DNA of 64,000 nt from a virus, in IMG/VR virus record IMGVR_UViG_3300036761_001135, positions 1 to 64,000 of that record; one strand, given 5' to 3'. The notes beneath the pieces are model-generated. The model saw only the letters and a program-made list of their open reading frames with translations. It had not been told where the DNA came from and searched no databases. Each line of letters begins with the position of its first letter. Position 1 is the stretch's first letter. A program made the position numbers and the translations under genes. Shown in pieces: positions 1-64,000 of this stretch.

Positions 1-56
1 CAGGTGAGTTTAGCTCGCGGAAAATTAAAATCGACATTAGCCTGGACGATTTGCCG

Positions 57-85
57 TTGACGAACGCGGTTGGAGGTAGCAAATT
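57..85 (+). promoter_or_regulatory. Putative sigma70-type promoter P1
   Basis: A TTGACG -35 box is followed after 17 bp by CAAATT. It belongs to the window-wide TTGACAAA-type promoter family but has the weakest -10. It is followed by a leader hairpin and the gene starting at 141. Confidence 0.5.
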
Positions 86-103
86 CTCACTAGGCGAGAG
101 AAC

Positions 104-121
104 CTGGCCGAAGATGGCCAG
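104..121 (+). promoter_or_regulatory. Leader hairpin (GAT-loop family), copy 1
   Basis: Perfect 6-bp stem CTGGCC/GGCCAG with loop GAAGAT. It lies between promoter P1 and the Shine-Dalgarno AAGGAG at 128-133. Same position and loop ending as six other leaders in the window. Confidence 0.7.
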
Positions 122-140
122 TAGCCGAAGGAGAGTCATC

Positions 141-449
141 ATGTGTTTTACCCCGACCCAAGTATACGAAATGGCTTGTTATACGTCGCTTTGGGCTGAC
201 GAAGACCCTTCGCGTTGTGGTTGTAGGGGTCGTGGTTGGATGTTGTCGGACGTCGATACGTGGCATCAGTGCCCGGCTCACGGCCGTGGCGTGATGCACC
301 CCGAGCAAGCGGAGTACGAGGCGGAGATCCGAGAAGAAGTCGAAGCCGCTGCGAAGGCGGCTGGTATGTCCGTCGAGGCGTTTCTGGCCTCGTTGGAAGC
401 GGAGAAGCCGGTTGCGGTCGTGGTTGAAGACGACGGGATCCCGTTCTGA
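141..449 (+). CDS. Small protein with SSB-like C-terminal tail
   Basis: A 102-residue protein. The start is ATG 141, 7 nt after AAGGAG; an upstream TTG start at 51 would read through the promoter and is rejected. The N-terminal half has scattered Cys and His (CGCRGRG, HQCPAHG) that might bind a metal. The middle is an acidic Ala/Glu helix, and the protein ends in EDDGIPF. That end matches the acidic tip of bacterial single-strand binding proteins, and the phage SSB and DnaB in this window share it. Inference: it acts at the replication fork by mimicking or competing with the SSB tail. The body is not recognised. Confidence 0.75.
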   Translation: MCFTPTQVYEMACYTSLWADEDPSRCGCRGRGWMLSDVDTWHQCPAHGRGVMHPEQAEYEAEIREEVEAAAKAAGMSVEAFLASLEAEKPVAVVVEDDGIPF

Positions 450-494
450 AACAATCCGGGTCACCGATGACCCGCTAACGAAGGAGGCCACCCC

Positions 495-1487
495 ATGTCA
501 GCAGAAATCGAATCACTGTGTTTCGCAGGCGAGACCCCTTGGCACGGCTTTGGCGAGCAGCTTCCCGAGGACGCGGACAGCCCCGAGGCCCAGCTCAAGT
601 CGGGCCTGACCTGGGAGGTCGAGAAGCGGCCCCTCATGGTCCCGGTCGCTGGCGTCAACCAGTTCATGACAGTCGAGGACCACGTCGCCATCGTCCGCAA
701 GACGGACGAGCGCATCCTGGGCGTGGTCGGGGCGGGCTGGCAGGAGCTTCAGCCCTGGGAGATGTTCGAGTGGACGGACAGCTTGGTCGGCGAGGGGCTC
801 ATCAAGTACCACACGGCGGGATCGCTGCGCGGGGGGCGCAAGGTTTGGTTGCTGGCCAAGTTCGACGAGTCGGTGATCCTGCCGACGGATCGCGTGGGCA
901 AGTTCCTGTTCTTCCTAAACGGGTACGATGGAACGCAGAGCATCGTCATCAACTCGACGGCGGTCCGCGTGGTCTGCATGAACACGGCGCGTCTGGCGCT
1001 TGCGGACGGTCGGAGCAGCGAGGTCCGTATTCGCCACACGGCGAGCATGAAAGAGCGCATGGAGGCGGCTCGTGCGGCTCTTGGCATCGCTCGTGAGCAC
1101 GGCAAGGTCTACGACGCGTTGCTGCGGGCCTTCACCCAGCTTCGCATGACGGGCGAGCGCTGGAACGAGTACGCGAACGTGCTTATCCCGAACAACCCCG
1201 AGGCGAAGCACAACACCCGCGCTCAGAACGCTCGGCAGGCGCTCCTTGGCCTCGCGGTGACCGGGCGCGGCCAGGACATCCCGGGCGTCGCGGGGACAGG
1301 CTATGCGGCCTACAACGCCGTCACGGAGTACGTCAATTACGTGCGTCCGAGCCGGGGTGGCGACGAGGCTCAAGAGCGTCGTTTCGAGTCCAGCTTGATG
1401 GGCAGCGGCGATGATTTCGTCCAGGCCGCCGTCGTCCAGCTCGATACCTACCTCAAGCAGGACGGCATCATCGTCCAGGCCGCCTGA
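495..1487 (+). CDS. DUF932 / TIGR03299-type phage-plasmid protein
   Basis: A 330-residue protein with an AAGGAGG Shine-Dalgarno 6-8 nt before ATG 495. The opening ETPWHGFG, the central FFLNGYDGTQSI and the TAVRVVCMNT segment are hallmarks of the DUF932 family found in phages, plasmids and prophages. The family has no firmly established biochemical role. The codons are rich in C and G at third positions, unlike the G/T-rich small genes downstream, which suggests strong expression. It lies in the first operon behind promoter P1. Confidence 0.85.
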   Translation: MSAEIESLCFAGETPWHGFGEQLPEDADSPEAQLKSGLTWEVEKRPLMVPVAGVNQFMTVEDHVAIVRKTDERILGVVGAGWQELQPWEMFEWTDSLVGEGLIKYHTAGSLRGGRKVWLLAKFDESVILPTDRVGKFLFFLNGYDGTQSIVINSTAVRVVCMNTARLALADGRSSEVRIRHTASMKERMEAARAALGIAREHGKVYDALLRAFTQLRMTGERWNEYANVLIPNNPEAKHNTRAQNARQALLGLAVTGRGQDIPGVAGTGYAAYNAVTEYVNYVRPSRGGDEAQERRFESSLMGSGDDFVQAAVVQLDTYLKQDGIIVQAA

Positions 1488-1500
1488 TTCCCCCTCCACG

Positions 1501-1514
1501 CGAACCCAGGTTCG
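1501..1514 (+). repeat. 14-bp palindromic repeat, copy 1
   Basis: CGAACCCAGGTTCG, flanked by G and C, in the intergenic gap 13 nt after the DUF932 stop and 22 bp upstream of the -35 of promoter P2. One of 11 exact copies in the window. Confidence 0.85.
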
Positions 1515-1535
1515 CCTCTCACATACAATCCTTGT

Positions 1536-1565
1536 TTGACAACCTGCCGATTTCACGTCTATAAA
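1536..1565 (+). promoter_or_regulatory. Sigma70-type promoter P2
   Basis: TTGACA, 18-bp spacer, TATAAA. This is the closest to consensus of the window's promoters. It has a short leader with no GAT-loop hairpin and drives the genes at 1590 and 1912. Confidence 0.75.
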
Positions 1566-1589
1566 TTAGACGCTGAATGAGGTGACGTG

Positions 1590-1895
1590 ATGACGGTTGA
1601 CGAGATGCTGCGCGACCTGCGCAGCGTGAAGATGCGTCCTAGCGAACGGACACACGTAAACGACTTGCGGGTGCGCTTCCAAGTGCTTGGCGCGGTCACA
1701 CCTTTAGATGAGCGGTGGCTGAGGGACATTTGCCGGCGGTATGGCATCCAACTTCGGATGCTGCATGAGTCGAGGGAGCGCGCTCGTCATACGAATGCTC
1801 TGAGATCGATGGGCATCTCAACTTCTGATGCGGCTGAGCGGGCAGATGTGAGGATGAAGCAGATGGAGTCAGAGGGAAACGATCTGGGATTTTGA
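1590..1895 (+). CDS. Conserved-looking hypothetical protein
   Basis: A 101-residue protein. GTG 1587 and ATG 1590 are adjacent possible starts; ATG has the better spacing from GAGGTG. A central segment VTPLDERWLRDICRRYGI looks like a small helical fold and the rest is charged helix. Not recognised. It is first in the P2 operon, directly before the KH-domain gene. Confidence 0.75.
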   Translation: MTVDEMLRDLRSVKMRPSERTHVNDLRVRFQVLGAVTPLDERWLRDICRRYGIQLRMLHESRERARHTNALRSMGISTSDAAERADVRMKQMESEGNDLGF

Positions 1896-1911
1896 GAGAG
1901 TTGAGGGATGC

Positions 1912-2244
1912 ATGGGAAAAGTGCGCGTGACGTCCGAGGTCATGGATGCTGCCAAGGAGATCGTGTTCATCGTGCGTCATATTGTGGACCATCCTTCCGA
2001 CGTAGATGTGCGCGTGCGCGGTGGTGAATATCGTCTTGGCCTAGAGCTGTTCACGCATCCTTCCGACGTTGGCCAGGTGGTGGGTAGGTCTGGTCATCTC
2101 ACTACGTCCCTGCGGTCGTTCCTTTCGGCGTTGGCTGGCAAACATAAGATCAAGATTGATTTCGACTACGTGACCGAAGAGGACAACGCTCGTGGTGATA
2201 GTGAGCTGAGGCAAGGTTCTCGACCTGTTGCTACCGCGACTTGA
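1912..2244 (+). CDS. KhpA-like KH-domain RNA-binding protein
   Basis: A 110-residue protein. Residues 22-85 follow the KhpA pattern: a leading helix with HIVDHPSDVDV, a strand GEYRLGLEL, then HPSDVGQVVGRSGH with the GxxG loop (G58-R-S-G61), then the helix LTTSLRSFLSALAGK and a last strand. KhpA proteins are small single-KH RNA binders that partner KhpB in Gram-positive bacteria; a phage copy is unusual. The tail is polar and probably disordered. Inference: it could bind phage transcripts such as the leader hairpins described here, but nothing in the sequence proves this. The stop codon overlaps the -35 of promoter P3. Confidence 0.75.
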   Translation: MGKVRVTSEVMDAAKEIVFIVRHIVDHPSDVDVRVRGGEYRLGLELFTHPSDVGQVVGRSGHLTTSLRSFLSALAGKHKIKIDFDYVTEEDNARGDSELRQGSRPVATAT

Positions 2245-2269
2245 CAAACACGGCCATCTGGTGAATAAC
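2241..2269 (+). promoter_or_regulatory. Sigma70-type promoter P3
   Basis: TTGACA, 17-bp spacer, AATAAC. The TGA stop of the KH gene lies inside the -35 box. It is followed by a GAT-loop hairpin and heads the replication operon. Confidence 0.65.
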
Positions 2270-2288
2270 CGAAGGCACAGTTAGATCG

Positions 2289-2303
2289 CCCGAGCGATTC
2301 GGG
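2289..2303 (+). promoter_or_regulatory. Leader hairpin (GAT-loop family), copy 2
   Basis: Stem CCCGA/TCGGG with loop GCGAT, ending 3 nt before the Shine-Dalgarno GGAGG at 2307-2311. Confidence 0.7.
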
Positions 2304-2316
2304 TGCGGAGGCACGA

Positions 2317-2751
2317 TTGCTGAACAGGCCGACACAGGGTTCTGTGATCTTTTTCGCTCCTGGTCCCATTGGGTGCGTCGTTTGGGAGCCTGGCACCGGA
2401 GCGCGGTATTTCCTCCAGGCGACGGACGTTGGAGATCGGATTGCGGTGGAACTCGGAGGACGGATCATGGTGGCGTTATCGTCGATGTCTGACAACACGT
2501 TTGTCGCGCATGCCTTGAATCCGGCAAAGACGGGTCATTGGACGAGGGAGTACGTGCGCAAGAAATGGCAGAGGATTTATGGGATCGGAGATCACGCGGC
2601 GCATTTGGCGATGTTGCTGAATTGGAGCCTTGGCGGAGAGCGTGCGCGGGCCTATGCGGACGAGCAGTGGCGACTTGTATGTGGAGAGGACGGAAAGGTG
2701 GTGAGCCTACATGAAAGACGTGTTCATCGGAGACAAGGTGGGCACCCCTGA
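2317..2751 (+). CDS. Hypothetical protein with TTG start
   Basis: A 144-residue protein. TTG 2317 is 5 nt after a strong GGAGG and is the only start consistent with the leader. The first 60 residues look like a small beta-rich domain (GSVIFFAPGPIGCVVWEPG) and the rest is helical with Trp and Arg. Not recognised. It opens the operon leading to the helicase loader and DnaB, and overlaps the next gene by 41 nt. Confidence 0.7.
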   Translation: MLNRPTQGSVIFFAPGPIGCVVWEPGTGARYFLQATDVGDRIAVELGGRIMVALSSMSDNTFVAHALNPAKTGHWTREYVRKKWQRIYGIGDHAAHLAMLLNWSLGGERARAYADEQWRLVCGEDGKVVSLHERRVHRRQGGHP

Positions 2752-2965
2752 CGGGGTTGGTTACGTTGAGGATGTGACTACTTGGAGAGATCGCATCCTG
2801 ACGATGATTGACGCTGAGGCACAGGAATTCTCGGCGGAGTGCCGTCGGTCGCATGGGCAGAAATATCAGCAGGAGTGGGGACAGATCATGGTGCGGTTTG
2901 GACGGGTGACGCGCACATACGATGCACGTCAAGTGACGATCTTGGAGGGACGTGATGACCTCTAG
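2711..2965 (+). CDS. Hypothetical phage protein, small beta domain
   Basis: An 84-residue protein. The opening VFIGDKVGTPDGVGYVEDV and the later IMVRFGRVTRTYDARQV look like a small SH3-like barrel common in phage hypotheticals. The function is unknown. It overlaps the genes on both sides. Confidence 0.65.
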   Translation: MKDVFIGDKVGTPDGVGYVEDVTTWRDRILTMIDAEAQEFSAECRRSHGQKYQQEWGQIMVRFGRVTRTYDARQVTILEGRDDL

Positions 2966-3536
2966 CCGGCTCAAGCTATGTGCGTTGCGGCAATTGGTGC
3001 GCGATTCATCCGAGCGGACAGTCGTGGCGAAGGAGAATGTTGAGAAGAAGCGCCAGAAGCGCAAGCAAAAGGCAGCGGCGGAGCCTAAGCAGGAAGTGCC
3101 GAAATTTGAACAGGATCATGGACATTCAAAGAAATCGTTAGTAAATTCAGTGCAGGTGGAAGATTGGTTTCGAGAAGGGCTGAATTGTTTGTACGGTGGC
3201 AAGCTTGAGTTGCCACAGCGCGGCAAGTGGTGGACGGCTGGGGAGCGGAAAAACGCTAAGAGTTTGTTGGATTTGTATGGCGAGGCTGACGTGAAAAAAG
3301 CTGTGTCGCATTTGTGTGAGACATGGCATCAGAGGGTGGAGGCATCCGATGGTGTGCTGGCAGGGATACCGAGCATTGGGTATCTGGTCAGTCGCAAGGA
3401 TACGATTTTTGCAGAGGTGAAGGGATTGGCTGCCGTCCCTAAACGGTCAAAAAAGGCGGCTAGGCGTAAGAACAGTAAGGACTCTGACGAGTATCGCCCA
3501 CCTGAGAAGCCGAATGATGTTGGGTGGTACGTATGA
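2955..3536 (+). CDS. Putative replication-initiation or loader partner
   Basis: A 193-residue protein; ATG 2955 lies 5 nt after GGAGGG. It has a very basic, low-complexity N-terminus (KKRQKRKQK) and a helical middle with a conserved-looking GERKNAKSLLDLYG and LCETWHQRV. It ends in a basic linker followed by PPEKPNDVGWYV. Its position directly before the DnaC-like ATPase, with an ATGA overlap, fits a DnaD/DnaT- or initiator-like partner, but this is inferred from context only. Confidence 0.6.
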   Translation: MTSSRLKLCALRQLVRDSSERTVVAKENVEKKRQKRKQKAAAEPKQEVPKFEQDHGHSKKSLVNSVQVEDWFREGLNCLYGGKLELPQRGKWWTAGERKNAKSLLDLYGEADVKKAVSHLCETWHQRVEASDGVLAGIPSIGYLVSRKDTIFAEVKGLAAVPKRSKKAARRKNSKDSDEYRPPEKPNDVGWYV

Positions 3537-4189
3537 CTGCGATAGCTATGGATACGACTAAATTATGGAGGCGGCTGACGGAGACCGATCTGGTGCGCAT
3601 GCGGATTCCGCGTCGCTACTGGTGGGTTCGTTATGAGGGCATCCCGGATGGGACGTGCGTTGGCAGTGGAGTGTCCGCTCGCAAGGCGGCTCATAACTAC
3701 CTGACGCAGATAGACGAGATGCGCCACAACGGCATGGGTCTATTGCTGTGGGGGACGAATGGCACGGGCAAGACTTGCATGGCGATTGTGGTAGCGAAGG
3801 AGTATCGTCGGCACGGATATCCCGTGCTGTTCATTGAGGCGGCAGACATCAAGCGTTTCGTCATCGAGCGCGAGATGTTCGACGAGGACCAGACCTTTTG
3901 GGATCGTGCCATGAACGTGGACGTCCTTGTGATTGACGATCTTGGCAAGGGTGTGCAGGATTCCACTGGGTTTGGAGCCCGGATGATCGATGAGTTGATC
4001 CGGCATCGCAACGCGAGTAAGCTGGTCACGCTCATTACGACCAACATGAACCAGCGTGACCTCGCTGAGGAGCTGAAGGTTTCTACGATGTCGTCACTCA
4101 AGGAACATGTGTTTCCAATTCATGTTACGGGGATCGACCGTCGTGATGCGGTCGCCAGCGGAATAGCGAAGACATTGTTCGACCAGTAG
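3533..4189 (+). CDS. dnaC-like: DnaC-like AAA+ helicase loader
   Basis: A 218-residue protein; ATG 3533 overlaps the upstream stop (ATGA). Walker A is WGTNGTGKT near residues 70-78 and Walker B is VLVIDDLGKG near 130. A sensor-type VTLITTNMN follows, with an Arg-rich end. This is the DnaC/IstB arrangement of loaders that place a hexameric helicase on DNA. The DnaB gene follows after 11 nt, so the two very probably act together. Confidence 0.88.
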   Translation: MTAIAMDTTKLWRRLTETDLVRMRIPRRYWWVRYEGIPDGTCVGSGVSARKAAHNYLTQIDEMRHNGMGLLLWGTNGTGKTCMAIVVAKEYRRHGYPVLFIEAADIKRFVIEREMFDEDQTFWDRAMNVDVLVIDDLGKGVQDSTGFGARMIDELIRHRNASKLVTLITTNMNQRDLAEELKVSTMSSLKEHVFPIHVTGIDRRDAVASGIAKTLFDQ

Positions 4190-4200
4190 TGGAGGGGAAT

Positions 4201-5529
4201 ATGAATGGCTCCTCGGGGCGTATGCCTCATGATCAAGCAGCCGAACGCGCCGTTTTGGGTGCAGTATTTTTGGAAAATGATTGCCTGGAAAGAATTTCAA
4301 GCCTGATCGACGAGGATGATTTCTTTGTCAGTGCCTACAGCAAGATCTACGGGGTCATGTGTGAATTGCGTCGGAAGGGGGTTGGTGTAGACCACGTAAC
4401 GGTTGGCAGCGAGTTGCATGCGCTAGGCATCATGGATTCCATAGGCGGACCCATGGTGCTGGCGGACCTGACCGATGCCGTGGCGACGGTTTCCAACGTC
4501 GAATACTACGCCAACATCGTGCATGAGCGGTCTGCGATGCGGTCCGTGATCATGGCGGCACGAAACGTGGCAATGAAGAGCTATCCTGGGAACGACCAGG
4601 CAGGCGTTGAGACTGAGTTTGGGGTGCTTCAGGACGCCATGCACCTCCTGGCACGGACTCGGATGCCTGCGAGCCTTTTGACCATGGGCGATGCCGTCAT
4701 GGAGAACTACTCTTTGGCGGCGCATGGGCGCACGGGCGTCCAGTTGCCATGGCCAACCATGAACGCGATGACGGCTGGTATGTGGCCGAAGACGATGACC
4801 ATGTTTGTGGCTCGTCCCGGAATCGGGAAGACGATGGTCGCTGTGATCGCGGCGCGGCATGCGTGGATGAACGGATCGCGTGTGCTCATTGTCTCACCCG
4901 AGATGAGTCGCACGGAGATCGCAGAGAGGTTCTTCGCAATTCACAGCTCTGTGAGTTACCAACGGATTGTGAGCGGAAGCGTGTCAGACTTCGAGATGCC
5001 AAAGTTGCAGGCGACCATCGAATCCTGCAAGGTCCAGGACGGGCTTTGGATCATGGATTCTGATGACGACCTGACAACACGCGGCATCGAAGCCGCTGTA
5101 CGAGCCTGCCGTCCTGCCCTCCTCGCCATCGACTCTCTGTACGACCTGCACATCAGAGGGGAGCGTCGTGACAAGCTGCTCGTGGCGCTTGAGTGGTTCA
5201 AGGGCACGGTGAAGTATTTCGATTTGGCCGGCGTGGGTTTTGTGCAGTTGAATCGAGCGGCAGAGGTGTCGGAGAAAAAAGGCGGTGGCGTGCGCCTCGG
5301 GACGATTGCGCTGGCAGACGAGATTGGCCAGGACTCGCATGCGGTGTTTGCGTTGGAACAGGACAAGGACATGAAGGCCGACCGGAAATTGAGATTCAAG
5401 CCGCTCAAGCTACGTCGAGGGTCATACGTTGGGGACGGGGTCGAGGTTCATTGGGATTTTGACAATATGACGTTTTCCGAAATATCTAATGATAACGATA
5501 CCTTCGAGGACGATGCGACGCCGTTCTAG
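4201..5529 (+). CDS. dnaB: Replicative DNA helicase, DnaB family
   Basis: A 442-residue protein; ATG 4201 follows GGAGGGG. The DnaB N-terminal domain is clear (PHDQAAERAVLGAVFLEND, then a helical hairpin to about residue 115). The RecA-like motor has Walker A ARPGIGKT at 204-211, the VSPEMSRTEIAERF segment and Walker B ALLAIDSL. A short linker joins the two domains. The length fits the family. The C-terminus adds an acidic extension ending EDDATPF, resembling an SSB tail and not a normal DnaB feature. It probably unwinds phage DNA with the loader at 3533. Confidence 0.92.
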   Translation: MNGSSGRMPHDQAAERAVLGAVFLENDCLERISSLIDEDDFFVSAYSKIYGVMCELRRKGVGVDHVTVGSELHALGIMDSIGGPMVLADLTDAVATVSNVEYYANIVHERSAMRSVIMAARNVAMKSYPGNDQAGVETEFGVLQDAMHLLARTRMPASLLTMGDAVMENYSLAAHGRTGVQLPWPTMNAMTAGMWPKTMTMFVARPGIGKTMVAVIAARHAWMNGSRVLIVSPEMSRTEIAERFFAIHSSVSYQRIVSGSVSDFEMPKLQATIESCKVQDGLWIMDSDDDLTTRGIEAAVRACRPALLAIDSLYDLHIRGERRDKLLVALEWFKGTVKYFDLAGVGFVQLNRAAEVSEKKGGGVRLGTIALADEIGQDSHAVFALEQDKDMKADRKLRFKPLKLRRGSYVGDGVEVHWDFDNMTFSEISNDNDTFEDDATPF

Positions 5530-5684
5530 CATGGGGATTTAGAAACGAACCCCGTGCGAAATAGGATGGATGAAGCGCCTTGTTTGGTTCCACGCGGGGT
5601 TCAAGTACATTTTAAGTCCGCGTTTGGCCGTGTCACAAAAAGCGTCAAGCTGAGATGAGGAAATTGGCTGTCGATCTTCCGACG

Positions 5685-5698
5685 CGAACCCAGGTTCG
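5685..5698 (+). repeat. 14-bp palindromic repeat, copy 2
   Basis: CGAACCCAGGTTCG placed only 4 bp upstream of the -35 box of the ssb promoter P4. This is the most operator-like position of all copies. Confidence 0.85.
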
Positions 5699-5702
5699 TT
5701 CG

Positions 5703-5731
5703 TTGACAAACACAGGCGATTGCAGTAACAA
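5703..5731 (+). promoter_or_regulatory. Sigma70-type promoter P4 (ssb)
   Basis: TTGACA followed by AAC, 17-bp spacer in all, then TAACAA. The leader is about 75 nt. It drives ssb and probably the helicase gene after it. Confidence 0.7.
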
Positions 5732-5787
5732 AGATCGGCGCGGCTGCGGCTGCGATGAACATTAGACATCTGTTGATGTTGCAAGGC

Positions 5788-5803
5788 GTTCTCAGTTGAG
5801 AAC
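5788..5803 (+). promoter_or_regulatory. Leader hairpin before ssb
   Basis: Stem GTTCTC/GAGAAC with tetraloop AGTT, directly before AAGGAGG. It occupies the same site as the GAT-loop hairpins but lacks the GAT loop, so it may be a divergent member or merely structural. Confidence 0.5.
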
Positions 5804-5815
5804 AAGGAGGTTGGC

Positions 5816-6760
5816 ATGCCTGGGATTGGTGATCACGTAAAGACCAGTTTTGGATACGACGGCTGGGATCCGCCCGAGGGTCATGGGGAGTTCTCGAATG
5901 ATGGAGGCGGTGGTGGTGGGTTCGGACCGACGGATCGTGGTCCGGCGCGGTTCAAGGTGCCAGAACCTGACGATAACCCGTTGGAGAGGGGCAAGCCTGC
6001 TCGCAAGCGATTCATGATCGTTGGTGCGCCGTTCTACATGTGGGAGCACGGAACATACAAGATGCAGAACATCCCGCGTGGGGTGTATTCACCATTGTGT
6101 CTGAAGCAGAACCAGCTCGCTGACCGATGTCCCATGTGTGAGGACAAGCGATGGCCGAGCTACGGGGCCTACTTCACCGTGGTGGACATGGGATTCGTGC
6201 GGTACGCGTCTGGCGGAGCAGAGCTGATCGGAGAGAACTGGGTCGATGACCGTGGCAAGAGCCACGATATGCAGTTCCGGCGGCGCTTGATGGTGGCGAA
6301 GCGTGGTGGAAAGGAAAACCCTGGCACGCTGGCGTTTTTCGAAGACCAGCGCAATCGGCGTGGCGACCTGACCGGGTGTGTATATGACACGCAGCGCACG
6401 GGCAAGAAGAAGGCGGGCATGGGAGACAACCTTGAGTTTGTCGAGCGTGCTGGGTCGGTGGTCCCTCCGACGGTGGAGGAGATGCGGGCGTACTTGCAGT
6501 CGCATGGCGCATCTGACGATGCGCTGAAGTGGGCGAAAGAGACTACTGTGTTCGACCACCTCAACAAGGAAGAGGTGAAGATCGAGGAGACTCTGTTCAC
6601 GCGGATCACGCCTATTCGAATGATGCCGCTGCTCTACTCCATGGAGGAGATGGATCGGTGGATTGGGAACGCTCCACGGGTGGCTCCAGGTTCCACGGAT
6701 GGCGAGCGCACTTTGACCACGGGCGCTGGATACCAAGAAGACGATCAAATTCCGTTTTAG
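5816..6760 (+). CDS. ssb: Single-stranded DNA-binding protein
   Basis: A 314-residue protein; AAGGAGG lies 5 nt before ATG 5816. A glycine-rich N-terminal stretch precedes a folded core with aromatic residues and a Cys cluster (PLCLKQNQLADRCPMCED) that could hold zinc, as in T4 gp32. The C-terminus is acidic and ends EDDQIPF, the typical partner-binding tail of SSB proteins. It sits between DnaB and a UvsW-like helicase and has its own promoter. The core is only distantly like known SSBs, so the call rests on the tail, the Cys cluster and the context. Confidence 0.78.
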   Translation: MPGIGDHVKTSFGYDGWDPPEGHGEFSNDGGGGGGFGPTDRGPARFKVPEPDDNPLERGKPARKRFMIVGAPFYMWEHGTYKMQNIPRGVYSPLCLKQNQLADRCPMCEDKRWPSYGAYFTVVDMGFVRYASGGAELIGENWVDDRGKSHDMQFRRRLMVAKRGGKENPGTLAFFEDQRNRRGDLTGCVYDTQRTGKKKAGMGDNLEFVERAGSVVPPTVEEMRAYLQSHGASDDALKWAKETTVFDHLNKEEVKIEETLFTRITPIRMMPLLYSMEEMDRWIGNAPRVAPGSTDGERTLTTGAGYQEDDQIPF

Positions 6761-6785
6761 CAAGCAATAGCAAGGACATAACGAC

Positions 6786-8333
6786 ATGCGGGTAGAGATC
6801 GCGGGGTACGCCTGGCTGGATCGAGCAGCTTTGACAGACCGCCAGGTTTCCAACATTGTCACTCGGCTGACCATTCAGCCGAGAAAGACGTCTGATATTG
6901 ATTCGGTGGAGACACCGGATCCCATCCGTTTGTACCGCCTAGATGAAGATCGACAGTTGATAGGCGTGCCTCGCGGTTTCTACCGGCAGATGAGCAAGGG
7001 GTTGAATGACGAGGTCTTGCGCATTGGGTGGGGAAAGCCCATGCGGAAGTTGGAGACGACGGCGCGGTTTGAGGGTCCGTTTGCCGAGCAGGCCGAGGCC
7101 ATCGACACGCTGGTGACAGCGTTGTATCCGCCTGAGACGTGCCCGGAGAACCCGCCGTGGGGCGGGGCGCTGCTACAGGCACAGCCGGCGTTCGGCAAGA
7201 CGGCATGTGCTTTGGAGGTAGCTCGACGCCTGGGTCGGAGAACGCTTATCCTCGTCCATCAGGAGTTCTTCTTGGACCAGTGGCGCAAGCGGATCGAACA
7301 GTTCTTGCCGGAAGCGCGGATCGGCATTGTTCAGCAGGATCGAATGGAGTATGCGCGCACAAAGGGAGGGGAGGCTCCAGACTTCGTGATCGGGCTCTTG
7401 CAGAGCTTGGCGAGGGACACTGGAAGTCGGTATCCCAAGGAAATGTACGAGGGCACCTTTGGTTTAATTATAAGCGACGAAGTTCACAGAACTGGCGCAG
7501 CTTCGTGGTCTGATATAATTCCAAAGTTCGATGCGGCCTACAGGCTAGGCTTGACGGCCACCCCTCGTCGCAAGGACGGGGCCGAGGACGTGTTCTTCCA
7601 CCACATCGCGCCGGTCACGTACCGGGCGACCACGGAGTCGGTGCGGCCGAAGTATCGTAGGATTGTGACGACGACGGAGGTGCGATCCATTTCGCGTGGT
7701 GAGTACAAGGTGCCCGTTGACCAGTTGAACAGCGCTCAGATCATCAATCAGGTGTGTTTGGACACGTTTCGGACGCAGGCTATTGCAGACGACATCGTGC
7801 AGGCGGTGAAGGTTGGGCGGAAGATCATGGTGGTGAGTGCCCGGCTGGAGCATTTGAGGGTCATGGCCGAGCGCACAGGGCAGGCGTTGTTCAATTTAAA
7901 CCTGCCTTTCGTGCCCATCATGGACTTTTACACGGGGGAGTGGTTTACAGGGGAGGTTTGGGAAACATCGAACAAGTCGCACAAGCGGGGCGATTTGAAG
8001 ATGGCATCTCGGACGCAGGTCGATCTTGAGCGTGCGGAGCGGGCCAACGTGATTTTTGCTACCCCCCAGCTTTGCATGGAGGGACTCGATATTCCAGCAT
8101 TGGATGTCATGTTGATGGCTACACCGATTAGCGATGTGGAGCAGTTGACAGGGCGGGTGCGGCGATGGTGCGTGCCTGGGAAGCAGTGTGCTCACTATTG
8201 CCCTTGGAGGGCGGGCAAATGCAAGGGCAAACCCATCCCGATCATCGTAGATGTGGTGGATGAGAGGATCCCGCGTTTACGTGGTATGGCTGCCAGACGC
8301 GAGAAATTTTACAAAACCTGTTGCACGATGTAA
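6786..8333 (+). CDS. uvsW-like: SF2 DNA helicase, UvsW-like
   Basis: A 515-residue protein. An N-terminal accessory region of about 120 residues precedes Walker A QAQPAFGKT (132-139), motif II DEVH (231-234), motif III LTATP (about 256-260) and the motif VI region QLTGRVRR. This is the layout of T4 UvsW, which remodels recombination intermediates and R-loops. Odd: right after motif VI there is a Cys/His insertion (CVPGKQCAHYCPWRAGKC) that looks like a metal-binding loop. It follows ssb by 25 nt and probably shares its transcript. Confidence 0.88.
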   Translation: MRVEIAGYAWLDRAALTDRQVSNIVTRLTIQPRKTSDIDSVETPDPIRLYRLDEDRQLIGVPRGFYRQMSKGLNDEVLRIGWGKPMRKLETTARFEGPFAEQAEAIDTLVTALYPPETCPENPPWGGALLQAQPAFGKTACALEVARRLGRRTLILVHQEFFLDQWRKRIEQFLPEARIGIVQQDRMEYARTKGGEAPDFVIGLLQSLARDTGSRYPKEMYEGTFGLIISDEVHRTGAASWSDIIPKFDAAYRLGLTATPRRKDGAEDVFFHHIAPVTYRATTESVRPKYRRIVTTTEVRSISRGEYKVPVDQLNSAQIINQVCLDTFRTQAIADDIVQAVKVGRKIMVVSARLEHLRVMAERTGQALFNLNLPFVPIMDFYTGEWFTGEVWETSNKSHKRGDLKMASRTQVDLERAERANVIFATPQLCMEGLDIPALDVMLMATPISDVEQLTGRVRRWCVPGKQCAHYCPWRAGKCKGKPIPIIVDVVDERIPRLRGMAARREKFYKTCCTM

Positions 8334-8356
8334 TGTGCGCGCATGAGGTGTTCGTC

Positions 8357-8926
8357 ATGACGCGTATCGAAACAGGATCTACAGGTGAAAGTTCTGGGGA
8401 CAGGGATCGGAGCGAGTACCAGAAACAATATTATCTGGACAGGAAAGAGGCGATTTCCAAGGAGCGGAAGCGTCGATACCGCGAGGATCCCGAGTACCGC
8501 GAGTCGATCTTGGATCGGGTTAGCGACTACCGAAACAAGAAGCAGGAGAATATCAATAAGTTGCGGGCCGAGGGGAAGTTGCCGCCGTCGCATCCGAGGG
8601 GGCCACGTCCGCCGATGAAGGTCAAGGTGAACGGTGTCAGCACCATTGTGTACACGGTGGGTCGCATGGCTGTAGAGTTGAATCGGTCCAAGGACGTGAT
8701 CAACTACTGGACGCGGATTGGGCTCCTACCGCCGACACCATATCGTTCTGCAAGTGGAGACCGGCTTTACACAGAGAGCATGGCCATCGTGGTAAAAATC
8801 GCCGTTGGCAAGCGTGGGCGAGTTTCGGCTAGCGACCGAGAATTTACGCGAGAGATTCGGCAAGGTTGGGAGGGCTTAGGCGTGGTCATTCCGGTTCACG
8901 TTGACAAAACGTTCATACGGCGGTAA
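8357..8926 (+). CDS. MerR-like DNA-binding protein
   Basis: A 189-residue protein; ATG 8357 follows GAGGTG, and the upstream ATGs at 8321 and 8333 lack a site. The first 70 residues are a charged Tyr/Arg/Lys-rich helix. The middle TVGRMAVELNRSKDVINYWTRIG followed by LPPTPYRS reads as a MerR-type winged helix. It may be a transcription regulator or helicase accessory. Its last codons and stop run through the -35 to -10 of promoter P5. Confidence 0.65.
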   Translation: MTRIETGSTGESSGDRDRSEYQKQYYLDRKEAISKERKRRYREDPEYRESILDRVSDYRNKKQENINKLRAEGKLPPSHPRGPRPPMKVKVNGVSTIVYTVGRMAVELNRSKDVINYWTRIGLLPPTPYRSASGDRLYTESMAIVVKIAVGKRGRVSASDREFTREIRQGWEGLGVVIPVHVDKTFIRR

Positions 8927-8929
8927 TTT
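8901..8929 (+). promoter_or_regulatory. Sigma70-type promoter P5
   Basis: TTGACA, 17-bp spacer, TAATTT. The TAA of the upstream gene is the start of the -10 box. It heads the recA operon. Confidence 0.7.
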
Positions 8930-8946
8930 TGCGCGCACATAGAAGT

Positions 8947-8962
8947 GCGGCGTTGATGCCGC
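8947..8962 (+). promoter_or_regulatory. Leader hairpin (GAT-loop family), copy 3
   Basis: Perfect stem GCGGC/GCCGC with loop GTTGAT, ending 1 nt before the TTGGAGG Shine-Dalgarno. Confidence 0.75.
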
Positions 8963-8978
8963 ATTGGAGGCGCGAAAT

Positions 8979-9512
8979 ATGAAAACTCAAGGAAACGAAC
9001 GCATGACGCGGACCTATAACGTGGTCGGCGCACAGGAGCAACCAATGACAGACATTAGTCGGCCCTATGGCCCGGTTGTCGATCAACAAGACAGCCAAAT
9101 GGTGGAGGTGACCTATGCAGCGGGGCGCACGGTATCGCTGGGCAACTATGAATTTGTGCGCATCCAGATCGGTGCGCGGGTGCGGATTGCGGACCTTGGC
9201 AAGGTTGACGAGGCTTTCATTGGCGTGCAGCAGTTCGTGGATGCCGTGATTAACCGAGAGGAATCGTTGGTTCGCAAGCAGCCGGTGTCATCGGATCCGT
9301 TGCCTACATTAGAGGGCGTGCGACGTGAGATCTGGGTGGAGTACGGCATGACCTTGAACGCAAAGGTGAAGTTCGAGAGTTTCAAGGTCGATCTTGGTTT
9401 ATCGCGTCCGTTGGGCGATTCAGAGGACGCTGATGCCGCCATGGTGGCGTTGGAGTCGTACTTGTCTCAGAGGATCGACACTGAGCGGGGTCGCATACGG
9501 GGAGAGGCATGA
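8979..9512 (+). CDS. Hypothetical protein preceding recA
   Basis: A 177-residue protein; ATG 8979 is 8 nt after TTGGAGG. A beta-rich middle (VEVTYAAGRTVSLGNYEFVRIQIGARVRI) resembles a conserved phage/plasmid hypothetical core, followed by helices and a second half with the same LGLSRP style. The function is unknown. An ATGA-type overlap with recA suggests translational coupling and a possible recombination-mediator role, from context only. Confidence 0.7.
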   Translation: MKTQGNERMTRTYNVVGAQEQPMTDISRPYGPVVDQQDSQMVEVTYAAGRTVSLGNYEFVRIQIGARVRIADLGKVDEAFIGVQQFVDAVINREESLVRKQPVSSDPLPTLEGVRREIWVEYGMTLNAKVKFESFKVDLGLSRPLGDSEDADAAMVALESYLSQRIDTERGRIRGEA

Positions 9513-10756
9513 TAGGAATTCGAGCACGCAATCTCGCCAATCTACGAAACAAGGTCAATAAGCAATATGGCGACCGGACGATTGACATGGCGAGTCGTTT
9601 GCAGCCGTTGAATTGTCCGCGCGTGACGACGGGAAGCTTGAGCTTCGACTATGTGCTCGGTGGTGGTATCCCGGTGGGCCATGTTTTGATCTATCACGGT
9701 GGAGAGAGCAGCGGGAAGACCACCCAGGCAGTGCGCTCTGCCGGGAGTTTCCAGAGGGTATGCGCCAACTGCTATCGGCGTGTGATGGGTGGATTGGAGT
9801 TGGAGGAAGTGGTGGACAAGGAGACTGGCGAGGTCGATCTGTCCCAAATAGGATACTGCGATTGCGTGAATGCGGGTCTGTTCGTGCCTGTGCAATTGGA
9901 GAAGGAGACAGACACAGAGTTCAAGGCGCGGTTGAAGCGCTATGCGGTGAACTCTTACGAGGAGCCGCGAGTCGCCTATATCGACGTGGAGGGCACGTTC
10001 GACAACTCATGGGCGATAAAGTTGGGTTGCAATCCAGACTTGCTCTTGCTGGCGCGTCCACAGACGGCGGAGGAAGGCATCGACCTGCACGACGAGATCG
10101 TGCGCACGGGAGCGGTGGATTTCATCGTGCTGGACAGCATTGCGGCCATGACTCCGAGCGAAGAGATCACGGCAAGTGCCTCGGATTGGCAACAGGGTCT
10201 CGCGGCGAGGCTCATCAACAAGTTTGCGCGTAAGACTAACTCGTCGAGGAACGCTGTGCGGTCTGATTTTAATAGGAAGATTACCGAGATTTGGATCAAC
10301 CAGGAACGAGATAAAATTGGAGTAACTTGGGGCGATCCGACCGTGCTTCCTTGTGGCAAGGGCCAGAAATTTGCGGCGTCGGTCATCGTGAAGATGTGGT
10401 CGAGCAAGTGGGAGAAGGACACGATAGACGAAGAACTCAAGAAGGAGTGGCATACGGAGATCGGGTCCGAGGTCCACATGAATTACAAGGTCACGAAGAA
10501 CAAGACGGGGCCGGCCATGGGGCAGGGTGGTTTTCGCATGGGGGTGTTTGGGGACGAGGCGGCACAGGTTTTGGATATTGATTACATGTTGGCGCAGGCG
10601 GAGAAGTTCGGCCTGTTCAAGAAAGAGGGCAAGGAGTGGCAGCTCGGAGACGAATCGTACAGGACGAAAACAGAGTTGATAGCGCGGATGTCGGAGCCAG
10701 CGGTACGGGACACCTTGAGGGCGATCCTTGTGAAGAGGATGATTGCGAGGGTGTAG
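9509..10756 (+). CDS. recA/uvsX-like: RecA/UvsX-family recombinase
   Basis: A 415-residue protein. Walker A GGESSGKTT is at 64-72, the catalytic-Glu segment IDVEGTFD follows, and Walker B is FIVLDSIAAMTP. The DNA-binding L2-like stretch and INQERDKIG fit the RecA core. Odd: between Walker A and the catalytic Glu there is an insertion of about 60 residues with a CANC and a CDC pair, a likely zinc knuckle not present in RecA or UvsX. A palindromic repeat follows 2 nt after its stop. Confidence 0.92.
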   Translation: MIGIRARNLANLRNKVNKQYGDRTIDMASRLQPLNCPRVTTGSLSFDYVLGGGIPVGHVLIYHGGESSGKTTQAVRSAGSFQRVCANCYRRVMGGLELEEVVDKETGEVDLSQIGYCDCVNAGLFVPVQLEKETDTEFKARLKRYAVNSYEEPRVAYIDVEGTFDNSWAIKLGCNPDLLLLARPQTAEEGIDLHDEIVRTGAVDFIVLDSIAAMTPSEEITASASDWQQGLAARLINKFARKTNSSRNAVRSDFNRKITEIWINQERDKIGVTWGDPTVLPCGKGQKFAASVIVKMWSSKWEKDTIDEELKKEWHTEIGSEVHMNYKVTKNKTGPAMGQGGFRMGVFGDEAAQVLDIDYMLAQAEKFGLFKKEGKEWQLGDESYRTKTELIARMSEPAVRDTLRAILVKRMIARV

Positions 10757-10757
10757 G

Positions 10758-10771
10758 CGAACCTGGGTTCG
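10758..10771 (+). repeat. 14-bp palindromic repeat, copy 3
   Basis: CGAACCTGGGTTCG (inverse orientation) starting 2 nt after the recA stop codon, in the short gap before the gene at 10807. Confidence 0.85.
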
Positions 10772-10806
10772 TGTCTGGGCATAGTCCGTTCGTGACGAAT
10801 TGCCAA

Positions 10807-11073
10807 ATGTCCGAGTTTGGAATTCTCGCGCTGCATCATGAGCACATCAAGATGCTGTCGGTGTTGCCTCGGGTGCCTAGAAATGCCGAGGGTGAATTCG
10901 ATACTTGGGCATGGTCTCGCATGGTGGATTTGCCACAGCGGAGAGTTCGGGAACTATCGCGTGGGTTGATGGACATGGGAGCGATCCTGGCCGATGGGAC
11001 GATGCCGTCGATTGTTTTTGAATATCTGTCAAAATTGGCAAAGGACTGTGTGATCAAGGGGAAGGATAGATGA
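10807..11073 (+). CDS. Small hypothetical protein, possible winged helix
   Basis: An 88-residue protein. ATG 10807 is the first Met after the repeat, but no clear Shine-Dalgarno is visible. The pattern DLPQRRVRELSRGLMDMGAIL would suit a small winged-helix domain. Not recognised. Confidence 0.55.
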   Translation: MSEFGILALHHEHIKMLSVLPRVPRNAEGEFDTWAWSRMVDLPQRRVRELSRGLMDMGAILADGTMPSIVFEYLSKLAKDCVIKGKDR

Positions 11074-11097
11074 CGGAAACAAGGACAAAATAGGACA

Positions 11098-11263
11098 ATG
11101 AGGGCCTACCGCACAGAGTTAGATCCCAACAATGCGCAGCGCATGGCGTTTATGTGTCATGCAGGCGCGGCGCGGTGGGCGTTCAACGATGCGCGTGAAA
11201 CGGGTCTCGGTGAAGCAGGAATCTAACACTGAACGGGGCATGTCCTCGTTTGGGTCAGTTTAG
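11098..11263 (+). pseudogene. tnpB remnant: Collapsed tnpB relic (IS200/IS605 group)
   Basis: ATG 11098 opens a 42-codon ORF beginning MRAYRTELDPNNAQR and continuing HAGAARWAFN, the characteristic N-terminus of TnpB. It stops at 11224-11226. From 11204, in another frame, VSVKQESNTERG and a stop at 11263 match the usual TnpB C-terminal end. The roughly 350 codons between, with the RuvC-like nuclease core, are gone. It is therefore a dead internal-deletion derivative. No tnpA and no clear element ends were found. The retained 3-prime end is where intact elements encode their guide RNA. Confidence 0.7.
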
Positions 11264-11286
11264 GAGAACGGAAGTAGGTGTTGTTG

Positions 11287-12702
11287 ATGGCGCGGATTCG
11301 ACCACGGGTCTTTGAGCAGGGCGGGCGCACGCCGACAGAGCAGGAAGATCGCGTTGCGAGGGTGGTTCGTGGGCATCGGCAGCGGGGCAGCGGCGCGTCG
11401 ATGTATGCCAAAGGGGACGTTTCCTCAGACCATTTTTTGATAGAATGTGTCGTTCCAGAAACGCCGATCCTTGTTGGACATGGAGAGTTTGTTTGCGCTG
11501 GCGAGGTGACAGAAGGACAACTTGTGATAGGAGGAGACGGAGAACATCATGCGGTAGATTATGTTTTTGTTAGGCACTACAATGGTCCTCTGATTGATGT
11601 TTCATTGAATTATTCTGACGCGGTTATTTCATTTACTCCTGATCATCCTGTTCTTGTTTTTTGCCCGCATTGCAAACGAACGTCTTTTGTCTCTGCTGAA
11701 CATATAGTTGCTGGAGACTATGTACTACGTCCAGCTCTTAAGAAAGTATTGCAATGTGAACAATATGTTAAAATACCAGAAAAGAAGCTTTCAAAGAAAT
11801 TCCGAGGAGGAACTATTAGAATCGACAATGATTTTGCGCGTTTTTTGGGTTATTATGCTGCTGAGGGTTGGGTTCGTATGTCAAAGATTTTCATGTGTTT
11901 TTCTATCCGTGAGAAGGACACATTTGTTCATGATGTCATTGGGTTATTCAGGACGTTGTTTTCGCTTGATGCTCACACAAGGGAGACAACTTGGAATTCT
12001 ATCGAAATTCGTGTTGGAAGTTCAGTTTTGGCAGATTATTTATTAAAAGAGATAGGTACTGGATCTCAAAAAATAAGGATTCCGTCTTTTGTCTTTCGAT
12101 CTGATACGTCGATAATTGAGAGCTTCATACAAGGATTGTACAGAGGAGATGGATACCGTGATGACGAGAAGGTGTCATTGACGACTCATTCCTATTCGTT
12201 GGCGTATGGAACGCAAGATATTTTGTTGCAACTAGGGATTGCGTCATCAATCTCTGAAACGACAAAGAATGGTTACCAAGTTCGTTCTTTTGGTGTTAAT
12301 GGACGGAAGCTGAGGAATATTGTGTGGGGAGAAGATCAAGAGTTCGAGAATGTTCGTTGTCCTCGTCCTCTTTCCTATGTTGAAAACGGTGTGCTTTTTT
12401 CACGCATCAAGAGCATTTCAAGTCGAGAATACAGTGGAGATGTTATAAATTTTCAAGTAAATGGTGACGAACGCTATGTTTGTGGCAACGCAATCGTGCA
12501 TAATTGCAAGCGCACTGAGCATGCCAGTTTGAGCCTGAAGAAGTCGTGGTTAGACAAGATCTCGCGTGAGGCAGCGGCGGCGAGCAAAGAGCCAGCGCTG
12601 GCCATCGAGATTGCAGGCGGTCCCGATGACGCGCATGGTGAACGCGAGTGGATCATGATCCCCTTGCGATGCTGGAAGAAGTTGGTTGGAATTACGGAAT
12701 GA
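11287..12702 (+). CDS. Holliday-junction-resolvase-like nuclease with intein
   Basis: A 471-residue precursor; ATG 11287 is used. Removing the intein (codons for residues 54-406) leaves a 118-residue PD-(D/E)XK enzyme: GSGASMYAKGDV with catalytic D44, then FLIE-CKRT, where E53 and K55 form the E-x-K motif, then SLSLKKSWLDKI. This small nuclease type is common in phages as a putative Holliday-junction resolvase. The intein splits the E-x-K motif itself, so the enzyme is inactive until splicing. It lies in the recA region beside the tnpB relic. Confidence 0.82.
   Translation: MARIRPRVFEQGGRTPTEQEDRVARVVRGHRQRGSGASMYAKGDVSSDHFLIECVVPETPILVGHGEFVCAGEVTEGQLVIGGDGEHHAVDYVFVRHYNGPLIDVSLNYSDAVISFTPDHPVLVFCPHCKRTSFVSAEHIVAGDYVLRPALKKVLQCEQYVKIPEKKLSKKFRGGTIRIDNDFARFLGYYAAEGWVRMSKIFMCFSIREKDTFVHDVIGLFRTLFSLDAHTRETTWNSIEIRVGSSVLADYLLKEIGTGSQKIRIPSFVFRSDTSIIESFIQGLYRGDGYRDDEKVSLTTHSYSLAYGTQDILLQLGIASSISETTKNGYQVRSFGVNGRKLRNIVWGEDQEFENVRCPRPLSYVENGVLFSRIKSISSREYSGDVINFQVNGDERYVCGNAIVHNCKRTEHASLSLKKSWLDKISREAAAASKEPALAIEIAGGPDDAHGEREWIMIPLRCWKKLVGITE
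11446..12504 (+). mobile_element. Intein 1 (resolvase-like nuclease), LAGLIDADG type
   Basis: A 353-residue intein starting Cys (CVVPETPILVG) and ending IVHN, with Cys as the +1 extein residue. Block B is FTPDHPVLVF. LAGLIDADG-type helices are FLGYYAAEGW and FIQGLYRGDGY. The DNA is visibly A/T-rich with T-ending codons, unlike the flanking extein codons, which indicates recent acquisition from a low-GC source. Confidence 0.9.
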
Positions 12703-12974
12703 AGTTCAAGACGCCACAGGCTCAGGAAGCGTATGCTGAGGTGCTTAGGGAGCTTGGTCAGGTAATTGCGGAGGTTCAGGCGCAGTCCAAGGTTCAGGAG
12801 GCGCGGGTGTCCATGGCCGATGCGCCTGCTATTGCGTTGAGCACGGCGTACAAGGTTGGCGAGATGCGCATGAAGGGTCTTGAGATGGCCTTGCGTGTCG
12901 GGACGGAGATCGACATCCAGTGGGGGTGCCTCATGGCGCGCTTGACCATGGAGGCGCAGGATGGCGATAGGTAA
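12699..12974 (+). CDS. Hypothetical helical protein
   Basis: A 91-residue protein, coupled by ATGA to the nuclease gene. It is almost entirely predicted helix (AYAEVLRELGQVIAEVQAQ), probably coiled-coil. Not recognised. It closes the recombination operon 3 nt before promoter P6. Confidence 0.65.
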   Translation: MKFKTPQAQEAYAEVLRELGQVIAEVQAQSKVQEARVSMADAPAIALSTAYKVGEMRMKGLEMALRVGTEIDIQWGCLMARLTMEAQDGDR

Positions 12975-12977
12975 TTG

Positions 12978-13006
12978 TTGACAAACACTAAATAGGACGT
13001 TAAAAA
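12978..13006 (+). promoter_or_regulatory. Sigma70-type promoter P6
   Basis: TTGACA, 17-bp spacer, TAAAAA. It heads the long accessory operon beginning at 13049. Confidence 0.72.
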
Positions 13007-13018
13007 CAGGGTTGATGC

Positions 13019-13033
13019 CTGGCGCGATGCCAG
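13019..13033 (+). promoter_or_regulatory. Leader hairpin (GAT-loop family), copy 4
   Basis: Stem CTGGC/GCCAG with loop GCGAT, immediately followed by TGGAGGA and ATG 13049. Confidence 0.75.
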
Positions 13034-13048
13034 TGGAGGATCTGAAGA

Positions 13049-13699
13049 ATGTTTTTGCCGTGTACGATTCCAGATGGTCAGTCGGGCGCGTGGCGCGTCG
13101 AGCGTTGCGTCGTGAGTGAGTGCGAAGCTCGGATCGAGAACATGCGGAGTGCGTTCTCAAGAGTGCGGCAGTTGCCGGTGAATCCAGGCACGTATGTCCG
13201 GCTGGTCGGGCCGGGCGGGATCTGGATGAGCGATACGCCGAGCGAGGTGGGGGATCACTCCGCGCCCATTCGGCATGCTGGGGCGGTTGGCGGGCATTGC
13301 CTGGTGACTGGTCTCGGGCTTGGCCTGGTCACGGAGGCGCTGTTGGCGATCCAATCCGTGACGCGGGTGACGGTAATCGAGCTGGAGCCGGACGTGATCG
13401 CGCTTATTGGTCCGACGTTGCGGGAGCGCTGGGGCGACCGGCTGGAGATCGTGCAGGCGGACGCCCTGACGTGGCGACCTCCACGGGGGGTACGCTACAG
13501 CGTCGTCTGGCATGATATTTGGCAGTTTATATGCTCGGACAACCAGGCGAGCATGACGACGTTGAAGCGGAGGTACGCTTTTCGGGCGGACTGGCAGCGG
13601 TGTTGGCGGGAGGAGTCTGTACGGAAGGTGAATCGGGAGGATCGGAAGGCAGCGCGGCAGATGGCGTTTTGGAAGCGTGTGCGTCAAGCGAACGGATGA
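13049..13699 (+). CDS. SAM-dependent methyltransferase-like protein
   Basis: A 216-residue protein. Residues about 95-130 read HCLVTGLGLGLVTEALL then VTVIELEPDVIALI, the glycine-rich loop and acidic strand of a Rossmann methyltransferase, closest in style to spermidine-synthase-like proteins. The segment EIVQADALTW matches the next motif. The substrate cannot be told. The C-terminal third is basic and helical. It is the first gene of the accessory belt. Confidence 0.72.
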   Translation: MFLPCTIPDGQSGAWRVERCVVSECEARIENMRSAFSRVRQLPVNPGTYVRLVGPGGIWMSDTPSEVGDHSAPIRHAGAVGGHCLVTGLGLGLVTEALLAIQSVTRVTVIELEPDVIALIGPTLRERWGDRLEIVQADALTWRPPRGVRYSVVWHDIWQFICSDNQASMTTLKRRYAFRADWQRCWREESVRKVNREDRKAARQMAFWKRVRQANG

Positions 13700-13708
13700 G
13701 GAGGCAGC

Positions 13709-14029
13709 ATGGCACGCGGTAAGCGACAGGGGCCGCCACAGGAGCCGAAGCGTCTGGTGTTCGAGACCTTCCGGCAACCCAGCCACTTCCTGTTGCGCGG
13801 GTTGGAGCAGGCAGCCTATGACGTGTTCAATCGTGAGGTCCATGTTCGGCGCTGGCGCATCACGGTGGAGACGATTGAAGAGACGGACGACGTGATCTAT
13901 GCGCGTCTGTTGGACCTGTGGGAGCGGTCGGCCAACTTCCACGAGTGGGAGCCGCTTCGGGATGCCGCGAAGGCGCTGGGCCGGGAGTTGCCGTCGGATC
14001 GGCTGGGCAAGCGGCGGGAAAAGAAATAG
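13709..14029 (+). CDS. Hypothetical protein
   Basis: A 106-residue basic protein; AGGAGG lies just before ATG 13709. It has a charged N-terminus and a Lys/Arg-rich end (GKRREKK). No family is recognised. It is 9 nt after the methyltransferase-like gene. Confidence 0.65.
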   Translation: MARGKRQGPPQEPKRLVFETFRQPSHFLLRGLEQAAYDVFNREVHVRRWRITVETIEETDDVIYARLLDLWERSANFHEWEPLRDAAKALGRELPSDRLGKRREKK

Positions 14030-14038
14030 GAGGACGCC

Positions 14039-14548
14039 ATGGAGTACCCGATGGAATTTGCGAACGATCATGAGGTAGCTGAGGCGCGGCATGGGGAGGT
14101 GAAGCGGGCGTGCCTGGACCGGATCGACCCTGGCAATACAAGTCGGTGGGGCCATCGGGACGATAGTGATGAGGAAGTCGCGCGGGTCTTGGCCACGATA
14201 GCGTGGGAGAGCGGATGGGACGAGGCGGTGTTGGCGAGTCAGCGTGCCCAGGTGGAGAGCATCGGACAACTGATCGCGCAGCGGGACGTGGAGCACGAGG
14301 CGGCGCGGGCATGGTGTGAGAGATACGAGAGGCAGTTGTGGCAGACGCAGGACTTAGACCAGAGGTGGCAGGCAAAGTTGCGGGATGCGCAGGACGCGCT
14401 CGTGAAGATGAAGGCGGAGCGGAACGAGGCGCGGGCGGATGCTGCTCAGTGTGCGATGGCCTACCGCGACAAGTTGCCCATTGGGGGGATCTTGAAGCGG
14501 ATTGACGCCTATGCGCGGGGCATGTCGGCGGATGGCGGCAAGCTATGA
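14039..14548 (+). CDS. Coiled-coil hypothetical protein
   Basis: A 169-residue protein. From about residue 65 it is a long heptad-like helix rich in Ala, Gln, Arg and Glu, with no catalytic motif. It resembles in style the coiled coil of the 876-residue protein at 21487. Coupled to the next gene by ATGA. Confidence 0.65.
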   Translation: MEYPMEFANDHEVAEARHGEVKRACLDRIDPGNTSRWGHRDDSDEEVARVLATIAWESGWDEAVLASQRAQVESIGQLIAQRDVEHEAARAWCERYERQLWQTQDLDQRWQAKLRDAQDALVKMKAERNEARADAAQCAMAYRDKLPIGGILKRIDAYARGMSADGGKL

Positions 14549-14817
14549 AGGGGCGATGGTACGGTCTGCGGGGCGACCGGCCCGCGCACTGGCACGAGTA
14601 CGTGGAACGCCCGGACGGCACGGGGTTCTGGGCGGCGCTGAGTCGGTGCGGCATGCAGAAGGTGGTGCCGTCCGTGCTGGCGGACATCGACGCCTGGCAT
14701 GGGCGATACCCGGACGCGCCGGAGATGGACGGGCGGTGGCGGTGTCGCCCCTGCGAGCGGAACCGGGCGCGGGACGTGGCCCGGCGGCGGGCGCAGGAGG
14801 ACGGCGCAGGCATCTGA
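14545..14817 (+). CDS. Small protein with zinc-knuckle-like Cys pair
   Basis: A 90-residue protein with WRCRPCERNRARD near the end (C-x-x-C) and a lone upstream Cys. Trp- and Arg-rich. Function unknown. ATGA overlap with the gene before. Confidence 0.6.
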   Translation: MKGRWYGLRGDRPAHWHEYVERPDGTGFWAALSRCGMQKVVPSVLADIDAWHGRYPDAPEMDGRWRCRPCERNRARDVARRRAQEDGAGI

Positions 14818-14827
14818 GGAGGCGAGC

Positions 14828-15151
14828 ATGGTGACGCGAGAGACATTGGGCGAGGGGCTGCACGCGGCGTTGCTGAGTGATTGTGATAGCAATGCCACGT
14901 CGTTGGCGTGGGATCTCATCAGTTTGTGGGAGATGCACTACGCCTGGCAGGCGTACTTGGATTTGGCCTGGGAGGAGCTGTCGAAGCGTCCCGTGTATGA
15001 ACCCGTGGAGAACGCACTACGGCGGGCCTCGGGGCGTATGGGGTCCGTCACGGGCGTGTGTCCTGTACGCTTGCGGATCATTAGGTTGACCCTGGAGCTG
15101 TTCAGCGGGGTGGACTGGCAGCGGTTTGCCTCGTGTCTGGAGGAGTCCTGA
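14828..15151 (+). CDS. Hypothetical helical protein
   Basis: A 107-residue protein; GAGGCGAGC precedes ATG 14828. Helical, with Trp-rich middle (SLWEMHYAWQAYLDLAW). Not recognised. Its TGA overlaps the next ATG. Confidence 0.6.
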   Translation: MVTRETLGEGLHAALLSDCDSNATSLAWDLISLWEMHYAWQAYLDLAWEELSKRPVYEPVENALRRASGRMGSVTGVCPVRLRIIRLTLELFSGVDWQRFASCLEES

Positions 15152-15435
15152 TGGGGGCCACGCCCATCGTGTTTAGGTGCTCGGCGTGTCGGCATCGCCA
15201 TACCATGCGATTTCGGGCAGAGAATATGTCATTGGCGAGCACGGGCATGGCGAACGATGTGACGTTGACGGGACGGACGAGGAATCGTCGGCGGACGGGC
15301 GGGCATCGTAGTTCGGCGCTGGCGCGGGAGTATCGGTGCCAGGATTGCGGGCATGTGGGCTGGGCCGCGCATCGTGACCTGGACCAGTTGGCGGCGCGTG
15401 AGGAGCCGCGTGACCAGGGAGGTGACCATGAATAG
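15151..15435 (+). CDS. Zinc-ribbon-like protein
   Basis: A 94-residue protein. Two C-x-x-C pairs, FRCSACRH near the N-terminus and YRCQDCGH about 55 residues later, form a likely zinc ribbon around a basic Thr/Arg loop. A role in nucleic-acid binding is plausible but unproven. Confidence 0.62.
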   Translation: MGATPIVFRCSACRHRHTMRFRAENMSLASTGMANDVTLTGRTRNRRRTGGHRSSALAREYRCQDCGHVGWAAHRDLDQLAAREEPRDQGGDHE

Positions 15436-15604
15436 TCTCCAGGATCGTCCCGCGTGTCCGCTGTGCGGCAAGAACATGGTGCTGCGGACGCGGAACCGGG
15501 ATCAGCATGTCTTCTGGGGGTGCGTCCAGTACCCGGACTGCCGGGGGACGCGCCCGGAGTACGTGCCCGATCCCGATCCGAACAACGGGCTGGAGATCGA
15601 CTAG
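15428..15604 (+). CDS. Topoisomerase-type C4 zinc-finger protein
   Basis: A 58-residue protein; ATG 15428 follows GGAGGTGACC. CPLCGKNMVLR, then VFWGCVQYPDCRGT, is the C4 zinc finger seen repeated at the C-terminus of type IA topoisomerases, here as a free-standing protein. It probably binds single-stranded DNA. Confidence 0.7.
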   Translation: MNSLQDRPACPLCGKNMVLRTRNRDQHVFWGCVQYPDCRGTRPEYVPDPDPNNGLEID

Positions 15605-15615
15605 AGGGGTGCGGC

Positions 15616-15984
15616 ATGCCGGTGAAACGACGAGAGGGTGAATCGGACGCGCTGTTTGGGGCGCGGTGCTACCGGGAGCAGTTGCGGCAAGAGATCAACA
15701 TGCACACCGGGGCAGGGCGGTCCACGAATCCCGCGCCGCCGTGGTTGCGGCAGGGCCGGGCCAGCTACCTGTATGAGCGGGCCACGGGGTATGGGCCGCC
15801 TGCGGGGATGACGAACGAGGCCATCGTGGAGGCGCTCGTGCAGATGGCCTACCCAGTCGAGGAAAGGTTGGAGGCGAGCAAGTACGTGGGCCTCACTGAA
15901 CGGATAGCGCGGGAGATCGATAAAGAGGTGATCGCCGAGATGATGGCGTGCGCGGCGGGAGGAGACGGTCATGGCGTGGAATGA
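15616..15984 (+). CDS. Hypothetical protein
   Basis: A 122-residue mostly helical protein with GESDALFGARCYREQLRQ near the start. No recognisable motif. It overlaps the next gene by 14 nt. Confidence 0.6.
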   Translation: MPVKRREGESDALFGARCYREQLRQEINMHTGAGRSTNPAPPWLRQGRASYLYERATGYGPPAGMTNEAIVEALVQMAYPVEERLEASKYVGLTERIAREIDKEVIAEMMACAAGGDGHGVE

Positions 15985-16189
15985 GGCGTGCGAGGACTGC
16001 GGCGCCCCGGCGGACGTGGTGACGTGCGAGGTCAGCGAGCTGCGGGGGCTGCACCCCGAGAGCGGCGACACGATCACGGTGCGGGTGCCGGGGACGGCGC
16101 GGGCGCTGTGTCGGGCCTGCGAGGACCGGCGATACGGGCAGGCGGGGCGGCGGCATCAGGTGCGGAATACCATACGGAGGGACACATGA
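15971..16189 (+). CDS. Small Cys-pair protein
   Basis: A 72-residue protein with CEDCGAPA at the start and CRACEDRR at about residue 47: two C-x-x-C pairs typical of a zinc knuckle. Coupled by ATGA to the gene at 16186. Confidence 0.6.
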   Translation: MAWNEACEDCGAPADVVTCEVSELRGLHPESGDTITVRVPGTARALCRACEDRRYGQAGRRHQVRNTIRRDT

Positions 16190-16551
16190 GTGGGTCGGAT
16201 GTGAAATCGTGGGAAGCGGCGTATGACAATGTGGACGGGATCGTTCACTCGGTGAAGTGCATCGTGTGCGGCACCCTGCATGACGCGAACGGCAAGACCT
16301 TCGCGCGGTTGTGGGGCGGTCTGCTGGAGGGGATCAGCGGTGGGTTGTTGGGCGGCATGACGGGGTCCACCTACTACTGCAAGCTATGTTTCGTGAAGGC
16401 AGCGGCGAAGGCGCTTGATGTGGACTTCTATGTGAAGCGTGAGGGGTTCAGACGGGGCATCGATCCGGGGTCAACGCATGAGGAAGCGCCCACGGGCGAG
16501 CCAGGCGAGGATAGCTGGGAGACTCGGGCGTGTACGGAGATGGGCCGGTGA
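16186..16551 (+). CDS. Zinc-knuckle protein with glycine-rich hydrophobic insert
   Basis: A 121-residue protein. KCIVCGTLHD and YYCKLCFVKA form two Cys pairs separated by a glycine-rich hydrophobic stretch (GGLLEGISGGLLGGMTG). The tail is polar. Not recognised. Confidence 0.6.
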   Translation: MSGSDVKSWEAAYDNVDGIVHSVKCIVCGTLHDANGKTFARLWGGLLEGISGGLLGGMTGSTYYCKLCFVKAAAKALDVDFYVKREGFRRGIDPGSTHEEAPTGEPGEDSWETRACTEMGR

Positions 16552-16554
16552 GGC

Positions 16555-16761
16555 ATGGATAACGGGAAGGTTGACGAGGTGGTTTTGGCGACTGGTGGCT
16601 ACTGCCACAAGAGGGTCGCAGGGTGTTTCTGTGCGGTGGGATGGCCAGTGGAGCGCCAGTGTCCCGCGTGTCGGGATCGGTGGCCGGTCGGGGCGTTCCG
16701 GGACTCGTACTGCATCTGTCCGCCGGATGAGGAACGACCCTGTGGAGGGGACCATGGCTAA
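16555..16761 (+). CDS. Cys-rich small protein
   Basis: A 68-residue protein with ten Cys residues spread along it (YCHKRVAGCFC, RQCPACRDR, YCICPP). A metal-binding role is likely. It overlaps the next gene by 8 nt. Confidence 0.55.
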   Translation: MDNGKVDEVVLATGGYCHKRVAGCFCAVGWPVERQCPACRDRWPVGAFRDSYCICPPDEERPCGGDHG

Positions 16762-17212
16762 GCAGGTGTCGTTGGTGATCCAGGTGCATCCGTTCGAGGA
16801 GCGCAGCGAGGTGGAGGTGGACGTCATCGCCATCTGGGCGGACAAGGTGGCGTCGGACTGGTGGGATTACGAGATGGGCAACATCGGTCTGCTTGAGACA
16901 CTTGGCCTCAAAGACTGGGACGATCTCCAGCCGGGGTTCTGGTTCATCGAAGGCCATCTTTGGAGTGATCAAGACTACTACGGCGAATGGGATGGCGGCT
17001 TCGAGATTGAGACGGCGGAGCCCGTGCGGGACATCCTGCCGCTGCTCAAAAAGGTCTGTCCTGACGATCCGGATTTGCTGTGTGTAATGGGGATCTATGG
17101 ACAACTCACCTGCGCCTCTACGGAGGATGGGAAAGCTATCGGCCGGGACCGGCTGAGAACGCTCATGAATACGTTGCTGTTCATGGAGACCTGCATGGAG
17201 GAGGAATCATGA
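16754..17212 (+). CDS. Paralogue family A, member 1
   Basis: A 152-residue protein; GGAGGGGACC precedes ATG 16754. Same layout as the proteins at 26306 and 30837: a strand-rich start with DVIAIWADK, a GLLETLGLKD-type helix, PGFWFIEGHLWSDQDYY, then a GGFEI strand and a C-terminal helix pair. Function unknown; three copies in one window imply a useful accessory role. Confidence 0.68.
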   Translation: MAKQVSLVIQVHPFEERSEVEVDVIAIWADKVASDWWDYEMGNIGLLETLGLKDWDDLQPGFWFIEGHLWSDQDYYGEWDGGFEIETAEPVRDILPLLKKVCPDDPDLLCVMGIYGQLTCASTEDGKAIGRDRLRTLMNTLLFMETCMEEES

Positions 17213-17463
17213 AGAAGGTGCGACGAGTGTGGGCAACAAATATGGTTGCGACCAGTGTTGAGACCGAAATGACCATTAACGGGCAGAAGGCATGGAAGCG
17301 GTTGAGCTGTCCATTGTCCCATTTTGATGATGTGGACTACTGCGGAGAGTGGTGCGTCTGGTTCGACGTGGAGAGGATCCGGGGGGCGTTGGGGGCGCCG
17401 GATCGGGAGGTTGTCACTTGCAAGGGGACGCCCATAGGGGAGATTGTCGAGGGCAAGTCATGA
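17209..17463 (+). CDS. Hypothetical protein
   Basis: An 84-residue protein, coupled by ATGA. Short beta-strand pattern with four Cys residues (SCPL, YCGEWC, TCKG). Not recognised. Confidence 0.6.
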   Translation: MKKVRRVWATNMVATSVETEMTINGQKAWKRLSCPLSHFDDVDYCGEWCVWFDVERIRGALGAPDREVVTCKGTPIGEIVEGKS

Positions 17464-17669
17464 GCCAGAGTATCCAGTGGGCGCGGCGGTGCGGTGAGTG
17501 TCACCACTGGCAGGCGACTGTGCATCCGGTGGGTGGCGAGTGTACGGCGGACGTGCCGTTCTGGGTGGATGAGGATGGGAGCATGCAGCGGGAGGCGCGG
17601 TTCGTGGCGAGGGATGAGGTGCGGGCGACGGGGTGTGACAAGTTCACGCCGACGTTCGCGCATAGATGA
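17460..17669 (+). CDS. Small Cys-containing protein
   Basis: A 69-residue protein with RRCGECHHW near the start and further Cys at GECTAD and TGCDKF, a four-Cys metal-site pattern common in phage hypotheticals. Confidence 0.6.
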   Translation: MSQSIQWARRCGECHHWQATVHPVGGECTADVPFWVDEDGSMQREARFVARDEVRATGCDKFTPTFAHR

Positions 17670-17685
17670 ACCATAAGGAGCAAAA

Positions 17686-17895
17686 ATGAGCGGCACGTTG
17701 AAGTACCATTTGGACAATGCCACGGCGGTATTCGGGGCAGACAGTCCGGCCGTTGCTTTTCTCAAAGAGAAGATCGCCGAGCAGGGAGAGAATGAAGAGG
17801 TCATCGCGGATGAGTCGCAACTCATCGCGGCGTTGTTTTCCATTCACAATCAGTCTCAGTCTGGGCAAGAGTTTACTGTGGAGGAGGAGTCATGA
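17686..17895 (+). CDS. Hypothetical acidic protein
   Basis: A 69-residue acidic helical protein; AAGGAG precedes ATG 17686. Not recognised. Confidence 0.6.
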   Translation: MSGTLKYHLDNATAVFGADSPAVAFLKEKIAEQGENEEVIADESQLIAALFSIHNQSQSGQEFTVEEES

Positions 17896-18098
17896 GTCAA
17901 GAAAAACCTGACAATTCCATTACGTTTTGCGTTGGGGAACCAAGCCAAGAGGCAGTGCGGATTTGTGCGGATGGCAAGTTCTTCGTGTATGGGCGGGAGG
18001 TCACGCAGGATCGAGAGGTATACGAGGGCTTCGTGAGATTTCTGAAGGAAAGCGGCCACTATCCAGGAGCAAACCATGTCGATGATTCCGTTGGCTGA
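17892..18098 (+). CDS. Hypothetical protein
   Basis: A 68-residue protein with EAVRICADGKFFVYGREV then EVYEGFVRFLKESG, a strand-strand-helix pattern frequent in small phage proteins. Function unknown. It overlaps both neighbours. Confidence 0.6.
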   Translation: MSQEKPDNSITFCVGEPSQEAVRICADGKFFVYGREVTQDREVYEGFVRFLKESGHYPGANHVDDSVG

Positions 18099-18300
18099 AC
18101 TCGTGCAACAAGCGCAATTTGCACACTTCAAGATTCAAGAGCGCTTGCGTTGTTACAATACGCAGGATGAACGGGATCAGATCTTGGCAATTGCTGCGAA
18201 GGCGGCACCTGATTTGCATTTTATCTTGCGAGCACACAATCACCTGGAACCTGACAATATGGATTTAGTTCCCTTGGTAGAGATAGGAGAACGACGATGA
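18076..18300 (+). CDS. Hypothetical protein
   Basis: A 74-residue helical protein; it starts inside the end of the previous gene (23-nt overlap) with GGAGC upstream. Not recognised. Confidence 0.6.
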   Translation: MSMIPLAELVQQAQFAHFKIQERLRCYNTQDERDQILAIAAKAAPDLHFILRAHNHLEPDNMDLVPLVEIGERR

Positions 18301-18515
18301 GCAAGTGGAAAGTTGAGGCGAGCGCGGTGGTGGGTTTACGGTTTGATGTCGAGGCAGAAAATGAGGACGAGTCATATAAGAGGGCATGGGATCTTGTAAA
18401 ACAAGTTCGCGGGAACAGTAACGGTGGGATTTCTATTCCTACTGGGGTCATCCTTGCGTGGCCTTGTATTGATGAGTTGGTTTGGGGTGATACCGAAATC
18501 GAAGAGTGTGGATGA
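18297..18515 (+). CDS. Hypothetical protein
   Basis: A 72-residue protein with an N-terminal strand VEASAVVGLRFDVEAENEDES, then helix. It looks like a small alpha/beta domain. ATGA overlaps on both sides. Confidence 0.6.
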   Translation: MSKWKVEASAVVGLRFDVEAENEDESYKRAWDLVKQVRGNSNGGISIPTGVILAWPCIDELVWGDTEIEECG

Positions 18516-18781
18516 TGAAGTTCGGGACGAAATTCTGGCTGCGCCGGGGGTCCATGTTTCGCCATGCGGGGGCGGGGAGAGCGCGGTTCGTGGCGGCGCG
18601 GTTGCTATTTTGTCGGGGAGAGCAGGTGTACGCGGAGTTGCTAGAGGACGATCCGGGGACGGACGATCCGGGGACGTGTCACGCGGGGCAGCGGGGGTGG
18701 TGGAGTCGCGTATCCGTATCCCTTTGGGAGGACGAGCGCCCGAAAGCGCATGCCGGGAACTTCATCAGCTATGACTTTTAA
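18512..18781 (+). CDS. Hypothetical basic protein
   Basis: An 89-residue protein. The middle contains a perfect tandem repeat of 14 nt (GATCCGGGGACGGA type) giving DDPGTDDPGT. It ends in FISYDF. Not recognised. Confidence 0.5.
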   Translation: MMKFGTKFWLRRGSMFRHAGAGRARFVAARLLFCRGEQVYAELLEDDPGTDDPGTCHAGQRGWWSRVSVSLWEDERPKAHAGNFISYDF

Positions 18782-19154
18782 CAGGCGAACCCAGGTTCGT
18801 GTGGACCCGATAGCGCTAGGTGAGTGGATGCGAAAGATAGAATCTCTGCATGGGGTGGTCAGTGTGGAACGCCGCGAGACGCCGCCGACGTGCGTCTTTG
18901 TGATGGTGCAGGATCCACGACGGGAGCGCTGGGAGCGGGTGGATATGACAGAGGATGGAGGAACACAGGTCACAATAGTGAAGGAGATCGAGTCCTATGT
19001 GCGCCTCTCGGTGTTGCCGTCCGTGTTGCAAGCCCAGGTGCGACTGGCGATGCAGGGCGAATGTCGAGAGCAGGTGATCGCGGGCATGCACGCGGACACG
19101 CAGGCGGAGTTGGAGGAGATGATCTGCAAGGGGCAGACGAAGGAGACGCTATGA
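18771..19154 (+). CDS. Hypothetical protein with palindromic repeat in codons 6-10
   Basis: A 127-residue protein. The start at ATG 18771 lies inside the previous gene and its start region is weak. The palindromic repeat at 18786 encodes RTQVR near the N-terminus. The rest is strand-rich then helical. Not recognised. Confidence 0.6.
   Translation: MTFNRRTQVRVDPIALGEWMRKIESLHGVVSVERRETPPTCVFVMVQDPRRERWERVDMTEDGGTQVTIVKEIESYVRLSVLPSVLQAQVRLAMQGECREQVIAGMHADTQAELEEMICKGQTKETL
18786..18799 (+). repeat. 14-bp palindromic repeat, copy 4
   Basis: CGAACCCAGGTTCG lying within the coding sequence of the gene at 18771. Confidence 0.85.
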
Positions 19155-19615
19155 AGGTGATGTTCACGTTAGAGTTTTCCGAGGACGAACGGCTGGCGAT
19201 AGCGCATGAGCGTGGTGACATAGAGTTGGGGTCACGGGATGGTGTGCCGAGTTTGGCGTCACTGGAGAGCGTGCAGAACTGGGCACGGCGGAAGATCGAG
19301 GCGGCCATATACGGATTGGTGCAAGAGTACAAGGCGAAGCAGGATCTTGAAAATGAGGAATTGATCCAGGTTTCTGATTTGAAGATCGAACGGTGGCGGT
19401 CTACTGGCAGCGTGGCCGATGATGCCAATGCCGTGCGCATCCTGCATGTGCCGTCGCGGATCGTGGTGGAGAGCAGTGAGCGTGCCCCTTTCCTTGAGAA
19501 CCGGCGATGTGCGATGGCTAAGTTGCGAGAGCGGCTGGCCGATGAGAAGGCTGGGCTTTGCCCGATCTGCCATTACCCGGTGAATAGCGGACCGTGCCAG
19601 CGGAGCCACCCATGA
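19151..19615 (+). CDS. RF-1-domain-like protein lacking the GGQ motif
   Basis: A 154-residue protein. Residues about 78-120 (IERWRSTGSVADDANAVRI, then a VPSRIVVESS strand, then ENRRCAMAKLRERL) line up with the peptidyl-tRNA-hydrolysing domain of class I release factors (RxSGxGGQ...SAVRI.H.P.GI...NK..A...L). The catalytic GGQ is replaced by SVADD and the segment is about 3 residues shorter, so hydrolysis is unlikely. A C-terminal CPICHYPVNSGPC may bind zinc. It may bind ribosomes or RNA, or be a decayed enzyme. Confidence 0.5.
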   Translation: MKVMFTLEFSEDERLAIAHERGDIELGSRDGVPSLASLESVQNWARRKIEAAIYGLVQEYKAKQDLENEELIQVSDLKIERWRSTGSVADDANAVRILHVPSRIVVESSERAPFLENRRCAMAKLRERLADEKAGLCPICHYPVNSGPCQRSHP

Positions 19616-19848
19616 GAGTGACCTTGGCGTTCGATCTGGGCGATGTCGTCATTGGGATGGACGAGCATAGGAAATTGGACCTCTGTCTGCGGGCAGAGGC
19701 AATGCACGGTCTGCTTCTGGAGTTGGACGAGCGGTTGCGTACGAGGGAGAAGCATGTGTTGCTGTCCATTGCGACGTTGGACGAGATCGGAGAGCTGCGG
19801 ACGTGGCTGTTGAACGAGATACAGGAGAGGACGATTCCATGGGAGTAG
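19612..19848 (+). CDS. Hypothetical protein
   Basis: A 78-residue protein with a strand-rich opening VTLAFDLGDVVIG, then helices. Coupled by ATGA to the RF-1-like gene. Not recognised. Confidence 0.6.
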   Translation: MRVTLAFDLGDVVIGMDEHRKLDLCLRAEAMHGLLLELDERLRTREKHVLLSIATLDEIGELRTWLLNEIQERTIPWE

Positions 19849-19857
19849 AGAAAGGAA

Positions 19858-20139
19858 TTGGCACCCGTATGCAAGAGGTTGGTAGACCTTGCATCGGGTG
19901 CGGTTGACTTCTGTTGTAGAAAAGCGCCGTGCGTTTATGGGACATGTGATCCGGGCCAGGACTGCAAGCATTTGTTCTGGGATGGGCAGCGGTGGCGGTG
20001 CCACTTGATTGCGATGAGCCCGCCTCATGCAGAGGCACTCTACGCGGGCGAGGGGTGCTGTTGCGGTCTGAATACTTTTCAACGAGAGGGGCGAGTGCCC
20101 ACGCCTGTCGAGGTCGAAGAACTGAGGAAACGACGATGA
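19858..20139 (+). CDS. Cys-rich protein, start uncertain
   Basis: A 93-residue frame from TTG 19858; AAAGGA is too close, so the true start may be a TTG near 19876. It has a dense Cys pattern (FCCRKAPCVYGTCDPGQDC, then CHL and GCCCGL) suggesting one or two metal sites. Coupled to the next gene. Confidence 0.5.
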   Translation: MAPVCKRLVDLASGAVDFCCRKAPCVYGTCDPGQDCKHLFWDGQRWRCHLIAMSPPHAEALYAGEGCCCGLNTFQREGRVPTPVEVEELRKRR

Positions 20140-20363
20140 CGCAAGAGGAACAGAAGCGGTATCGGACGCTGATCGAGCGCTGGCAGGCCGAGCAGGGCGA
20201 GCAGAACGGGATCTATGCCGTGCTGGCCGGGTTCGAGAAGGCGCTCAAGGCGCACGATGACGAGTTGGCGGACTGGTACGATGCGGCGGACGTGGACTTG
20301 CAACTCAAGCTGTACGGGTGGGTGGTGTGGCTCCTGGAAGAGCAGGCGAAGGGGGCGAAATAA
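20136..20363 (+). CDS. Hypothetical helical protein
   Basis: A 75-residue acidic, Trp-containing helical protein (WQAEQGEQNGIYAVLAGFE). ATGA coupling. Not recognised. Confidence 0.6.
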   Translation: MTQEEQKRYRTLIERWQAEQGEQNGIYAVLAGFEKALKAHDDELADWYDAADVDLQLKLYGWVVWLLEEQAKGAK

Positions 20364-20393
20364 ATACGGGAGCGCCACGAGAATATTTTCTGG

Positions 20394-20492
20394 ATGGGCG
20401 ACGGGCCAAAGGATACATTGAGCGTTCATTTCGAGGCGTGTCGAGCGCTGCGACAGACGGGGAAGATCGACGAAGAGGACGGTTACGGATGA
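20394..20492 (+). CDS. Possible 32-residue peptide
   Basis: ATG 20394 opens a 32-codon frame ending in a TGA that overlaps the ATG of the next gene (ATGA), the coupling seen throughout the operon, and it would fill an otherwise empty 125-nt gap. No clear Shine-Dalgarno. Weakly supported. Confidence 0.35.
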   Translation: MGDGPKDTLSVHFEACRALRQTGKIDEEDGYG

Positions 20493-20701
20493 AGGCGTTA
20501 TTTCTCTGGCGTGATGGGATGCGGGATCAGTGCGATGTCATGGTGCCGCTGCTGCCGGTGTACCGGCGTGCGATCCGGGAGCCCTTCGTGCCGCCTTGCA
20601 CGATAGAAGAGGCGAAGTCTTTCAAGAAGAGCCGCGCGGCGAGCTTTCGCCTGGTGCGGTTTCGGGACGGATCTTTTCAGTACAATGAGGTGGCTGGATA
20701 G
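20489..20701 (+). CDS. Hypothetical protein
   Basis: A 70-residue basic protein; GAGGACGG precedes ATG 20489. Not recognised. Last gene of the P6 operon; promoter P7 follows within 4 nt. Confidence 0.55.
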   Translation: MKALFLWRDGMRDQCDVMVPLLPVYRRAIREPFVPPCTIEEAKSFKKSRAASFRLVRFRDGSFQYNEVAG

Positions 20702-20704
20702 CGG

Positions 20705-20733
20705 TTGACGAACGCCGCGAAAGGCGCTAAGCC
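20705..20733 (+). promoter_or_regulatory. Sigma70-type promoter P7
   Basis: TTGACG, 17-bp spacer, TAAGCC, followed by a GAT-loop hairpin and the gene at 20780. Confidence 0.6.
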
Positions 20734-20749
20734 AGTCCCTTGAGATGCC

Positions 20750-20762
20750 CGGCGGGATGCCG
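20750..20762 (+). promoter_or_regulatory. Leader hairpin (GAT-loop family), copy 5
   Basis: Stem CGGC/GCCG with loop GGGAT, followed by GGAGGAG and ATG 20780. The shortest stem of the set. Confidence 0.6.
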
Positions 20763-20779
20763 AGGCCCCGGAGGAGATC

Positions 20780-21490
20780 ATGGCCAGAGATGAGCACGGG
20801 CGCGAACAAGGGTCGATCTACACGGTGCCCGAGGACGCGGTGGGCGACGCGCGCATCTACGGGCTGTTTCGCTCCCAGAGTATTCTGGGCTACCCCTGCG
20901 ACATCGAGTGCAGCCGGGTCGACGACTGCGATCCAAGTGTTCAGGACATCTTTGGCTTCGACATGGTGACGCGGGGAGACAGCGCGATCCATGTGAGCGG
21001 GCTTGATCCGTTTGGGTGCAAGACGGGGCCGGGGTTCATTCGCGCCCTCGGGCGGCAGCAGATCCACTGGCAGTTGCCGAGCCACATCGAGTCCCCGCCG
21101 AGTGGGCTGGGCTGTCGCGGCCCCGAGGTGGGCATCATCGTGACCTGGGACGCGGATGAGGCGGGCAGCGGGCATCGGTCGGACGTCTGGCAGCATCACG
21201 TCTTCTGGAGTTCTCCGAAGAGCTTCCTCACGCTGCGGGGCGTGCATCGCTGGTGGCGCGACCAGGGCATGGGCGACTTCAGCGTGGGCGACCTCGCTGC
21301 GCGCCTGGACGCGGGACGGAAATCCTACATGCGGGTGAGCGGGGACGCCCGGCACGAGGGGGCCTTCCGGCGGCTGCTGGAGGGCCACGTTGGCGTGAGC
21401 AATAACAGGTTGCCAGGCGACCATGGCCCGGCGGTGCTGCGGCGGGTGGGGCGCTGGCGGTACACGTTTACGGAAGGGGAGACGACATGA
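20780..21490 (+). CDS. Hypothetical protein, operon head
   Basis: A 236-residue protein with GGAGGAG before ATG 20780. Mixed alpha/beta with many Gly, Trp and His and a few Cys (YPCDIECSRVDDC). No family is recognised. Codons are GC-rich with many C-ending triplets, unlike the G/T-ending neighbours, suggesting a different history or strong expression. Coupled to the next gene by ATGA. Confidence 0.65.
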   Translation: MARDEHGREQGSIYTVPEDAVGDARIYGLFRSQSILGYPCDIECSRVDDCDPSVQDIFGFDMVTRGDSAIHVSGLDPFGCKTGPGFIRALGRQQIHWQLPSHIESPPSGLGCRGPEVGIIVTWDADEAGSGHRSDVWQHHVFWSSPKSFLTLRGVHRWWRDQGMGDFSVGDLAARLDAGRKSYMRVSGDARHEGAFRRLLEGHVGVSNNRLPGDHGPAVLRRVGRWRYTFTEGETT

Positions 21491-24117
21491 TCAAGCAAGC
21501 GCACGCCTGGCACCTGGACGATCAACCGGGATGTCAGGAGCATGTGGTCAAGGGCCGGGGCCTCATTTTGAATGTGCCCGCGTCGCTTGCGATGCAGATG
21601 CCCGGGGTGGCGATTGGCGACCGCGTGTATTGGAGCCATGGCCTCTACTGGGTGATCGGGATCGAGTCGGGCGGGGGATCTGGCGGGATCGGCTTGGTCC
21701 TGCGGCCCGAACCTGGGCAGGAGGGGAATCCGATCCCCGTCGTCCTCGATGGGCAGGGGGTGCCCGCCCGCGTGGAGGCGCCGCCGCTAGTGCCCAGCGA
21801 GAGGACGACGAGCAACTGGGAGCGGATCGTGGACGCGTTTGCGCAGTGCGAACGTCGGTCACCCACCGTGAGGTCCGAGGACATGATTGCAGCGCAGCCC
21901 CTGGTGCCCAATGCGAACGGGGATGCGTTGCCGCGCGTGCCGATGGAGGTGTCGCAGTTCTATCCGCCGCCGCTCGATGGTTTGACTGGCAAGATGGCGG
22001 AGACGTTGGCGCAGGAGGCGTGGTTGGCCGAGCAGTTGAAGAGGGTGACGGATGGGAGCGGGACAGAAATGCCGAAGTCGAGCAAAGATCCGTTTGCCGT
22101 GTTTGACGGGATCGATCCGGGATCGTGTTGCCGGGTGTACTTACATCAACTTGGGAAAACTGAGCCTTTGGCGCGAGTGGTGGGACGAGACGAGAATGGC
22201 GAGTTGTGGATGTACTTTGTCGGGTCTCGTCGTCCGGTCGAGGTGGGGGATGCCCAGCTTGTTTGTCGGGTCGAGTCATTTGAGGCGGTGCCGCAGCCTC
22301 CGGTTAGAGGCGAACCTGGGTTCGTGCCATTTGTGTTGCCTACGATGACGACTAGATCGGGTGAGATGCCTGGCGTGGGCGGCGATGGACAAGTGCAGTC
22401 TGGCCAGCAGTTCGACGAGGTACAGCCGGGACGTCCCTGGTGGTGGTGGTTCGAGCGGGCTGGCATGACGACGGGACCGGAGCGGGCGGTGTATCAGGTC
22501 GTGCGGGACGGGTCCAAGAACATTTGGGTGAGCCACCCCCACGGGGGCGTCAAGGTGCAGGAGTTCGCGGGCTGGGTGCCCATCGGGCCGGTGGTGGCGG
22601 TGCCGGACGGGACGCAGGCGTGGCAGAAGATCCGAGATCTGGAGACGTTGCTGGCAGGCGAGCGGCTGGCGCGAAAACGGGATTGGGTAGAGCGTGAGGA
22701 CAAGTCACATGCGGTGCCAGCAGACAACAGTGAGTTGAGGGATCTGCATCAAATATTGAGCACTGCTGGGTACAGGGAATCACGTCCGATGTCTGCCCAG
22801 GAGACTGAGGGGCTCAGCGGGGAGGAGATCGCCGTGTTGCCGCCGTATCGGTATTCGTTGGCAGAACGGATGCTGAACGTCTTGGCAGAGTTGGGAGAGT
22901 ATCGACTTCGGTTGTGCGAGGCGCGGAAGCAGGTTGAGATTTATTCTGAGCAGGTCGAGGCGTTGGTGGCTAATCGGGGAAATCTTAGGGCAAACTTGGA
23001 GGAGACACGCCCAGTGATAGAGAATTTAGTGGCGTCTCTGAATTGGGCTATGTCAGAGCGGGAGGCGAATGCGAAGTCTTGTGGGATCGGTTGCGATCCG
23101 GGAGCGTGCCACCACGAAGGGGATGTGGAGCGGTTACAACGAGAGTTGACGGATCTACGGAATGCCATGGCGAAGGATCGCAGCGAGTTCGAGCGCTGGG
23201 ACCAGCGATGGACAGCGGCTCGCTTGGAATTGGACAAGGCTGGGGTGCCGGACTGGCGACCGTACACGCCCGAGGAGCAGGCGGCGACCGTGTCGGCAGA
23301 CGGGGTGACGACGGATGCCGGGGTGATGATCCCGGTGGCGGAGCGGATAGCAACGCTGGTCGCGCAGCGGGATAAAGAGAGGAAGGCGTGCGCGGAGGCG
23401 GAAGTCAAGATCGCGGCGCTACAGGTCGATCTGGACAAGGCGAAGGGAGATCGGGGCTGGAAAGAGGTGGATCGTATCCTCTCGATTCTGGAAAAGGCGG
23501 GCGGGCATGCGACGACGGGTGCCCCTTATTGGCGAGTTCTGTCGGCGTCTGAACAGCTTTGGGAGCTTGTGGCGGATCGGGACGATCTCAAGGCCAAGCT
23601 GGACGAGGCGCGCACCGCGATTGAAGAGGTCGTGGAGAAGGTGACGCGGGCGAAGGAGGCGCGAGAGGAGCAGTCTTACGGGATTGGTTGCGATTCTGGT
23701 GCGGCCATTCGGCCAGGGGATCCGCGTTCTTTGCGCACGCCGGATTGGGATAAGCTGCTAACGGAGCGACCGATCTCGAAAGACAAGGCCCCCTTGGACA
23801 TCCTGGACGCCAAGCACTGGAACGGCCTGCCGTCGATTTGGCAGGGGCAGGAGCGTGTCTTAGACCGGGAGGCGCTGCGCGATCGGGTGGCGGCGAAGGC
23901 GCATGAAGTATGGGCGACGTGGATGCACTTCCAGAACAGCCTGGTGCGGTTGGAACCACGACCGGGGGGGACATGCGATGCCGCGTGCATTGATAAGTGG
24001 GAGAGGCAGGCGGGGACGCCTTACGACCAGTTGCCCGAGTTGGATAAGTTGTCGGATCGGGTCATCGCTTCGGAGTACCTGGAGTTGATTTTGGGCGAGC
24101 AATGGAGGGAGCCATGA
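21487..24117 (+). CDS. Large repeat-containing coiled-coil protein
   Basis: An 876-residue protein. The first 400 residues contain small beta-domain-like modules, one around GIDPGSCCRVYLHQLG and one around WERAGMTTGPERAVYQV. The C-terminal half is coiled coil built from about three related units, each with a helix ending in AG, a PY segment and LVA.RD-type helix (near residues 410-500, 575-640 and 660-710). A Cys motif recurs as SCGIGCDPGACH and SYGIGCDSGAA. No enzyme motif or signal peptide. It could be structural, a tether or a host-takeover factor; the function is not known. Palindromic repeat copy 5 lies inside it. Confidence 0.7.
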   Translation: MIKQAHAWHLDDQPGCQEHVVKGRGLILNVPASLAMQMPGVAIGDRVYWSHGLYWVIGIESGGGSGGIGLVLRPEPGQEGNPIPVVLDGQGVPARVEAPPLVPSERTTSNWERIVDAFAQCERRSPTVRSEDMIAAQPLVPNANGDALPRVPMEVSQFYPPPLDGLTGKMAETLAQEAWLAEQLKRVTDGSGTEMPKSSKDPFAVFDGIDPGSCCRVYLHQLGKTEPLARVVGRDENGELWMYFVGSRRPVEVGDAQLVCRVESFEAVPQPPVRGEPGFVPFVLPTMTTRSGEMPGVGGDGQVQSGQQFDEVQPGRPWWWWFERAGMTTGPERAVYQVVRDGSKNIWVSHPHGGVKVQEFAGWVPIGPVVAVPDGTQAWQKIRDLETLLAGERLARKRDWVEREDKSHAVPADNSELRDLHQILSTAGYRESRPMSAQETEGLSGEEIAVLPPYRYSLAERMLNVLAELGEYRLRLCEARKQVEIYSEQVEALVANRGNLRANLEETRPVIENLVASLNWAMSEREANAKSCGIGCDPGACHHEGDVERLQRELTDLRNAMAKDRSEFERWDQRWTAARLELDKAGVPDWRPYTPEEQAATVSADGVTTDAGVMIPVAERIATLVAQRDKERKACAEAEVKIAALQVDLDKAKGDRGWKEVDRILSILEKAGGHATTGAPYWRVLSASEQLWELVADRDDLKAKLDEARTAIEEVVEKVTRAKEAREEQSYGIGCDSGAAIRPGDPRSLRTPDWDKLLTERPISKDKAPLDILDAKHWNGLPSIWQGQERVLDREALRDRVAAKAHEVWATWMHFQNSLVRLEPRPGGTCDAACIDKWERQAGTPYDQLPELDKLSDRVIASEYLELILGEQWREP
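22311..22324 (+). repeat. 14-bp palindromic repeat, copy 5
   Basis: CGAACCTGGGTTCG within the coding sequence of the 876-residue protein, read there as GEPGFV. Confidence 0.85.
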
Positions 24118-24311
24118 GCTGGGGACAAGGAATCGGAGACGCCATGGTTGATCTGGTCAAGGTGTTTCTGTTCGGCATATTTCTCTTGTTCATAGGGATC
24201 ATACTGGGTGGAGTGATTTACCACTATCGTTCGGTCGCTGGGTGCGAAGAGGCCAGGGCCGAATTGGAGAAATGCAGAGCTTCGTTGAATGCCGCGCAGG
24301 AGGAGCCATGA
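24114..24311 (+). CDS. Small single-TM protein with coiled-coil tail (1 of 3)
   Basis: A 65-residue protein. One membrane helix (VFLFGIFLLFIGIILGGVI) is followed by a short coil with a single Cys (RAELEKCRASL). Three such genes lie in tandem with ATGA coupling. A lysis or spanin-like role is possible but no lysis enzyme is nearby. Confidence 0.65.
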   Translation: MSWGQGIGDAMVDLVKVFLFGIFLLFIGIILGGVIYHYRSVAGCEEARAELEKCRASLNAAQEEP

Positions 24312-24541
24312 GCGATTGGATACGAGCTGCTATCGAGAAGGATTTGCGTTTGATATTTTGGGTTTCCTTAATACTGTTTACGGTTGGGTTTAGTATCATA
24401 TTGTCTTTTATCGTATTTTACCCGTCGAAAGATGTCATTGAGTTAAAAGAAACACAATCCGACCTAGAGCAAGACCTCGTGAATTGCCAGCTAGAGCTAG
24501 GCAGAGCGATGCTTAAAATCCAGTCGATGGAGGAGCTATGA
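24308..24541 (+). CDS. Small single-TM protein with coiled-coil tail (2 of 3)
   Basis: A 77-residue protein with membrane helix IFWVSLILFTVGFSIILSF and a coil containing DLVNCQLELG, in the same design as its two neighbours. More A/T-rich than the surrounding genes. Confidence 0.65.
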   Translation: MSDWIRAAIEKDLRLIFWVSLILFTVGFSIILSFIVFYPSKDVIELKETQSDLEQDLVNCQLELGRAMLKIQSMEEL

Positions 24542-24954
24542 GGGGTGTTACGACGGGAGCGTTGCTTTTTATTTCTCTTGGCATGGGGGTGTTGGGGATC
24601 ATCATCGGCAGGGTGATCTTTCTACCGGCGAAGCCCGTGGCGCCAGTTCCCAAGGGGTGGGAGGTCCAGGGATGGAACGCCTGCGAGATGGATCTGGTGA
24701 CGTGCCAGGCCGAGTTGGCGGGCACGCAGGAAGAGTTGGACATCTGGCAGCGGGCCGCTGAGTTCTGTACGCGCCGATCTGACGGCGATACACGTAGGCC
24801 CAAGCGTCTGGATGAGTGCCCGTCTCGGTGTCAGGGGTGCTACGAGCTTGTGGCGGACGTGAAGAAGATATTGGGGTCGAAGGACGAGCAACATGAGCTG
24901 TCGATAGAGGAAGTCAAGGAGATCTTGAGGATCAAGAACGGCCAGTCGAGGTGA
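24538..24954 (+). CDS. Single-TM protein with coiled-coil and Cys cluster (3 of 3)
   Basis: A 138-residue protein. The N-terminal helix GALLFISLGMGVLGIIIG may be an uncleaved signal-anchor. It is followed by DLVTCQAELAGTQEEL and a Cys-rich segment CPSRCQGCY. The DLVxCQ(A/L)EL motif is shared with the gene before, so the trio probably arose by duplication. Confidence 0.65.
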   Translation: MRGVTTGALLFISLGMGVLGIIIGRVIFLPAKPVAPVPKGWEVQGWNACEMDLVTCQAELAGTQEELDIWQRAAEFCTRRSDGDTRRPKRLDECPSRCQGCYELVADVKKILGSKDEQHELSIEEVKEILRIKNGQSR

Positions 24955-24961
24955 GGTGAGG

Positions 24962-25345
24962 ATGAATTTAGTTGCTCAGTGGAGATCGGCGGCTGTTGTG
25001 CCGGGGGAGCCGTGTCGCGGGTGCCTATCGCTGTCGTATGTGCATCGCACGGGGCACTTGCATACGATGGTGCGGTTGAACGCGCTGAAAAACGAGGTGC
25101 GCGAGACGGAGGCGGGCGCGTACTGTTTTGCCTGCTATCTGTCGCTGCCGATTTGCAAGGTGTGCGGAGCGCGAGTGACGTCCCATGCAGAGTATCCGTG
25201 TGTTGATTGCGAGCTGGAGATGGAGGCGGAGACACAGCGGGAGAGCGGGGGCCGGACGGCATCGCCGACGTACCGGGGCTGGTCGGTTATCTATAATTTG
25301 CAGGGGTCGGATCGGGGGCATTCGAGCCGGAGGAAACACGGATGA
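24962..25345 (+). CDS. Multi-zinc-knuckle protein, paralogue family C member 1
   Basis: A 127-residue protein; ATG 24962 after GAGGTGAGG (GTG 24956 is an alternative). Four Cys pairs: CRGC, YCFACYLSLP, CKVCGARVTSHAEYP, CVDC, then TYRGWS. The protein at 41858 has the same order and near-identical CxVCG...TSHAEYPC and YRGWS, so the two are paralogues 17 kb apart. Probably a zinc-stabilised nucleic-acid or protein binder. Confidence 0.68.
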   Translation: MNLVAQWRSAAVVPGEPCRGCLSLSYVHRTGHLHTMVRLNALKNEVRETEAGAYCFACYLSLPICKVCGARVTSHAEYPCVDCELEMEAETQRESGGRTASPTYRGWSVIYNLQGSDRGHSSRRKHG

Positions 25346-25623
25346 AATTCTTTGTAGCGACACTTGGGATGGTGGGGTTTGTGGCGTCGGCGCTGGTATT
25401 CGAGGCGGTGTTTCCTGGGAGTCCAGCGAAGGCGTCGGAGTTCCATCGCACAGGCACGCAGCATTGCGAGGCGCGGACTTTGGCGTGTAGGCGGGATCTG
25501 ATGAGATTGCGCGAGGAGTGCATGGCGGATCAGGTGTCGATGCGGGAGCTGGAGTTCTGCCCGGGCTTTGCGGAGTTTGCGGAAGAATGCCGCATCGGAA
25601 CGTGGGATCACGCGGAGGACTAG
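25342..25623 (+). CDS. Secreted Cys-containing small protein
   Basis: A 93-residue protein. The N-terminus (Lys, then a hydrophobic core to about residue 24, then SPAKAS with an A-x-A site) is a convincing signal peptide. The mature part has four to five Cys, which could form disulphides in the periplasm. Possibly superinfection exclusion or lysis related, but unknown. Confidence 0.62.
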   Translation: MKFFVATLGMVGFVASALVFEAVFPGSPAKASEFHRTGTQHCEARTLACRRDLMRLREECMADQVSMRELEFCPGFAEFAEECRIGTWDHAED

Positions 25624-26043
25624 ATGGATGCAACGTGGCGGGTGGAGGTGTTGACAGATGCAGGTCTTTGGGAGTCGGTTCAGATCGCGGATTTGGAGCA
25701 GGGGCAGGTCGTGCGCGTGTTCGAGTCAGAGGGCAGGCCGATTCGGTGGCAGAACGAACCGGATGGGTGTCGCGTTTTCATCGTGGTGAGCCCGCCGAGC
25801 ACGGATGTCGTGGTCGAGGGGGAGCATGTACGGATCAAGCTGCCCTTGCTACCCTTGCGGGGCGTTGACAGGCTGGTCGGGGCCATGGCGGAGCAGCATG
25901 CGAAGGTGTGGGACCGGCGGTTGCGCCTGGCGGTCAACGAGTGGTGCTCGTGCGGGGGCTACGGCCCGGACGATGACAGGTGCTGCCCCGCGTGTGGCGT
26001 CTGGCACATGGCGAAGTACGAGGATCGGGAGGAGGACATATGA
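25624..26043 (+). CDS. Paralogue family B, member 1 (with C-terminal zinc finger)
   Basis: A 139-residue protein. The opening pattern TWRVEVLTDAGLWESVQIADL then VVRVFESEG and EPDGCRVFIV matches the proteins at 28419 and, more weakly, 26040. The C-terminus WCSCGGYGPDDDRCCPACG is a zinc finger shared with 28419. Function unknown. Confidence 0.66.
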   Translation: MDATWRVEVLTDAGLWESVQIADLEQGQVVRVFESEGRPIRWQNEPDGCRVFIVVSPPSTDVVVEGEHVRIKLPLLPLRGVDRLVGAMAEQHAKVWDRRLRLAVNEWCSCGGYGPDDDRCCPACGVWHMAKYEDREEDI

Positions 26044-26309
26044 GTGAGACATTGCGGCGCGTGGATCGACAGCAGGCGGACGGGACGTGGCAGACGTGCC
26101 GGTTGGCGGACATCAGAAAGAGAGACGTGTTCCGCATGTGGGAGCCGCCCGACTGGACGCCGGTTGTGATGGAGTGCGGGGCAGGTATGCAGGTCACGGT
26201 GTTTCGGGCGGCACGGGACGCCTTCGAGGGGACGTATAACGGGGGCAAGGAGGGGGAATTGCGAATTATGGTGGATGCGGACCCCGTGATTCCCGAGGAG
26301 GAGCTATGA
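26040..26309 (+). CDS. Paralogue family B, short member
   Basis: An 89-residue protein with ADGTWQTCRLADIRKRDVFRMWEPPDW, the same start as family B, but no zinc finger. Coupled by ATGA on both sides. Confidence 0.6.
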   Translation: MSETLRRVDRQQADGTWQTCRLADIRKRDVFRMWEPPDWTPVVMECGAGMQVTVFRAARDAFEGTYNGGKEGELRIMVDADPVIPEEEL

Positions 26310-26809
26310 GCCAGAGCGGCACGGTTACGGCGGTGATTCATATCGGCGATTGCGCGGACGAGGCGGCGGTGGTTGCGATATTTGGAAATAGGGAACGGAA
26401 AGCGCCAGACGTTTTGAGCGATGTGGGGTGGTTCGTGGAGGACGTGAACACGATAGGGCTGGCGGACCTGTTGGACCTCGATGATCACGATAGTCCAACT
26501 GCGCCGGGGTACTGGCTGCTCCAGGGGCGTTGCTGGGGCGAGGACATCAACACTGTCGATGGGGGGTACTATGATGGCGGGTTCAAGATCGCACGATTCG
26601 ACATGCTGCCCACCGATTCGGTAGAGGCCGTTCGCCTGGTGTACGAAGCCGTGGGCGTAGACGGTTCCGATCTCGTCGTGGTCGAGGATCTGCTGCGCGG
26701 GTTGTGCATACCGGGGTTCATACGTCAGGACGGCAAGACGCGCCTGGGTAACCTGCTGGGGTTGCTGACGGTGCTGGAGGCCATGGAGGACGCACGCGAG
26801 TGCGGCTAG
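26306..26809 (+). CDS. Paralogue family A, member 2
   Basis: A 167-residue protein resembling 16754 and 30837: VVAIFGNRE, GLADLLDLDD, PGYWLLQGRCWGEDIN, YYDGGFKIARF, and a C-terminal helix with NLLGLLTVLEAMED. Function unknown. Confidence 0.66.
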   Translation: MSQSGTVTAVIHIGDCADEAAVVAIFGNRERKAPDVLSDVGWFVEDVNTIGLADLLDLDDHDSPTAPGYWLLQGRCWGEDINTVDGGYYDGGFKIARFDMLPTDSVEAVRLVYEAVGVDGSDLVVVEDLLRGLCIPGFIRQDGKTRLGNLLGLLTVLEAMEDARECG

Positions 26810-26821
26810 GAGGGGCGAGTC

Positions 26822-27091
26822 ATGCGATTGGAGTGGACGAAAGAGGAGGACGGCATTCACACGGCCGCCTTCGATCTGGACGGCGTGCGCGGGACGGTTT
26901 CCATGCGGGCAACCCATGACCCGGTGACCATGCAGTGGCACATGCGGGGGCGCATCACGGGCCTGGGCAAGAGCGCGATTGTGATTCGACAGGCCGTGCC
27001 GGACACGGACCCCGTTGAGAGGGCGTTGGATATATTCCGAAGGACGTGTGAGTACGATTTGCTCATCCATATGGCGGAGGTGCGGTCATGA
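26822..27091 (+). CDS. Hypothetical protein
   Basis: An 89-residue protein with alternating strands (VRGTVSMRATH, MQWHMRGRITG) then a helix, suggesting a small alpha/beta fold. GGAGGGGCGAGTC precedes the ATG. Not recognised. Confidence 0.6.
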   Translation: MRLEWTKEEDGIHTAAFDLDGVRGTVSMRATHDPVTMQWHMRGRITGLGKSAIVIRQAVPDTDPVERALDIFRRTCEYDLLIHMAEVRS

Positions 27092-27372
27092 CGCGCGTGC
27101 GGTTGCGGTATCAGGTGGAGGCAACACAGGTCACGGTAGATAACCTCGCCGAGGTGGCGGCGTGGATGGAGGGCACGGTGGTCGGCGTGCGGTTGCTACC
27201 CAAGGATCGGGCGGTGCGGTTCACGAATCGCGATCATTGGGAGCAGGACGCCAACGTGGGGCAGTGGATCGTGCGGTTCGCGTTGGTCGAGGGGCGGCGG
27301 CATGGGTTCGTTTTGTCGCCAGAGGTGTTCGATGCCATGTTCGTGACGGAGGTGTCCGATGGACCACAATGA
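27088..27372 (+). CDS. Hypothetical phage protein
   Basis: A 94-residue protein of the style VEATQVTVDNLAEVAAWMEG...QWIVRF, which is common in phage accessory regions as a small beta-strand protein of unknown role. ATGA overlap. Confidence 0.62.
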   Translation: MTRVRLRYQVEATQVTVDNLAEVAAWMEGTVVGVRLLPKDRAVRFTNRDHWEQDANVGQWIVRFALVEGRRHGFVLSPEVFDAMFVTEVSDGPQ

Positions 27373-27526
27373 AACACTGAAGAAACTAAGAAAACTGTTT
27401 GCAGACGTTGACCCCGAGGTCTGGGATTCGCAGGAGTTCGAGCGGGCGCGGGATCTCTTCCAGGCGCTTGACGAGTGGATCGTCAACGGGGGATTCTTGC
27501 CGGACGGATGGAAGCGAAATGGATGA
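27359..27526 (+). CDS. Small hypothetical protein
   Basis: A 55-residue protein from ATG 27359, inside the end of the previous gene after GGAGGTGTCC. Helical, ending LDEWIVNGGFLPDGW, a motif seen in small phage proteins. Its stop overlaps the next start. Confidence 0.62.
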   Translation: MDHNETLKKLRKLFADVDPEVWDSQEFERARDLFQALDEWIVNGGFLPDGWKRNG

Positions 27527-28130
27527 TGGAGATGGCCATGATTCCGATGCCAGTGTTGAGATCGAGATCGCACGGGTGCTTCTGGGTCGTGTATTGGATG
27601 ACATTTACAACATTGGGAGCAGGACTGTTCGTGGCTCAGACGTAGGAGGATCTCTGCAAATGGACATGATTCCGATACCAGCGTTGACGTGGACACGCGG
27701 GAAGAAGGGGCGGCGCGAGGCGATCTCTGTGGGCACGGGCGCGACCTACGTTTACGCGGATGAGATACTGCGAGTAGCACGCACCAAGGGGGCCTGGAGC
27801 AACCTCGGGACGTTCCCGGACCTCGATGCGGCGCAGCGGGCGGCGCAGGACTATGACCAGTTGTTGGCGGTCCAGTGCGTGCAAGAGGCTATGGAGCAAG
27901 CCAATGGTTTGATGTTGGCGAAGAAGAGTGCGGAATTGCGCGATCTGTACCGGGACGTGGTGACGCAGGGGACGCTTCGTGGCGTTTACCGGGCCTACTG
28001 CAACCTGCGGAAGAGTGGGTACGGGCATTGGGAATTGATCGATAAAATGGAGGCACTCAACCCCGTGAGCAGGGCGTACCTGGGGCGGGCGTTCGAGGAC
28101 TTTTATAATGCCGGAATGAGGGAAAGATGA
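27519..28130 (+). CDS. Hypothetical protein, two candidate starts
   Basis: A 203-residue frame from ATG 27519, or 156 residues from ATG 27660, which has a near-perfect AGGAGGA at 27644. The downstream start gives MDMIPIPALTWTRGKKGRR, a typical phage-protein opening. A 24-nt segment at 27537 recurs at 27665 with 3 mismatches, so the upstream part may be a partial duplication of the gene start. The C-terminal half is helical. Function unknown. Confidence 0.6.
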   Translation: MDDGDGHDSDASVEIEIARVLLGRVLDDIYNIGSRTVRGSDVGGSLQMDMIPIPALTWTRGKKGRREAISVGTGATYVYADEILRVARTKGAWSNLGTFPDLDAAQRAAQDYDQLLAVQCVQEAMEQANGLMLAKKSAELRDLYRDVVTQGTLRGVYRAYCNLRKSGYGHWELIDKMEALNPVSRAYLGRAFEDFYNAGMRER

Positions 28131-28351
28131 CCAAGATTTTTGAAAATGCGAATGGCGTGACGGTGCGCGAGCTGAAGGCGTGGTTGGCGGATGTGCCGGA
28201 CGAGCGGCCCAACGGGGAGCCTACACAGGTCTGGCTGGAGACAGGGTGGTGTGCCTCGAATTCGTGCCGCGTGTTGTCTCCCCTGAACGAGCGAACTGAG
28301 GAGGATGGCCGCAAGTCGTGCGATGTCATCTTGGAGTACGGAGCAAAGTGA
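28127..28351 (+). CDS. Hypothetical phage protein
   Basis: A 74-residue protein with VTVRELKAWLADVPDERPN, then a strand VWLETG: a short helix-strand family common in phages (compare 39871). Function unknown. Confidence 0.62.
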   Translation: MTKIFENANGVTVRELKAWLADVPDERPNGEPTQVWLETGWCASNSCRVLSPLNERTEEDGRKSCDVILEYGAK

Positions 28352-28418
28352 CCATGATCGAGATCAACTGATATGCGGGGGCGCGGACAGATCGGGGGTA
28401 GGATGGGGATGCATTTCG

Positions 28419-29078
28419 ATGTTTCTCGATAGTCGATGGCGAGGCGAGGTGCTGGAAGATGATGGGTTGTGGCATGAGGTAAAGCTATCGACACTTCAGC
28501 GTTGGCAAGTATTTCGATTATTTGATGAGGATGGGGGGATGGTTCGGTATCGCCACGAACCAGACGGGAGTCCAGTGTTCGTCGCGTTGGGATCGGCGGC
28601 GTGGGTATGTGCGGCAGAGGGCATCATGCTGTGCGTTGACTCGGTGCCGATACGCGGTGCGCCGGAAGGCGATGTCATGAGGGGGGACGGCACGATTTTT
28701 TTGGACACCACTGAAGTACAGGATCGTGCTCGACAGAGGCAGATGCAGATCGCTATGTCCATTGGGGTTGGTGCGGAGTGGACGTCGGTCTTGGACGATA
28801 TGAACCAAGAGCAGAGTGCGTTGGTGTCGGGGGACGGGACGATCAATCGGTTCCTTGCCAAGGAGACGAACGTGGCCTCCTACCCGATGGCGCAGTGGAT
28901 GCACGCGCTCGTGAAGAAGGGGCTTGCTCAGCAGCGTGAATGGCGGAAGCAGTTGAGCCAAGAGGTGGACATCTGGTGTACGTGTGGAGGGCGCGGGCCG
29001 GACGATGCAGAGTGGTGCCAGGCGTGCCAATTGTACTATCTTGTTACCGGGGACAGTCGCGGTTCGGTTCGTAGATGA
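28419..29078 (+). CDS. Paralogue family B, long member with zinc finger
   Basis: A 219-residue protein; ATG 28419 after GGATGGGG. The start WRGEVLEDDGLWHEVKLSTL, then FRLFDEDG and EPDGSPVFVA, and the end WCTCGGRGPDDAEWCQAC, match 25624. A helical region of about 70 residues is inserted between. It probably arose from the same ancestor by insertion. Function unknown. Confidence 0.66.
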   Translation: MFLDSRWRGEVLEDDGLWHEVKLSTLQRWQVFRLFDEDGGMVRYRHEPDGSPVFVALGSAAWVCAAEGIMLCVDSVPIRGAPEGDVMRGDGTIFLDTTEVQDRARQRQMQIAMSIGVGAEWTSVLDDMNQEQSALVSGDGTINRFLAKETNVASYPMAQWMHALVKKGLAQQREWRKQLSQEVDIWCTCGGRGPDDAEWCQACQLYYLVTGDSRGSVRR

Positions 29079-29148
29079 TGCCGATGGTCTTCTGGTGTGA
29101 CATGCTTACGAAGGCATCAGGGTAGGAACGGAAAGGACAGGTGAGCCG

Positions 29149-29643
29149 ATGGCGGTTCTGGATCTCGGGAATATTCGCTGTCGGATCGAGTCGCATTCCA
29201 ACCAACGCTATTTCAAGATCGAGCTACCAAACGGAGACAGTGAAGACACCTGCATTCAGTTTTTCATGACCATGGAAGATGCCATGCGGATCTCGTCATA
29301 TATCAATGTTTCGATTGGCGGCGATGCGAGCCCGACGAGGCTGGTAGACTTGATGGTCGAGCAGAATGTGCTTGAAGCGACGCTTGGGGATGCACGGGCG
29401 CGAATCAAGGCTATGGAGGCGGAGTATCAGAAGGTTTTGGAGGATGGGTGCGGGAATGCCCATGGTCATTGTCGATGTGTTTCTGCCATGCGTCGTCGGG
29501 TGGACGAGCTGGAGGGCAATTCCAAGTGTTGCACCTGTGGGGAGCTAGTCGAGGAGGATCGACGGCGGTGGGCGGTGCCGACGTGCCATGGATGTTTACC
29601 TCCTTTGGTTCCGTTGGAATTGAATCGCAGGAGATCGACATGA
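29149..29643 (+). CDS. Hypothetical protein with C-terminal zinc finger
   Basis: A 164-residue protein with a beta-rich N-terminus, a coiled helix (DARARIKAMEAEYQKVLED), and a final CCTCGELVEEDRR...CHGC pair that looks like a DksA/TraR-style zinc finger. Not assigned. The 70-nt gap before it holds only a weak GATGCC/GGCATC inverted repeat. Confidence 0.6.
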   Translation: MAVLDLGNIRCRIESHSNQRYFKIELPNGDSEDTCIQFFMTMEDAMRISSYINVSIGGDASPTRLVDLMVEQNVLEATLGDARARIKAMEAEYQKVLEDGCGNAHGHCRCVSAMRRRVDELEGNSKCCTCGELVEEDRRRWAVPTCHGCLPPLVPLELNRRRST

Positions 29644-29685
29644 TTTCGAAGGATGCGTGCCATTTGTTGGATGCCAGGTGATGGG

Positions 29686-30087
29686 ATGCCAAACTGGATG
29701 GATAAATTTGGTCACATGCCGCCGGAGTCGTCGGTGGAATGGTACTGGCACGAGGACCAACCTTTTTCGCTGTGGACTCCCGTCGGTGTCTACCGCGATG
29801 ACAGGGGCGTCCTGCGATACCAAACAAACGGATCAGCTTTGGCCATGGAGACGGTTATGCCGAACGGGGTGCGTTGTCTCAATCCCGACGATCAGGATCG
29901 GGTCTTTGTGGACCAGGACATAATGCAGGTTCGACGGGAAACCGTGCGGAAGAAGGCTGTTGCGGAGTGCATCGCGGCATTGGAGCGGCGGTTGTGGCTT
30001 TGCACGCTTGAGAAAGATTCCATGGTTGTTGAGTCTGTTGTTTGGCAAATGGCGATAGAAGCCCTGCGGTCGGAGGTTCACACATGA
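29686..30087 (+). CDS. Hypothetical protein
   Basis: A 133-residue protein; ATG 29686 after AGGTG is preferred over the ATG at 29653. The first half is aromatic (SVEWYWHEDQPFSLW), the second helical. Not recognised. Coupled to the membrane protein at 30084. Confidence 0.6.
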   Translation: MPNWMDKFGHMPPESSVEWYWHEDQPFSLWTPVGVYRDDRGVLRYQTNGSALAMETVMPNGVRCLNPDDQDRVFVDQDIMQVRRETVRKKAVAECIAALERRLWLCTLEKDSMVVESVVWQMAIEALRSEVHT

Positions 30088-30578
30088 ATTGGTACGTATG
30101 GGCGACACTGTGGCTTGTGGCTTGGCTCTGGCAAAATATGATGCACGAGCTGTCGCATCTGTGGAATGGGTGGAGATGGGAGGGGAGGCATCCTAGAAAG
30201 TTTATTCCGTGGGCGCATTGGCATCTTGGATATTGGTACTGGTCACGGTACGAATGCGGGCCGCCAATGAAGAATGGATCCGCGAGGCATAGGCATACTG
30301 CGCCTATTCGGTGGGCGTCTGTTCAGATCTTTGTCGTGTCGAGCGTGATGTCTGGTTTTTTGTTGGCGGCATGGAGATGGGAGTGGCCGCAGGGCAGTAC
30401 ATTAGCGTTCTATTTTGTTCCATTTTTGGCGTGTCCTATCGTGGATGGGTGCGTGTGGTTGTGGGGGATGTTGGCTAGGCGTCCTGGCACGGACGGGGAT
30501 CGATGGAGGCAGATATACGAGCAGTCGAAGGCGAGCAAACTGTTGCGCTTACGAAATGGGGGCGAACGTGTGGATTGA
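30084..30578 (+). CDS. Membrane protein with HELSH motif
   Basis: A 164-residue protein, very Trp-rich, with about three membrane segments (residues 4-18, about 75-94, about 105-125). HELSHLWNGW near residue 22 is an HEXXH zinc-site pattern inside or beside a membrane helix, as in site-2-type proteases, but the protein is short and a second metal ligand motif is not evident. It could be a membrane protease or a chance motif. Confidence 0.6.
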   Translation: MNWYVWATLWLVAWLWQNMMHELSHLWNGWRWEGRHPRKFIPWAHWHLGYWYWSRYECGPPMKNGSARHRHTAPIRWASVQIFVVSSVMSGFLLAAWRWEWPQGSTLAFYFVPFLACPIVDGCVWLWGMLARRPGTDGDRWRQIYEQSKASKLLRLRNGGERVD

Positions 30579-30613
30579 TTGGCCCATGCAGGTCGGTTGG
30601 CTATACTTTACGC

Positions 30614-30814
30614 ATGGCACGCAAAAAGGAAGAGTGGGAGAAAAGTCTCCTGTCGAATTTCATTAGCAATGTCAAGTATTACTGTGAATACAATAAGGTT
30701 GAAATGCCAGACAGTGCATTTGTCGAGCGCGAGTGGAAGGCAGGGGTTCCATTAGACGAGGTGGTTGACAAATGGTTGGCTTCGAGGCGGAAGAAGCGGA
30801 TTCTCGACACATAG
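30614..30814 (+). CDS. Small basic hypothetical protein
   Basis: A 66-residue helical basic protein (MARKKEEWEKSLLSNF). The start lacks a good Shine-Dalgarno. Function unknown. Confidence 0.5.
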   Translation: MARKKEEWEKSLLSNFISNVKYYCEYNKVEMPDSAFVEREWKAGVPLDEVVDKWLASRRKKRILDT

Positions 30815-30836
30815 CTGGAATTGACAGGAGGGGATC

Positions 30837-31328
30837 GTGGACAAACCCAAGGTGATTCGATGCATCGTGAATATCGACGATTTTTGTTGCGTGGATGATG
30901 TGGAGCTGGTGGCTTTGTGGGCTGACAATACGCCTGGTAAGGACGGAAGCTTGAGCCCGGAGGCGTGGTTCGAGGAGATGCTAAATCGGAACGGGCTGTC
31001 GAATCTGTTGAAAATCGACGATCCTCCACAGGCTGGGTTGTGGGTGTACGAGGGGCATCTGGTGACGGACCATGGATCGACCGGAGAACACGAGGATGAA
31101 TGTTCTGGTAGCTTCAACGTGACGCGCCGGGAAAGCCTTACAAGAGCAGGCGCTGTGGCGGAGGCGTTGAAGGTATTGCCAGACGCGCTGGCTATTCCTC
31201 TGTCCCAGTTGTATTTGGAGGTGGGAGTGATCGATAGTGGGTCGGAGTCCTATTGGGCGGCGGTGAACAGGATCTGCGCGGTAGATGATGCGATACGGAC
31301 GATTTTGTGTGTGATCGATTGCGATTGA
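30837..31328 (+). CDS. Paralogue family A, member 3
   Basis: A 163-residue protein with GTG start 30837 behind AGGAGGGG. ELVALWADN, GLSNLLKIDDPP, AGLWVYEGHLVTDH, SGSFNVT and a C-terminal helix follow the order seen at 16754 and 26306. Function unknown. Confidence 0.66.
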   Translation: MDKPKVIRCIVNIDDFCCVDDVELVALWADNTPGKDGSLSPEAWFEEMLNRNGLSNLLKIDDPPQAGLWVYEGHLVTDHGSTGEHEDECSGSFNVTRRESLTRAGAVAEALKVLPDALAIPLSQLYLEVGVIDSGSESYWAAVNRICAVDDAIRTILCVIDCD

Positions 31329-31356
31329 GTTGGGATGCTGACTGTGGAGGTGAGCG

Positions 31357-31569
31357 ATGGCTGATTCGAGAAAAGCGTTGATGTATCGGTTGACGGCTCA
31401 GGAGGCGTTGGAGGCGGTGCTAGATTTCGCCTTGAAGCACGGCATGGCGGTTCCGAAGAGGGTTGAAGGCGGGAGCGTCGCGGTAGAGAATGGCGTCGTG
31501 GTCGTGACCGTTGTCGATGCCGAACCTCAGATTCAAGTGGCTCTTTCTGGCGCGTCGATGATCACGTAG
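31357..31569 (+). CDS. Hypothetical protein
   Basis: A 70-residue protein; GGAGGTGAGCG precedes ATG 31357. Helix, then a strand pair VENGVVVVTVVD. Not recognised. Confidence 0.58.
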   Translation: MADSRKALMYRLTAQEALEAVLDFALKHGMAVPKRVEGGSVAVENGVVVVTVVDAEPQIQVALSGASMIT

Positions 31570-31577
31570 GAGGCCGC

Positions 31578-32192
31578 ATGTGTGAAAAAGTGGTCGGACG
31601 ACGGGTCGATGCGGAATTGGTCGAGATGCTGTGGGAGGAACTACATACAACGTATCGGACGCGGCGACGGCGCAAGCGGGCTTCGTGGTTCATGAGGATC
31701 GTGGCGTGGGGCATGGGGATATTCGGGGTGATGCCTGCGGATCGTTTTTTGGATCGGTTTGCGACGACGATCAGGCGCACCATTTACATTCCAGGGTATC
31801 CGATGGGTGGGAATCGTGATTTGTTTGGGGAGATTGCCAGGTGTGTGCATGAGCATGTTCATGTGACACAGTGGAGCTTGCGGTTCGCGTGGCGTTACTT
31901 GACGGACAAGATATGGCGGGCTCGGTACGAGGCGATGGCCTTTCGCGCCAACATTGCATTGCGGTATTGGTACGCGGGGGAGTGGCTGGACATCCGGGAA
32001 ATGGCGGCGAAGTTGGGCACGAACTACGGGTGCGGTGAGGCGGGGGTCGAGTTGGCGTATCATATCCTGGAGGACGAGCGCGACAGGTTGCAGTTGGGTA
32101 GTATTTCAGATCCGCTGGTAAAGTCGGTCGTGATCTTTTTGGGCAAGCAGGGGGTGCTGCCAGCGTTTTCGTGGCCGTATATGGATCGATGA
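31578..32192 (+). CDS. Putative zinc metalloprotease-like protein (HEXXH)
   Basis: A 204-residue protein; AGGAGG precedes ATG 31578. ARCVHEHVHVTQW near residue 91 is an HEXXH zinc site. It is followed about 28 residues later by RARYEAMAFRAN, whose Glu could be the third ligand. A hydrophobic segment AWGMGIFGVMP lies upstream. This fits a small phage zincin of unknown target. Confidence 0.6.
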   Translation: MCEKVVGRRVDAELVEMLWEELHTTYRTRRRRKRASWFMRIVAWGMGIFGVMPADRFLDRFATTIRRTIYIPGYPMGGNRDLFGEIARCVHEHVHVTQWSLRFAWRYLTDKIWRARYEAMAFRANIALRYWYAGEWLDIREMAAKLGTNYGCGEAGVELAYHILEDERDRLQLGSISDPLVKSVVIFLGKQGVLPAFSWPYMDR

Positions 32193-32204
32193 CGGAACGC
32201 GTCG

Positions 32205-32534
32205 ATGTTCAATCGAGTGGTGGTCACGTTGGTTTTGGGTGGGACGAGTGCGCGGTCCATGGCGGTAGCCCGGACGATACGCATGTTCGAGAGGATGGAG
32301 GCGTTGCGCTGGGTGGGGGATGCGCGGGTTACTCGGATATTGCGTGGCAGGCATGGATCGGCCATCATTATTTCTGGCGTGTTCATTGGGATGGAGTGGC
32401 GTTCGGTGAGGGATCTGGCCAGGCATTGCGCGACGCGGCATGACTGTTGGGTTGTCGCGTTGTTTTGGGACATGACGGCTCAGGATGGCTGTGAGTTCAA
32501 TGCTCAGACGTTCCTACCGAAAGGATTTTCATAA
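32205..32534 (+). CDS. Hypothetical protein
   Basis: A 109-residue protein with alternating strands and helices (VVVTLVLGGTSARSMAVART, SAIIISGVFIG, CWVVALFWD) suggesting a compact alpha/beta fold. Not recognised. Confidence 0.55.
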   Translation: MFNRVVVTLVLGGTSARSMAVARTIRMFERMEALRWVGDARVTRILRGRHGSAIIISGVFIGMEWRSVRDLARHCATRHDCWVVALFWDMTAQDGCEFNAQTFLPKGFS

Positions 32535-32764
32535 TGGCGTGCATGGCAAACAATCTTCTCGACGTGATGAGGGGCGGAGAGATAATGAAGGTCCGTCGGT
32601 CCGAGTTGACCGTTGGTGACTCTACACCGTTGATAGAGGGCTATATTTACGAGGTCATACCATGTGACAATAGCGACCTTTCGGATACGGATCTGCGCGT
32701 CGTTCGACTTGGTGACGACGATCCGCGTTGGGGTCTGTTTTCACGGTCGTTGGAGGAGTTATGA
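32534..32764 (+). CDS. Hypothetical protein
   Basis: A 76-residue frame; ATG 32585 (59 residues, after GGCGGAGAG) is an alternative start. A short strand-rich domain. Not recognised. Confidence 0.55.
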   Translation: MACMANNLLDVMRGGEIMKVRRSELTVGDSTPLIEGYIYEVIPCDNSDLSDTDLRVVRLGDDDPRWGLFSRSLEEL

Positions 32765-33021
32765 ATGCTGGAGAGCGGCATGTTTGGGCGGGCGTTTTCG
32801 TGCATGAGTTTTTGGCCGCGTGTGCCGATCCGCCTGCGTTTGTGATGAACTCCGAGAAGACGTTGGAAGAGTTCGAGATCGACGCGGCAGAAAACGCGGC
32901 GGAGATCGCGGAGCATGCTGTAAAGTGCATGCGATTGGCGCAGAAGCAGTGCGAGGAGAATTTCGGCATGGAGAGCGACGTGACGCGGATGCTGAACATC
33001 ATGTTGGGTTTGATCGATTGA
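32761..33021 (+). CDS. Hypothetical helical protein
   Basis: An 86-residue protein; ATGA coupling. Acidic helices with IDAAENAAEIAEHAVKC. Last gene before promoter P8. Confidence 0.58.
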   Translation: MNAGERHVWAGVFVHEFLAACADPPAFVMNSEKTLEEFEIDAAENAAEIAEHAVKCMRLAQKQCEENFGMESDVTRMLNIMLGLID

Positions 33022-33052
33022 AGAACGAGTCGAGCGGTGTCACCTGGCTTGG

Positions 33053-33082
33053 TTGACAAATCATAAACATGGGTGGTAAATC
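33053..33082 (+). promoter_or_regulatory. Sigma70-type promoter P8
   Basis: TTGACA, 18-bp spacer, TAAATC. Together with its flanks it is nearly the same as promoter P10 at 36839 (TTGACAAAT ... GTGGTAAATCGGT), so the two are probably duplicates. Confidence 0.68.
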
Positions 33083-33128
33083 GGTGGGCGTGGCGGGTGG
33101 CTACGGCAGTGCCGATTTGGAGAAGCCG

Positions 33129-33470
33129 ATGACGACTTATCTCGACAGGTTGCTCACGAGTGAGAATGTAGATCTGAGGATCTGGCCGGAGTATTACGCG
33201 GCGGTGTTGGAGGGGACCAAGAGGTTCGAGGTGAGGTTGGACGACCGGGACTATCAGGTGGGCAAGGTGTACTGGCTACGGGAGTGGGTGCCTGCGGTTG
33301 CGCGGTGTGCCGAGGGCATATTGGGCCAGGATGATTCGCACTACACGGGGAGGAGTGTGATTGTGGTGATCAGCTACGTGTTGCGGGACGTGCCTGGGTT
33401 GGCGTCGGGCTACTGCGTATGGGGATTCCACATACTGGAGAGCAGGTGCGAGCCAGGATCTTCAAGATGA
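33129..33470 (+). CDS. DUF3850 / PUA-like (ASCH-type) protein
   Basis: A 113-residue protein; TTGGAG lies 9 nt before ATG 33129. RIWPEYYAAVLEGTKRFEVRLDDRDYQVGKVYWLREW, a YTGR loop and GYCVWGFHIL match DUF3850, a small PUA-like fold of phages thought to bind modified or structured nucleic acid; the exact role is unknown. Confidence 0.75.
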   Translation: MTTYLDRLLTSENVDLRIWPEYYAAVLEGTKRFEVRLDDRDYQVGKVYWLREWVPAVARCAEGILGQDDSHYTGRSVIVVISYVLRDVPGLASGYCVWGFHILESRCEPGSSR

Positions 33471-33535
33471 GTTGGAACGTAGTAGGTTGATCTGGCGTTC
33501 GGCCTGTGGAAGGGTTAGGATGCCTTGTTGCGACG

Positions 33536-33549
33536 CGAACCTGGGTTCG
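33536..33549 (+). repeat. 14-bp palindromic repeat, copy 6
   Basis: CGAACCTGGGTTCG in the 98-nt gap before the gene at 33569, just upstream of its GGAGGAAG. Confidence 0.85.
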
Positions 33550-33568
33550 CGTGTTGATGGAGGAAGCG

Positions 33569-33976
33569 ATGTTCAGTTGCACTCGGTACGAGACCAAGCA
33601 GATTCAAGAGGGGCTGGCGATGAGCGTGACGCGGGTATACCCCAACGGGTGCCCACACGAGGTCGGAAGCCAGATTGTGTTCACGTCGAAGTATCTGACT
33701 GCCAATGACGGGGAGGTGCCGTTCGCGGTGGGTGTGCTCGTGTCGATCCGCCCTATCACCATCGACCAGATGATCCATACGGACCAGTATGCTCAGATGG
33801 ACGGATTTCCCAACGCCCATGCCTGGGAGCAGCACTTCCGCAACGTGCTCTATCCTGGAATCGGGATGGAATCTAAGCTGTATCGACTTCAATTCAGACT
33901 TGAGGAAATGGAGCGGGACATCTCCCGCCTCGCGCCGCGTTCGGAGCCGGAGAACGAGACCGTTGAGGTAGGTTGA
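33569..33976 (+). CDS. ASCH-like small protein
   Basis: A 135-residue protein; ATG 33569 after GGAGGAAG. VPFAVGVLVSIRPITIDQM, then QMDGFPNAHAWEQHF, follows the ASCH pattern (a strand, then an acidic helix with a G-[FY]-x-[ST]-x-x-x-[FW] style element). It lies next to the DUF3850 gene, so two PUA-fold proteins are adjacent. The target is unknown. The TGA sits in the -35 of promoter P9. Confidence 0.6.
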   Translation: MFSCTRYETKQIQEGLAMSVTRVYPNGCPHEVGSQIVFTSKYLTANDGEVPFAVGVLVSIRPITIDQMIHTDQYAQMDGFPNAHAWEQHFRNVLYPGIGMESKLYRLQFRLEEMERDISRLAPRSEPENETVEVG

Positions 33977-34001
33977 CAAACCATACCTAGCGGATTAAAA
34001 C
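33973..34001 (+). promoter_or_regulatory. Sigma70-type promoter P9
   Basis: TTGACA, 17-bp spacer, TAAAAC, with a short leader of about 15 nt to the AGGAGG of the Cas4-like gene. The stop of the gene before lies inside the -35. Confidence 0.7.
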
Positions 34002-34018
34002 GCGGCAGGAGGTGACTC

Positions 34019-34915
34019 ATGATCGGAGATGTCATGCAGGCGGCAACACGCCAATTGTGTGGTGAGATTTCAACGCGTGTTGCGGACACGTTGATTGAGA
34101 AGATGCGGCGACCTGGACGCCCGTATATCGCGGATGTCTCGTCGATGGACGTTTGGTTTGCGGCATCGGACGTTCACAACCTGTGTCCGCGTCTCTACGC
34201 GATGGCCATGCAAGAGGGTGGCGTCATGCGGGAAGAGGTGGATGCCGAGACGCTGTTCAATTTCGCGGTGGGCACGGCTTATCATAGGGCCTTCCAGGAC
34301 GAGATGCTTCCAGCGGGCCTTGCTGGCGTCTTCCAGGGGTGTTGGAAGCGCGAGTTGAATGGGGTGTTGGAGAAGTCAGAGGGGGCTACCCACGGGCCTC
34401 ATACAGAGCGAGGGTGGGGTCCGAAGCCAGAGGGTGATTACTGGGAGTTCCAAGAGCCCAAGGGCCGTGTTGCTGATTTTCGATTGGTTGGCAAGTGGGA
34501 CGGGGTGCTCGCGTGGCCGGACGCGCCGCACGAGGTGCTGGAGCTGAAGTCGATCCGGGAGGAATTGTTTGGTCATGTGAATCCGCATGCGGGCGGGAAG
34601 CCGATGGTCGCGCATTTGCGTCAGGTGCAAGCCTACATGTGGATGAGCGGTTTGGAGCGTGCGCGGATCGTCTATGTGCGCAAGGGCGCTGGGTCGCTTA
34701 GGGAGAGCATTGCGGAGCACGTCGTGGCGCGTGACGAGGCGGCTATCGAATGCTTACAGGTGGATTTGACAGCCTGCATGTCGGCAGTGAGTGGGGCCAC
34801 GAGGGGCGAGGCGTTTCCTGCGAAGTTGACCGAGTGTCGAATCAAGAGTGATCCTCGGGCGCGAAAGTGCGTCTGTCGAGATGCCTGTTTTGCTGCGGCG
34901 AAGGCCGGGAAATGA
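34019..34915 (+). CDS. Cas4/RecB-like PD-(D/E)XK nuclease with Fe-S Cys set
   Basis: A 298-residue protein; AGGAGGTGACTC precedes ATG 34019. The nuclease core is GKWDGVLAWP with the catalytic Asp near 161, then VLELKSI with E-x-K near 176-178, then HLRQVQAYMWMSG, the QxxxY motif of RecB-type enzymes. One N-terminal Cys (C56 in NLCPR) and a C-terminal cluster (C273, C284, C286, C290) match the split Fe-S ligands of Cas4 and AddB. No CRISPR genes are nearby, so it probably acts in phage recombination. Confidence 0.8.
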   Translation: MIGDVMQAATRQLCGEISTRVADTLIEKMRRPGRPYIADVSSMDVWFAASDVHNLCPRLYAMAMQEGGVMREEVDAETLFNFAVGTAYHRAFQDEMLPAGLAGVFQGCWKRELNGVLEKSEGATHGPHTERGWGPKPEGDYWEFQEPKGRVADFRLVGKWDGVLAWPDAPHEVLELKSIREELFGHVNPHAGGKPMVAHLRQVQAYMWMSGLERARIVYVRKGAGSLRESIAEHVVARDEAAIECLQVDLTACMSAVSGATRGEAFPAKLTECRIKSDPRARKCVCRDACFAAAKAGK

Positions 34916-35529
34916 AATGCTATCTGGGCCTAGACCTGTCGCTCACGGGGGCTGGGATCGTCGTGCTGAACGAGGCAGGGCAGGTTTTGCGGAGTGAGGT
35001 TGTTGGTTACAAATTGGATCGACAATCGACTCCGCGCGACAAGATCGAGCGCATCATTTTCATTGCGTCGCGGGTAATCAGCGTGGTGAAGGCGGTGAAC
35101 GTGGTCAACGATACAGGAGAGATCGAGTGGGAGGCGGGGGTGGAGCACTACGCCTTCCATCAGGGCGGTGCGGTGGCAGACCTCGGAGAGATCAACGGGG
35201 TGGTCAAGACGCAGCTTTGGTTGGCGTACAACATCGCGCCACGGGTCGTTGTGGTATCGAGCGCGCGGAAGCTTGTCATGGGCAAGGGAAACGTTAAGAA
35301 GGACAGGATCATCCCGCTTCTTAAAGAGCGCGGGTTGGTCTTTGACAACCATAACATAGCGGACGCTTACGTGATTGCGGAGGCGTTACGCCGGAGGTGT
35401 GACGATGACGGTAGCAGCGAAAGAAAACCAAGGGCTCATCGTGCTAGGAAGGGAACAGCCGGAGGAGGAAGGCGTGTGCGAGCATGCCGAGATCCGCAAA
35501 CAAGTTTTAAATTTGAGGGATCGAAGTGA
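34912..35529 (+). CDS. ruvC-like: RuvC-like Holliday junction resolvase
   Basis: A 205-residue protein; ATGA coupling. YLGLDLSLTGAG carries the first catalytic Asp (D8), GVEHYAF the Glu, and NIADAYVIAEAL the last Asp pair, the RuvC/RNase-H-fold set. After residue 165 a basic Arg/Lys/Gly-rich tail follows, which overlaps the next gene by 125 nt in another frame. Thus the tail may be a by-product of the overlap or a genuine DNA-binding extension. Confidence 0.82.
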   Translation: MKCYLGLDLSLTGAGIVVLNEAGQVLRSEVVGYKLDRQSTPRDKIERIIFIASRVISVVKAVNVVNDTGEIEWEAGVEHYAFHQGGAVADLGEINGVVKTQLWLAYNIAPRVVVVSSARKLVMGKGNVKKDRIIPLLKERGLVFDNHNIADAYVIAEALRRRCDDDGSSERKPRAHRARKGTAGGGRRVRACRDPQTSFKFEGSK

Positions 35530-36283
35530 CGAGGATTCCTGGGCGTTGGCGGACACGCTGATCCAGGTGTTCAACGGCTCCTACTACAAGCTGTGGGGGT
35601 TCACGAATTGGACGGAATACGTGACCAATGAGCTGGATTTCACGATCCGCAAGGCGCAGTACCTGATTCGCACACAGGAGTGGCTGACCAAGCTCCCGAA
35701 GAACGTGCAGGTGTGGATTCGCCAGCTTGGGTGGCGCAAGGCGCGCATGTTGGTTGGCATCGTGACGGCCGAGAACGCGGCGGAGTGGAAGGCGCGGATC
35801 GGGACGGAATGTTCGACGATGCAGCTAGACGAGATGTTGCATCAAAATGCCGTGGAAGCTGCCAATGATCCAGACGGGAAGGGTGCGGATGCTGGTAGCG
35901 AGCGTCAGCCGAATTACAACCTGGGTCGCCCGAATCCGCAACAGAGGCAGAACATGGATCGAGCGGAAGAGCGTGCGGCTGTGATTGCGGAGTGCGAGCA
36001 GACCAAGGATCGCAAGGCATATTTGTGGGATCTGATTGCGACGGATTTCCTGGCGACAAACAGTGGAATTCGCACGGTGCAGGAGTACCTGTCGAAGATC
36101 GAGACGACGTTGGGCTTGAAGCTGATTGCCATTGATGATCGGAAAGGTCTCACGGTCATTCATGGCGCGGCGACGTTGGATCTGTTTGCAGACTCGGAAG
36201 ATGAAGAAGAGGAAGAAGGGGAAGATGTTGTCGATCCTGGTATAGCCGCTGTCGATACGGATCTTTCCGCGAGTGCTTCGTGA
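35405..36283 (+). CDS. Hypothetical protein with acidic tail
   Basis: A 292-residue protein from ATG 35405; no later Met fits, so the 125-nt overlap with ruvC-like is real or the resolvase ends earlier by other means. The core SYYKLWGFTNWTEYVTNELDFTIRKAQYLI resembles phage proteins with a small helical DNA-binding fold. It ends in a strongly acidic run (EDEEEEEGED). Function unknown. Confidence 0.6.
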   Translation: MTVAAKENQGLIVLGREQPEEEGVCEHAEIRKQVLNLRDRSDEDSWALADTLIQVFNGSYYKLWGFTNWTEYVTNELDFTIRKAQYLIRTQEWLTKLPKNVQVWIRQLGWRKARMLVGIVTAENAAEWKARIGTECSTMQLDEMLHQNAVEAANDPDGKGADAGSERQPNYNLGRPNPQQRQNMDRAEERAAVIAECEQTKDRKAYLWDLIATDFLATNSGIRTVQEYLSKIETTLGLKLIAIDDRKGLTVIHGAATLDLFADSEDEEEEEGEDVVDPGIAAVDTDLSASAS

Positions 36284-36300
36284 ACTACTGCCGAACGACG

Positions 36301-36329
36301 TTGATTCTGGATTGAATTCTCGATAACAA
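36301..36329 (+). promoter_or_regulatory. Putative promoter before 36397
   Basis: TTGATT, 17-bp spacer, TAACAA. A weak GCA/TGC stem with loop TTTGAT occurs just before the AGGAGG at 36386-36391, a possible distant member of the GAT-loop leaders. Confidence 0.45.
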
Positions 36330-36396
36330 TAGAGGGGAGGAGTACACTGACCGTGCGGTTCTATGTGCTGCATTTGATTGCCAAAAGGAGGTCTAG

Positions 36397-36831
36397 ATGC
36401 CAGGGGACAATACGCCGATAAATCCGGTGGAAGAGGTGTCGGGCGTATACCGTTTGCCGCAGTACCCTTACGCTGCCCCCTACTATCCTCAGCATCATGA
36501 GCCTGCGATTAGCAAGGATTCGTGGGTGCGGATCGTCATGTGGATCATCCCGATCATTTTCACGGCGGGGGCTCTGTTTGTGAGCGTGAAGACCATGACG
36601 CAGCGGCAGGACGATCAGGAGTCGGCGTTGCGGGTGGAGATGGATCGCAGCACCAAGCTCGAATCCGAGCAGCGAATCATGCAATCCACGGTACAGGCGA
36701 TTTCGCAGCAGCAGGATCGGATCGTGAACAAGGTCGAGGTCATCGACGACAAGATGAATGAGCAGAGGTCGCAATTGTCTGCGATTGGCGAGCGAATTGG
36801 GGTGAGAGTTTCCGGTGGACGTGATCGATAG
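36397..36831 (+). CDS. Single-TM coiled-coil protein
   Basis: A 144-residue protein with AAAAGGAGG before ATG 36397. A Pro/Tyr-rich N-terminus, a membrane helix (VMWIIPIIFTAGALFVSV), then a long coiled coil to the end. It may anchor something at the inner membrane; no lysis or holin family is recognised. Confidence 0.62.
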   Translation: MPGDNTPINPVEEVSGVYRLPQYPYAAPYYPQHHEPAISKDSWVRIVMWIIPIIFTAGALFVSVKTMTQRQDDQESALRVEMDRSTKLESEQRIMQSTVQAISQQQDRIVNKVEVIDDKMNEQRSQLSAIGERIGVRVSGGRDR

Positions 36832-36838
36832 CAGTCAG

Positions 36839-36868
36839 TTGACAAATTATCTATTGGGGTGGTAAATC
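36839..36868 (+). promoter_or_regulatory. Sigma70-type promoter P10
   Basis: TTGACA, 18-bp spacer, TAAATC; a near copy of P8. About 300 nt of non-coding sequence follow before the next gene. Confidence 0.68.
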
Positions 36869-37167
36869 GGTTTGCAGATCATGGTCGAGGTGGCTATGGT
36901 ACGTCGTCTTTAGGCGACGGTAATCGAACTGGACAGAACTGGATTGATGTCTATTCAGTTGTTTTTGGATCTAGGCGCGGGGCGTCTCGCGTTGCGAAAA
37001 CCGGCTGCAATGGTGCAGTTGATTCGCGGCGCTGGAAGTTGTGCTGGTGGCCGAAAACGAACATTGTGCGTCGGCGTTAGTTGGCGTGCTTAGGCCCTGC
37101 GCCTAGTCCGCTTTGGTTTGTGATCATTCCCTTTCGATGGGGAGTGCAGGTTGGATAAGGTGGATGT
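36869..37167 (+). ncRNA. Candidate non-coding RNA or long structured leader
   Basis: Downstream of P10 no convincing gene is seen; a 73-codon frame from GTG 36859 starts inside the -10 and looks non-coding. Several hairpins are visible: CGTCG/CGACG near 36903-36920, CTGCA/TGCAG (loop ATGG) enclosed by GCGAA/TTCGC near 36996-37030, and TAGGC/GCCTA (loop CCTGC) near 37090-37105. It may be a phage regulatory RNA or a long 5-prime leader of the gene at 37168. Confidence 0.4.
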
Positions 37168-37407
37168 GTGAAGAAGCGATGTTGCTCGACCTGTAAGTGG
37201 TGGCTGTCGTTGGACGAAACGGTTCGTCGGAAGCTAGATCCTCCACGGCATCGTTTTGGGACATGCGCGTTCAATTCCTATGTGGAGCACGGGCCGGGAG
37301 TTTTTCGGGAACTTCAAGAGTGGCGCTCGCCGGGGAGTGTGTGTAATTCGTTTGCCATGCGACAACTGCTACAGGAAGAACGGATCGATGAAGGGAGAAA
37401 GCCATGA
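37168..37407 (+). CDS. Small Cys-containing protein, GTG start
   Basis: A 79-residue protein with CCSTCKWWLSLDE at the start and further Cys at GTCAFN and SVCNSF, the four-Cys pattern also seen at 17460. AAGGTGG precedes GTG 37168. Metal binding likely. Confidence 0.58.
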   Translation: MKKRCCSTCKWWLSLDETVRRKLDPPRHRFGTCAFNSYVEHGPGVFRELQEWRSPGSVCNSFAMRQLLQEERIDEGRKP

Positions 37408-37595
37408 GCAGAGGTAGAGATTGTACGGTGCATCATCATGCGTGTGATTGCCGCGAGGAGAAGTTTGCCGAGCTTGCGGCAGAGCGGGACAAGTTGCTGA
37501 TCGAGGTTGGAGCGCTCAGGCTAGAGGTTGCAAAATTGAAAGCCATCATCGTGATGGACACAGAAAAGCTTGTCGAGATGATCGTAAAACGCTGA
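37404..37595 (+). CDS. Small coiled-coil protein with Cys/His start
   Basis: A 63-residue protein with CTVHHHACDC, then a leucine-heptad helix (AERDKLLIEVGALRLEVAKLK). ATGA overlap. Unknown. Confidence 0.58.
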   Translation: MSRGRDCTVHHHACDCREEKFAELAAERDKLLIEVGALRLEVAKLKAIIVMDTEKLVEMIVKR

Positions 37596-37608
37596 TCGGA
37601 GCGGCGAG

Positions 37609-38022
37609 ATGAAGGGAAAAAAGACGGACCTACTTTATTCCGCTCCGCTCGATCCTCCGACTTTGAATGTGGAGGTTGGAGGCGTGGGAACGGCGTTGAC
37701 CGTGGCGACGATCTGCACGTTGTGCATTGGGATTGGCGTGGGGTTTGTCTTCGGAATGAACGTCTACGGGTGCCCTTGGATCATGGATCGGTCGGTGGTC
37801 AATGACGTGTGCCAGTGTCCTGACTATGTCGAGATGCCGGAGCAGGGGAAGTCTCCGTCTTCGGCGTTGTTGTCTGTGATATCGGATATTGGAAGGCCCC
37901 CAAAGGTGGGCTTGGAAGATCGACACGGCTGCACATTGATGGTGTTGCTTGCTAAGCAGGATGGAACGAGGTCATGGGTGGACACGTTGACGCGATGTAC
38001 ACCGCGAGGGAGGCGAGAATGA
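37609..38022 (+). CDS. Membrane-anchored protein
   Basis: A 137-residue protein with one membrane helix (ALTVATICTLCIGIGVGFVFG) near residues 29-49 and a Cys-containing outer part. Coupled to the lipoprotein-like gene. Unknown. Confidence 0.6.
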   Translation: MKGKKTDLLYSAPLDPPTLNVEVGGVGTALTVATICTLCIGIGVGFVFGMNVYGCPWIMDRSVVNDVCQCPDYVEMPEQGKSPSSALLSVISDIGRPPKVGLEDRHGCTLMVLLAKQDGTRSWVDTLTRCTPRGRRE

Positions 38023-38342
38023 GCGCCGTTTCATGTTGTGGATGGCTGGTCTTGATATGTGTTTTTTGCGCTGGGTGCGGGAGGACGGTGCGGCGTTTGG
38101 AGGCGGAGAACGCGATACTTCGCATCCAACTTTTAGAGGACAACAATATCCGGGATTCACTTCTGGACTATTGCGAGAACGAGCGCTTGTCGCTGTTGGT
38201 CGCGTGCAGCACGGACGACGAGGCGTTGGATTTCGAGGGCGATGAATTTTGCTTGGAGTGCGAGGCGTGCGTGCAGGACTGCCTCACGGCGGGGAGCGAT
38301 ACGGATGAGAGAAAGATCGATGAAAATCCATATCGTGAGTAG
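38019..38342 (+). CDS. Putative lipoprotein
   Basis: A 107-residue protein. The short N-terminal hydrophobic segment ends VFCAGCGRT, a lipobox-like site (Cys20), followed by a coiled helix and an acidic Cys-rich part (CLECEACVQDC). With the membrane protein just before, it recalls two-component spanins in layout, but the sequence does not prove this. Confidence 0.58.
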   Translation: MSAVSCCGWLVLICVFCAGCGRTVRRLEAENAILRIQLLEDNNIRDSLLDYCENERLSLLVACSTDDEALDFEGDEFCLECEACVQDCLTAGSDTDERKIDENPYRE

Positions 38343-38373
38343 TGGTCAGGTAGCCAAGGAAAGTAGGTAGAGG

Positions 38374-38706
38374 ATGCGAGAATCCTATCAGGGTAAGCCG
38401 CCGTTTGTTGCTGGTAGTGAGACCTCGGAGCAGGCAGCGGAGTCGATGACGGCCTGTTCGGCGACGATTCGAGAGCGTGTCTTCCGATATATTTACGAAT
38501 CTGGAACCAATGGATCGACTTGTGACGAGGCAGAGGCTGCTTTGATGTGTACGCACCAGACGGTGAGCGCCCAGATTTGGGAGATGTCGAATCGTCATTG
38601 GATTTTGGATAGCGGACGCAGGCGGAAGACGCGGAACAAACGAGATGCGGTGGTGTGGGTGGCGGCAGAACGTCCGAAATCTGCGCAGTTGTCGTTGTTG
38701 CAATGA
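38374..38706 (+). CDS. Winged-helix DNA-binding protein
   Basis: A 110-residue protein. SATIRERVFRYIYESGTNGSTCDEAEAAL, then HQTVSAQIWEMSNRHWI, is a winged helix-turn-helix as found in many small phage proteins. ATGA coupled to a PD-(D/E)XK nuclease, which it may help target. Confidence 0.65.
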   Translation: MRESYQGKPPFVAGSETSEQAAESMTACSATIRERVFRYIYESGTNGSTCDEAEAALMCTHQTVSAQIWEMSNRHWILDSGRRRKTRNKRDAVVWVAAERPKSAQLSLLQ

Positions 38707-39467
38707 CGAAGTGGCCTGCCAGCGAGACGGATGTTGCTCAGCCGGTTGTGGCGTGGTTGAGGGCGGGTGGCTGGGACGTGTACCAGGAGGTGCGGCAGGG
38801 GCGTGGAGAGCGCTCGTGTGACATCGTGGCGACGCGTGGTCCGTTAGTTTGGGCGGTTGAGGTCAAGGTGCAGTTTGGGATCGAGGTGTTGGAGCAGGCG
38901 ATCTACTGGTCGCAGTACGCGAATTATGCGTCTGTCGCGGTTCCTCAAAAAAGCTCCAAAAGAGGAAACGGTGTGGTGTACCGATTGGCGTTGAGTCATT
39001 GGGGCATCGGGGTATTCGAGGTTGGGGATCCGTCTAAAATGCTATGGCGCGAGGCTGGGATTGAGAACCCAGCCTTGATGGTGAAGCATGAGAGATGTCC
39101 CGTGTTGCATCGCCGTGTACGCGCGGCGGAGATGCGGACGTGGTTGTACGAGGAGCAGAAGACGTATCTCGCGGCCGGGACGGCTTGCGGTGGCGGATGG
39201 AGCCCGTACAAGCAGACGTGTCAGGCTTTACGCGATCAGGTGCGCCAGCATCCTGGGTGTACTTTGCGGGAGGCCATTGTCGGGCGCGAGGTGAGGACTG
39301 GCGAGGATGGAACCGTGGACTATGGGTGGCCTGGAATCAAGCACCATTACCGCGTGGATAGCACGGCGATTAGTTCCCTGAAGGTATGGTTGGAGAAGGG
39401 CAAGGTGCCCGGTGTGCGGTTGGAGTACGAGGGAAGACATGTGCGATTGTACCCACAGAAGGAGTAG
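38703..39467 (+). CDS. PD-(D/E)XK nuclease-like protein
   Basis: A 254-residue protein. The N-terminal domain has GWDVYQEVRQG, then CDIVATRG with D40, and WAVEVKV with E53-x-K55, then a helix LEQAIYWSQYANYASVAVP: the VRR/Mrr-like restriction fold. The C-terminal 100 residues look like a helical specificity domain. It may degrade host DNA or act in recombination. Confidence 0.7.
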   Translation: MTKWPASETDVAQPVVAWLRAGGWDVYQEVRQGRGERSCDIVATRGPLVWAVEVKVQFGIEVLEQAIYWSQYANYASVAVPQKSSKRGNGVVYRLALSHWGIGVFEVGDPSKMLWREAGIENPALMVKHERCPVLHRRVRAAEMRTWLYEEQKTYLAAGTACGGGWSPYKQTCQALRDQVRQHPGCTLREAIVGREVRTGEDGTVDYGWPGIKHHYRVDSTAISSLKVWLEKGKVPGVRLEYEGRHVRLYPQKE

Positions 39468-39470
39468 GAA

Positions 39471-39851
39471 ATGGACCTAAGACATTGGGGAATTTTCTCA
39501 GACGAGCCAAAATCACTATTCCAAAAGGTATTATTCTGCCTGGTCTTCATGCTTCTAGCCGGTCTTTTGACGCTGGGGATCTTGAACATTGTGAGTTTTG
39601 TAAGGGGGGAGAGGTTTGGTTGGCCATTTGTTGGTAATGGCGAGATTGGTACGGACACTGACACGGATACAGAGGTCAATCTGATTGATTTCACTCGGTA
39701 TTACACGGATAAAAACGAAAGAGCGCGGATTCGTCTGAGGTGTGTGTCTGGGTATGAATTTGTGACCTATGACAGCAATGTCGGGGCGAACATGGTCCAG
39801 GTGATCGGCATCAATGGGAACGGGGTGCGTTGCAAGGAAGATCCGTACTGA
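39471..39851 (+). CDS. Single-TM protein
   Basis: A 126-residue protein; AGGAA lies close to ATG 39471. Membrane helix VLFCLVFMLLAGLLTLGIL near residues 20-38, and a beta-rich outer part with TDTDTDTEV. Function unknown. More A/T-rich than neighbours. Confidence 0.6.
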   Translation: MDLRHWGIFSDEPKSLFQKVLFCLVFMLLAGLLTLGILNIVSFVRGERFGWPFVGNGEIGTDTDTDTEVNLIDFTRYYTDKNERARIRLRCVSGYEFVTYDSNVGANMVQVIGINGNGVRCKEDPY

Positions 39852-39870
39852 CGGGGCAAGGAGGCGCGGA

Positions 39871-40059
39871 ATGCGGGCGAAGGATCTAGTAGAAATGCTG
39901 ATGGAGCATCCCGAGTGGAACGTATCCGTGTCCGTGGACATCTCGCGTGGGGAGCACGACTGGCAGTTGCGGGCCTTTGGCGAGATCCTGGAGTTGATGA
40001 ACGATAACGGGGCCTTCGTGATTCTCTGCGAGGGTGCCACGAACAAGGAGATTCTGTGA
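39871..40059 (+). CDS. Hypothetical phage protein
   Basis: A 62-residue protein, RAKDLVEMLMEHPEWNVSVSVD, the same helix-strand type as 28127. Unknown. TGATG overlap with the next gene. Confidence 0.6.
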   Translation: MRAKDLVEMLMEHPEWNVSVSVDISRGEHDWQLRAFGEILELMNDNGAFVILCEGATNKEIL

Positions 40060-40274
40060 TGGGACGAAGGAAGACCGGAATGGAGCGGGAAGAGAAGCGG
40101 ATCAAGAGGTCGGCGGAGTCGAAGGTGGCGAGGAAGCAGCGGGTTGTGGCGAGCCGTCGCCGGATGACTCCCATGAAGGCGTTGACTCCGACGCGTGGGA
40201 TCGATCCGCCGGAGCCTGGGACACAGGGGGTCGAAGTTGTTGCGGGCAATCCGGCAGTGGAGAGTGACAGATGA
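40059..40274 (+). CDS. Small very basic protein
   Basis: A 71-residue protein with a Lys/Arg-rich first half (EREEKRIKRSAESKVARKQR), probably disordered and nucleic-acid binding. GTG 40056 is an alternative start. Confidence 0.55.
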   Translation: MGRRKTGMEREEKRIKRSAESKVARKQRVVASRRRMTPMKALTPTRGIDPPEPGTQGVEVVAGNPAVESDR

Positions 40275-40603
40275 GCGGCGGTCATTTTCAATACAAGCAA
40301 CATTATTTCGACGACGTGGCTGAGGAGATCGAGCGCCTAGTGCGGGACAACGACAAGGTTCCCTCGGATGAGGACTGTTACCGTTATGATCCTGACGAGT
40401 CGCGTGGGTACGGGTTTGGGCCGGAGGTGATCGCGCGATTTCGGGAGGCGGCGGCCACCTGTCGGCGGGCGGCGATCATGGCCCAGCGGGTGGACTGGCT
40501 GGTGTCGTCGGATGACGGGCCGGATAGTTTTTTGGAGCGTTGGGACATAGAGTTGGCCAAGTTGGCTGAAAAAGAGAAACCCAAGGATGGCGAGGTGATG
40601 TGA
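40271..40603 (+). CDS. Conserved phage hypothetical protein
   Basis: A 110-residue protein of a recognisable phage family opening MSGGHFQYKQHYFDDVAEEIE, and with RVDWLVSSDDGPDSFLERWD. Widely distributed, function unknown. Confidence 0.72.
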   Translation: MSGGHFQYKQHYFDDVAEEIERLVRDNDKVPSDEDCYRYDPDESRGYGFGPEVIARFREAAATCRRAAIMAQRVDWLVSSDDGPDSFLERWDIELAKLAEKEKPKDGEVM

Positions 40604-40992
40604 TGTCAGATGAGAAGAAGATTTTCGCGGAGTGGTATTCGTTGGGCGCGCAGGAGTTATCGCAGGGCACGGTCGAGACGCGGGCGATGCTGGTGCCTGG
40701 GGCGGGCGTGTTGGTGCAGATCGAAGCGCGGACAGCGGGGGGGCGCAACTCGCTCGCGGCCCAGTGGTTGCCGGGCGTGGTGATCTACGAGGGGCGGCTG
40801 GTCGGGGACAAGTGGGCGGAGCGGTTGATGCAGGTGCTGACGGGGGCGCGTCCTAACATGGTTCCTCCACTTCCACCACCGCCACCGTTGAATCTCATAC
40901 CGGAGGGGAGTACGAAGCCGATAGAGGCTCCCCCAGAGCCGAAGAAGAAGCTGCGTGCGGCTCTGAAACGGATTAAGTCGGCGGACGCATGA
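40600..40992 (+). CDS. Hypothetical protein with Pro-rich linker
   Basis: A 130-residue protein (ATG 40600 or 40603). A folded N-terminus of about 80 residues, then a proline run (PPLPPPPPLN) and a basic tail. Unknown. Confidence 0.6.
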   Translation: MMSDEKKIFAEWYSLGAQELSQGTVETRAMLVPGAGVLVQIEARTAGGRNSLAAQWLPGVVIYEGRLVGDKWAERLMQVLTGARPNMVPPLPPPPPLNLIPEGSTKPIEAPPEPKKKLRAALKRIKSADA

Positions 40993-41405
40993 CGTTCACG
41001 ATCCCTCCAAAGGCGAACCCAGGTTCGCGTGTGATCTACGTCTGCCATCCCTACAGCGACGATCCGGTGGGCAATGTTGAGAGCATCAAGCGGTGGTGCC
41101 AGTGGATTACGATGCAAGGGGCAGTGCCGTTGGCGCCGCAGTTGTTCATTCCGCAGTACGTCAGCGAGCAGCATCAGCGGGACGTGGCCATGGCGCATTG
41201 TCTGGCTCTCATTGGGCATTGCGACGAGATGTATGTTTTCTATCCGAAGAACGACTGGTACGACTTCCGGTGCTCGCCGGGACAACAGGCGGAGATCGAA
41301 CGGGCGCGAGCCCTGTGGGGCGATCAGCCGCGCATCTTCCACATCTGGGGGACGCCACAGGGCGAGAAGGAGATCGGCGGGGATGACCGAGCAGAACAAA
41401 AGTAG
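40989..41405 (+). CDS. DUF4406-type protein (deoxyribosyltransferase-like)
   Basis: A 138-residue protein. VIYVCHPYSDDPVGNVESIKRW, then VPLAPQLFIPQ and AMAHCLALIGHCDEMYVF, match DUF4406, a family related to nucleoside 2-deoxyribosyltransferases. It may act in phage nucleotide metabolism or base modification, alongside the methyltransferase and thymidylate kinase downstream. The palindromic repeat lies in codons 9-13. Confidence 0.78.
   Translation: MTFTIPPKANPGSRVIYVCHPYSDDPVGNVESIKRWCQWITMQGAVPLAPQLFIPQYVSEQHQRDVAMAHCLALIGHCDEMYVFYPKNDWYDFRCSPGQQAEIERARALWGDQPRIFHIWGTPQGEKEIGGDDRAEQK
41014..41027 (+). repeat. 14-bp palindromic repeat, copy 7
   Basis: CGAACCCAGGTTCG near the 5-prime end of the DUF4406 gene. 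Confidence 0.85.
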
Positions 41406-41850
41406 CGAGGCCGGGCTGACGTCGGTGCTGGCGTGGGGGTTTGCCCCGCCGGGTACGACGGCGTGGCGGGGCTGGGAAGCGTGGCGATGGGTGCCCATTC
41501 GTAACGCCAGTTGGCGCCAGGCCACGAACGGATCGTTCTTGGTAGAGATACAGGGCGTGATCGACGGGGACCACCGCGATTGGGTGTCGGAGACATTGGA
41601 AAAGTTCATGTCCGGCGTCGAGTTCGATGCGATCTGGGGCGGGCGCCTCATGGCCATTTGCGCACAGGTGGGGCGGCATCGGGACATCCTGGGACAGTGC
41701 ATCGATCATGATCCGCCGCAGTTGACGCACTACCTGTTGACCGAACCGCTCGTCGTGCGTCGCAAATTGCCGCCGTCCGATGTCCCGTTCATGTTCAGCG
41801 AAGTGGACATCGTGGTGAGCAATGTGATCCCGTCGCCGGGCGAGGGGTAG
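41383..41850 (+). CDS. Hypothetical protein
   Basis: A 155-residue protein starting inside the previous gene. Trp-rich start (GWEAWRWVPIRNASWRQ), then strands and helices. Not recognised. Confidence 0.6.
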   Translation: MTEQNKSSEAGLTSVLAWGFAPPGTTAWRGWEAWRWVPIRNASWRQATNGSFLVEIQGVIDGDHRDWVSETLEKFMSGVEFDAIWGGRLMAICAQVGRHRDILGQCIDHDPPQLTHYLLTEPLVVRRKLPPSDVPFMFSEVDIVVSNVIPSPGEG

Positions 41851-41857
41851 GTTCGAG

Positions 41858-42250
41858 ATGGAAGACGAGCAGGCGTGGGCGCGGCATTGGGAGATCTATC
41901 CGGTGGCGGACAGTGTCGCCATTTGTCGCCAGTGTGAGGCGTCGGCGGCGAAGCGTCGGGTAGGGCGCATACAGATTCGGGCGAGGATGCGCGACGTGGC
42001 GGTGCGGGATACGGACGAGGGGGTGTACTGCGAGGACTGTTATTCCGCGTTGCCGCCGTGTCCGGTGTGCGGGGTGGCCCCCACGTCGCATGCGGAGTAT
42101 CCGTGCGCGGCGTGTGCGGTCGCGCTGGACGTATCCTGCCTGGTCGCCAGCGGGTGCCGGGTGGCGTCCTCGGTGTATCGGGGGTGGTCCCAGCGGCGCA
42201 AGCATGACGCGCCGTCCAGCCGTCACCATCGGCGGCAGGGCGGCTACTGA
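41858..42250 (+). CDS. Multi-zinc-knuckle protein, paralogue family C member 2
   Basis: A 130-residue protein with ICRQCE, YCEDCYSALPPCPVCG, TSHAEYPCAAC and a VYRGWSQRRKH end, the same order as the protein at 24962. It is upstream of the DNA methyltransferase. Confidence 0.68.
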   Translation: MEDEQAWARHWEIYPVADSVAICRQCEASAAKRRVGRIQIRARMRDVAVRDTDEGVYCEDCYSALPPCPVCGVAPTSHAEYPCAACAVALDVSCLVASGCRVASSVYRGWSQRRKHDAPSSRHHRRQGGY

Positions 42251-42265
42251 AAAAGAGGGTGGCGG

Positions 42266-43630
42266 ATGGCCAAGAAGAACAGCGGACAGCAACCCTTGTT
42301 GGGGTTGAGTGCGACAGGGACGCGGCTGATCTGGGGGGACTGCGTGCAGGTCATGCGGGGCCTGGAGGAGGCCAGCGTGGACGCGGTGGTCTGCGACCCG
42401 CCCTACGGACTAAAATTTATGGGGAAGGATTTCGATAAGTTAGGGGACGGGCCGGGGCAGCAGGCGTGGCACCAGGCGTGGGCGGTCGAGGCGCTGCGGG
42501 TGCTGAAGCCGGGCGGGCACCTGATCGCATTTGGTGGGACGCGGACCTATCATCGGATGGCGTGTGCGGTGGAGGACGCTGGGTTCGAGATGAGGGACAG
42601 CTTGATGTATGTGTACGGAGCTGGATTTCCTAAGAGCCTTGACGTGAGTAAGGCGTTGGACAAGATGGCCGGAGCGGAGCGCGAGGTGGTTGGACGGTCA
42701 GATCATCATGTGTCTGGCAAGGAGAACCAGCGTACCGAAGGGCTGTGCGGATCGAGCACTTTTCAGGAGACAGTGGGAATGGGGGCGTTCGTGACTGCCC
42801 CCGCCACGCCCGAGGCGCAGGCATGGGAGGGATATGGCACGGCGCTGAAACCCTCATACGAGCCCGCTATCCACGCGGTGAAGCCTGGGGCGGCGGAGGA
42901 TCGCGGGGTGGCCTACGACGCGGCGGTGCTAGCGAGGAAGCCGCTCCAGGGGACGGTGGCGCGGAACGTCCTTGCGCATGGGGTTGGGGCCTTGAACATC
43001 GACGGGTGCCGCGTGGGGACAGAGGGGGGCGGGACGCACTGTACGAATCGCGGGCCTAACGGGCAGTGTTTGGGGCACAAGAACGCGGGGCAGTCGACGA
43101 GCGGGGAGACGTTCCATGGGCCTGACACCGAGGGGGGCCGCTGGCCGCCCAATGTGCTGACGGACGGCAGTGACGCCGTGGTGGCGGGGTTCCCGGATTG
43201 TGATGGCGCATCTAGCAACGGAAGAAAAGGGAATCCGCACGTTAATTGTTACGGGGATTATGGGGCTCAAGCGCAGGTTCCAGGACGAAACGACAGCGGC
43301 AGTGCGGCCCGGTTCTTCCCGGCGTTCCCGATCACCCCAGCGGACGCCTGCTTCTACTACACGTCCAAGGCGGGCGGCGCGGATCGGGCCTACGGCAACA
43401 CGCATCCGACGGTGAAGCCGGTGGACTTGATGAGATGGCTTGTCAGACTTGTGACTCGCAAGGGCGGCCTGGTCCTGGACCCGTTCTGCGGCAGCGGGAG
43501 TACGGGGTTGGCGTGTGGGGCGGAGGGCCTGCGGTTCATCGGGATCGAGCGGGAGCGGGCGTATGCGGAGATCGCGCAGCGGCGGTTGATGCTGACTGAG
43601 ATTGAAGTGGGACCGGGAGGGTCTGAATGA
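42266..43630 (+). CDS. DNA (adenine-N6 or cytosine-N4) methyltransferase, beta class
   Basis: A 454-residue protein. DPPYGLKF (motif IV, about residue 44) comes first; a long target-recognition region follows; and LDPFCGSGSTG (motif I) is near residue 406. That order defines the beta class. FGGTRTYHR and KPGGHLIAF are typical of phage members. It probably protects phage DNA from host restriction or marks it; no restriction partner is present. The target is unknown. Confidence 0.87.
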   Translation: MAKKNSGQQPLLGLSATGTRLIWGDCVQVMRGLEEASVDAVVCDPPYGLKFMGKDFDKLGDGPGQQAWHQAWAVEALRVLKPGGHLIAFGGTRTYHRMACAVEDAGFEMRDSLMYVYGAGFPKSLDVSKALDKMAGAEREVVGRSDHHVSGKENQRTEGLCGSSTFQETVGMGAFVTAPATPEAQAWEGYGTALKPSYEPAIHAVKPGAAEDRGVAYDAAVLARKPLQGTVARNVLAHGVGALNIDGCRVGTEGGGTHCTNRGPNGQCLGHKNAGQSTSGETFHGPDTEGGRWPPNVLTDGSDAVVAGFPDCDGASSNGRKGNPHVNCYGDYGAQAQVPGRNDSGSAARFFPAFPITPADACFYYTSKAGGADRAYGNTHPTVKPVDLMRWLVRLVTRKGGLVLDPFCGSGSTGLACGAEGLRFIGIERERAYAEIAQRRLMLTEIEVGPGGSE

Positions 43631-44406
43631 CAGGAGGGCGGAGGATGGATAGGCAGACAACGGGGTTGATTGCGGATGGGCGGCAGCGCCCGTTCGTAGT
43701 GATTGAGGGTGCGGATGGCGCGGGGACCACGACACAGGTTAAATCCCTTGGGTGCCAGATCGCCGTGATGCGGGATTCGGATGTTCGTGCGGTGTCCACG
43801 CGGTTGCCGACCGATGGCGAGATCGGGCGGTTGCTGCGGGCGATGTTGCGGGGCGAGCGCCCGACATGGGGGTGGCAGGTGCAGACGCACCTCTTCTGCG
43901 CGGATCGCTGCCTGCATGTGGCCGATGTGGTGGACCCCGCGCTGGGGATCGGCCCCAAGGCGTGGGCGCAACCAGCGGGCGTGCTCCTGGACCGCTATGG
44001 GTACTCGACGGCGGTGTACCAGGGCCTCCAGGCGATGGCGATGGGGGGCGGTTCGTATCACGGGTGGCGCGTTGTGGATTGGGCATTGTTCCTGATGCGG
44101 CAGATGCAAATCGAGCCGGGCTGGCGGGCACCAGATCTTGCGGTGCTTCTCGATGTCGATCTGTCGGAAGCGGAACGGCGGCGAGAGGCTAGGGCGGGGA
44201 CCGTGGAGATGTTTGATGGGGAGACATTCCAAGGCGCTGTCGTCCAGGCGTACCGGGATCTGTGGGCGGAATTGCAGGAGCGGCCGGGGAGCACGCGCTA
44301 CGTAGTCGTGGACGGGAACCAGCCGGTCGAAGCTGTCACAGAGCAGATCATGCAGGCGGCGTGGCCGCTGTTCAAGGGGTGCGAGCCGTGTGCGGTGACG
44401 TTCTAA
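43627..44406 (+). CDS. tmk: Thymidylate kinase
   Basis: A 259-residue protein; ATGA coupled to the methyltransferase. FVVIEGADGAGTTTQ is the Tmk P-loop (about residues 24-37), LLDRYGYSTAVYQG is the DR[YH] motif, and LDVDLSEAERRREAR matches the LID region. Phosphorylates dTMP to dTDP. It is slightly longer than the usual 205-215 residues through N- and C-terminal extensions. Confidence 0.85.
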   Translation: MTGGRRMDRQTTGLIADGRQRPFVVIEGADGAGTTTQVKSLGCQIAVMRDSDVRAVSTRLPTDGEIGRLLRAMLRGERPTWGWQVQTHLFCADRCLHVADVVDPALGIGPKAWAQPAGVLLDRYGYSTAVYQGLQAMAMGGGSYHGWRVVDWALFLMRQMQIEPGWRAPDLAVLLDVDLSEAERRREARAGTVEMFDGETFQGAVVQAYRDLWAELQERPGSTRYVVVDGNQPVEAVTEQIMQAAWPLFKGCEPCAVTF

Positions 44407-44419
44407 CAGGAGGTTGCAA

Positions 44420-45436
44420 ATGTTGAATCGAGAGTTGATCTTGCACCATGACGATCTGGACGGGGCGGCGAGCGCGGCTATCGTGATGCACCATGCCCAC
44501 TGGCGCAGGGGCGGGGACGTGGTGGCGCGTCCGATCCGGTACGGGGAGAACGTGCAGGCGGTGTTGGATGCCATGGGGGACGAGTTTGACCGGGTGTTCC
44601 TGGTGGACTGGTCCCCACAGGGGGCGGGGGCCATCGAGGCATTGTATGAGCGACTGGGATCGCGGCTTGTGTGGATCGATCACCATGCGGCGGCGATCCA
44701 GGGCTATCGCGCCAGTGACGGGGGATTGGGCGGCCTGATCAACGGCGTGAGGATGTCCGAGGCCGACGGCCGTCCGTTGGCCGCGTGCGAGCTGGCGTGG
44801 ATCTATTGCTGGACTCCGCAGATACGTGAGACGTTGGCGTGGCCTCGGTGGCTGACCCTGATTGGCGACTGGGACACCTGGCGGCATGCCAAGATCCCGG
44901 ACAGTCCTGCGCCGGACATCAAGCGGTACTTCGACCAGTTCGGCATCGACGAGATGCGCGAGCAACTGGAGGCGCTGGTGAACAAGACGGTGCTCGTGGA
45001 CAGTCAAGTCCTCGTCTTCCAAGCAGCGGACGAGCGGGCGGTCACGCAGATGGTCGACGTGGGGCGGCTCTTCGGGCGTTACGAGCGGGCGCAGGACGCG
45101 GAGTTGATGCGGGCGCGGGCATTCGAGGCGACGTTCGACGGCATCCCGGCGATTATTGCCAATCAGGAGTTCCGGGGCAGCATGCGTTTCCAGTCGGTCT
45201 ATGACCAGAATCGGCACCGACTCATGGTCGGGTTCGCATACGACAATACGAACGTCTGGGCGGTGAGCCTGTACTCGGAGGATCCGAATATCGACTGCGG
45301 CGTGCTCTGCCATCGGCTGGGCCAGGCAGGCCCCGTGGGGAGCGGGGGCGGGCACCGGGTCACGGGTGGGTTCCAGACATCGTGGGATCATCTGCGTTCG
45401 CTGATCGTCCGGGCGGATGGCAAGCTCGTATTCTGA
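44420..45436 (+). CDS. DHH-family phosphoesterase (DHH plus DHHA1)
   Basis: A 338-residue protein; ATG 44420 after AGGAGG. LHHDDLDGAAS (residues 8-18), VDWSPQG and VWIDHHAA are the metal-binding motifs; GSGGGHRVTGGF near the end is the DHHA1 GGGH site. It resembles nanoRNase/pAp-phosphatase-type enzymes. It could remove short oligonucleotides or process signalling nucleotides. Function in the phage is not known. Confidence 0.82.
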   Translation: MLNRELILHHDDLDGAASAAIVMHHAHWRRGGDVVARPIRYGENVQAVLDAMGDEFDRVFLVDWSPQGAGAIEALYERLGSRLVWIDHHAAAIQGYRASDGGLGGLINGVRMSEADGRPLAACELAWIYCWTPQIRETLAWPRWLTLIGDWDTWRHAKIPDSPAPDIKRYFDQFGIDEMREQLEALVNKTVLVDSQVLVFQAADERAVTQMVDVGRLFGRYERAQDAELMRARAFEATFDGIPAIIANQEFRGSMRFQSVYDQNRHRLMVGFAYDNTNVWAVSLYSEDPNIDCGVLCHRLGQAGPVGSGGGHRVTGGFQTSWDHLRSLIVRADGKLVF

Positions 45437-45451
45437 CCCGCACCTCTCCGG

Positions 45452-45480
45452 TTGACAAACCCAAGGCGACGCGGTAAATT
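45452..45480 (+). promoter_or_regulatory. Sigma70-type promoter P11
   Basis: TTGACA, 17-bp spacer, TAAATT. It heads the SNF2 helicase gene. Confidence 0.75.
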
Positions 45481-45490
45481 AATAGGGATC

Positions 45491-45508
45491 GCGGCGGCTG
45501 ATCGTCGC
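45491..45508 (+). promoter_or_regulatory. Leader hairpin (GAT-loop family), copy 6
   Basis: Stem GCGGCG/CGTCGC (one G-U pair in RNA) with loop GCTGAT, 7 nt before the CCGGAGG Shine-Dalgarno. Confidence 0.7.
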
Positions 45509-45524
45509 GCGGACCGGAGGGCTC

Positions 45525-47879
45525 ATGGACAACGAAAAGATCGAAATCGCGGAACGGTTGCGCTTTGCGGCGGCGGCCTTGGCGAGCGTCTGCGACGGCG
45601 CGCGCAAACAGGATCAGGTCGGCTTTAGCGCGTCGGATACCTCCTATGGGCGGGCCATCGCGGCCACCCCGGCGGATCAATGGACCGAGGCGGATCTGGT
45701 CGCGGTGAGCGACATGCTGGGCCACTACCGGGGCCAGTTGGCGGCCTACGGGGTGGACTGCGATTCCCTGCCGCGCGTGATCAGGACCGTGCCGGTCGAC
45801 CGGCACGCCAACTACGAATCCTTCAAGACGCGAGCGGCGGCGGCGGAGCGAACTCGGGTTCGCGCGGCCTACGCGGCGGGGACGGCGAGTCGCATGCGGG
45901 TGCGCGAGGTGGCGGACTACCTGGCCTGGGTGGACCGGCGCACGGTCTGTTTCGTGAGTCCGAAGAACGATACGTTGATCGCGGCGATCAAGGCACTGCC
46001 TGGTCGGCGGCGTTGGAACGGCGAGGCCCGGCAATGGGAGGCGGAGCTGTCGGCGGAGAACGCGAAGTCGCTACCGGCGATTTTCGCGCGGTTCGATTTC
46101 GTCGTGAGCGATGCGGACTTGGCGACGATCCATGCATCGGCGCAGGCGAATCCGGCGGCGCATGCGGCTCCAGTGGCAGTCGGACCGGACCACGTTTCCA
46201 TCGAGGGGGATCGGATCGTGTTGCGCGTTCCCTACAACCCCGAGGCGACGACGGCGCTCAAGGACGCGCTGCCAGGGCGACGCTGGGATGCAGCGAACAA
46301 GGTCTGGACGGCGCCTGCCACGGCTGAGGCAGCCAAGGCGGTAGAGGCGTTGGCGGCGCGGTTTGGGTGGCGTCTAGGGGCCAGCGCGAAGCCTCTGTGG
46401 GCGATGCGGGTGGAAGCGGATCGCTTCCGGGCGGCGAGCAAGGCGTCGGACGCGGAGATCGACCTTCGAGGTCTGCGGTCAGACGCGGTTCCTTATCCGT
46501 ATCAGAAGGCGGGGGTGGTCTACACGACGTCCAAGCGTCGGGTGCTGATCGCGGACGAAATGGGAATCGGAAAATCATTACAGGCCCTTATGACGGCATC
46601 GCAGTTGGACGCCTGGCCTTGTCTGGTCGTGGCTCCGAAGGCGGTCTTGAGGCAATGGGCGCGGGAGGTCGGGAAGTTCCTGGAAGGGCGCACAGCGAGC
46701 ATTGTAGGGCTCAAGGGGACGGCGAAGCGGCTGGCCAAACACGGGATGGTCGCGGGCATGGGCGGGGACGTTGTGGTCATCAACTACGACATCCTGGGCA
46801 GGCATCTCGATGCGCTGCGGGCGCACGGATTCCGGTCGCTGGTCGTGGACGAAGGCCACTACATCAAGAGCCGCAAGACTGCGCGTTTTAAGGCGGTTAA
46901 GGAGCTGTCGGGGATGCCGGATCTGGCCTGCACGCTGCTGTTGACAGGCACGCCCGTATTGAACCGGCCCATCGAGTTGGTCGCCCAACTGGACGTGTTG
47001 GGTCAGCTTGATTCGTTTGGCGGGTTCATGCCGTTTTCCAAGCGCTATGCGAACGCTCACGAGACGAAATACGGCTGGGACATGACCGGATCGTCCAACC
47101 TGGACGAGCTGAACCGGCTGCTGCGGGAGCGCTGCATGATCCGGCGGGAGAAGGCGGACGTGCTGGCCGAGCTTCCCGCCCTGCGGCGGACCGTGGTCCC
47201 GGTCGAGGTCGATGATCCGCGTGCTTACGAGAGAGCCATGAACGACATTGTGGCTTGGATGGCGGCGAACCGGGGATCGCTCCCGTCCGAGGCGGCCTAT
47301 CGCGCTGAGATGCTGGTTCGGGTCGAGGGATTGCGACAGCTCGCGGCGCAGGGAAAGTACGCGAACGGGGTGGCCTGGGTACAGGAATGGCTTGAGGCGG
47401 CGGAGGGGCAGAAGCTGGTCCTATTCGCGCATCATCGGAACATCCAAGAGCGGCTGCTGGCGGACCTGTCTGAGTACGGCGCGGTGTCGATCAGCGGCGG
47501 GGACGCGGACGCAGCGCGGGACGCGGCGGTACAGCGGTTCTGGGCGGACCCGACCTGTCGCGTGATCGTGTGCAGCCTCAAGGCGGCGAGCGTCGGGCTG
47601 AATTTGCAGGCGGCGAGCAACGTGGCTTTTTTCGAGTTCGGCTGGCACGCGGGAGACATGGACCAGGCGGAAGCGCGCTGCCATCGCATCGGGGTGCAGG
47701 GGGCTGTCACGGCTTATTGGCTAGTCGGGGAGGACACGTTCGACGAGGACATGGTCGCGTTGATCGAGGACAAGAGGGCGGTAGCTCATGCGGCGGTGAG
47801 TGGAGGAGAGGTTGCTCCGCAGACAGACGTTGTGTCCTGGTTCGAGCGTTTGGCGGCGCGCAAGGGTGCCATGGATTGA
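45525..47879 (+). CDS. SMARCAL1-like SNF2 helicase with two HARP-like repeats
   Basis: A 784-residue protein with GGAGG before ATG 45525. Residues about 142-193 (DTLIAAIKALPGRRRWNGEARQWEA) and 226-282 (TTALKDALPGRRWDAANKVWTAP) are two copies of a HARP-like domain. A SNF2 motor follows: PYQKAGVVY, Walker A ADEMGIGKS (about 341), DEGH (about 440), LLLTGTP, and C-terminal AEARCHRIGVQG. Eukaryotic SMARCAL1 uses HARP domains to rewind DNA and reverse forks, so the phage protein may be an annealing helicase. Confidence 0.85.
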   Translation: MDNEKIEIAERLRFAAAALASVCDGARKQDQVGFSASDTSYGRAIAATPADQWTEADLVAVSDMLGHYRGQLAAYGVDCDSLPRVIRTVPVDRHANYESFKTRAAAAERTRVRAAYAAGTASRMRVREVADYLAWVDRRTVCFVSPKNDTLIAAIKALPGRRRWNGEARQWEAELSAENAKSLPAIFARFDFVVSDADLATIHASAQANPAAHAAPVAVGPDHVSIEGDRIVLRVPYNPEATTALKDALPGRRWDAANKVWTAPATAEAAKAVEALAARFGWRLGASAKPLWAMRVEADRFRAASKASDAEIDLRGLRSDAVPYPYQKAGVVYTTSKRRVLIADEMGIGKSLQALMTASQLDAWPCLVVAPKAVLRQWAREVGKFLEGRTASIVGLKGTAKRLAKHGMVAGMGGDVVVINYDILGRHLDALRAHGFRSLVVDEGHYIKSRKTARFKAVKELSGMPDLACTLLLTGTPVLNRPIELVAQLDVLGQLDSFGGFMPFSKRYANAHETKYGWDMTGSSNLDELNRLLRERCMIRREKADVLAELPALRRTVVPVEVDDPRAYERAMNDIVAWMAANRGSLPSEAAYRAEMLVRVEGLRQLAAQGKYANGVAWVQEWLEAAEGQKLVLFAHHRNIQERLLADLSEYGAVSISGGDADAARDAAVQRFWADPTCRVIVCSLKAASVGLNLQAASNVAFFEFGWHAGDMDQAEARCHRIGVQGAVTAYWLVGEDTFDEDMVALIEDKRAVAHAAVSGGEVAPQTDVVSWFERLAARKGAMD
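45849..45862 (+). repeat. Palindromic repeat variant, copy 8
   Basis: CGAACTCGGGTTCG: keeps GAAC-N4-GTTC but with centre TCGG in place of CCAG/CTGG. Inside the SNF2 gene. Confidence 0.6.
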
Positions 47880-47930
47880 GAATGCGTTTTGTGCTCTTAT
47901 TTTTTAGTTGCTACTCTTCCTATACCTATG

Positions 47931-47959
47931 TTGACAAACAAATTTCACGGTGATAAGCA
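47931..47959 (+). promoter_or_regulatory. Sigma70-type promoter P12
   Basis: TTGACA, 17-bp spacer, TAAGCA. The 50 nt before it are T-rich, which may reflect termination of the SNF2 transcript, though no clear hairpin precedes the T-run. Confidence 0.68.
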
Positions 47960-47974
47960 TGCGGACATCGGATC

Positions 47975-47991
47975 GCAGCAACGATTGCTGC
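47975..47991 (+). promoter_or_regulatory. Leader hairpin (GAT-loop family), copy 7
   Basis: Perfect 6-bp stem GCAGCA/TGCTGC with loop ACGAT. Here a palindromic repeat lies between it and the Shine-Dalgarno. Confidence 0.72.
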
Positions 47992-47999
47992 TTCACGAG

Positions 48000-48013
48000 C
48001 GAACCTGGGTTCG
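48000..48013 (+). repeat. 14-bp palindromic repeat, copy 9
   Basis: CGAACCTGGGTTCG in the leader of the gene at 48028, between the GAT-loop hairpin and the GAGGTG Shine-Dalgarno. Confidence 0.85.
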
Positions 48014-48027
48014 CGTAGAGGTGTCAC

Positions 48028-48837
48028 ATGGCGAAGGAAGAAAAAGTTGGCGTTACGACTAAGTTCAAACCGTTTGTTGATATTAGATTTTTGCGAGTGC
48101 GCATCCAGGGCACGGACACGTTGATCGTGCATTCGTGGTCGGAGAAGGCGATCACGGAAATCCTTGGCAAGCAGATGAAGGTGCCCAAGGGGGCCAAGGG
48201 GGAGCGCGATCCTGAGATGGATTTCGAGGCGGGCAAGTATTACGACGTTAATGGTCGTGAGGCTTTCCCGGTGACGGCGGTCAAGAACTCGATGATCACG
48301 GCGGTCAGCTCGGTTGGGGAGATGAAGAAGACCAACATGAGGCAGGCGTTTTTTGTCTGGGGTATTGAGGACAAGGAGCGCGCTACGATCTTGTTGACGT
48401 CGGGTGAGCCTGCGGTTGGAACGATGCGGGCGGACATGGTTCGGCTTGGTGGGCCTGGGAACGCGGCGGACATCCGATTTCGGCCGGAGTATCCCGACTG
48501 GATGACTGACATCATCATCGAGTACAACGCGTTGGTTGTATCAAAAGACCAGATCGTGAATCTTTTAAACATGGCTGGCTACGGGGTGGGAATCTTCGAG
48601 TGGAGACCAGAAAAAGACGGTTACTATGGTCGTTACTTCGTGACTGAGGCAGAGGACATTACGGAACGTCCACAGTGGGTGAAGGCGACTTCATATCTGC
48701 GCAAGGGCGAGATGGATATCCAGACGATCTTGCGGGCTTTGCGGGACAAGAAGGCGGTTTCTGGGACAGAGGTTGTGAACAAGAACAAGAAGGGCAAGAA
48801 GGTCGTCGAGGAGACTGAAGACGATCTGGAGGCATAG
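48028..48837 (+). CDS. Conserved phage protein of unknown function
   Basis: A 269-residue protein. The pattern DTLIVHSWSEKAITEIL, then an acidic linker, AFPVTAVKNSMITAV, ADIRFRPEYPDW and NLLNMAGYGVGIFEWRPEKDG is shared by a family of phage and prophage proteins usually seen near recombination genes. The biochemical role is not established. It has its own promoter, hairpin and palindrome, so it is tightly controlled. Lys/Glu-rich tail. Confidence 0.75.
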   Translation: MAKEEKVGVTTKFKPFVDIRFLRVRIQGTDTLIVHSWSEKAITEILGKQMKVPKGAKGERDPEMDFEAGKYYDVNGREAFPVTAVKNSMITAVSSVGEMKKTNMRQAFFVWGIEDKERATILLTSGEPAVGTMRADMVRLGGPGNAADIRFRPEYPDWMTDIIIEYNALVVSKDQIVNLLNMAGYGVGIFEWRPEKDGYYGRYFVTEAEDITERPQWVKATSYLRKGEMDIQTILRALRDKKAVSGTEVVNKNKKGKKVVEETEDDLEA

Positions 48838-48879
48838 CCTCTTTCAAAGGGTCGGGGTCGCCGCTTAGTAGGGAGGCGA

Positions 48880-49965
48880 TCCAGTCCAGGCAAGGCAGGA
48901 GCGGGAGGCGAGGATAGGAGAGGCCGGGGAAGGCGTGGCAGGAATGGCACGGGCAGTACGGGATAGGTGCGGCCAGGATTGGCAGGGCAGGAACGGCTTG
49001 GCGCGGATCGGACTGGTTGTTTATGGATCGGAGAGGCAGGAATGGCGGTGCCTGGAGAGCCGAGGAGGGGTATGGAGGGTTGAGGAACGGCAGGAGTGGA
49101 AAGTTAAGGCGTGTGGAGGTCGGGCCGGGACTGGCGAGGCAGGAGAGGTTGGCATGGATTGTCACGGCGCGGATCGGCAGGAAAGGTCTGGCTTGGATAG
49201 TCGGGTCACGGATTGGCAGGCGAGGCGGGGACCGGCGGGGAGAGGCGCAGAGAGGCAGGATTGGATCGGTGCGGAACGGTGTGTCGTGGCATGGCAGGCA
49301 TGGCAGTGTCGGGAATGGGTTGGTAGGGAAAGGCGCGGCTGGGCAGGAATGGCCAGGACGCGACGGGAGGGGCGAGTGGTGGTGCGGAATGGCAAGGCAG
49401 GCGAGTCTGGGAGCGGTGTGGTGAGTTGTGGAATGGAGTGGACTGGAAGGCAGGATAGGTGAGGCGCGTTCTGGCCTGGGTAGGTCGGGATTGGCGAGGC
49501 AGGATAGGTTGGGTCCGAACGGGCGCGTCGTGGGGTGGGATGGCAAGGCAGGTATGGCAAGGCTAGGACTGGCGAGTTGAGGAGTGGAAGGGGGAGGCAG
49601 GCGGGGATAGGTCTGGAGGGGATAGGCGAGGTTTGGAAGGGATTGGCAGGAGAGGATAGGCAAGGCCAGGCATGTTGTGGGATGGCAGGGACTGGCAGGA
49701 TTGGCACGGAATGGTCGGGTGGCGTCTGGTGTGGTAAGGCGAGGATTGGCAGGCGTGTTGCGGCAAGGCTCGGACGGATGGACTGGGCAGGGCAGGTTGG
49801 GAGTGGGATGGATTGGATTGTTGAGGCCGGGCTGGAGAGGCCAGGTGGGACACGGTGGGAATGGGCTGGGCCAGGATTGGCTGGAATGGTGGGGTATGGA
49901 GGGCCAGGGTGGCGCTGGGCAAGGAAGCTTCTGGCGTGTCAGGAGTGGAAAGGTCTGTAGGGGTG
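48880..49965. repeat. 1.1-kb G-rich low-complexity tract with ~5-nt GG periodicity
   Basis: A non-coding region built from degenerate words such as GGCAGGAATGG and GGCAGGATTGG, with GG every 5 nt or so for over a kilobase. The period is not a multiple of three, and the frames that stay open through it give Gly/Arg/Trp-rich nonsense. The + strand is strongly purine-rich. It could form two-tier G-quadruplexes or serve as a replication, packaging or transcription-pausing region just before the terminase genes. Nothing like it occurs elsewhere in the window. Confidence 0.8.
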
Positions 49966-50042
49966 CCGCTCGTCATGGAGCGGAAGCGTCTGTAGGAGTT
50001 CGAAACGCAGCAGGGCTGGCATCTCTAGGGGTGCCGGCCCTG
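49966..50042 (+). terminator. Paired strong hairpins closing the G-rich tract
   Basis: CCGCTC/GAGCGG (loop GTCATG, 49966-49983) is followed by an 11-bp stem from 50011-50021 to 50032-50042 with one G-T pair and loop TCTCTAGGGG. A TCTGTAGG(G/A)G word recurs near 49954 and 49988, and as TCTCTAGGGG at 50022. No T-run follows, so a classical intrinsic terminator is uncertain; it may be an RNA-processing or boundary element. Confidence 0.5.
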
Positions 50043-50080
50043 TCCTGCCTTGCGTAAAGAACTTGTGGTATACAGCATCC

Positions 50081-50536
50081 ATGAGCAACAAACCTGCAAC
50101 CCAAGAAGGTTCCATGCAGTGGGGGCTCTCGCCAGAAGGTGCCGTGTTCAGCGAAGATTTCGAGGGCTGGCTTTGGATCCCAGTGGATCGACTCATCGTG
50201 ATCGACCAGTGCCAGAATCGTGATCAGTATTCTACCTGGGCCACCCCCTCATGGCAGGGAATCTCCATCTGCGGAGTGCATCACACAGACCAAGATGAAA
50301 AAATCGACCGGTTCGTAAAAGCATGCCTCCACGGTCCCATCTTGCTACAACCAAAACGACTGTGCGCCGTCCGTAGCGTATCCTCAGAAAAACCGCCAAC
50401 CAACGTCATGGTGCTCGATCACATCTCCGTCGTGAAAATACGAAAATCCCCCTTCATCGACCGACTCTATAGCGACATGGACCTGATAGGACGACTCCTA
50501 TCCCTACACACAAACATCCCAACCCCGATCTCTTGA
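50081..50536 (+). CDS. Hypothetical protein with atypical codon use, possibly leaderless
   Basis: A 151-residue protein. No Shine-Dalgarno is seen. A TATACA at 50069-50074 would place transcription start at or near ATG 50081, making it leaderless. Codons are C- and A-ending (ATC, TCC, CTC, CGA), opposite to the G-skewed + strand genes around it, indicating foreign origin or past inversion. Sequence: aromatic beta-rich start (GWLWIPVDRLIVID), unknown function. Confidence 0.6.
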   Translation: MSNKPATQEGSMQWGLSPEGAVFSEDFEGWLWIPVDRLIVIDQCQNRDQYSTWATPSWQGISICGVHHTDQDEKIDRFVKACLHGPILLQPKRLCAVRSVSSEKPPTNVMVLDHISVVKIRKSPFIDRLYSDMDLIGRLLSLHTNIPTPIS

Positions 50537-50562
50537 CAAACTTGTCGCACAAAGCCTAATTT
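50533..50562 (+). promoter_or_regulatory. Sigma70-type promoter P13
   Basis: TTGACA, 18-bp spacer, TAATTT, with the stop of the gene before inside the -35 box. Heads the terminase/head operon. Confidence 0.72.
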
Positions 50563-50583
50563 CAATGCACGCTCTAAGCTGTA

Positions 50584-50604
50584 GCGGTCCCAACCATAGA
50601 CCGC
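50584..50604 (+). promoter_or_regulatory. Leader hairpin of the head operon
   Basis: Perfect GCGGTC/GACCGC stem with a 9-nt loop CCAACCATA, not of the GAT type, in the 120-nt leader between P13 and the ATG at 50681. Confidence 0.5.
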
Positions 50605-50680
50605 ATTGATGTACAAGGCTGAAAAAGATGACCCGTGTCACGATGAATATGATATATCATATTACTGTATCGAGGGGACC

Positions 50681-51427
50681 ATGAGCAAAGCGGTCCCATA
50701 CTCAAAACTCAAGAAGATGCGCTGCCATAGAGAAGTCTATGAAAGACTGTGCGCTGGTTATCCCTTCCCAGAGGTGGCTAGGTTTATTCAAGAGGACGAA
50801 GGCGAGTACCTAGACGTAGGTCGCCGATCCCTCATTGAAATATTGCGCGACTATTCCGAACGCGAAATCGTCGGTGTAGATCTGATCGCACCACGCTTGC
50901 CGCATTTGATCGTGAAGGCACAAAAGGAATTCAGTGACCGATTGGAGGATCTCCGTCGCCTGGAGCGAGCCTACGAGGCGTTGTTGTACAGATTCGATAT
51001 GTCCCATGGTGCGGAGCGGCGCAACGGCAGGGTGAACGCGGACGTAGACCGGCAGGCCAAGGTCTTGATGGACTATGTGTCCAAGATGCACGACATCAAG
51101 ATGGATTTGGGGCTCACGGGGTCGCGTGATCTTGGCACGTTGACGGTGAGTGCAGAGCGTCTGGCAGAGATTCGGGACAAGTACGGCGAGGGTGCGGCGC
51201 GTGCCTTTGGAGATCCGGTCTCACGAGCCAAAGTTCTTGGTCTGTTGAAGCGTGTGATGCGCATTTCGGAAGACTCTGGCATCGACGATGCGGACGTTGA
51301 AGAGGCGAACCTGGGTTCGCGTGACGATCCCGAACTTTATGAGGACGCCATAGAGGCCGAATATTGTGAGGCGACTACCCCAAAATCGACTAGCGAGAGT
51401 GCCGAACAAGATTCGGAAGACAGATGA
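50681..51427 (+). CDS. Candidate small terminase subunit
   Basis: A 248-residue protein; ATG 50681 after GAGGGG is preferred (ATG 50609 lacks a site). The N-terminal half YERLCAGYPFPEVARFIQEDEGEYLDVGRRSLIEILRDY suits a helix-turn-helix DNA-recognition domain, the middle is coiled coil, and the end is acidic. Position directly before the large terminase, with ATGA coupling, supports a small terminase role; sequence similarity is not recognised. Confidence 0.55.
   Translation: MSKAVPYSKLKKMRCHREVYERLCAGYPFPEVARFIQEDEGEYLDVGRRSLIEILRDYSEREIVGVDLIAPRLPHLIVKAQKEFSDRLEDLRRLERAYEALLYRFDMSHGAERRNGRVNADVDRQAKVLMDYVSKMHDIKMDLGLTGSRDLGTLTVSAERLAEIRDKYGEGAARAFGDPVSRAKVLGLLKRVMRISEDSGIDDADVEEANLGSRDDPELYEDAIEAEYCEATTPKSTSESAEQDSEDR
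51306..51319 (+). repeat. 14-bp palindromic repeat, copy 10
   Basis: CGAACCTGGGTTCG inside the candidate small-terminase gene. Confidence 0.85.
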
Positions 51428-54400
51428 TCGTAACAGGCAACAATGGTCGTCGCAGAAGCATTAGGACGACCAGCGAGGACGTGTTGTCGTTCGAGGATGG
51501 GTACGCCCTATGCACACCAGAGGAGCGCGCCTTAGTCCATGCTTTGTTGAGCGATGACCACCCAAACGATGCGGCGAAGCTCAGTTTGGAGTTGAACGAT
51601 TCGCTCTATCAGCGGCCATTGGTGCCGATCCAGCAGTTCATCGAAGATCCTTATTACCTTGGGGACTCCATGATGACTCTGTATCCGGCGTTAAAGCAGG
51701 ATATTATTGACCTTTTTGCGGCTCCATACAGGGAAGTCGTGCTCACGGGCTCCATCGGCGCGGGCAAGAATTTTTTGGCATCTGCGGCGATTTGCCGAAT
51801 TTTGTACGAGCTGTCCTGCCTGAAGAACCCACAGATGACGTTTGGGATGTCTCCTGGTACAGAGATGGTGATCATGCTGATCTCGAAGAACCTCGTCTTA
51901 GCCCGCGAGGTGATGAAGACCAGCATCGACGACAAGGTGAAGCTCAGCCCGTACTTTATGCAGCACTTCACCCCCAAGTTCTCGACCGACTACACGCTGT
52001 TTCCCAACAACATCCGCATGACCATCGGAAGCTATGGGGCAGAGCGTGCCTTGGGAGCGAATATTTTTAGCTGCATGCTGGACGAATGTCTCAGTGGTTC
52101 AGCATGGTTGCAAATAAAAATAAATATTGATTTTTGCGCTGGTTTGTGCGATACAATCGGCATGTCCGTTGGTGATTTGTGGGCAATGGGGCCTTCGGAT
52201 CGTGACGGGTTGCTGGTTGAAGCGCTGGACCATGTGACGGGTCGGCAGACGTGGACGCCGTTTCGGATGCGGCTATCCACGGTGCAACCGTTGGTACGGA
52301 TTGAAGCCGAGGCGAACCCAGGTTCGTGTCGAGCCATCGAGCCTTCCCTTGAACATCCTGTATTGGTGCGGCGCGGCGACTGGCTAGTTTATGTCCCGGC
52401 GATTGAGATCAGCGTCGGGGATGAAGTGGCTTGGAGGCGCGACGATGGCGAAAAAGGGCGAGACACTGAGCGAGGAGATGAAGGCACGTCTATCGGAGGC
52501 GGCGAGCCAGCGGACTGGCGAACTCAATCCATTCTGGGGGAAGACGCACAGCGAGGAGATTCGAGCTTTGTTTGCGGAGAACGCGCGGAAGCAGTGGACG
52601 GGGACGCACCAAAGCGAGGAGACAAAGGCGAAGAGATCGGCATCTTTGAAGGGGCGCGTCATGTCTGCGGAGACGCGGGCAAAGATGGCAGCTTCGGCAA
52701 AGGCACGTTGTACGCCGGAGTGGCGTGCGAAGAAGTCGGCAGAGATGCAGGAACGTGTTGCAGCAGGGCTGGGACCGACGCCACCAATTCAACCTGCCGG
52801 GCCAGATCATCCGTTGAGTGGGAAGCCGAAGACGGAACAGCATCGACAGGCGTTGAGCGCGGCGAGGCTAGGGTTGCCGGGCCATGCGCACACCGAGGAG
52901 TCGCGGGACAAGATTTCGGCGGGGAACGTGCAGGCGATCAAAGATCGGGTGCGGTCATACCGCTACCATGTGTCATCGCCGGATGGCGGGGTGGTTCCAT
53001 GCCGGACGGAGAACGAAGGTCGTTTGGCGCTCCACCTATGTGCGGAGAAGAATGTAACAGCGGTCGTTGGCGAAGATCATATGACGTGGGTGCCATACAG
53101 CATAAACGGACAAAATCGGTTGACAGTGGGAGACTTTCTTGTGACGAGGGACGACGGGGTGCAGGTTTTGGTGGAAGGAAAAGACCCAACGTCCATGTAC
53201 AACCAGCGTACAATGGCGCGCATAGAGGCGCTGTGGAAGTGGAGTCAGGAGAACAGGGTTCTGTTTATTCTTGCGATCAATGGGAAGCCATTCCCAAGCG
53301 TATGGACAGGCCCATTTGTGGACAAATTTCTCATGGACCATCTGTTTTATCAACGACAACGTGTAATCAGGAGGAGGGTCAACTCTGTTGTAATTTCTCC
53401 TTGCGGAACGATTGTGCCGTGCAAAACGGAGATGGAACGGGCGCTGGCGAGATGTTTGTGTATGGAACCTGGAGTTGCCAGTGTGGTTGGAACGGATCGG
53501 ACAGGGTCGATTCCGTACACCACGAGCGGACGAGTGCATCATGTGGAGCCAGGTTTCATGGTGACGCGGTCGGACGGGGTCATTGTCGTTGTGGAGGTGG
53601 AGACGGCATCTGGTCTGTATCGAGAGAAAGACAGGGCGCGGTTGGAGGCATTGTGGGCGTGGTGCCAGGAGCACAAGACGCCGTTTGTGTTGGCTATCAA
53701 CGAAAAGGGGTTCCCGAGCGTATGGACGGGGCCGTTTGTGACGGAAGAGTTCATGGAGAGCGTGCGGCAACGTCGCGTGCGCTTTCGCACCATGCAGACG
53801 GTCGATACCTTGGAGGTTGCCGTGCCGAGTGTTTGCGAGTTGACGACCTGCCTACAGAGTACCGACTCGTTCGCGTGATCTCGACGCGCCTGTTGCCGGC
53901 CGAGCAGACCTACAGCATCGAGACGGACTGCAAGACGTTTGTGGCTGACGGATGCGTGGTCCACAACACCAACTTCCCGCCCAAGAGAAGTGCTCAGCAG
54001 ATTAACCAGACGTTTGGCAAGAAGCTGACGGCGGCCAACTTTGACATCGTGGAGAAGGTGTACCGATCCATGCTGCGGCGCATCAAGTCGCGCTTCCAGA
54101 TCGCTGGCGGCGACTTTCCGGGCATGGTCATCATGGTGTCTTCGGCGGCGACCTTGGACAGCTTCACAGAGCGCAAGTTGAGGGACGCGCGTCGAGACCC
54201 AACTGTGTTCGTTCGAGATCACACGGCGTGGACATCGAAGCCCAGGGATCATTTTTGTGGTAAATGGTTCTACGTGCTGTGTTCAAAATCCAGCCTTCGG
54301 TCTCGTATTCTCGAAGAGGGCGAGTACAACGAGATCACGCAGGAGTTTTTGCAGGAAAACAATGCGTGGATGATCGAAGTGCCGATTGAGTATAGGGAGG

Positions 54401-56649
54401 ACTTCGAGTCCAACCTTGAGGACTCCTTGCGAGACATCGCGGGCGTGTCCACGCAGGCCATCTCGGCTTTCTTCCAGAGGGTGGATGCCATCGACGCCTG
54501 CATAGTGGATCGTCCGCATCCATTCTCCAGCGAGGTCTGGGTGGCTGGGTCGCCGGCGACGTTCACTTGGGATACGCTATGTCGGAAGATCGAGCGGAGA
54601 CTGCCGGGTGGATTTGTAGAAGCCGCATGGGCACCGAAGGAATCTCCAAGCCATCCTCGTTGGATTCATATTGATACTTCCATCAGTGGGGACTGCGTGA
54701 CGGCGGATACGCTGGTGGCAACCCCGGCTGGGAACGTTCGCATTGATTCCATCGTTGCGGGAACTCCTGTGTATAGTCTGGGTGCAGACGGAAAGTTCAC
54801 GGTTGCCACTGCGACGAATCCTGGTCTGAAACGGCGGGAGTCGCCGTTGGTACGTGTCGTGACAGATGGGGGATCGATTCGGTGTACGCCCGATCACAAG
54901 TTCATGTTGCGTGATGGAACATATTGCGAGGCCAGGCTTTTGCGGGATGGAGATTCGTTGATGCCACTGTACAGGCGTTGTTCAGCTAAGCATCCTGGAC
55001 GTCGCGGGGGTGGAGGGTACGAGGAAATTTATCAGCCTGCGTCAGAGCGGTATGCGGCAGCTCATCGTGCGGTGGCGGAATATAAGATAGGTAGATTGCT
55101 AACTGAAGACGAGTGCGTTCACCATGTGGGAACCGAGAATCCAGACAATAAGTTAGACAACCGGCCAGAGAATCTGGAGGTGATGGCGAAGCGGGACCAC
55201 TGGCGTTTACACCAGACGCTGATTGTCGCCTACAACAAAAGTGAGCGGCATCGTGCCTGGGCTCGGGAGTGGGGGCTATGGTCTTGCACGCATCCGACGC
55301 CTGCCATGGTGGAGGCGCGTCGTCGGAATGGGAGTGCGCGGTGCCGATTGATCAATGCTGGGGAATCGAACCCATCCAAGCTGGAGAAAAATAGGAAGCG
55401 ATTTGGGGACATGGTGCGGGAGCGGCATGCCAATGGTTTGTGTACGGAGAACTACAAGAATTTTAAAAGACCTGAAGTACGTGAGAAAACTCGTGCGGCG
55501 GTGTCGATTTCCAGTCGAAATCGCCAATGGAGCGATGAGAGCCGACGCAAGTTATCCATTCGCCGACAGGAATACTTGGCCAGGGTTGCCTCGGGGGAAA
55601 TCGAACAGAAGCCGGTTAGCGCGGAGACACGGGCTAAGATGTCTGCGTCGCGTCGTGGCAAGACATGGACAGATCAGGCTAGAACGAATCATATGGCTTC
55701 CTTGAAGCAACAGGAGTGGACAGAAGAGAGCCGGGCTAAGATAGCAGACGCCAATAGAAACCGCGTGTGGAGTGAGGAGAGCCGTCAGAAATGTGCAGAG
55801 GCACAACGGAGACGGCATGAGAAGAAGCAGTCACAGCGGGAGATTAAGAATCACAAGGTTTTGCGGGTGGAGGATGCGGGCCATGAGGATGTGTATTGCC
55901 TGACGGTGGACGGTGAGCACAACTTCGTGGTGGTGTTTGGCGAGGATCGATTTTCGTCTGGGGTTGTGATCCACAACAGCACAGGATTCGTGATGGGGCG
56001 GATAGAAAGATGGGTAGAGGTAGTGCGCCGTGACGGGGACGGCCATGCCTATACGGACACCGCGCCTTATTACGTCATCGAGGTGCTTCTGTGCATTCGG
56101 CCTCCGACCGGCGATCAAATCTACATGCCGGATTTGAGAAGGCTGGTTTACGAATTGCAGGCGCATGGTTTTCCTATCCATGGGTTTTCGTCAGATTCAT
56201 TCCAAGCCGTGGAAATGCACCAACAGATTCGGCGGCACGGAATCCATACCGAGCTGATTTCGATGGACCGCATCATAGATCCCTATGAGGAGTTGAAGTC
56301 GGCAATTTATGAAAAAAGGATTGAGTATTACGGGTATACTCCATTGCTTCAAGAACTAAGATCGCTTGAGTATGATCGTGTAAAAGGAAAAATAGACCAT
56401 CCTCGTCATGCCAGTAAGGACGTTGCCGATGCATTGGCTGGCGTGGTCTGGGGCCTTCGCCAACAGGCCGCTCGCTTGCCGTGGGCTGCGGATGCTGATA
56501 CACCAATAAGAGCGGTCGGTCATGAGCATGGCTGGGTGAGCGACATGATCCCAGCGGAGGACGTGGATCTCGAAGATGTGAGGTTAACTCGCAGGACGGG
56601 TGCCGCCGCATTAGATATCATGCTCCCATTTTTCATAGGAGATGACTGA
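51424..56649 (+). CDS. terL: Large terminase subunit with two inteins
   Basis: A 1741-residue precursor. The exteins join to a 686-residue T4 gp17-like protein: Walker A LTGSIGAGKN (109-116), Walker B FSCMLDE (215-221), coupling motif VMVSSA, then the RuvC-like nuclease with HIDTSISGD-STG, FSSDSFQ and a final KDVADALAGVVWGL. Intein A follows the Walker B Glu and intein B sits in the first nuclease Asp motif, so both active sites need splicing. Cuts and pumps DNA into the prohead through the portal encoded next. Confidence 0.92.
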   Translation: MIVTGNNGRRRSIRTTSEDVLSFEDGYALCTPEERALVHALLSDDHPNDAAKLSLELNDSLYQRPLVPIQQFIEDPYYLGDSMMTLYPALKQDIIDLFAAPYREVVLTGSIGAGKNFLASAAICRILYELSCLKNPQMTFGMSPGTEMVIMLISKNLVLAREVMKTSIDDKVKLSPYFMQHFTPKFSTDYTLFPNNIRMTIGSYGAERALGANIFSCMLDECLSGSAWLQIKINIDFCAGLCDTIGMSVGDLWAMGPSDRDGLLVEALDHVTGRQTWTPFRMRLSTVQPLVRIEAEANPGSCRAIEPSLEHPVLVRRGDWLVYVPAIEISVGDEVAWRRDDGEKGRDTERGDEGTSIGGGEPADWRTQSILGEDAQRGDSSFVCGERAEAVDGDAPKRGDKGEEIGIFEGARHVCGDAGKDGSFGKGTLYAGVACEEVGRDAGTCCSRAGTDATNSTCRARSSVEWEAEDGTASTGVERGEARVAGPCAHRGVAGQDFGGERAGDQRSGAVIPLPCVIAGWRGGSMPDGERRSFGAPPMCGEECNSGRWRRSYDVGAIQHKRTKSVDSGRLSCDEGRRGAGFGGRKRPNVHVQPAYNGAHRGAVEVESGEQGSVYSCDQWEAIPKRMDRPICGQISHGPSVLSTTTCNQEEGQLCCNFSLRNDCAVQNGDGTGAGEMFVYGTWSCQCGWNGSDRVDSVHHERTSASCGARFHGDAVGRGHCRCGGGDGIWSVSRERQGAVGGIVGVVPGAQDAVCVGYQRKGVPERMDGAVCDGRVHGERAATSRALSHHADGRYLGGCRAECLRVDDLPTEYRLVRVISTRLLPAEQTYSIETDCKTFVADGCVVHNTNFPPKRSAQQINQTFGKKLTAANFDIVEKVYRSMLRRIKSRFQIAGGDFPGMVIMVSSAATLDSFTERKLRDARRDPTVFVRDHTAWTSKPRDHFCGKWFYVLCSKSSLRSRILEEGEYNEITQEFLQENNAWMIEVPIEYREDFESNLEDSLRDIAGVSTQAISAFFQRVDAIDACIVDRPHPFSSEVWVAGSPATFTWDTLCRKIERRLPGGFVEAAWAPKESPSHPRWIHIDTSISGDCVTADTLVATPAGNVRIDSIVAGTPVYSLGADGKFTVATATNPGLKRRESPLVRVVTDGGSIRCTPDHKFMLRDGTYCEARLLRDGDSLMPLYRRCSAKHPGRRGGGGYEEIYQPASERYAAAHRAVAEYKIGRLLTEDECVHHVGTENPDNKLDNRPENLEVMAKRDHWRLHQTLIVAYNKSERHRAWAREWGLWSCTHPTPAMVEARRRNGSARCRLINAGESNPSKLEKNRKRFGDMVRERHANGLCTENYKNFKRPEVREKTRAAVSISSRNRQWSDESRRKLSIRRQEYLARVASGEIEQKPVSAETRAKMSASRRGKTWTDQARTNHMASLKQQEWTEESRAKIADANRNRVWSEESRQKCAEAQRRRHEKKQSQREIKNHKVLRVEDAGHEDVYCLTVDGEHNFVVVFGEDRFSSGVVIHNSTGFVMGRIERWVEVVRRDGDGHAYTDTAPYYVIEVLLCIRPPTGDQIYMPDLRRLVYELQAHGFPIHGFSSDSFQAVEMHQQIRRHGIHTELISMDRIIDPYEELKSAIYEKRIEYYGYTPLLQELRSLEYDRVKGKIDHPRHASKDVADALAGVVWGLRQQAARLPWAADADTPIRAVGHEHGWVSDMIPAEDVDLEDVRLTRRTGAAALDIMLPFFIGDD
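52313..52326 (+). repeat. 14-bp palindromic repeat, copy 11
   Basis: CGAACCCAGGTTCG inside the N-terminal splicing domain of the first terminase intein. Confidence 0.85.
52445..53878 (+). CDS. Homing-endonuclease-like gene nested out of frame in the terminase intein
   Basis: A 477-residue protein; GGAGG at 52433-52437 lies 7 nt before ATG 52445. The N-terminus has NUMOD3-like DNA-binding repeats (NPFWGKTHSEEIRALFAEN, HQSEETKAKRSASLKG, HTEESRDKISAGN). Two copies of a domain of about 120 residues follow, each with SVWTGPF at its end and an acidic DG(V)xVxVE(G/V) core (VLVEGKD, VVVEVE), resembling a Vsr/TnsA-like nuclease fold. It ends just before intein block F. Inference: a homing endonuclease that invaded the intein. 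Confidence 0.75.
   Translation: MAKKGETLSEEMKARLSEAASQRTGELNPFWGKTHSEEIRALFAENARKQWTGTHQSEETKAKRSASLKGRVMSAETRAKMAASAKARCTPEWRAKKSAEMQERVAAGLGPTPPIQPAGPDHPLSGKPKTEQHRQALSAARLGLPGHAHTEESRDKISAGNVQAIKDRVRSYRYHVSSPDGGVVPCRTENEGRLALHLCAEKNVTAVVGEDHMTWVPYSINGQNRLTVGDFLVTRDDGVQVLVEGKDPTSMYNQRTMARIEALWKWSQENRVLFILAINGKPFPSVWTGPFVDKFLMDHLFYQRQRVIRRRVNSVVISPCGTIVPCKTEMERALARCLCMEPGVASVVGTDRTGSIPYTTSGRVHHVEPGFMVTRSDGVIVVVEVETASGLYREKDRARLEALWAWCQEHKTPFVLAINEKGFPSVWTGPFVTEEFMESVRQRRVRFRTMQTVDTLEVAVPSVCELTTCLQSTDSFA
54694..55977 (+). mobile_element. Intein 3 (terminase nuclease site), HNH type
   Basis: A 428-residue intein from Cys (CVTADTLVATPAGN) to GVVIHN with Ser as +1. Block B is CTPDHKFMLRDG. The endonuclease is HNH type: ECVHHVGTENPDN, then DNRPENLEVMAKRDHWRLH. 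NUMOD3-like repeats (SAETRAKMSASRRGKTW, TEESRAKIADANRNR, SEESRQKCAEAQ) follow. Here the endonuclease is in frame, unlike in the other terminase intein. Confidence 0.9.
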
Positions 56650-58369
56650 AATGGGCTGGACGGACACTGTCAAAAAGTTCTTCAGCCGTGACACGACTGG
56701 GAAGGTGTCCGAGCTGGCGAGGGGATCGTCTGGCGAGAACATCATGCCGCAGATGGGGCCAGGCGCTCCAAACTCTGGCATGGGCGGGGCGTACCAGCAG
56801 CTTTCCACCATGCTCTCTGTCGATGCCGATCTCATGCTTCGGTATTCCGACTATGAAAACATGGACGATTACCCGGAAATCAGCGCGGCGTTGGACATCT
56901 ATGCCGACGACGCGACGATCACGGATGCCGTGCATGGGCGGGTGATTTGGGCCACATCGAAAGACAAGATCGTCCGGGACATCATTAACGACCTGCTCCA
57001 TCGGCGCATTCGAATCGAAGAGGACATTTGGGTTGCGATTCGGACGATGGGAAAATACGGAAACATTTTCTGTGAAGTGATCGTGAACGAGAAGGGGGTG
57101 TTGGGCCTAAATTGGCTGCCACCTCCTACCATGCGTCGCATTATCGACGGTCGCGGAAACTTGGTTGGGTTTGTCCAGGATCCTTCGGGGATGTTTGCGT
57201 TCAACATTGCGACGCGTGATGACCTAGAAAAATTGCGTGTGAAACGCGATGGATCTAGCGCGGTCTTTTTCTATCCTTGGGAGGTTGTGCATTGGAGGCT
57301 TCGAGGGAAGCAGATGCGCGCCCTGTATGGCCACTCACTATTGGACTCGGCGAGGTGGATTTGGAAGCGCTTGATCATGCTGGAGGACTCCAGTCTGGTC
57401 TGCAAGCTCACCAAGTCGCCGTCGAGGTTTGCCTTCTACGTTGACACCGGGGAGATGCCGCCGCGAGAGGCGCGGGCCATGGTCGATGAGGTACGGCGTC
57501 GCTATAAGAAGAAGCGGATCGTCGATCCGTCCACAGGAAAACTAGACTTTAGAATAAATCCCATAGCACAGGACGAAGACATCTTTATCCCGACGCGGGC
57601 TGGAAAAGAGGCTTCTCGCGTTGAGGTGCTTTCCGGGCCTGACTACGACGACACCAATGTGCTTGGGTATTTTTTGAAGAAGTTGTACGCGGCGATCCGT
57701 ATTCCACCGCAGTATCTCGGCGGGACAGAGACGACAAATCGTGCTGCTCTTACTCAGGAAGACGTGCAATTCGCGCGCTTGGAATTGCGCATACAGCACG
57801 AGTTTGTGAGCGGTTTATCGCAGGTGGTGCGCGTGCATCTAGCGGCGCTCAACATCGACCCTGATTCTGTGCAGTGGGATCTGCGTATGCCGGCACCGAG
57901 CAGCATTTTCGAGATGCAGCAGATCGAGGTGTGGAACGCGCGAGCTGCATTGGCTGCGGCATTGCGAGACTTCTTCACGATGCCGTGGATTGTTGCGAAC
58001 ATCTTCCACATGTCCGAGGAAGACGCGCTGTTTGCGACCGAGGCCAAGAAGAATGAGGACGAGGCGACTGCAATGGCTCAGGCGCAGGTACAGGCTGAAA
58101 TCATGCAGAAGTTCCCAGAGCTAGGCCCGATGGGTGCCATGGGTGCCATGGGAGTGCCGCCCGAGGGAGAGCAGGGGCAGGCTGGGGCGTATGAGGACGT
58201 GCGGAAGGAGATCCGGCGTGTGTTGGCCGAGAACAGCGGAAGCAACAACGAGGTTTTGCGGCTTTTGAATCGTATTGAGCCTGCTTTGAATCGGGTTGAG
58301 CGGAAAGTGCTCAGCTCAAATCGAGCGGAGAATGCGCGGGGCCAAAACCGGGTCATGATTGCGAGGTGA
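56642..58369 (+). CDS. Portal protein, T4 gp20-like
   Basis: A 575-residue protein; ATG 56651 may be the true start because AGGAG is only 2 nt from 56642. DYPEISAALDIYADDATITDA, FCEVIVNEKGVLGLNWLPP, VVHWRLRGKQMRALYGHS and IRIPPQYLGGTE are portal motifs of the T4 group. Forms the dodecameric DNA-entry ring docking the terminase. It ends with a Gln/Ala-rich, then coiled tail. Confidence 0.88.
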   Translation: MTEMGWTDTVKKFFSRDTTGKVSELARGSSGENIMPQMGPGAPNSGMGGAYQQLSTMLSVDADLMLRYSDYENMDDYPEISAALDIYADDATITDAVHGRVIWATSKDKIVRDIINDLLHRRIRIEEDIWVAIRTMGKYGNIFCEVIVNEKGVLGLNWLPPPTMRRIIDGRGNLVGFVQDPSGMFAFNIATRDDLEKLRVKRDGSSAVFFYPWEVVHWRLRGKQMRALYGHSLLDSARWIWKRLIMLEDSSLVCKLTKSPSRFAFYVDTGEMPPREARAMVDEVRRRYKKKRIVDPSTGKLDFRINPIAQDEDIFIPTRAGKEASRVEVLSGPDYDDTNVLGYFLKKLYAAIRIPPQYLGGTETTNRAALTQEDVQFARLELRIQHEFVSGLSQVVRVHLAALNIDPDSVQWDLRMPAPSSIFEMQQIEVWNARAALAAALRDFFTMPWIVANIFHMSEEDALFATEAKKNEDEATAMAQAQVQAEIMQKFPELGPMGAMGAMGVPPEGEQGQAGAYEDVRKEIRRVLAENSGSNNEVLRLLNRIEPALNRVERKVLSSNRAENARGQNRVMIAR

Positions 58370-58372
58370 TTC

Positions 58373-59233
58373 ATGTATGCGAGGTCACAAGATTTACAGA
58401 AATGGTTGGTAGGAAGCTCCGAAGAGCTTCTCGACCGCGTGACTGAGGCGGTGGCGCATGCGGTTGGTTTTGATGTGGAGTTGATTGCCACGAAGAGCGA
58501 TTGCGCTCTGTTTAGAGATCAGTCTGGAAGGCTTTCCGAGGCGGTGTTCACTATGCGTGATGGTGTAGTGGAGGACGTTGAGATCCGGCGCGATCCTGTT
58601 CCTGTGTACGAGGAGGCGCAACTTCCCCGGCTGGTCTCGGACGAGTTGCGGGATATCACAGCGGGTCTGTTGCATGGGAAGCCGGTGACGCGAACCCAGG
58701 TTCGTGCCTTGGCTGGGATCTTACATGCCGACGAGGACTACTGGCTAGGCGACGTGCTTGCGCGCATGGACCAGGCCATATTGGCGGAGGATGCCGATCA
58801 CTGGCATACTGCCTACCAGGCGAACCATGAGAAGATCCGCACGGCGATGTGGGGGTCTATCCGGGAGCTGGAGGCGCGTATTCCGAAGACGGCGTATGCC
58901 AAATTGCCTGCTGGTCGGCTATCGGAGTTTTCTGGAGAGCTAGATGAGTCGCTTGGGATCGTTTCAAACCGCCTAATGGAGATTGTTGACGGAATCTCTA
59001 GCTTGGTGTTTGATAATGATAATGGGTTCTATGGTGCCATCCGCGAGTCGTTGATTGCTGAAGCGCAGCTCATCCATGGGCTGCTCGCCAAGGCCGTAAA
59101 GTTGATGCGCGCGGAAGATCTTGAGCGTATGGCGGTGGCCCATGATCGACTGTGCGGGCGAGCGAAAACCATGGAAGTAGTGGCTGCCTACTTGATGGGG
59201 CGGTCCAAGAAAGGCGCGGAGGAGACGAAATGA
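58373..59233 (+). CDS. Hypothetical head-region protein
   Basis: A 286-residue protein between portal and scaffold-like genes, with a beta-rich N-terminus and helical C-terminus (IAEAQLIHGLLAKAVKLMRAEDL). No family is recognised; its place suggests a prohead core or assembly factor. The palindromic repeat lies in its middle (RTQVR). Confidence 0.6.
   Translation: MYARSQDLQKWLVGSSEELLDRVTEAVAHAVGFDVELIATKSDCALFRDQSGRLSEAVFTMRDGVVEDVEIRRDPVPVYEEAQLPRLVSDELRDITAGLLHGKPVTRTQVRALAGILHADEDYWLGDVLARMDQAILAEDADHWHTAYQANHEKIRTAMWGSIRELEARIPKTAYAKLPAGRLSEFSGELDESLGIVSNRLMEIVDGISSLVFDNDNGFYGAIRESLIAEAQLIHGLLAKAVKLMRAEDLERMAVAHDRLCGRAKTMEVVAAYLMGRSKKGAEETK
58691..58704 (+). repeat. 14-bp palindromic repeat, copy 12
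   Basis: CGAACCCAGGTTCG inside the head-region gene at 58373. Confidence 0.85.
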
Positions 59234-60126
59234 AGAACAGGTACAGCACGAACACCCTGCAAGAGGATCTGAATTCTCTCGGTATTGGTGGCCTGAACGA
59301 AGACGTCATGGCATCCGTGGCGTTGGGCGTGCCGCTGGCCGAGAAAGCCTGCGCTCGTGACATGGACGACGAGGAGGATGACGACGAAGAGGACGAGGAC
59401 GGCGAGGACTACGAGGAGTCGAAGCACGACCCCATGGACGGTCCGTTCGTCACTCACACTCTGTTCGACCGTATCATGGCCTTGCCGTTCGAGCGATTGG
59501 ACGAAGAGGACATCGAGCGCGTGATCGAAGGCTTGAAGACCAAGCGCATCCCGCGCAACATCCCGGGCATCCAGGAGCGTGCGGAAGAGGTGGCTTCGGA
59601 TCTGTTGGAGCGTGTGAAGACCATCATCAAGGCAGGCAAGCGGGCGCGTATCAATGTCAGCAACTCGCCGGAGGCAAAGAAGCTGCGTCGTGAGCGTCGC
59701 CTGACCTACAAGAAAAAGAAAACCAAGATCAATCGTCGTGCAAGGATCACCGCACGCAAGGCTCCGGGCAAGCGCGCTGCTCTCAAGACCGCGATGGCGC
59801 ACCAACGCATGGGCGACAGCCAGTCCTTCGCCGTCGAGCTGGAGCACATCCTGCACGAGCACGAGGAACGGGACATGGGCGTGCGCGATGAGATCTTGAT
59901 CCGTCTCGACCGGATCATCGATCTCGTTGCCGAAGAGTTCAACGACGAGGCCGTGGTGGAAGTGTTCGAGGAGGCCGTGGAGTCTCTGTCTGCTTCCTAT
60001 GCAGCCGGTCGTCTGGACGAGGATGTCATGGACGCGGACGCCTTCCTGACGGAGCTACGTCCGATCATGGCGTTGGTCTCGAAATCGCTGGACCGACTGG
60101 ACACGGTCGGATCGGGAAACTGCTAA
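59230..60126 (+). CDS. Candidate prohead core protein
   Basis: A 298-residue protein with a long acidic run (DDEEDDDEEDEDGEDYEE, about residues 46-63), a basic middle (KKLRRERRLTYKKKKTKINRR) and helices at the end. The charge pattern recalls prohead core proteins of T4-like phages that fill the scaffold. C-rich codons suggest high expression. ATGA coupled. Confidence 0.55.
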   Translation: MKNRYSTNTLQEDLNSLGIGGLNEDVMASVALGVPLAEKACARDMDDEEDDDEEDEDGEDYEESKHDPMDGPFVTHTLFDRIMALPFERLDEEDIERVIEGLKTKRIPRNIPGIQERAEEVASDLLERVKTIIKAGKRARINVSNSPEAKKLRRERRLTYKKKKTKINRRARITARKAPGKRAALKTAMAHQRMGDSQSFAVELEHILHEHEERDMGVRDEILIRLDRIIDLVAEEFNDEAVVEVFEEAVESLSASYAAGRLDEDVMDADAFLTELRPIMALVSKSLDRLDTVGSGNC

Positions 60127-60128
60127 GG

Positions 60129-60150
60129 GGCCACCTGGGCGAGGGTGGCC
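60129..60150 (+). terminator. Strong hairpin after the core-like gene
   Basis: GGCCACC/GGTGGCC with an 8-nt loop directly after the stop at 60126. No T-run, so possibly a processing or attenuation site. Confidence 0.45.
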
Positions 60151-60191
60151 AGAGACGCCGGACGGGGACGACCTCCGGGCGGTTGGAGCTG

Positions 60192-60323
60192 ATGGGTTAC
60201 GAGTCGGTGAAGAAGGCCGCGCGTCTGAGCGGGAACAAGACGGATCGCAGGGTATCACCAGAGGCCCGGCGGAAATCGGAGCGCAATCCCTTGGCGCGAA
60301 CAGGACTTCAGCGGAAGCGCTGA
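60192..60323 (+). CDS. Small basic protein
   Basis: A 43-residue protein from ATG 60192 (GGAG 3 nt before), Lys/Arg-rich (KKAARLSGNKTDRRV). Located where T4-like phages often keep a small core protein. Weakly supported. Confidence 0.45.
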   Translation: MGYESVKKAARLSGNKTDRRVSPEARRKSERNPLARTGLQRKR

Positions 60324-60336
60324 GGAGGGTGATAAG

Positions 60337-63132
60337 ATGCCGCAGTTACTGATCGAAACCAGCAAGCCCGTTGCGTTCCAGATGACCGAGGCTCGTGCGG
60401 CCAAGGGTTCGGGCAAGCTTGTGGCGCGTGGCGAGTTCGGTCGGGTCGGCGTACCGACGCAGAACGGTCGTCGCTATTCCGAGTCGTTGATGAACCGCGA
60501 GATCAAGCGTCTCAATGAGGATCTCAAGTCGAGGCGTGTGCTCGGAGAACTCGATCATCCGTGCCTGACATCGGACGACTTCCGGGTGCTCACATCGGAT
60601 GGATGGAAGGCATTCCGGGACGTGCATGTTGGGGATCGTGTTTGGTCGCGTGTGTCGGGAAAGGCAGTGCTATCTGACGTCACAGGAATCACGGACGAGC
60701 CGTATGACGGGCCTGCATATCATGTAAACGGGCGCAGCATGGATGCGACGTTTACTCCTGCGCACCGCTTCTTGTTGGTGAAGCGACCAGACCGCATGGG
60801 CCATGGGGCAGAGGAGGAGTTCGTTCCTCTTGCGGAGATTGCGGCGCACCCGGAGCGGTTCGGGCACCATGCCGTGCCAAAGACGGCGGAGTTCTGTTCG
60901 GAGGCCATGCCGCAGGTGACGATTCCTGGCGTGCAGGCCAAGCGGCTGGCGTCGTGCAAGAACGATGTGTCGCAGCCGTTGGTGCTAGATTCCTCATTGT
61001 TTGCGGCGTTCATGGGCATATATCTCGCGGAGGGATCTTGCTCGGCGGAAAGCTCGGACAACTACGACGTTCACATCTCGCAGAAGACGTCGTGGAGCAA
61101 ACAGTTCATCTACAACGAGGTGCTTTCCAAGTTCCCGGAAGAGTTGGAGTGGCGCGAGGTAAACGGTGGGTACGCGCTGGCTGACCAGCGGCTATACGCC
61201 TATCTGAATGCGCTTGGAAATATGTACACCAAGCGTGTCCCGGACGAGGCCAAGCGACTGGACGCGGATAGCTTGCGCGAGATGTTGTTCTGGTTCTGCA
61301 TCGGGGACGGCCGCATGGTGGCGAGTGGCGCTTCCAAGAAGGCGGAGATGACCCCGGATGGACAGACGACAAAGGAGGCGCTAGCGGAGACGTTGCGTGA
61401 GGGGCATATCCCCTTCACGAGACAGGATGCCTTCTCGGTATCCGAGGGCCTCGTCCGCGATTTGCACGAGTGCCTGGTGAGGGCTGGCGGTGCGGGCAGC
61501 ATTATGAAGATCGATCCTGACCAGGATTACGAGTACGCGGGTCGTACTATTCTGGCGGAGAATAAGGTGCCGTTGTACCAGTTGCACATCTGCCAATCGG
61601 CGAACGTGTGGATGGACCCGCGCCACCTGGCAGTTGAGTCGGTGCATCACACGGGCGGTATCTACTGCCTGAGTACGACGCATGGGTCGTTCTACATGGA
61701 GCAGGGCGGCCACGCTTTCTGGACGGGGAACAGCGATGGCAAGACCTCGTTGAAGCGGGTCAGTCACGTCATCACGGACCTGTGGATCGAGAAGGGCCTG
61801 GTCATGGGCGAGGCCGAGATCCTGAACACGCCGGAGGGGAAGACCTTGAAGGCGTTGATCGAGGCGCAGATCCCAATCGGCGTGTCGTCACGCGGGTTCG
61901 GCAGCACCAAGCCAGCGGCAGATGAGGCGGAGGATGTGCAGGACGACTTCCTGCTGAAGACCTACGATTTCGTGGCGGACCCGGCGGTGAAGACGGCCAT
62001 CCCCAATATCACCATGGAGTCCGTGGACGATCCCACGGCGGCGCAGATGTTCTTGGCGGAGTTCCCGGACGTGGCGACGCAGATCCAGGAGGCGGCGGCG
62101 CAGGATGCGTTGTCCAAGGCCAAGGACAAGGTGACCTCTGGGTTGGAGGCGGCGGTGCAGGCGGCCGAGAAGCGCGTGCGCGTCGAGATGACGGAAGCGT
62201 TTGAGAAGAACCTGGCGCAGTCGCTGATCGAGGTGCGTGAGGATCTTGGCAACCAACTCCGCGAGGAGTACGCGACCGATCCGGCTGTTGGTGCGGCGAA
62301 GGCTGTCTTGGCGCAGATCGCTGAGATGGTTGGATCGTATCGCCAGCATCCAGACGAGGCGGCGGTACGGGATGCGTTGCGGGCTAAGGATCTGGAGGTG
62401 GCCGAGCGCACGCAAGAGCGGGACGAGGCGATTGATCTGGGCACGCGGGCAGCGGTGTTGCTGCATGTGGAGCGCAAGATCAGCGGGCACCCGATGGCAG
62501 AGGCCGTGCGGGCGCTGATGCACGGCGTACAGGTCACGTCGATCATGGACGTTGACGCGAAGTTGGCGGCCATCATGGAGAACCTACCAGAGCAACCGGC
62601 TGTGGATGTGATCCCGACCGGGCCATCGGAGGACGAGGTTCAGCTACGGGAAGAGAACGCGACACTGCGCGGCGAAATCAAGCTGGTGCAGGCAAAGGCG
62701 GAGTCGTTGGACGAGAAGTTGAGACGTGTTGTAGAGCTGACAAAACGGGCAGACGACCGCTTGGCGGAGTCCGATGCTCGGGCCGAGAAGGCAGAGGCGC
62801 TGTTGGAAGAGGCGCAAGAACGCGCCGTTCAGGCAGAGCTAGACGCCTACAAGGCCAGCAAGGTTGCAGGGATGGTGAACAGTTCGAGTGTGTTGGGTCT
62901 GTTGGAGGACGTCTCCTCCAGGGCCGATGTGGACAAGGTCGTGGCGAAACACGGGGCCATGGAGATCTCGGATCCGCTCTTGCGAGAGATGCGTAGATCG
63001 CTACAACGCGGTCATGGCGACGAGCAGGAGTTGACCGAGGACCGGCAGCCGCAGGGTGGTCGAGTGCGAGGTTCCGACGACTTCGGAAATTCGTTTGACA
63101 TCATGCGGAAACTTGCTGGGTACAACAACTGA
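60337..63132 (+). CDS. Prohead protease with intein and long C-terminal extension
   Basis: A 931-residue precursor; GGAGGGTGATAAG precedes ATG 60337. The extein (541 residues) begins like T4 gp21: GRRYSESLMNREI, LGELDHP with catalytic His74, then after the intein SDGKTSLKRVSH, and IPIGVSSRGFG with the likely Ser. From about residue 600 a long coiled coil follows (EKRVRVEMTEAFEKNL to the end), so protease and scaffold functions seem fused. Matures the head before packaging. Confidence 0.87.
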   Translation: MPQLLIETSKPVAFQMTEARAAKGSGKLVARGEFGRVGVPTQNGRRYSESLMNREIKRLNEDLKSRRVLGELDHPCLTSDDFRVLTSDGWKAFRDVHVGDRVWSRVSGKAVLSDVTGITDEPYDGPAYHVNGRSMDATFTPAHRFLLVKRPDRMGHGAEEEFVPLAEIAAHPERFGHHAVPKTAEFCSEAMPQVTIPGVQAKRLASCKNDVSQPLVLDSSLFAAFMGIYLAEGSCSAESSDNYDVHISQKTSWSKQFIYNEVLSKFPEELEWREVNGGYALADQRLYAYLNALGNMYTKRVPDEAKRLDADSLREMLFWFCIGDGRMVASGASKKAEMTPDGQTTKEALAETLREGHIPFTRQDAFSVSEGLVRDLHECLVRAGGAGSIMKIDPDQDYEYAGRTILAENKVPLYQLHICQSANVWMDPRHLAVESVHHTGGIYCLSTTHGSFYMEQGGHAFWTGNSDGKTSLKRVSHVITDLWIEKGLVMGEAEILNTPEGKTLKALIEAQIPIGVSSRGFGSTKPAADEAEDVQDDFLLKTYDFVADPAVKTAIPNITMESVDDPTAAQMFLAEFPDVATQIQEAAAQDALSKAKDKVTSGLEAAVQAAEKRVRVEMTEAFEKNLAQSLIEVREDLGNQLREEYATDPAVGAAKAVLAQIAEMVGSYRQHPDEAAVRDALRAKDLEVAERTQERDEAIDLGTRAAVLLHVERKISGHPMAEAVRALMHGVQVTSIMDVDAKLAAIMENLPEQPAVDVIPTGPSEDEVQLREENATLRGEIKLVQAKAESLDEKLRRVVELTKRADDRLAESDARAEKAEALLEEAQERAVQAELDAYKASKVAGMVNSSSVLGLLEDVSSRADVDKVVAKHGAMEISDPLLREMRRSLQRGHGDEQELTEDRQPQGGRVRGSDDFGNSFDIMRKLAGYNN
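60562..61731 (+). mobile_element. Intein 4 (prohead protease), LAGLIDADG type
   Basis: A 390-residue intein from Cys (CLTSDDFRVLTSDGW) to HAFWTGN, with Ser as +1. Block B is ATFTPAHRFLLV. LAGLIDADG-type helices are FMGIYLAEGS and FWFCIGDGR. The penultimate residue is Gly in place of the usual His, as in some active inteins. It sits next to the catalytic His of the protease. Confidence 0.88.
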
Positions 63133-63155
63133 CAGACACACAGGAGACAATAGAC

Positions 63156-64000
63156 ATGCAAGCTCGAAACATCGTGGAAGAAGACGGCAAGCGGACCGTG
63201 TTCGACGAGTCCTACGGCAAGGTGTGCGAGGCGCGTTGGGCGAAGATTTTGCAGCCCATGAACGAGCGCGATCCAATCAACAGCCACTACGTGCGGCGCT
63301 GCACGGCGATCATCATGGAGAACGAGATGGACCACATCAAGTCTCTCCATGAGGACACCCTCAGCACCAACGCAGGCGCGTTCACGAAGTACGTGTTCCC
63401 GGTTCTTCGCCGGGTGTTCCCGAACCTGATCGCCAACCAACTCGTCTCGGTGCAGCCGATGACCGCTCCCGTGGGCGGAATCTTCTACTACGAGAAGAAG
63501 TACGACGACCGCAAGGGCACCAAGATCCCGCAGTACGGCATCACCAACGCTCCGTACAACATGGCCTATGACGGCCAGTTGGCGGCGGGCGACAACATCA
63601 ACCAGAACTTCGCCCGCATGTACTCCTCGGAGTACGTGGACTACGACGTCATCTGCACGCAAGCGACCGCCGTGGCCTCTCTTTCGAACGTGGGAGCCAA
63701 CTGCCGCCTGCCCGAGTGGAAGCCGATGCGCGCCCCGGGCGTGGACGGACAGCGCACGTTCTACACCAAGCTCTACTACCGCGTGCTCAACCACGCGGGC
63801 ACACTGCCCATCGACATCGTGGCCACCCTCGACCCGACCGGCCTGACCAGCAACCTCGTTGACCAGTACGGGGCCACCGTGGGCACGGTTACCGTGGGAA
63901 CCGGAGCCTGGACCCTCAACGCCAAGGACGAGACCGGCGTAGCCTCGACCTTCACACCAAGCACCGTGATCTACGCGCAGTATTTCGTGAACTTCGAGCA
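63156..64000 (+). CDS. Major capsid protein, T4 gp23-like (partial)
   Basis: The first 281 codons; the gene runs off the window end. AGGAG lies 10-12 nt before ATG 63156. FTKYVFPVLRRVFPNLIANQLVSVQPM, then APVGGIFYYEKKY, is the hallmark start of gp23-type capsid proteins. C-ending codons indicate very high expression. Position directly after the protease is the standard order. Confidence 0.9.
   Translation, partial: MQARNIVEEDGKRTVFDESYGKVCEARWAKILQPMNERDPINSHYVRRCTAIIMENEMDHIKSLHEDTLSTNAGAFTKYVFPVLRRVFPNLIANQLVSVQPMTAPVGGIFYYEKKYDDRKGTKIPQYGITNAPYNMAYDGQLAAGDNINQNFARMYSSEYVDYDVICTQATAVASLSNVGANCRLPEWKPMRAPGVDGQRTFYTKLYYRVLNHAGTLPIDIVATLDPTGLTSNLVDQYGATVGTVTVGTGAWTLNAKDETGVASTFTPSTVIYAQYFVNFE

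Follow-up and report, generated by a model that had tools for sequence, protein, structure and literature searches.

We describe an insertion in the large terminase (TerL) gene of a phage which, as we infer, is very likely a mobile intein with an independently translated nuclease gene nested inside it, out of frame. The stretch of DNA that we analysed, referred to below as the window, is 64,000 nucleotides long and comes from a virus record of 168,688 bp. Both frames are open in four phage lineages, and the codons of the nuclease gene avoid those combinations that would create stops in the TerL frame. Both the nuclease and the two splicing halves that flank it are under purifying selection, and the insertion is accompanied by precisely empty sites and by a nuclease-less form in related phages.

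The features of the locus are collected in Table 1. Alignment with relatives that lack intein 1 places it in the Walker B region at MLDE/TNF (the slash marks the insertion point), where it accounts for exactly 627 extra codons, with the junctions reading DE/C...HN/TNF. No second copy of TerL was found in the 168,688-bp record, and no Rfam intron was detected at gathering threshold over 51400-56700. With a single TerL copy and no detectable RNA intron, removal at the protein level is therefore the natural reading.

Table 1. Features of the terminase locus, in window positions
Feature	Position	Strand	Remarks
Large terminase (TerL) precursor	51424..56649	+	single frame, 1741 codons/1741 aa, two inteins
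Intein 1 of TerL (putative)	52087..53967	+	627 aa; C1...H626-N627, +1 Thr; in frame with TerL
Intein 1, N-terminal splicing half	52087..52444	+	SLEHPVLV...VGDEV, block B
GGAGG, Shine-Dalgarno-like site	52433..52437	+	7 nt upstream of ATG 52445, within the intein's WRRDDG codons
Homing-endonuclease-like gene in intein 1	52445..53878	+	477 codons + stop, +1 relative to TerL
NUMOD3 repeat region of nuclease (DNA-binding modules)	52445..52945	+	PF07460, 3 stretches; approximate borders
TnsA-like PD-(D/E)XK domain 1	52970..53350	+	E...GDF...EGK intact, motif read from alignment; approximate borders
TnsA-like domain 2	53370..53755	+	extra copy; motif PGF...EVE instead of GDF...EGK
Intein 1, C-terminal splicing half and linker	53753..53967	+	conserved in TerL frame; nuclease frame enters until TGA 53876-53878
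Intein 2 of TerL	54694..55977	+	ordinary kind, in-frame HNH + NUMOD3; contrast case

Two observations concern the surroundings of this locus. The packaging genes of these phages are unusually rich in inteins: at L001 5834-15954 the terminase has three (Walker A, Walker B and near the C-terminus) and the portal protein two, and the portal gene of L005 (9594-12404) has one. In the window (48870-50050) and in L001 (3450-4400), a G-rich, quasi-repetitive stretch of about 1.1 kb, with units like GGCAGGAATGGC and a GC skew >0.5, lies upstream of the genes preceding TerL, though the two sequences differ; no clear gene and only weak tandem repeats were found in either stretch.

The nuclease frame is open from ATG 52391 (495 aa) or from ATG 52445 (477 aa) to its TGA. 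Homology with the nuclease of L001, the nearest relative of the window nuclease, begins at ATG 52445, and the downstream start is therefore the correct one. Its Shine-Dalgarno-like GGAGG is also present in L001 and L005, with weaker versions in L038 (GAGG) and L048 (GGAG), although a GGAGG close to an ATG is common enough here (55/1272 ATGs) to weaken the signal. A scan for promoters and terminators within intein 1 returned nothing beyond chance, and RNA folding near the nuclease start codon turned up nothing out of the ordinary for the window, L001 and L005.

In Pfam the nuclease product matches NUMOD3 (E 6.4e-15) and, in two stretches, a TnsA-N-like domain (E 9.9e-7). The catalytic E, D and E-x-K are intact in domain 1 of the window and in L001 and L038 (PF07460 and PF08722 matches). 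Judged from sequence alone, a product combining catalytic residues with DNA-binding modules is homing endonuclease-like, and its cleavage of the empty allele is inferred on the same basis. In domain 2 the D and K of the PD-(D/E)XK motif are gone, and this copy is probably non-catalytic, again an inference from its residues only. This domain is exclusive to the window copy, the nucleases of L001, L038 and (by length) L048 having a single TnsA-like domain, and whichever duplication or deletion separates the one- and two-domain forms must have left both frames open. AlphaFold models were uninterpretable, both for the nuclease (pLDDT 40) and for the mini-intein of L005 described below (pLDDT 32). 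The sequence-only reading had claimed a 477-codon ORF starting at ATG 52445 with its own GGAGG, in a frame different from that of the terminase, and encoding NUMOD3-like repeats and two nuclease-like domains; all of this held, with the refinement that the second domain lacks D and K.

The same intein site, the same out-of-frame nuclease and the same +1 offset recur in three more lineages (L001, L038 and L048), and the TerL frame is open across the nuclease in 4/4. TerL DNA identity to the window across these three is only 57-81%, and around the intein site of L038 and L048 only 57-60%. Of the 101 loci that gave NUMOD3-nuclease matches, only those in the TerL intein have a second frame open throughout, the best of the others reaching 63%. 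No TerL relative was present in the genome contigs searched, where the nuclease found short NUMOD3 matches only; the phage search left the L038 intein protein unmatched and gave only partial NUMOD3-type matches for the nuclease, and the plasmid search gave no match.

The openness of the TerL frame is reflected in the codon choice of the nuclease gene. Over 436 nuclease codons the TerL frame contains 0 stops, compared to a mean of 15.5 after synonymous shuffling, and a stop-free outcome was obtained in 0/20,000 shuffles. In control coding segments of the window the equivalent frame had at least 4 stops in 16/16 cases, with the longest open runs not exceeding 232 codons. The TerL frame acquires a stop only where a T-ending nuclease codon is followed by one that begins with AA, AG or GA. 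Counting only codons that have a T-ending synonym, T was used at 0/289 of these risky sites in the four nuclease genes pooled, versus 241/680 safe sites. Each gene shows the same avoidance individually: 0/78 versus 75/259 in the window (Fisher p 1.3e-10), 0/57 versus 38/154 in L001 (p 1.5e-6), 0/77 versus 73/133 in L038 (p 8.5e-20) and 0/77 versus 55/134 in L048 (p 7.5e-14). The four genes are related and the tests are thus not fully independent; pS between them is 0.6-0.9, however, so that their synonymous sites are strongly diverged and there has been ample chance for T to appear. Neighbouring genes on the same contigs have T at 53/105 and 64/126 (L048) and 48/110 (L038) of the risky sites, and the control genes of the window at 220/1399 risky versus 1115/4252 other sites.

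Selection differs between the frames. The nuclease frame has a pN/pS of 0.29-0.53 in 6/6 lineage pairs, indicating purifying selection, while the intein-frame shadow over the nuclease gives 1.40-1.88 (6/6 pairs), similar to or looser than the unused third frame at 1.01-1.26 (6/6 pairs). Simple pN/pS counting ignores the overlap of frames, and the third frame serves as a built-in control. Outside the shadow the TerL frame is constrained, with purifying selection on the N-terminal splicing half (w 0.14 against L001) and a w of 0.20 in the C-terminal half; over the latter, the final ~40 codons of the nuclease ORF are unconstrained in the nuclease frame (w 1.2) and conserved in the intein frame. 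We conclude that, over the nuclease, the intein-frame peptide is a linker on which the absence of stop codons is the sole visible constraint. Of the two frames it is that of the nuclease which is conserved, the intein-frame peptide being a by-product, and 'overprinted' should not be taken to mean that a new gene was born over an old one.

These results bear on the remaining claims of the sequence-only reading. That the TerL frame is free of stops over the nuclease, and that other shadow frames here run to about 230 codons at most, both held. Its proposal that selection keeps both frames open held as well, with the qualification that selection on the TerL frame is seen only as stop avoidance and not as peptide conservation, and its ORF is refined in that the last ~40 codons belong, by conservation, to the intein frame. 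It had also named two findings that would refute it: a sequencing indel was checked and excluded, the offset being the same in the L001, L038 and L048 contigs, and relatives with the ORF in frame with the intein were looked for and none was found.

The case for an intein is built on homologues, motifs and empty sites, splicing itself being inferred. On its own, intein 1 of the window has no intein match in Pfam or NCBIfam. Its L038 homologue matches PF14890 (Intein_splicing) over positions 6-155 of 155 with an E of 4.6e-5, below the Pfam curated cut-off score, and the L001 homologue does so weakly (E 0.0034). A four-sequence family profile matches PDB inteins with both splicing halves (Pho RadA, E 0.0012; Pab PolC, 0.0037; NrdJ-1, 0.025; Spl DnaX, 0.16). 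C1, HN and Thr+1 are present in the window, L001, L005, L038 and L048; the Cys at position 1, the SxEHPxL of block B and HN/T are invariant in the family. The usual His of block F is missing, TDCKTF or TDYNTF standing in place of xHxF; not every intein has this His. When the profile of intein 1 was compared with those of the other inteins of these phages, no signal emerged.

The distribution of the element is consistent with mobility. Precise empty DE/TNF sites are found in close relatives (4 haplotypes; L006-L010 and L012-L014) and also in L035-L037, L039 and L040, and the exteins of the occupied L038 are 97% identical to those of the empty L036, L037 and L040. Occupied forms are scattered on the TerL tree, with L001 beside the empty L010, and the window and L005 beside the empty L013. 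L005, whose TerL exteins are identical in protein to those of the window, has a 190-aa mini-intein with the same halves and without the nuclease, of which a 65-codon stub is left in the nuclease frame. Because three other lineages have the nuclease, L005 more likely represents a loss than an ancestral empty mini-intein, but its junction does not prove loss. A homing cycle is expected to pass through gain of the whole element, loss of the nuclease and empty sites; the forms of the intein 1 family fit these stages, homing itself being inferred.

In the mechanism that we propose, the TerL frame would yield splicing halves flanking ~440 residues of meaningless peptide, and these halves would remove the entire block and ligate MLDE to TNF, which would make the Walker B region whole again. 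In the +1 frame, initiation at the internal ATG 52445 via the GGAGG would produce a free NUMOD3/TnsA-like nuclease, which would cut intein-less terL near the insertion site, and repair would then copy the intein in. Selection on the nuclease would act on its protein, and selection on the TerL frame of the same DNA would act against stops only, because a single stop would kill the sole terminase. We consider it likely that the dual-frame intein constitutes a distinct and long-lived class, in which overlapping same-strand genes are kept up by stop avoidance across host-phage divergence.

One alternative remains possible and is compatible with our reading of the family, namely that the window copy is a decaying element with an open intein frame and a nuclease that is inactive here. 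In its favour, domain 2 has lost its D and K, the sister L005 is without the nuclease, and block A is altered: the first ~80 nt of the window intein (52087-52165) are AT-rich and unlike those of L005 and L001, while the rest of the intein N half and the TerL exteins are 98-100% identical between the window and the near-identical L005. Block A looks like a local replacement beginning at the insertion site; no second copy of the AT-rich segment (52080-52170) is present in the record. Because block A is divergent, the window copy may splice poorly. Against decay, domain 1 is intact, the ORF is stop-free and the family is under purifying selection.

The remaining explanations compete with the dual-frame intein more directly. 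The first, which we judge very unlikely, is an unspliced insertion in TerL that carries an out-of-frame nuclease and is kept as a tolerated loop. A precedent has been described in actinophage methylases (Arsenault et al. 2025, PMC11855218), where the ShiLan domain and the Pacc40 gp60 insertion encode HNH endonucleases out of frame, leave the host frame open and lack a splicing domain, and the window copy alone indeed has no intein profile match. However, conserved halves bearing C1, block B, HN and the +1 Thr lie on either side of the nuclease, the L038 homologue matches PF14890 over nearly its full length, and both halves take part in the matches of the family profile to PDB inteins. Moreover, the halves are conserved in the TerL frame, L005 keeps them without the nuclease, and a retained loop of 475-627 aa in the Walker B region of a single-copy essential ATPase is hard to accept. 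Equally improbable in our view is +1 ribosomal frameshifting from TerL in place of internal initiation, giving an unspliced TerL-intein-nuclease fusion. The identical +1 offset in all four lineages would agree with it, but a Shine-Dalgarno-like site and an ATG stand at the start of the nuclease homology, and the nuclease frame of L038 is closed by a stop directly before the ATG region, limiting any shift site to a few codons.

Two artefactual or accidental origins are all but ruled out. An in-frame nuclease could have been displaced by sequencing or assembly indels that compensate each other near 52440 and 53870; no evidence supporting this was found, the same offset occurs in four independent contigs with TerL DNA down to 57% identity, and the codon choice avoids stops. 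The TerL frame could also be open by chance, as a result of G+C-rich, E/K-rich nuclease codons, and control genes do use T somewhat less before AA, AG or GA. At the control rate of 0.157 per site, however, 0/78 has a probability of ~2e-6 for the window alone, and L038, at only 38% G+C, still has 0/77 while genes on its contig use T at 44-64% of such sites. A group I intron (no Rfam match at gathering threshold in 51400-56700) and a canonical intein with an in-frame endonuclease (offset +1 in four lineages) were rejected.

How inteins acquire their endonucleases is a long-standing question, commonly answered by a model in which the two modules must be fused in frame. In this locus the nuclease gene has a start and a stop of its own, lies out of frame in a putative intein and has persisted across deep divergence; if the reading is true, an intein can combine with an endonuclease into a mobile element that is stable even though the two are not fused in one frame. 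As an example of overlapping genes from nature the locus is also unusually clear-cut, one frame being constrained by protein function and the other only by having to stay readable, and it is a warning for annotation pipelines, which would call either a giant TerL or the nuclease, not both. No intein with an out-of-frame nuclease was described in the literature that we searched, preprints not being covered, with the reservation that actinophage inteins of 'non-canonical architecture' are the subject of a preprint cited in PMC11855218 (Gosselin et al., bioRxiv 2025.01.02.630785).

The dual-frame intein resembles several known systems without coinciding with any of them. Canonical large inteins with in-frame LAGLIDADG or HNH nucleases, such as intein 2, likewise have splicing halves around a homing nuclease, are mobile and occupy a conserved catalytic motif; their nuclease is part of the same-frame polypeptide, whereas that of intein 1 is a separate +1-frame gene of which the intein polypeptide contains only the shadow. 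Split inteins whose fracture houses a free-standing endonuclease also have a nuclease that is encoded between the two halves and translated separately; unlike these, intein 1 is unsplit, with one continuous frame through the nuclease gene. Group I introns carrying NUMOD3 nucleases (I-TevI/I-BmoI type) are also self-removing elements with an independently translated nuclease and NUMOD3 modules, but the removal of intein 1 would occur at the protein level, and no stop may interrupt its host frame across the nuclease gene. The catalytic domain, with its conserved E, D and E-x-K, is that of TnsA-like PD-(D/E)XK nucleases (PF08722; phrog_15427), here fused to NUMOD3 repeats and duplicated in the window copy, and we claim no transposon partner. 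The ShiLan and Pacc40 insertions share with intein 1 a hidden out-of-frame nuclease gene, a host frame left open and a disjunct distribution. Unlike these HNH nucleases of 160-195 aa, which have no splicing domain, start at a GTG without a visible RBS and are kept in a non-essential methylase, the nuclease of TerL intein 1 is NUMOD3/TnsA-like, ~330-480 aa long, preceded by a Shine-Dalgarno-like site and housed in the putative intein of an essential gene.
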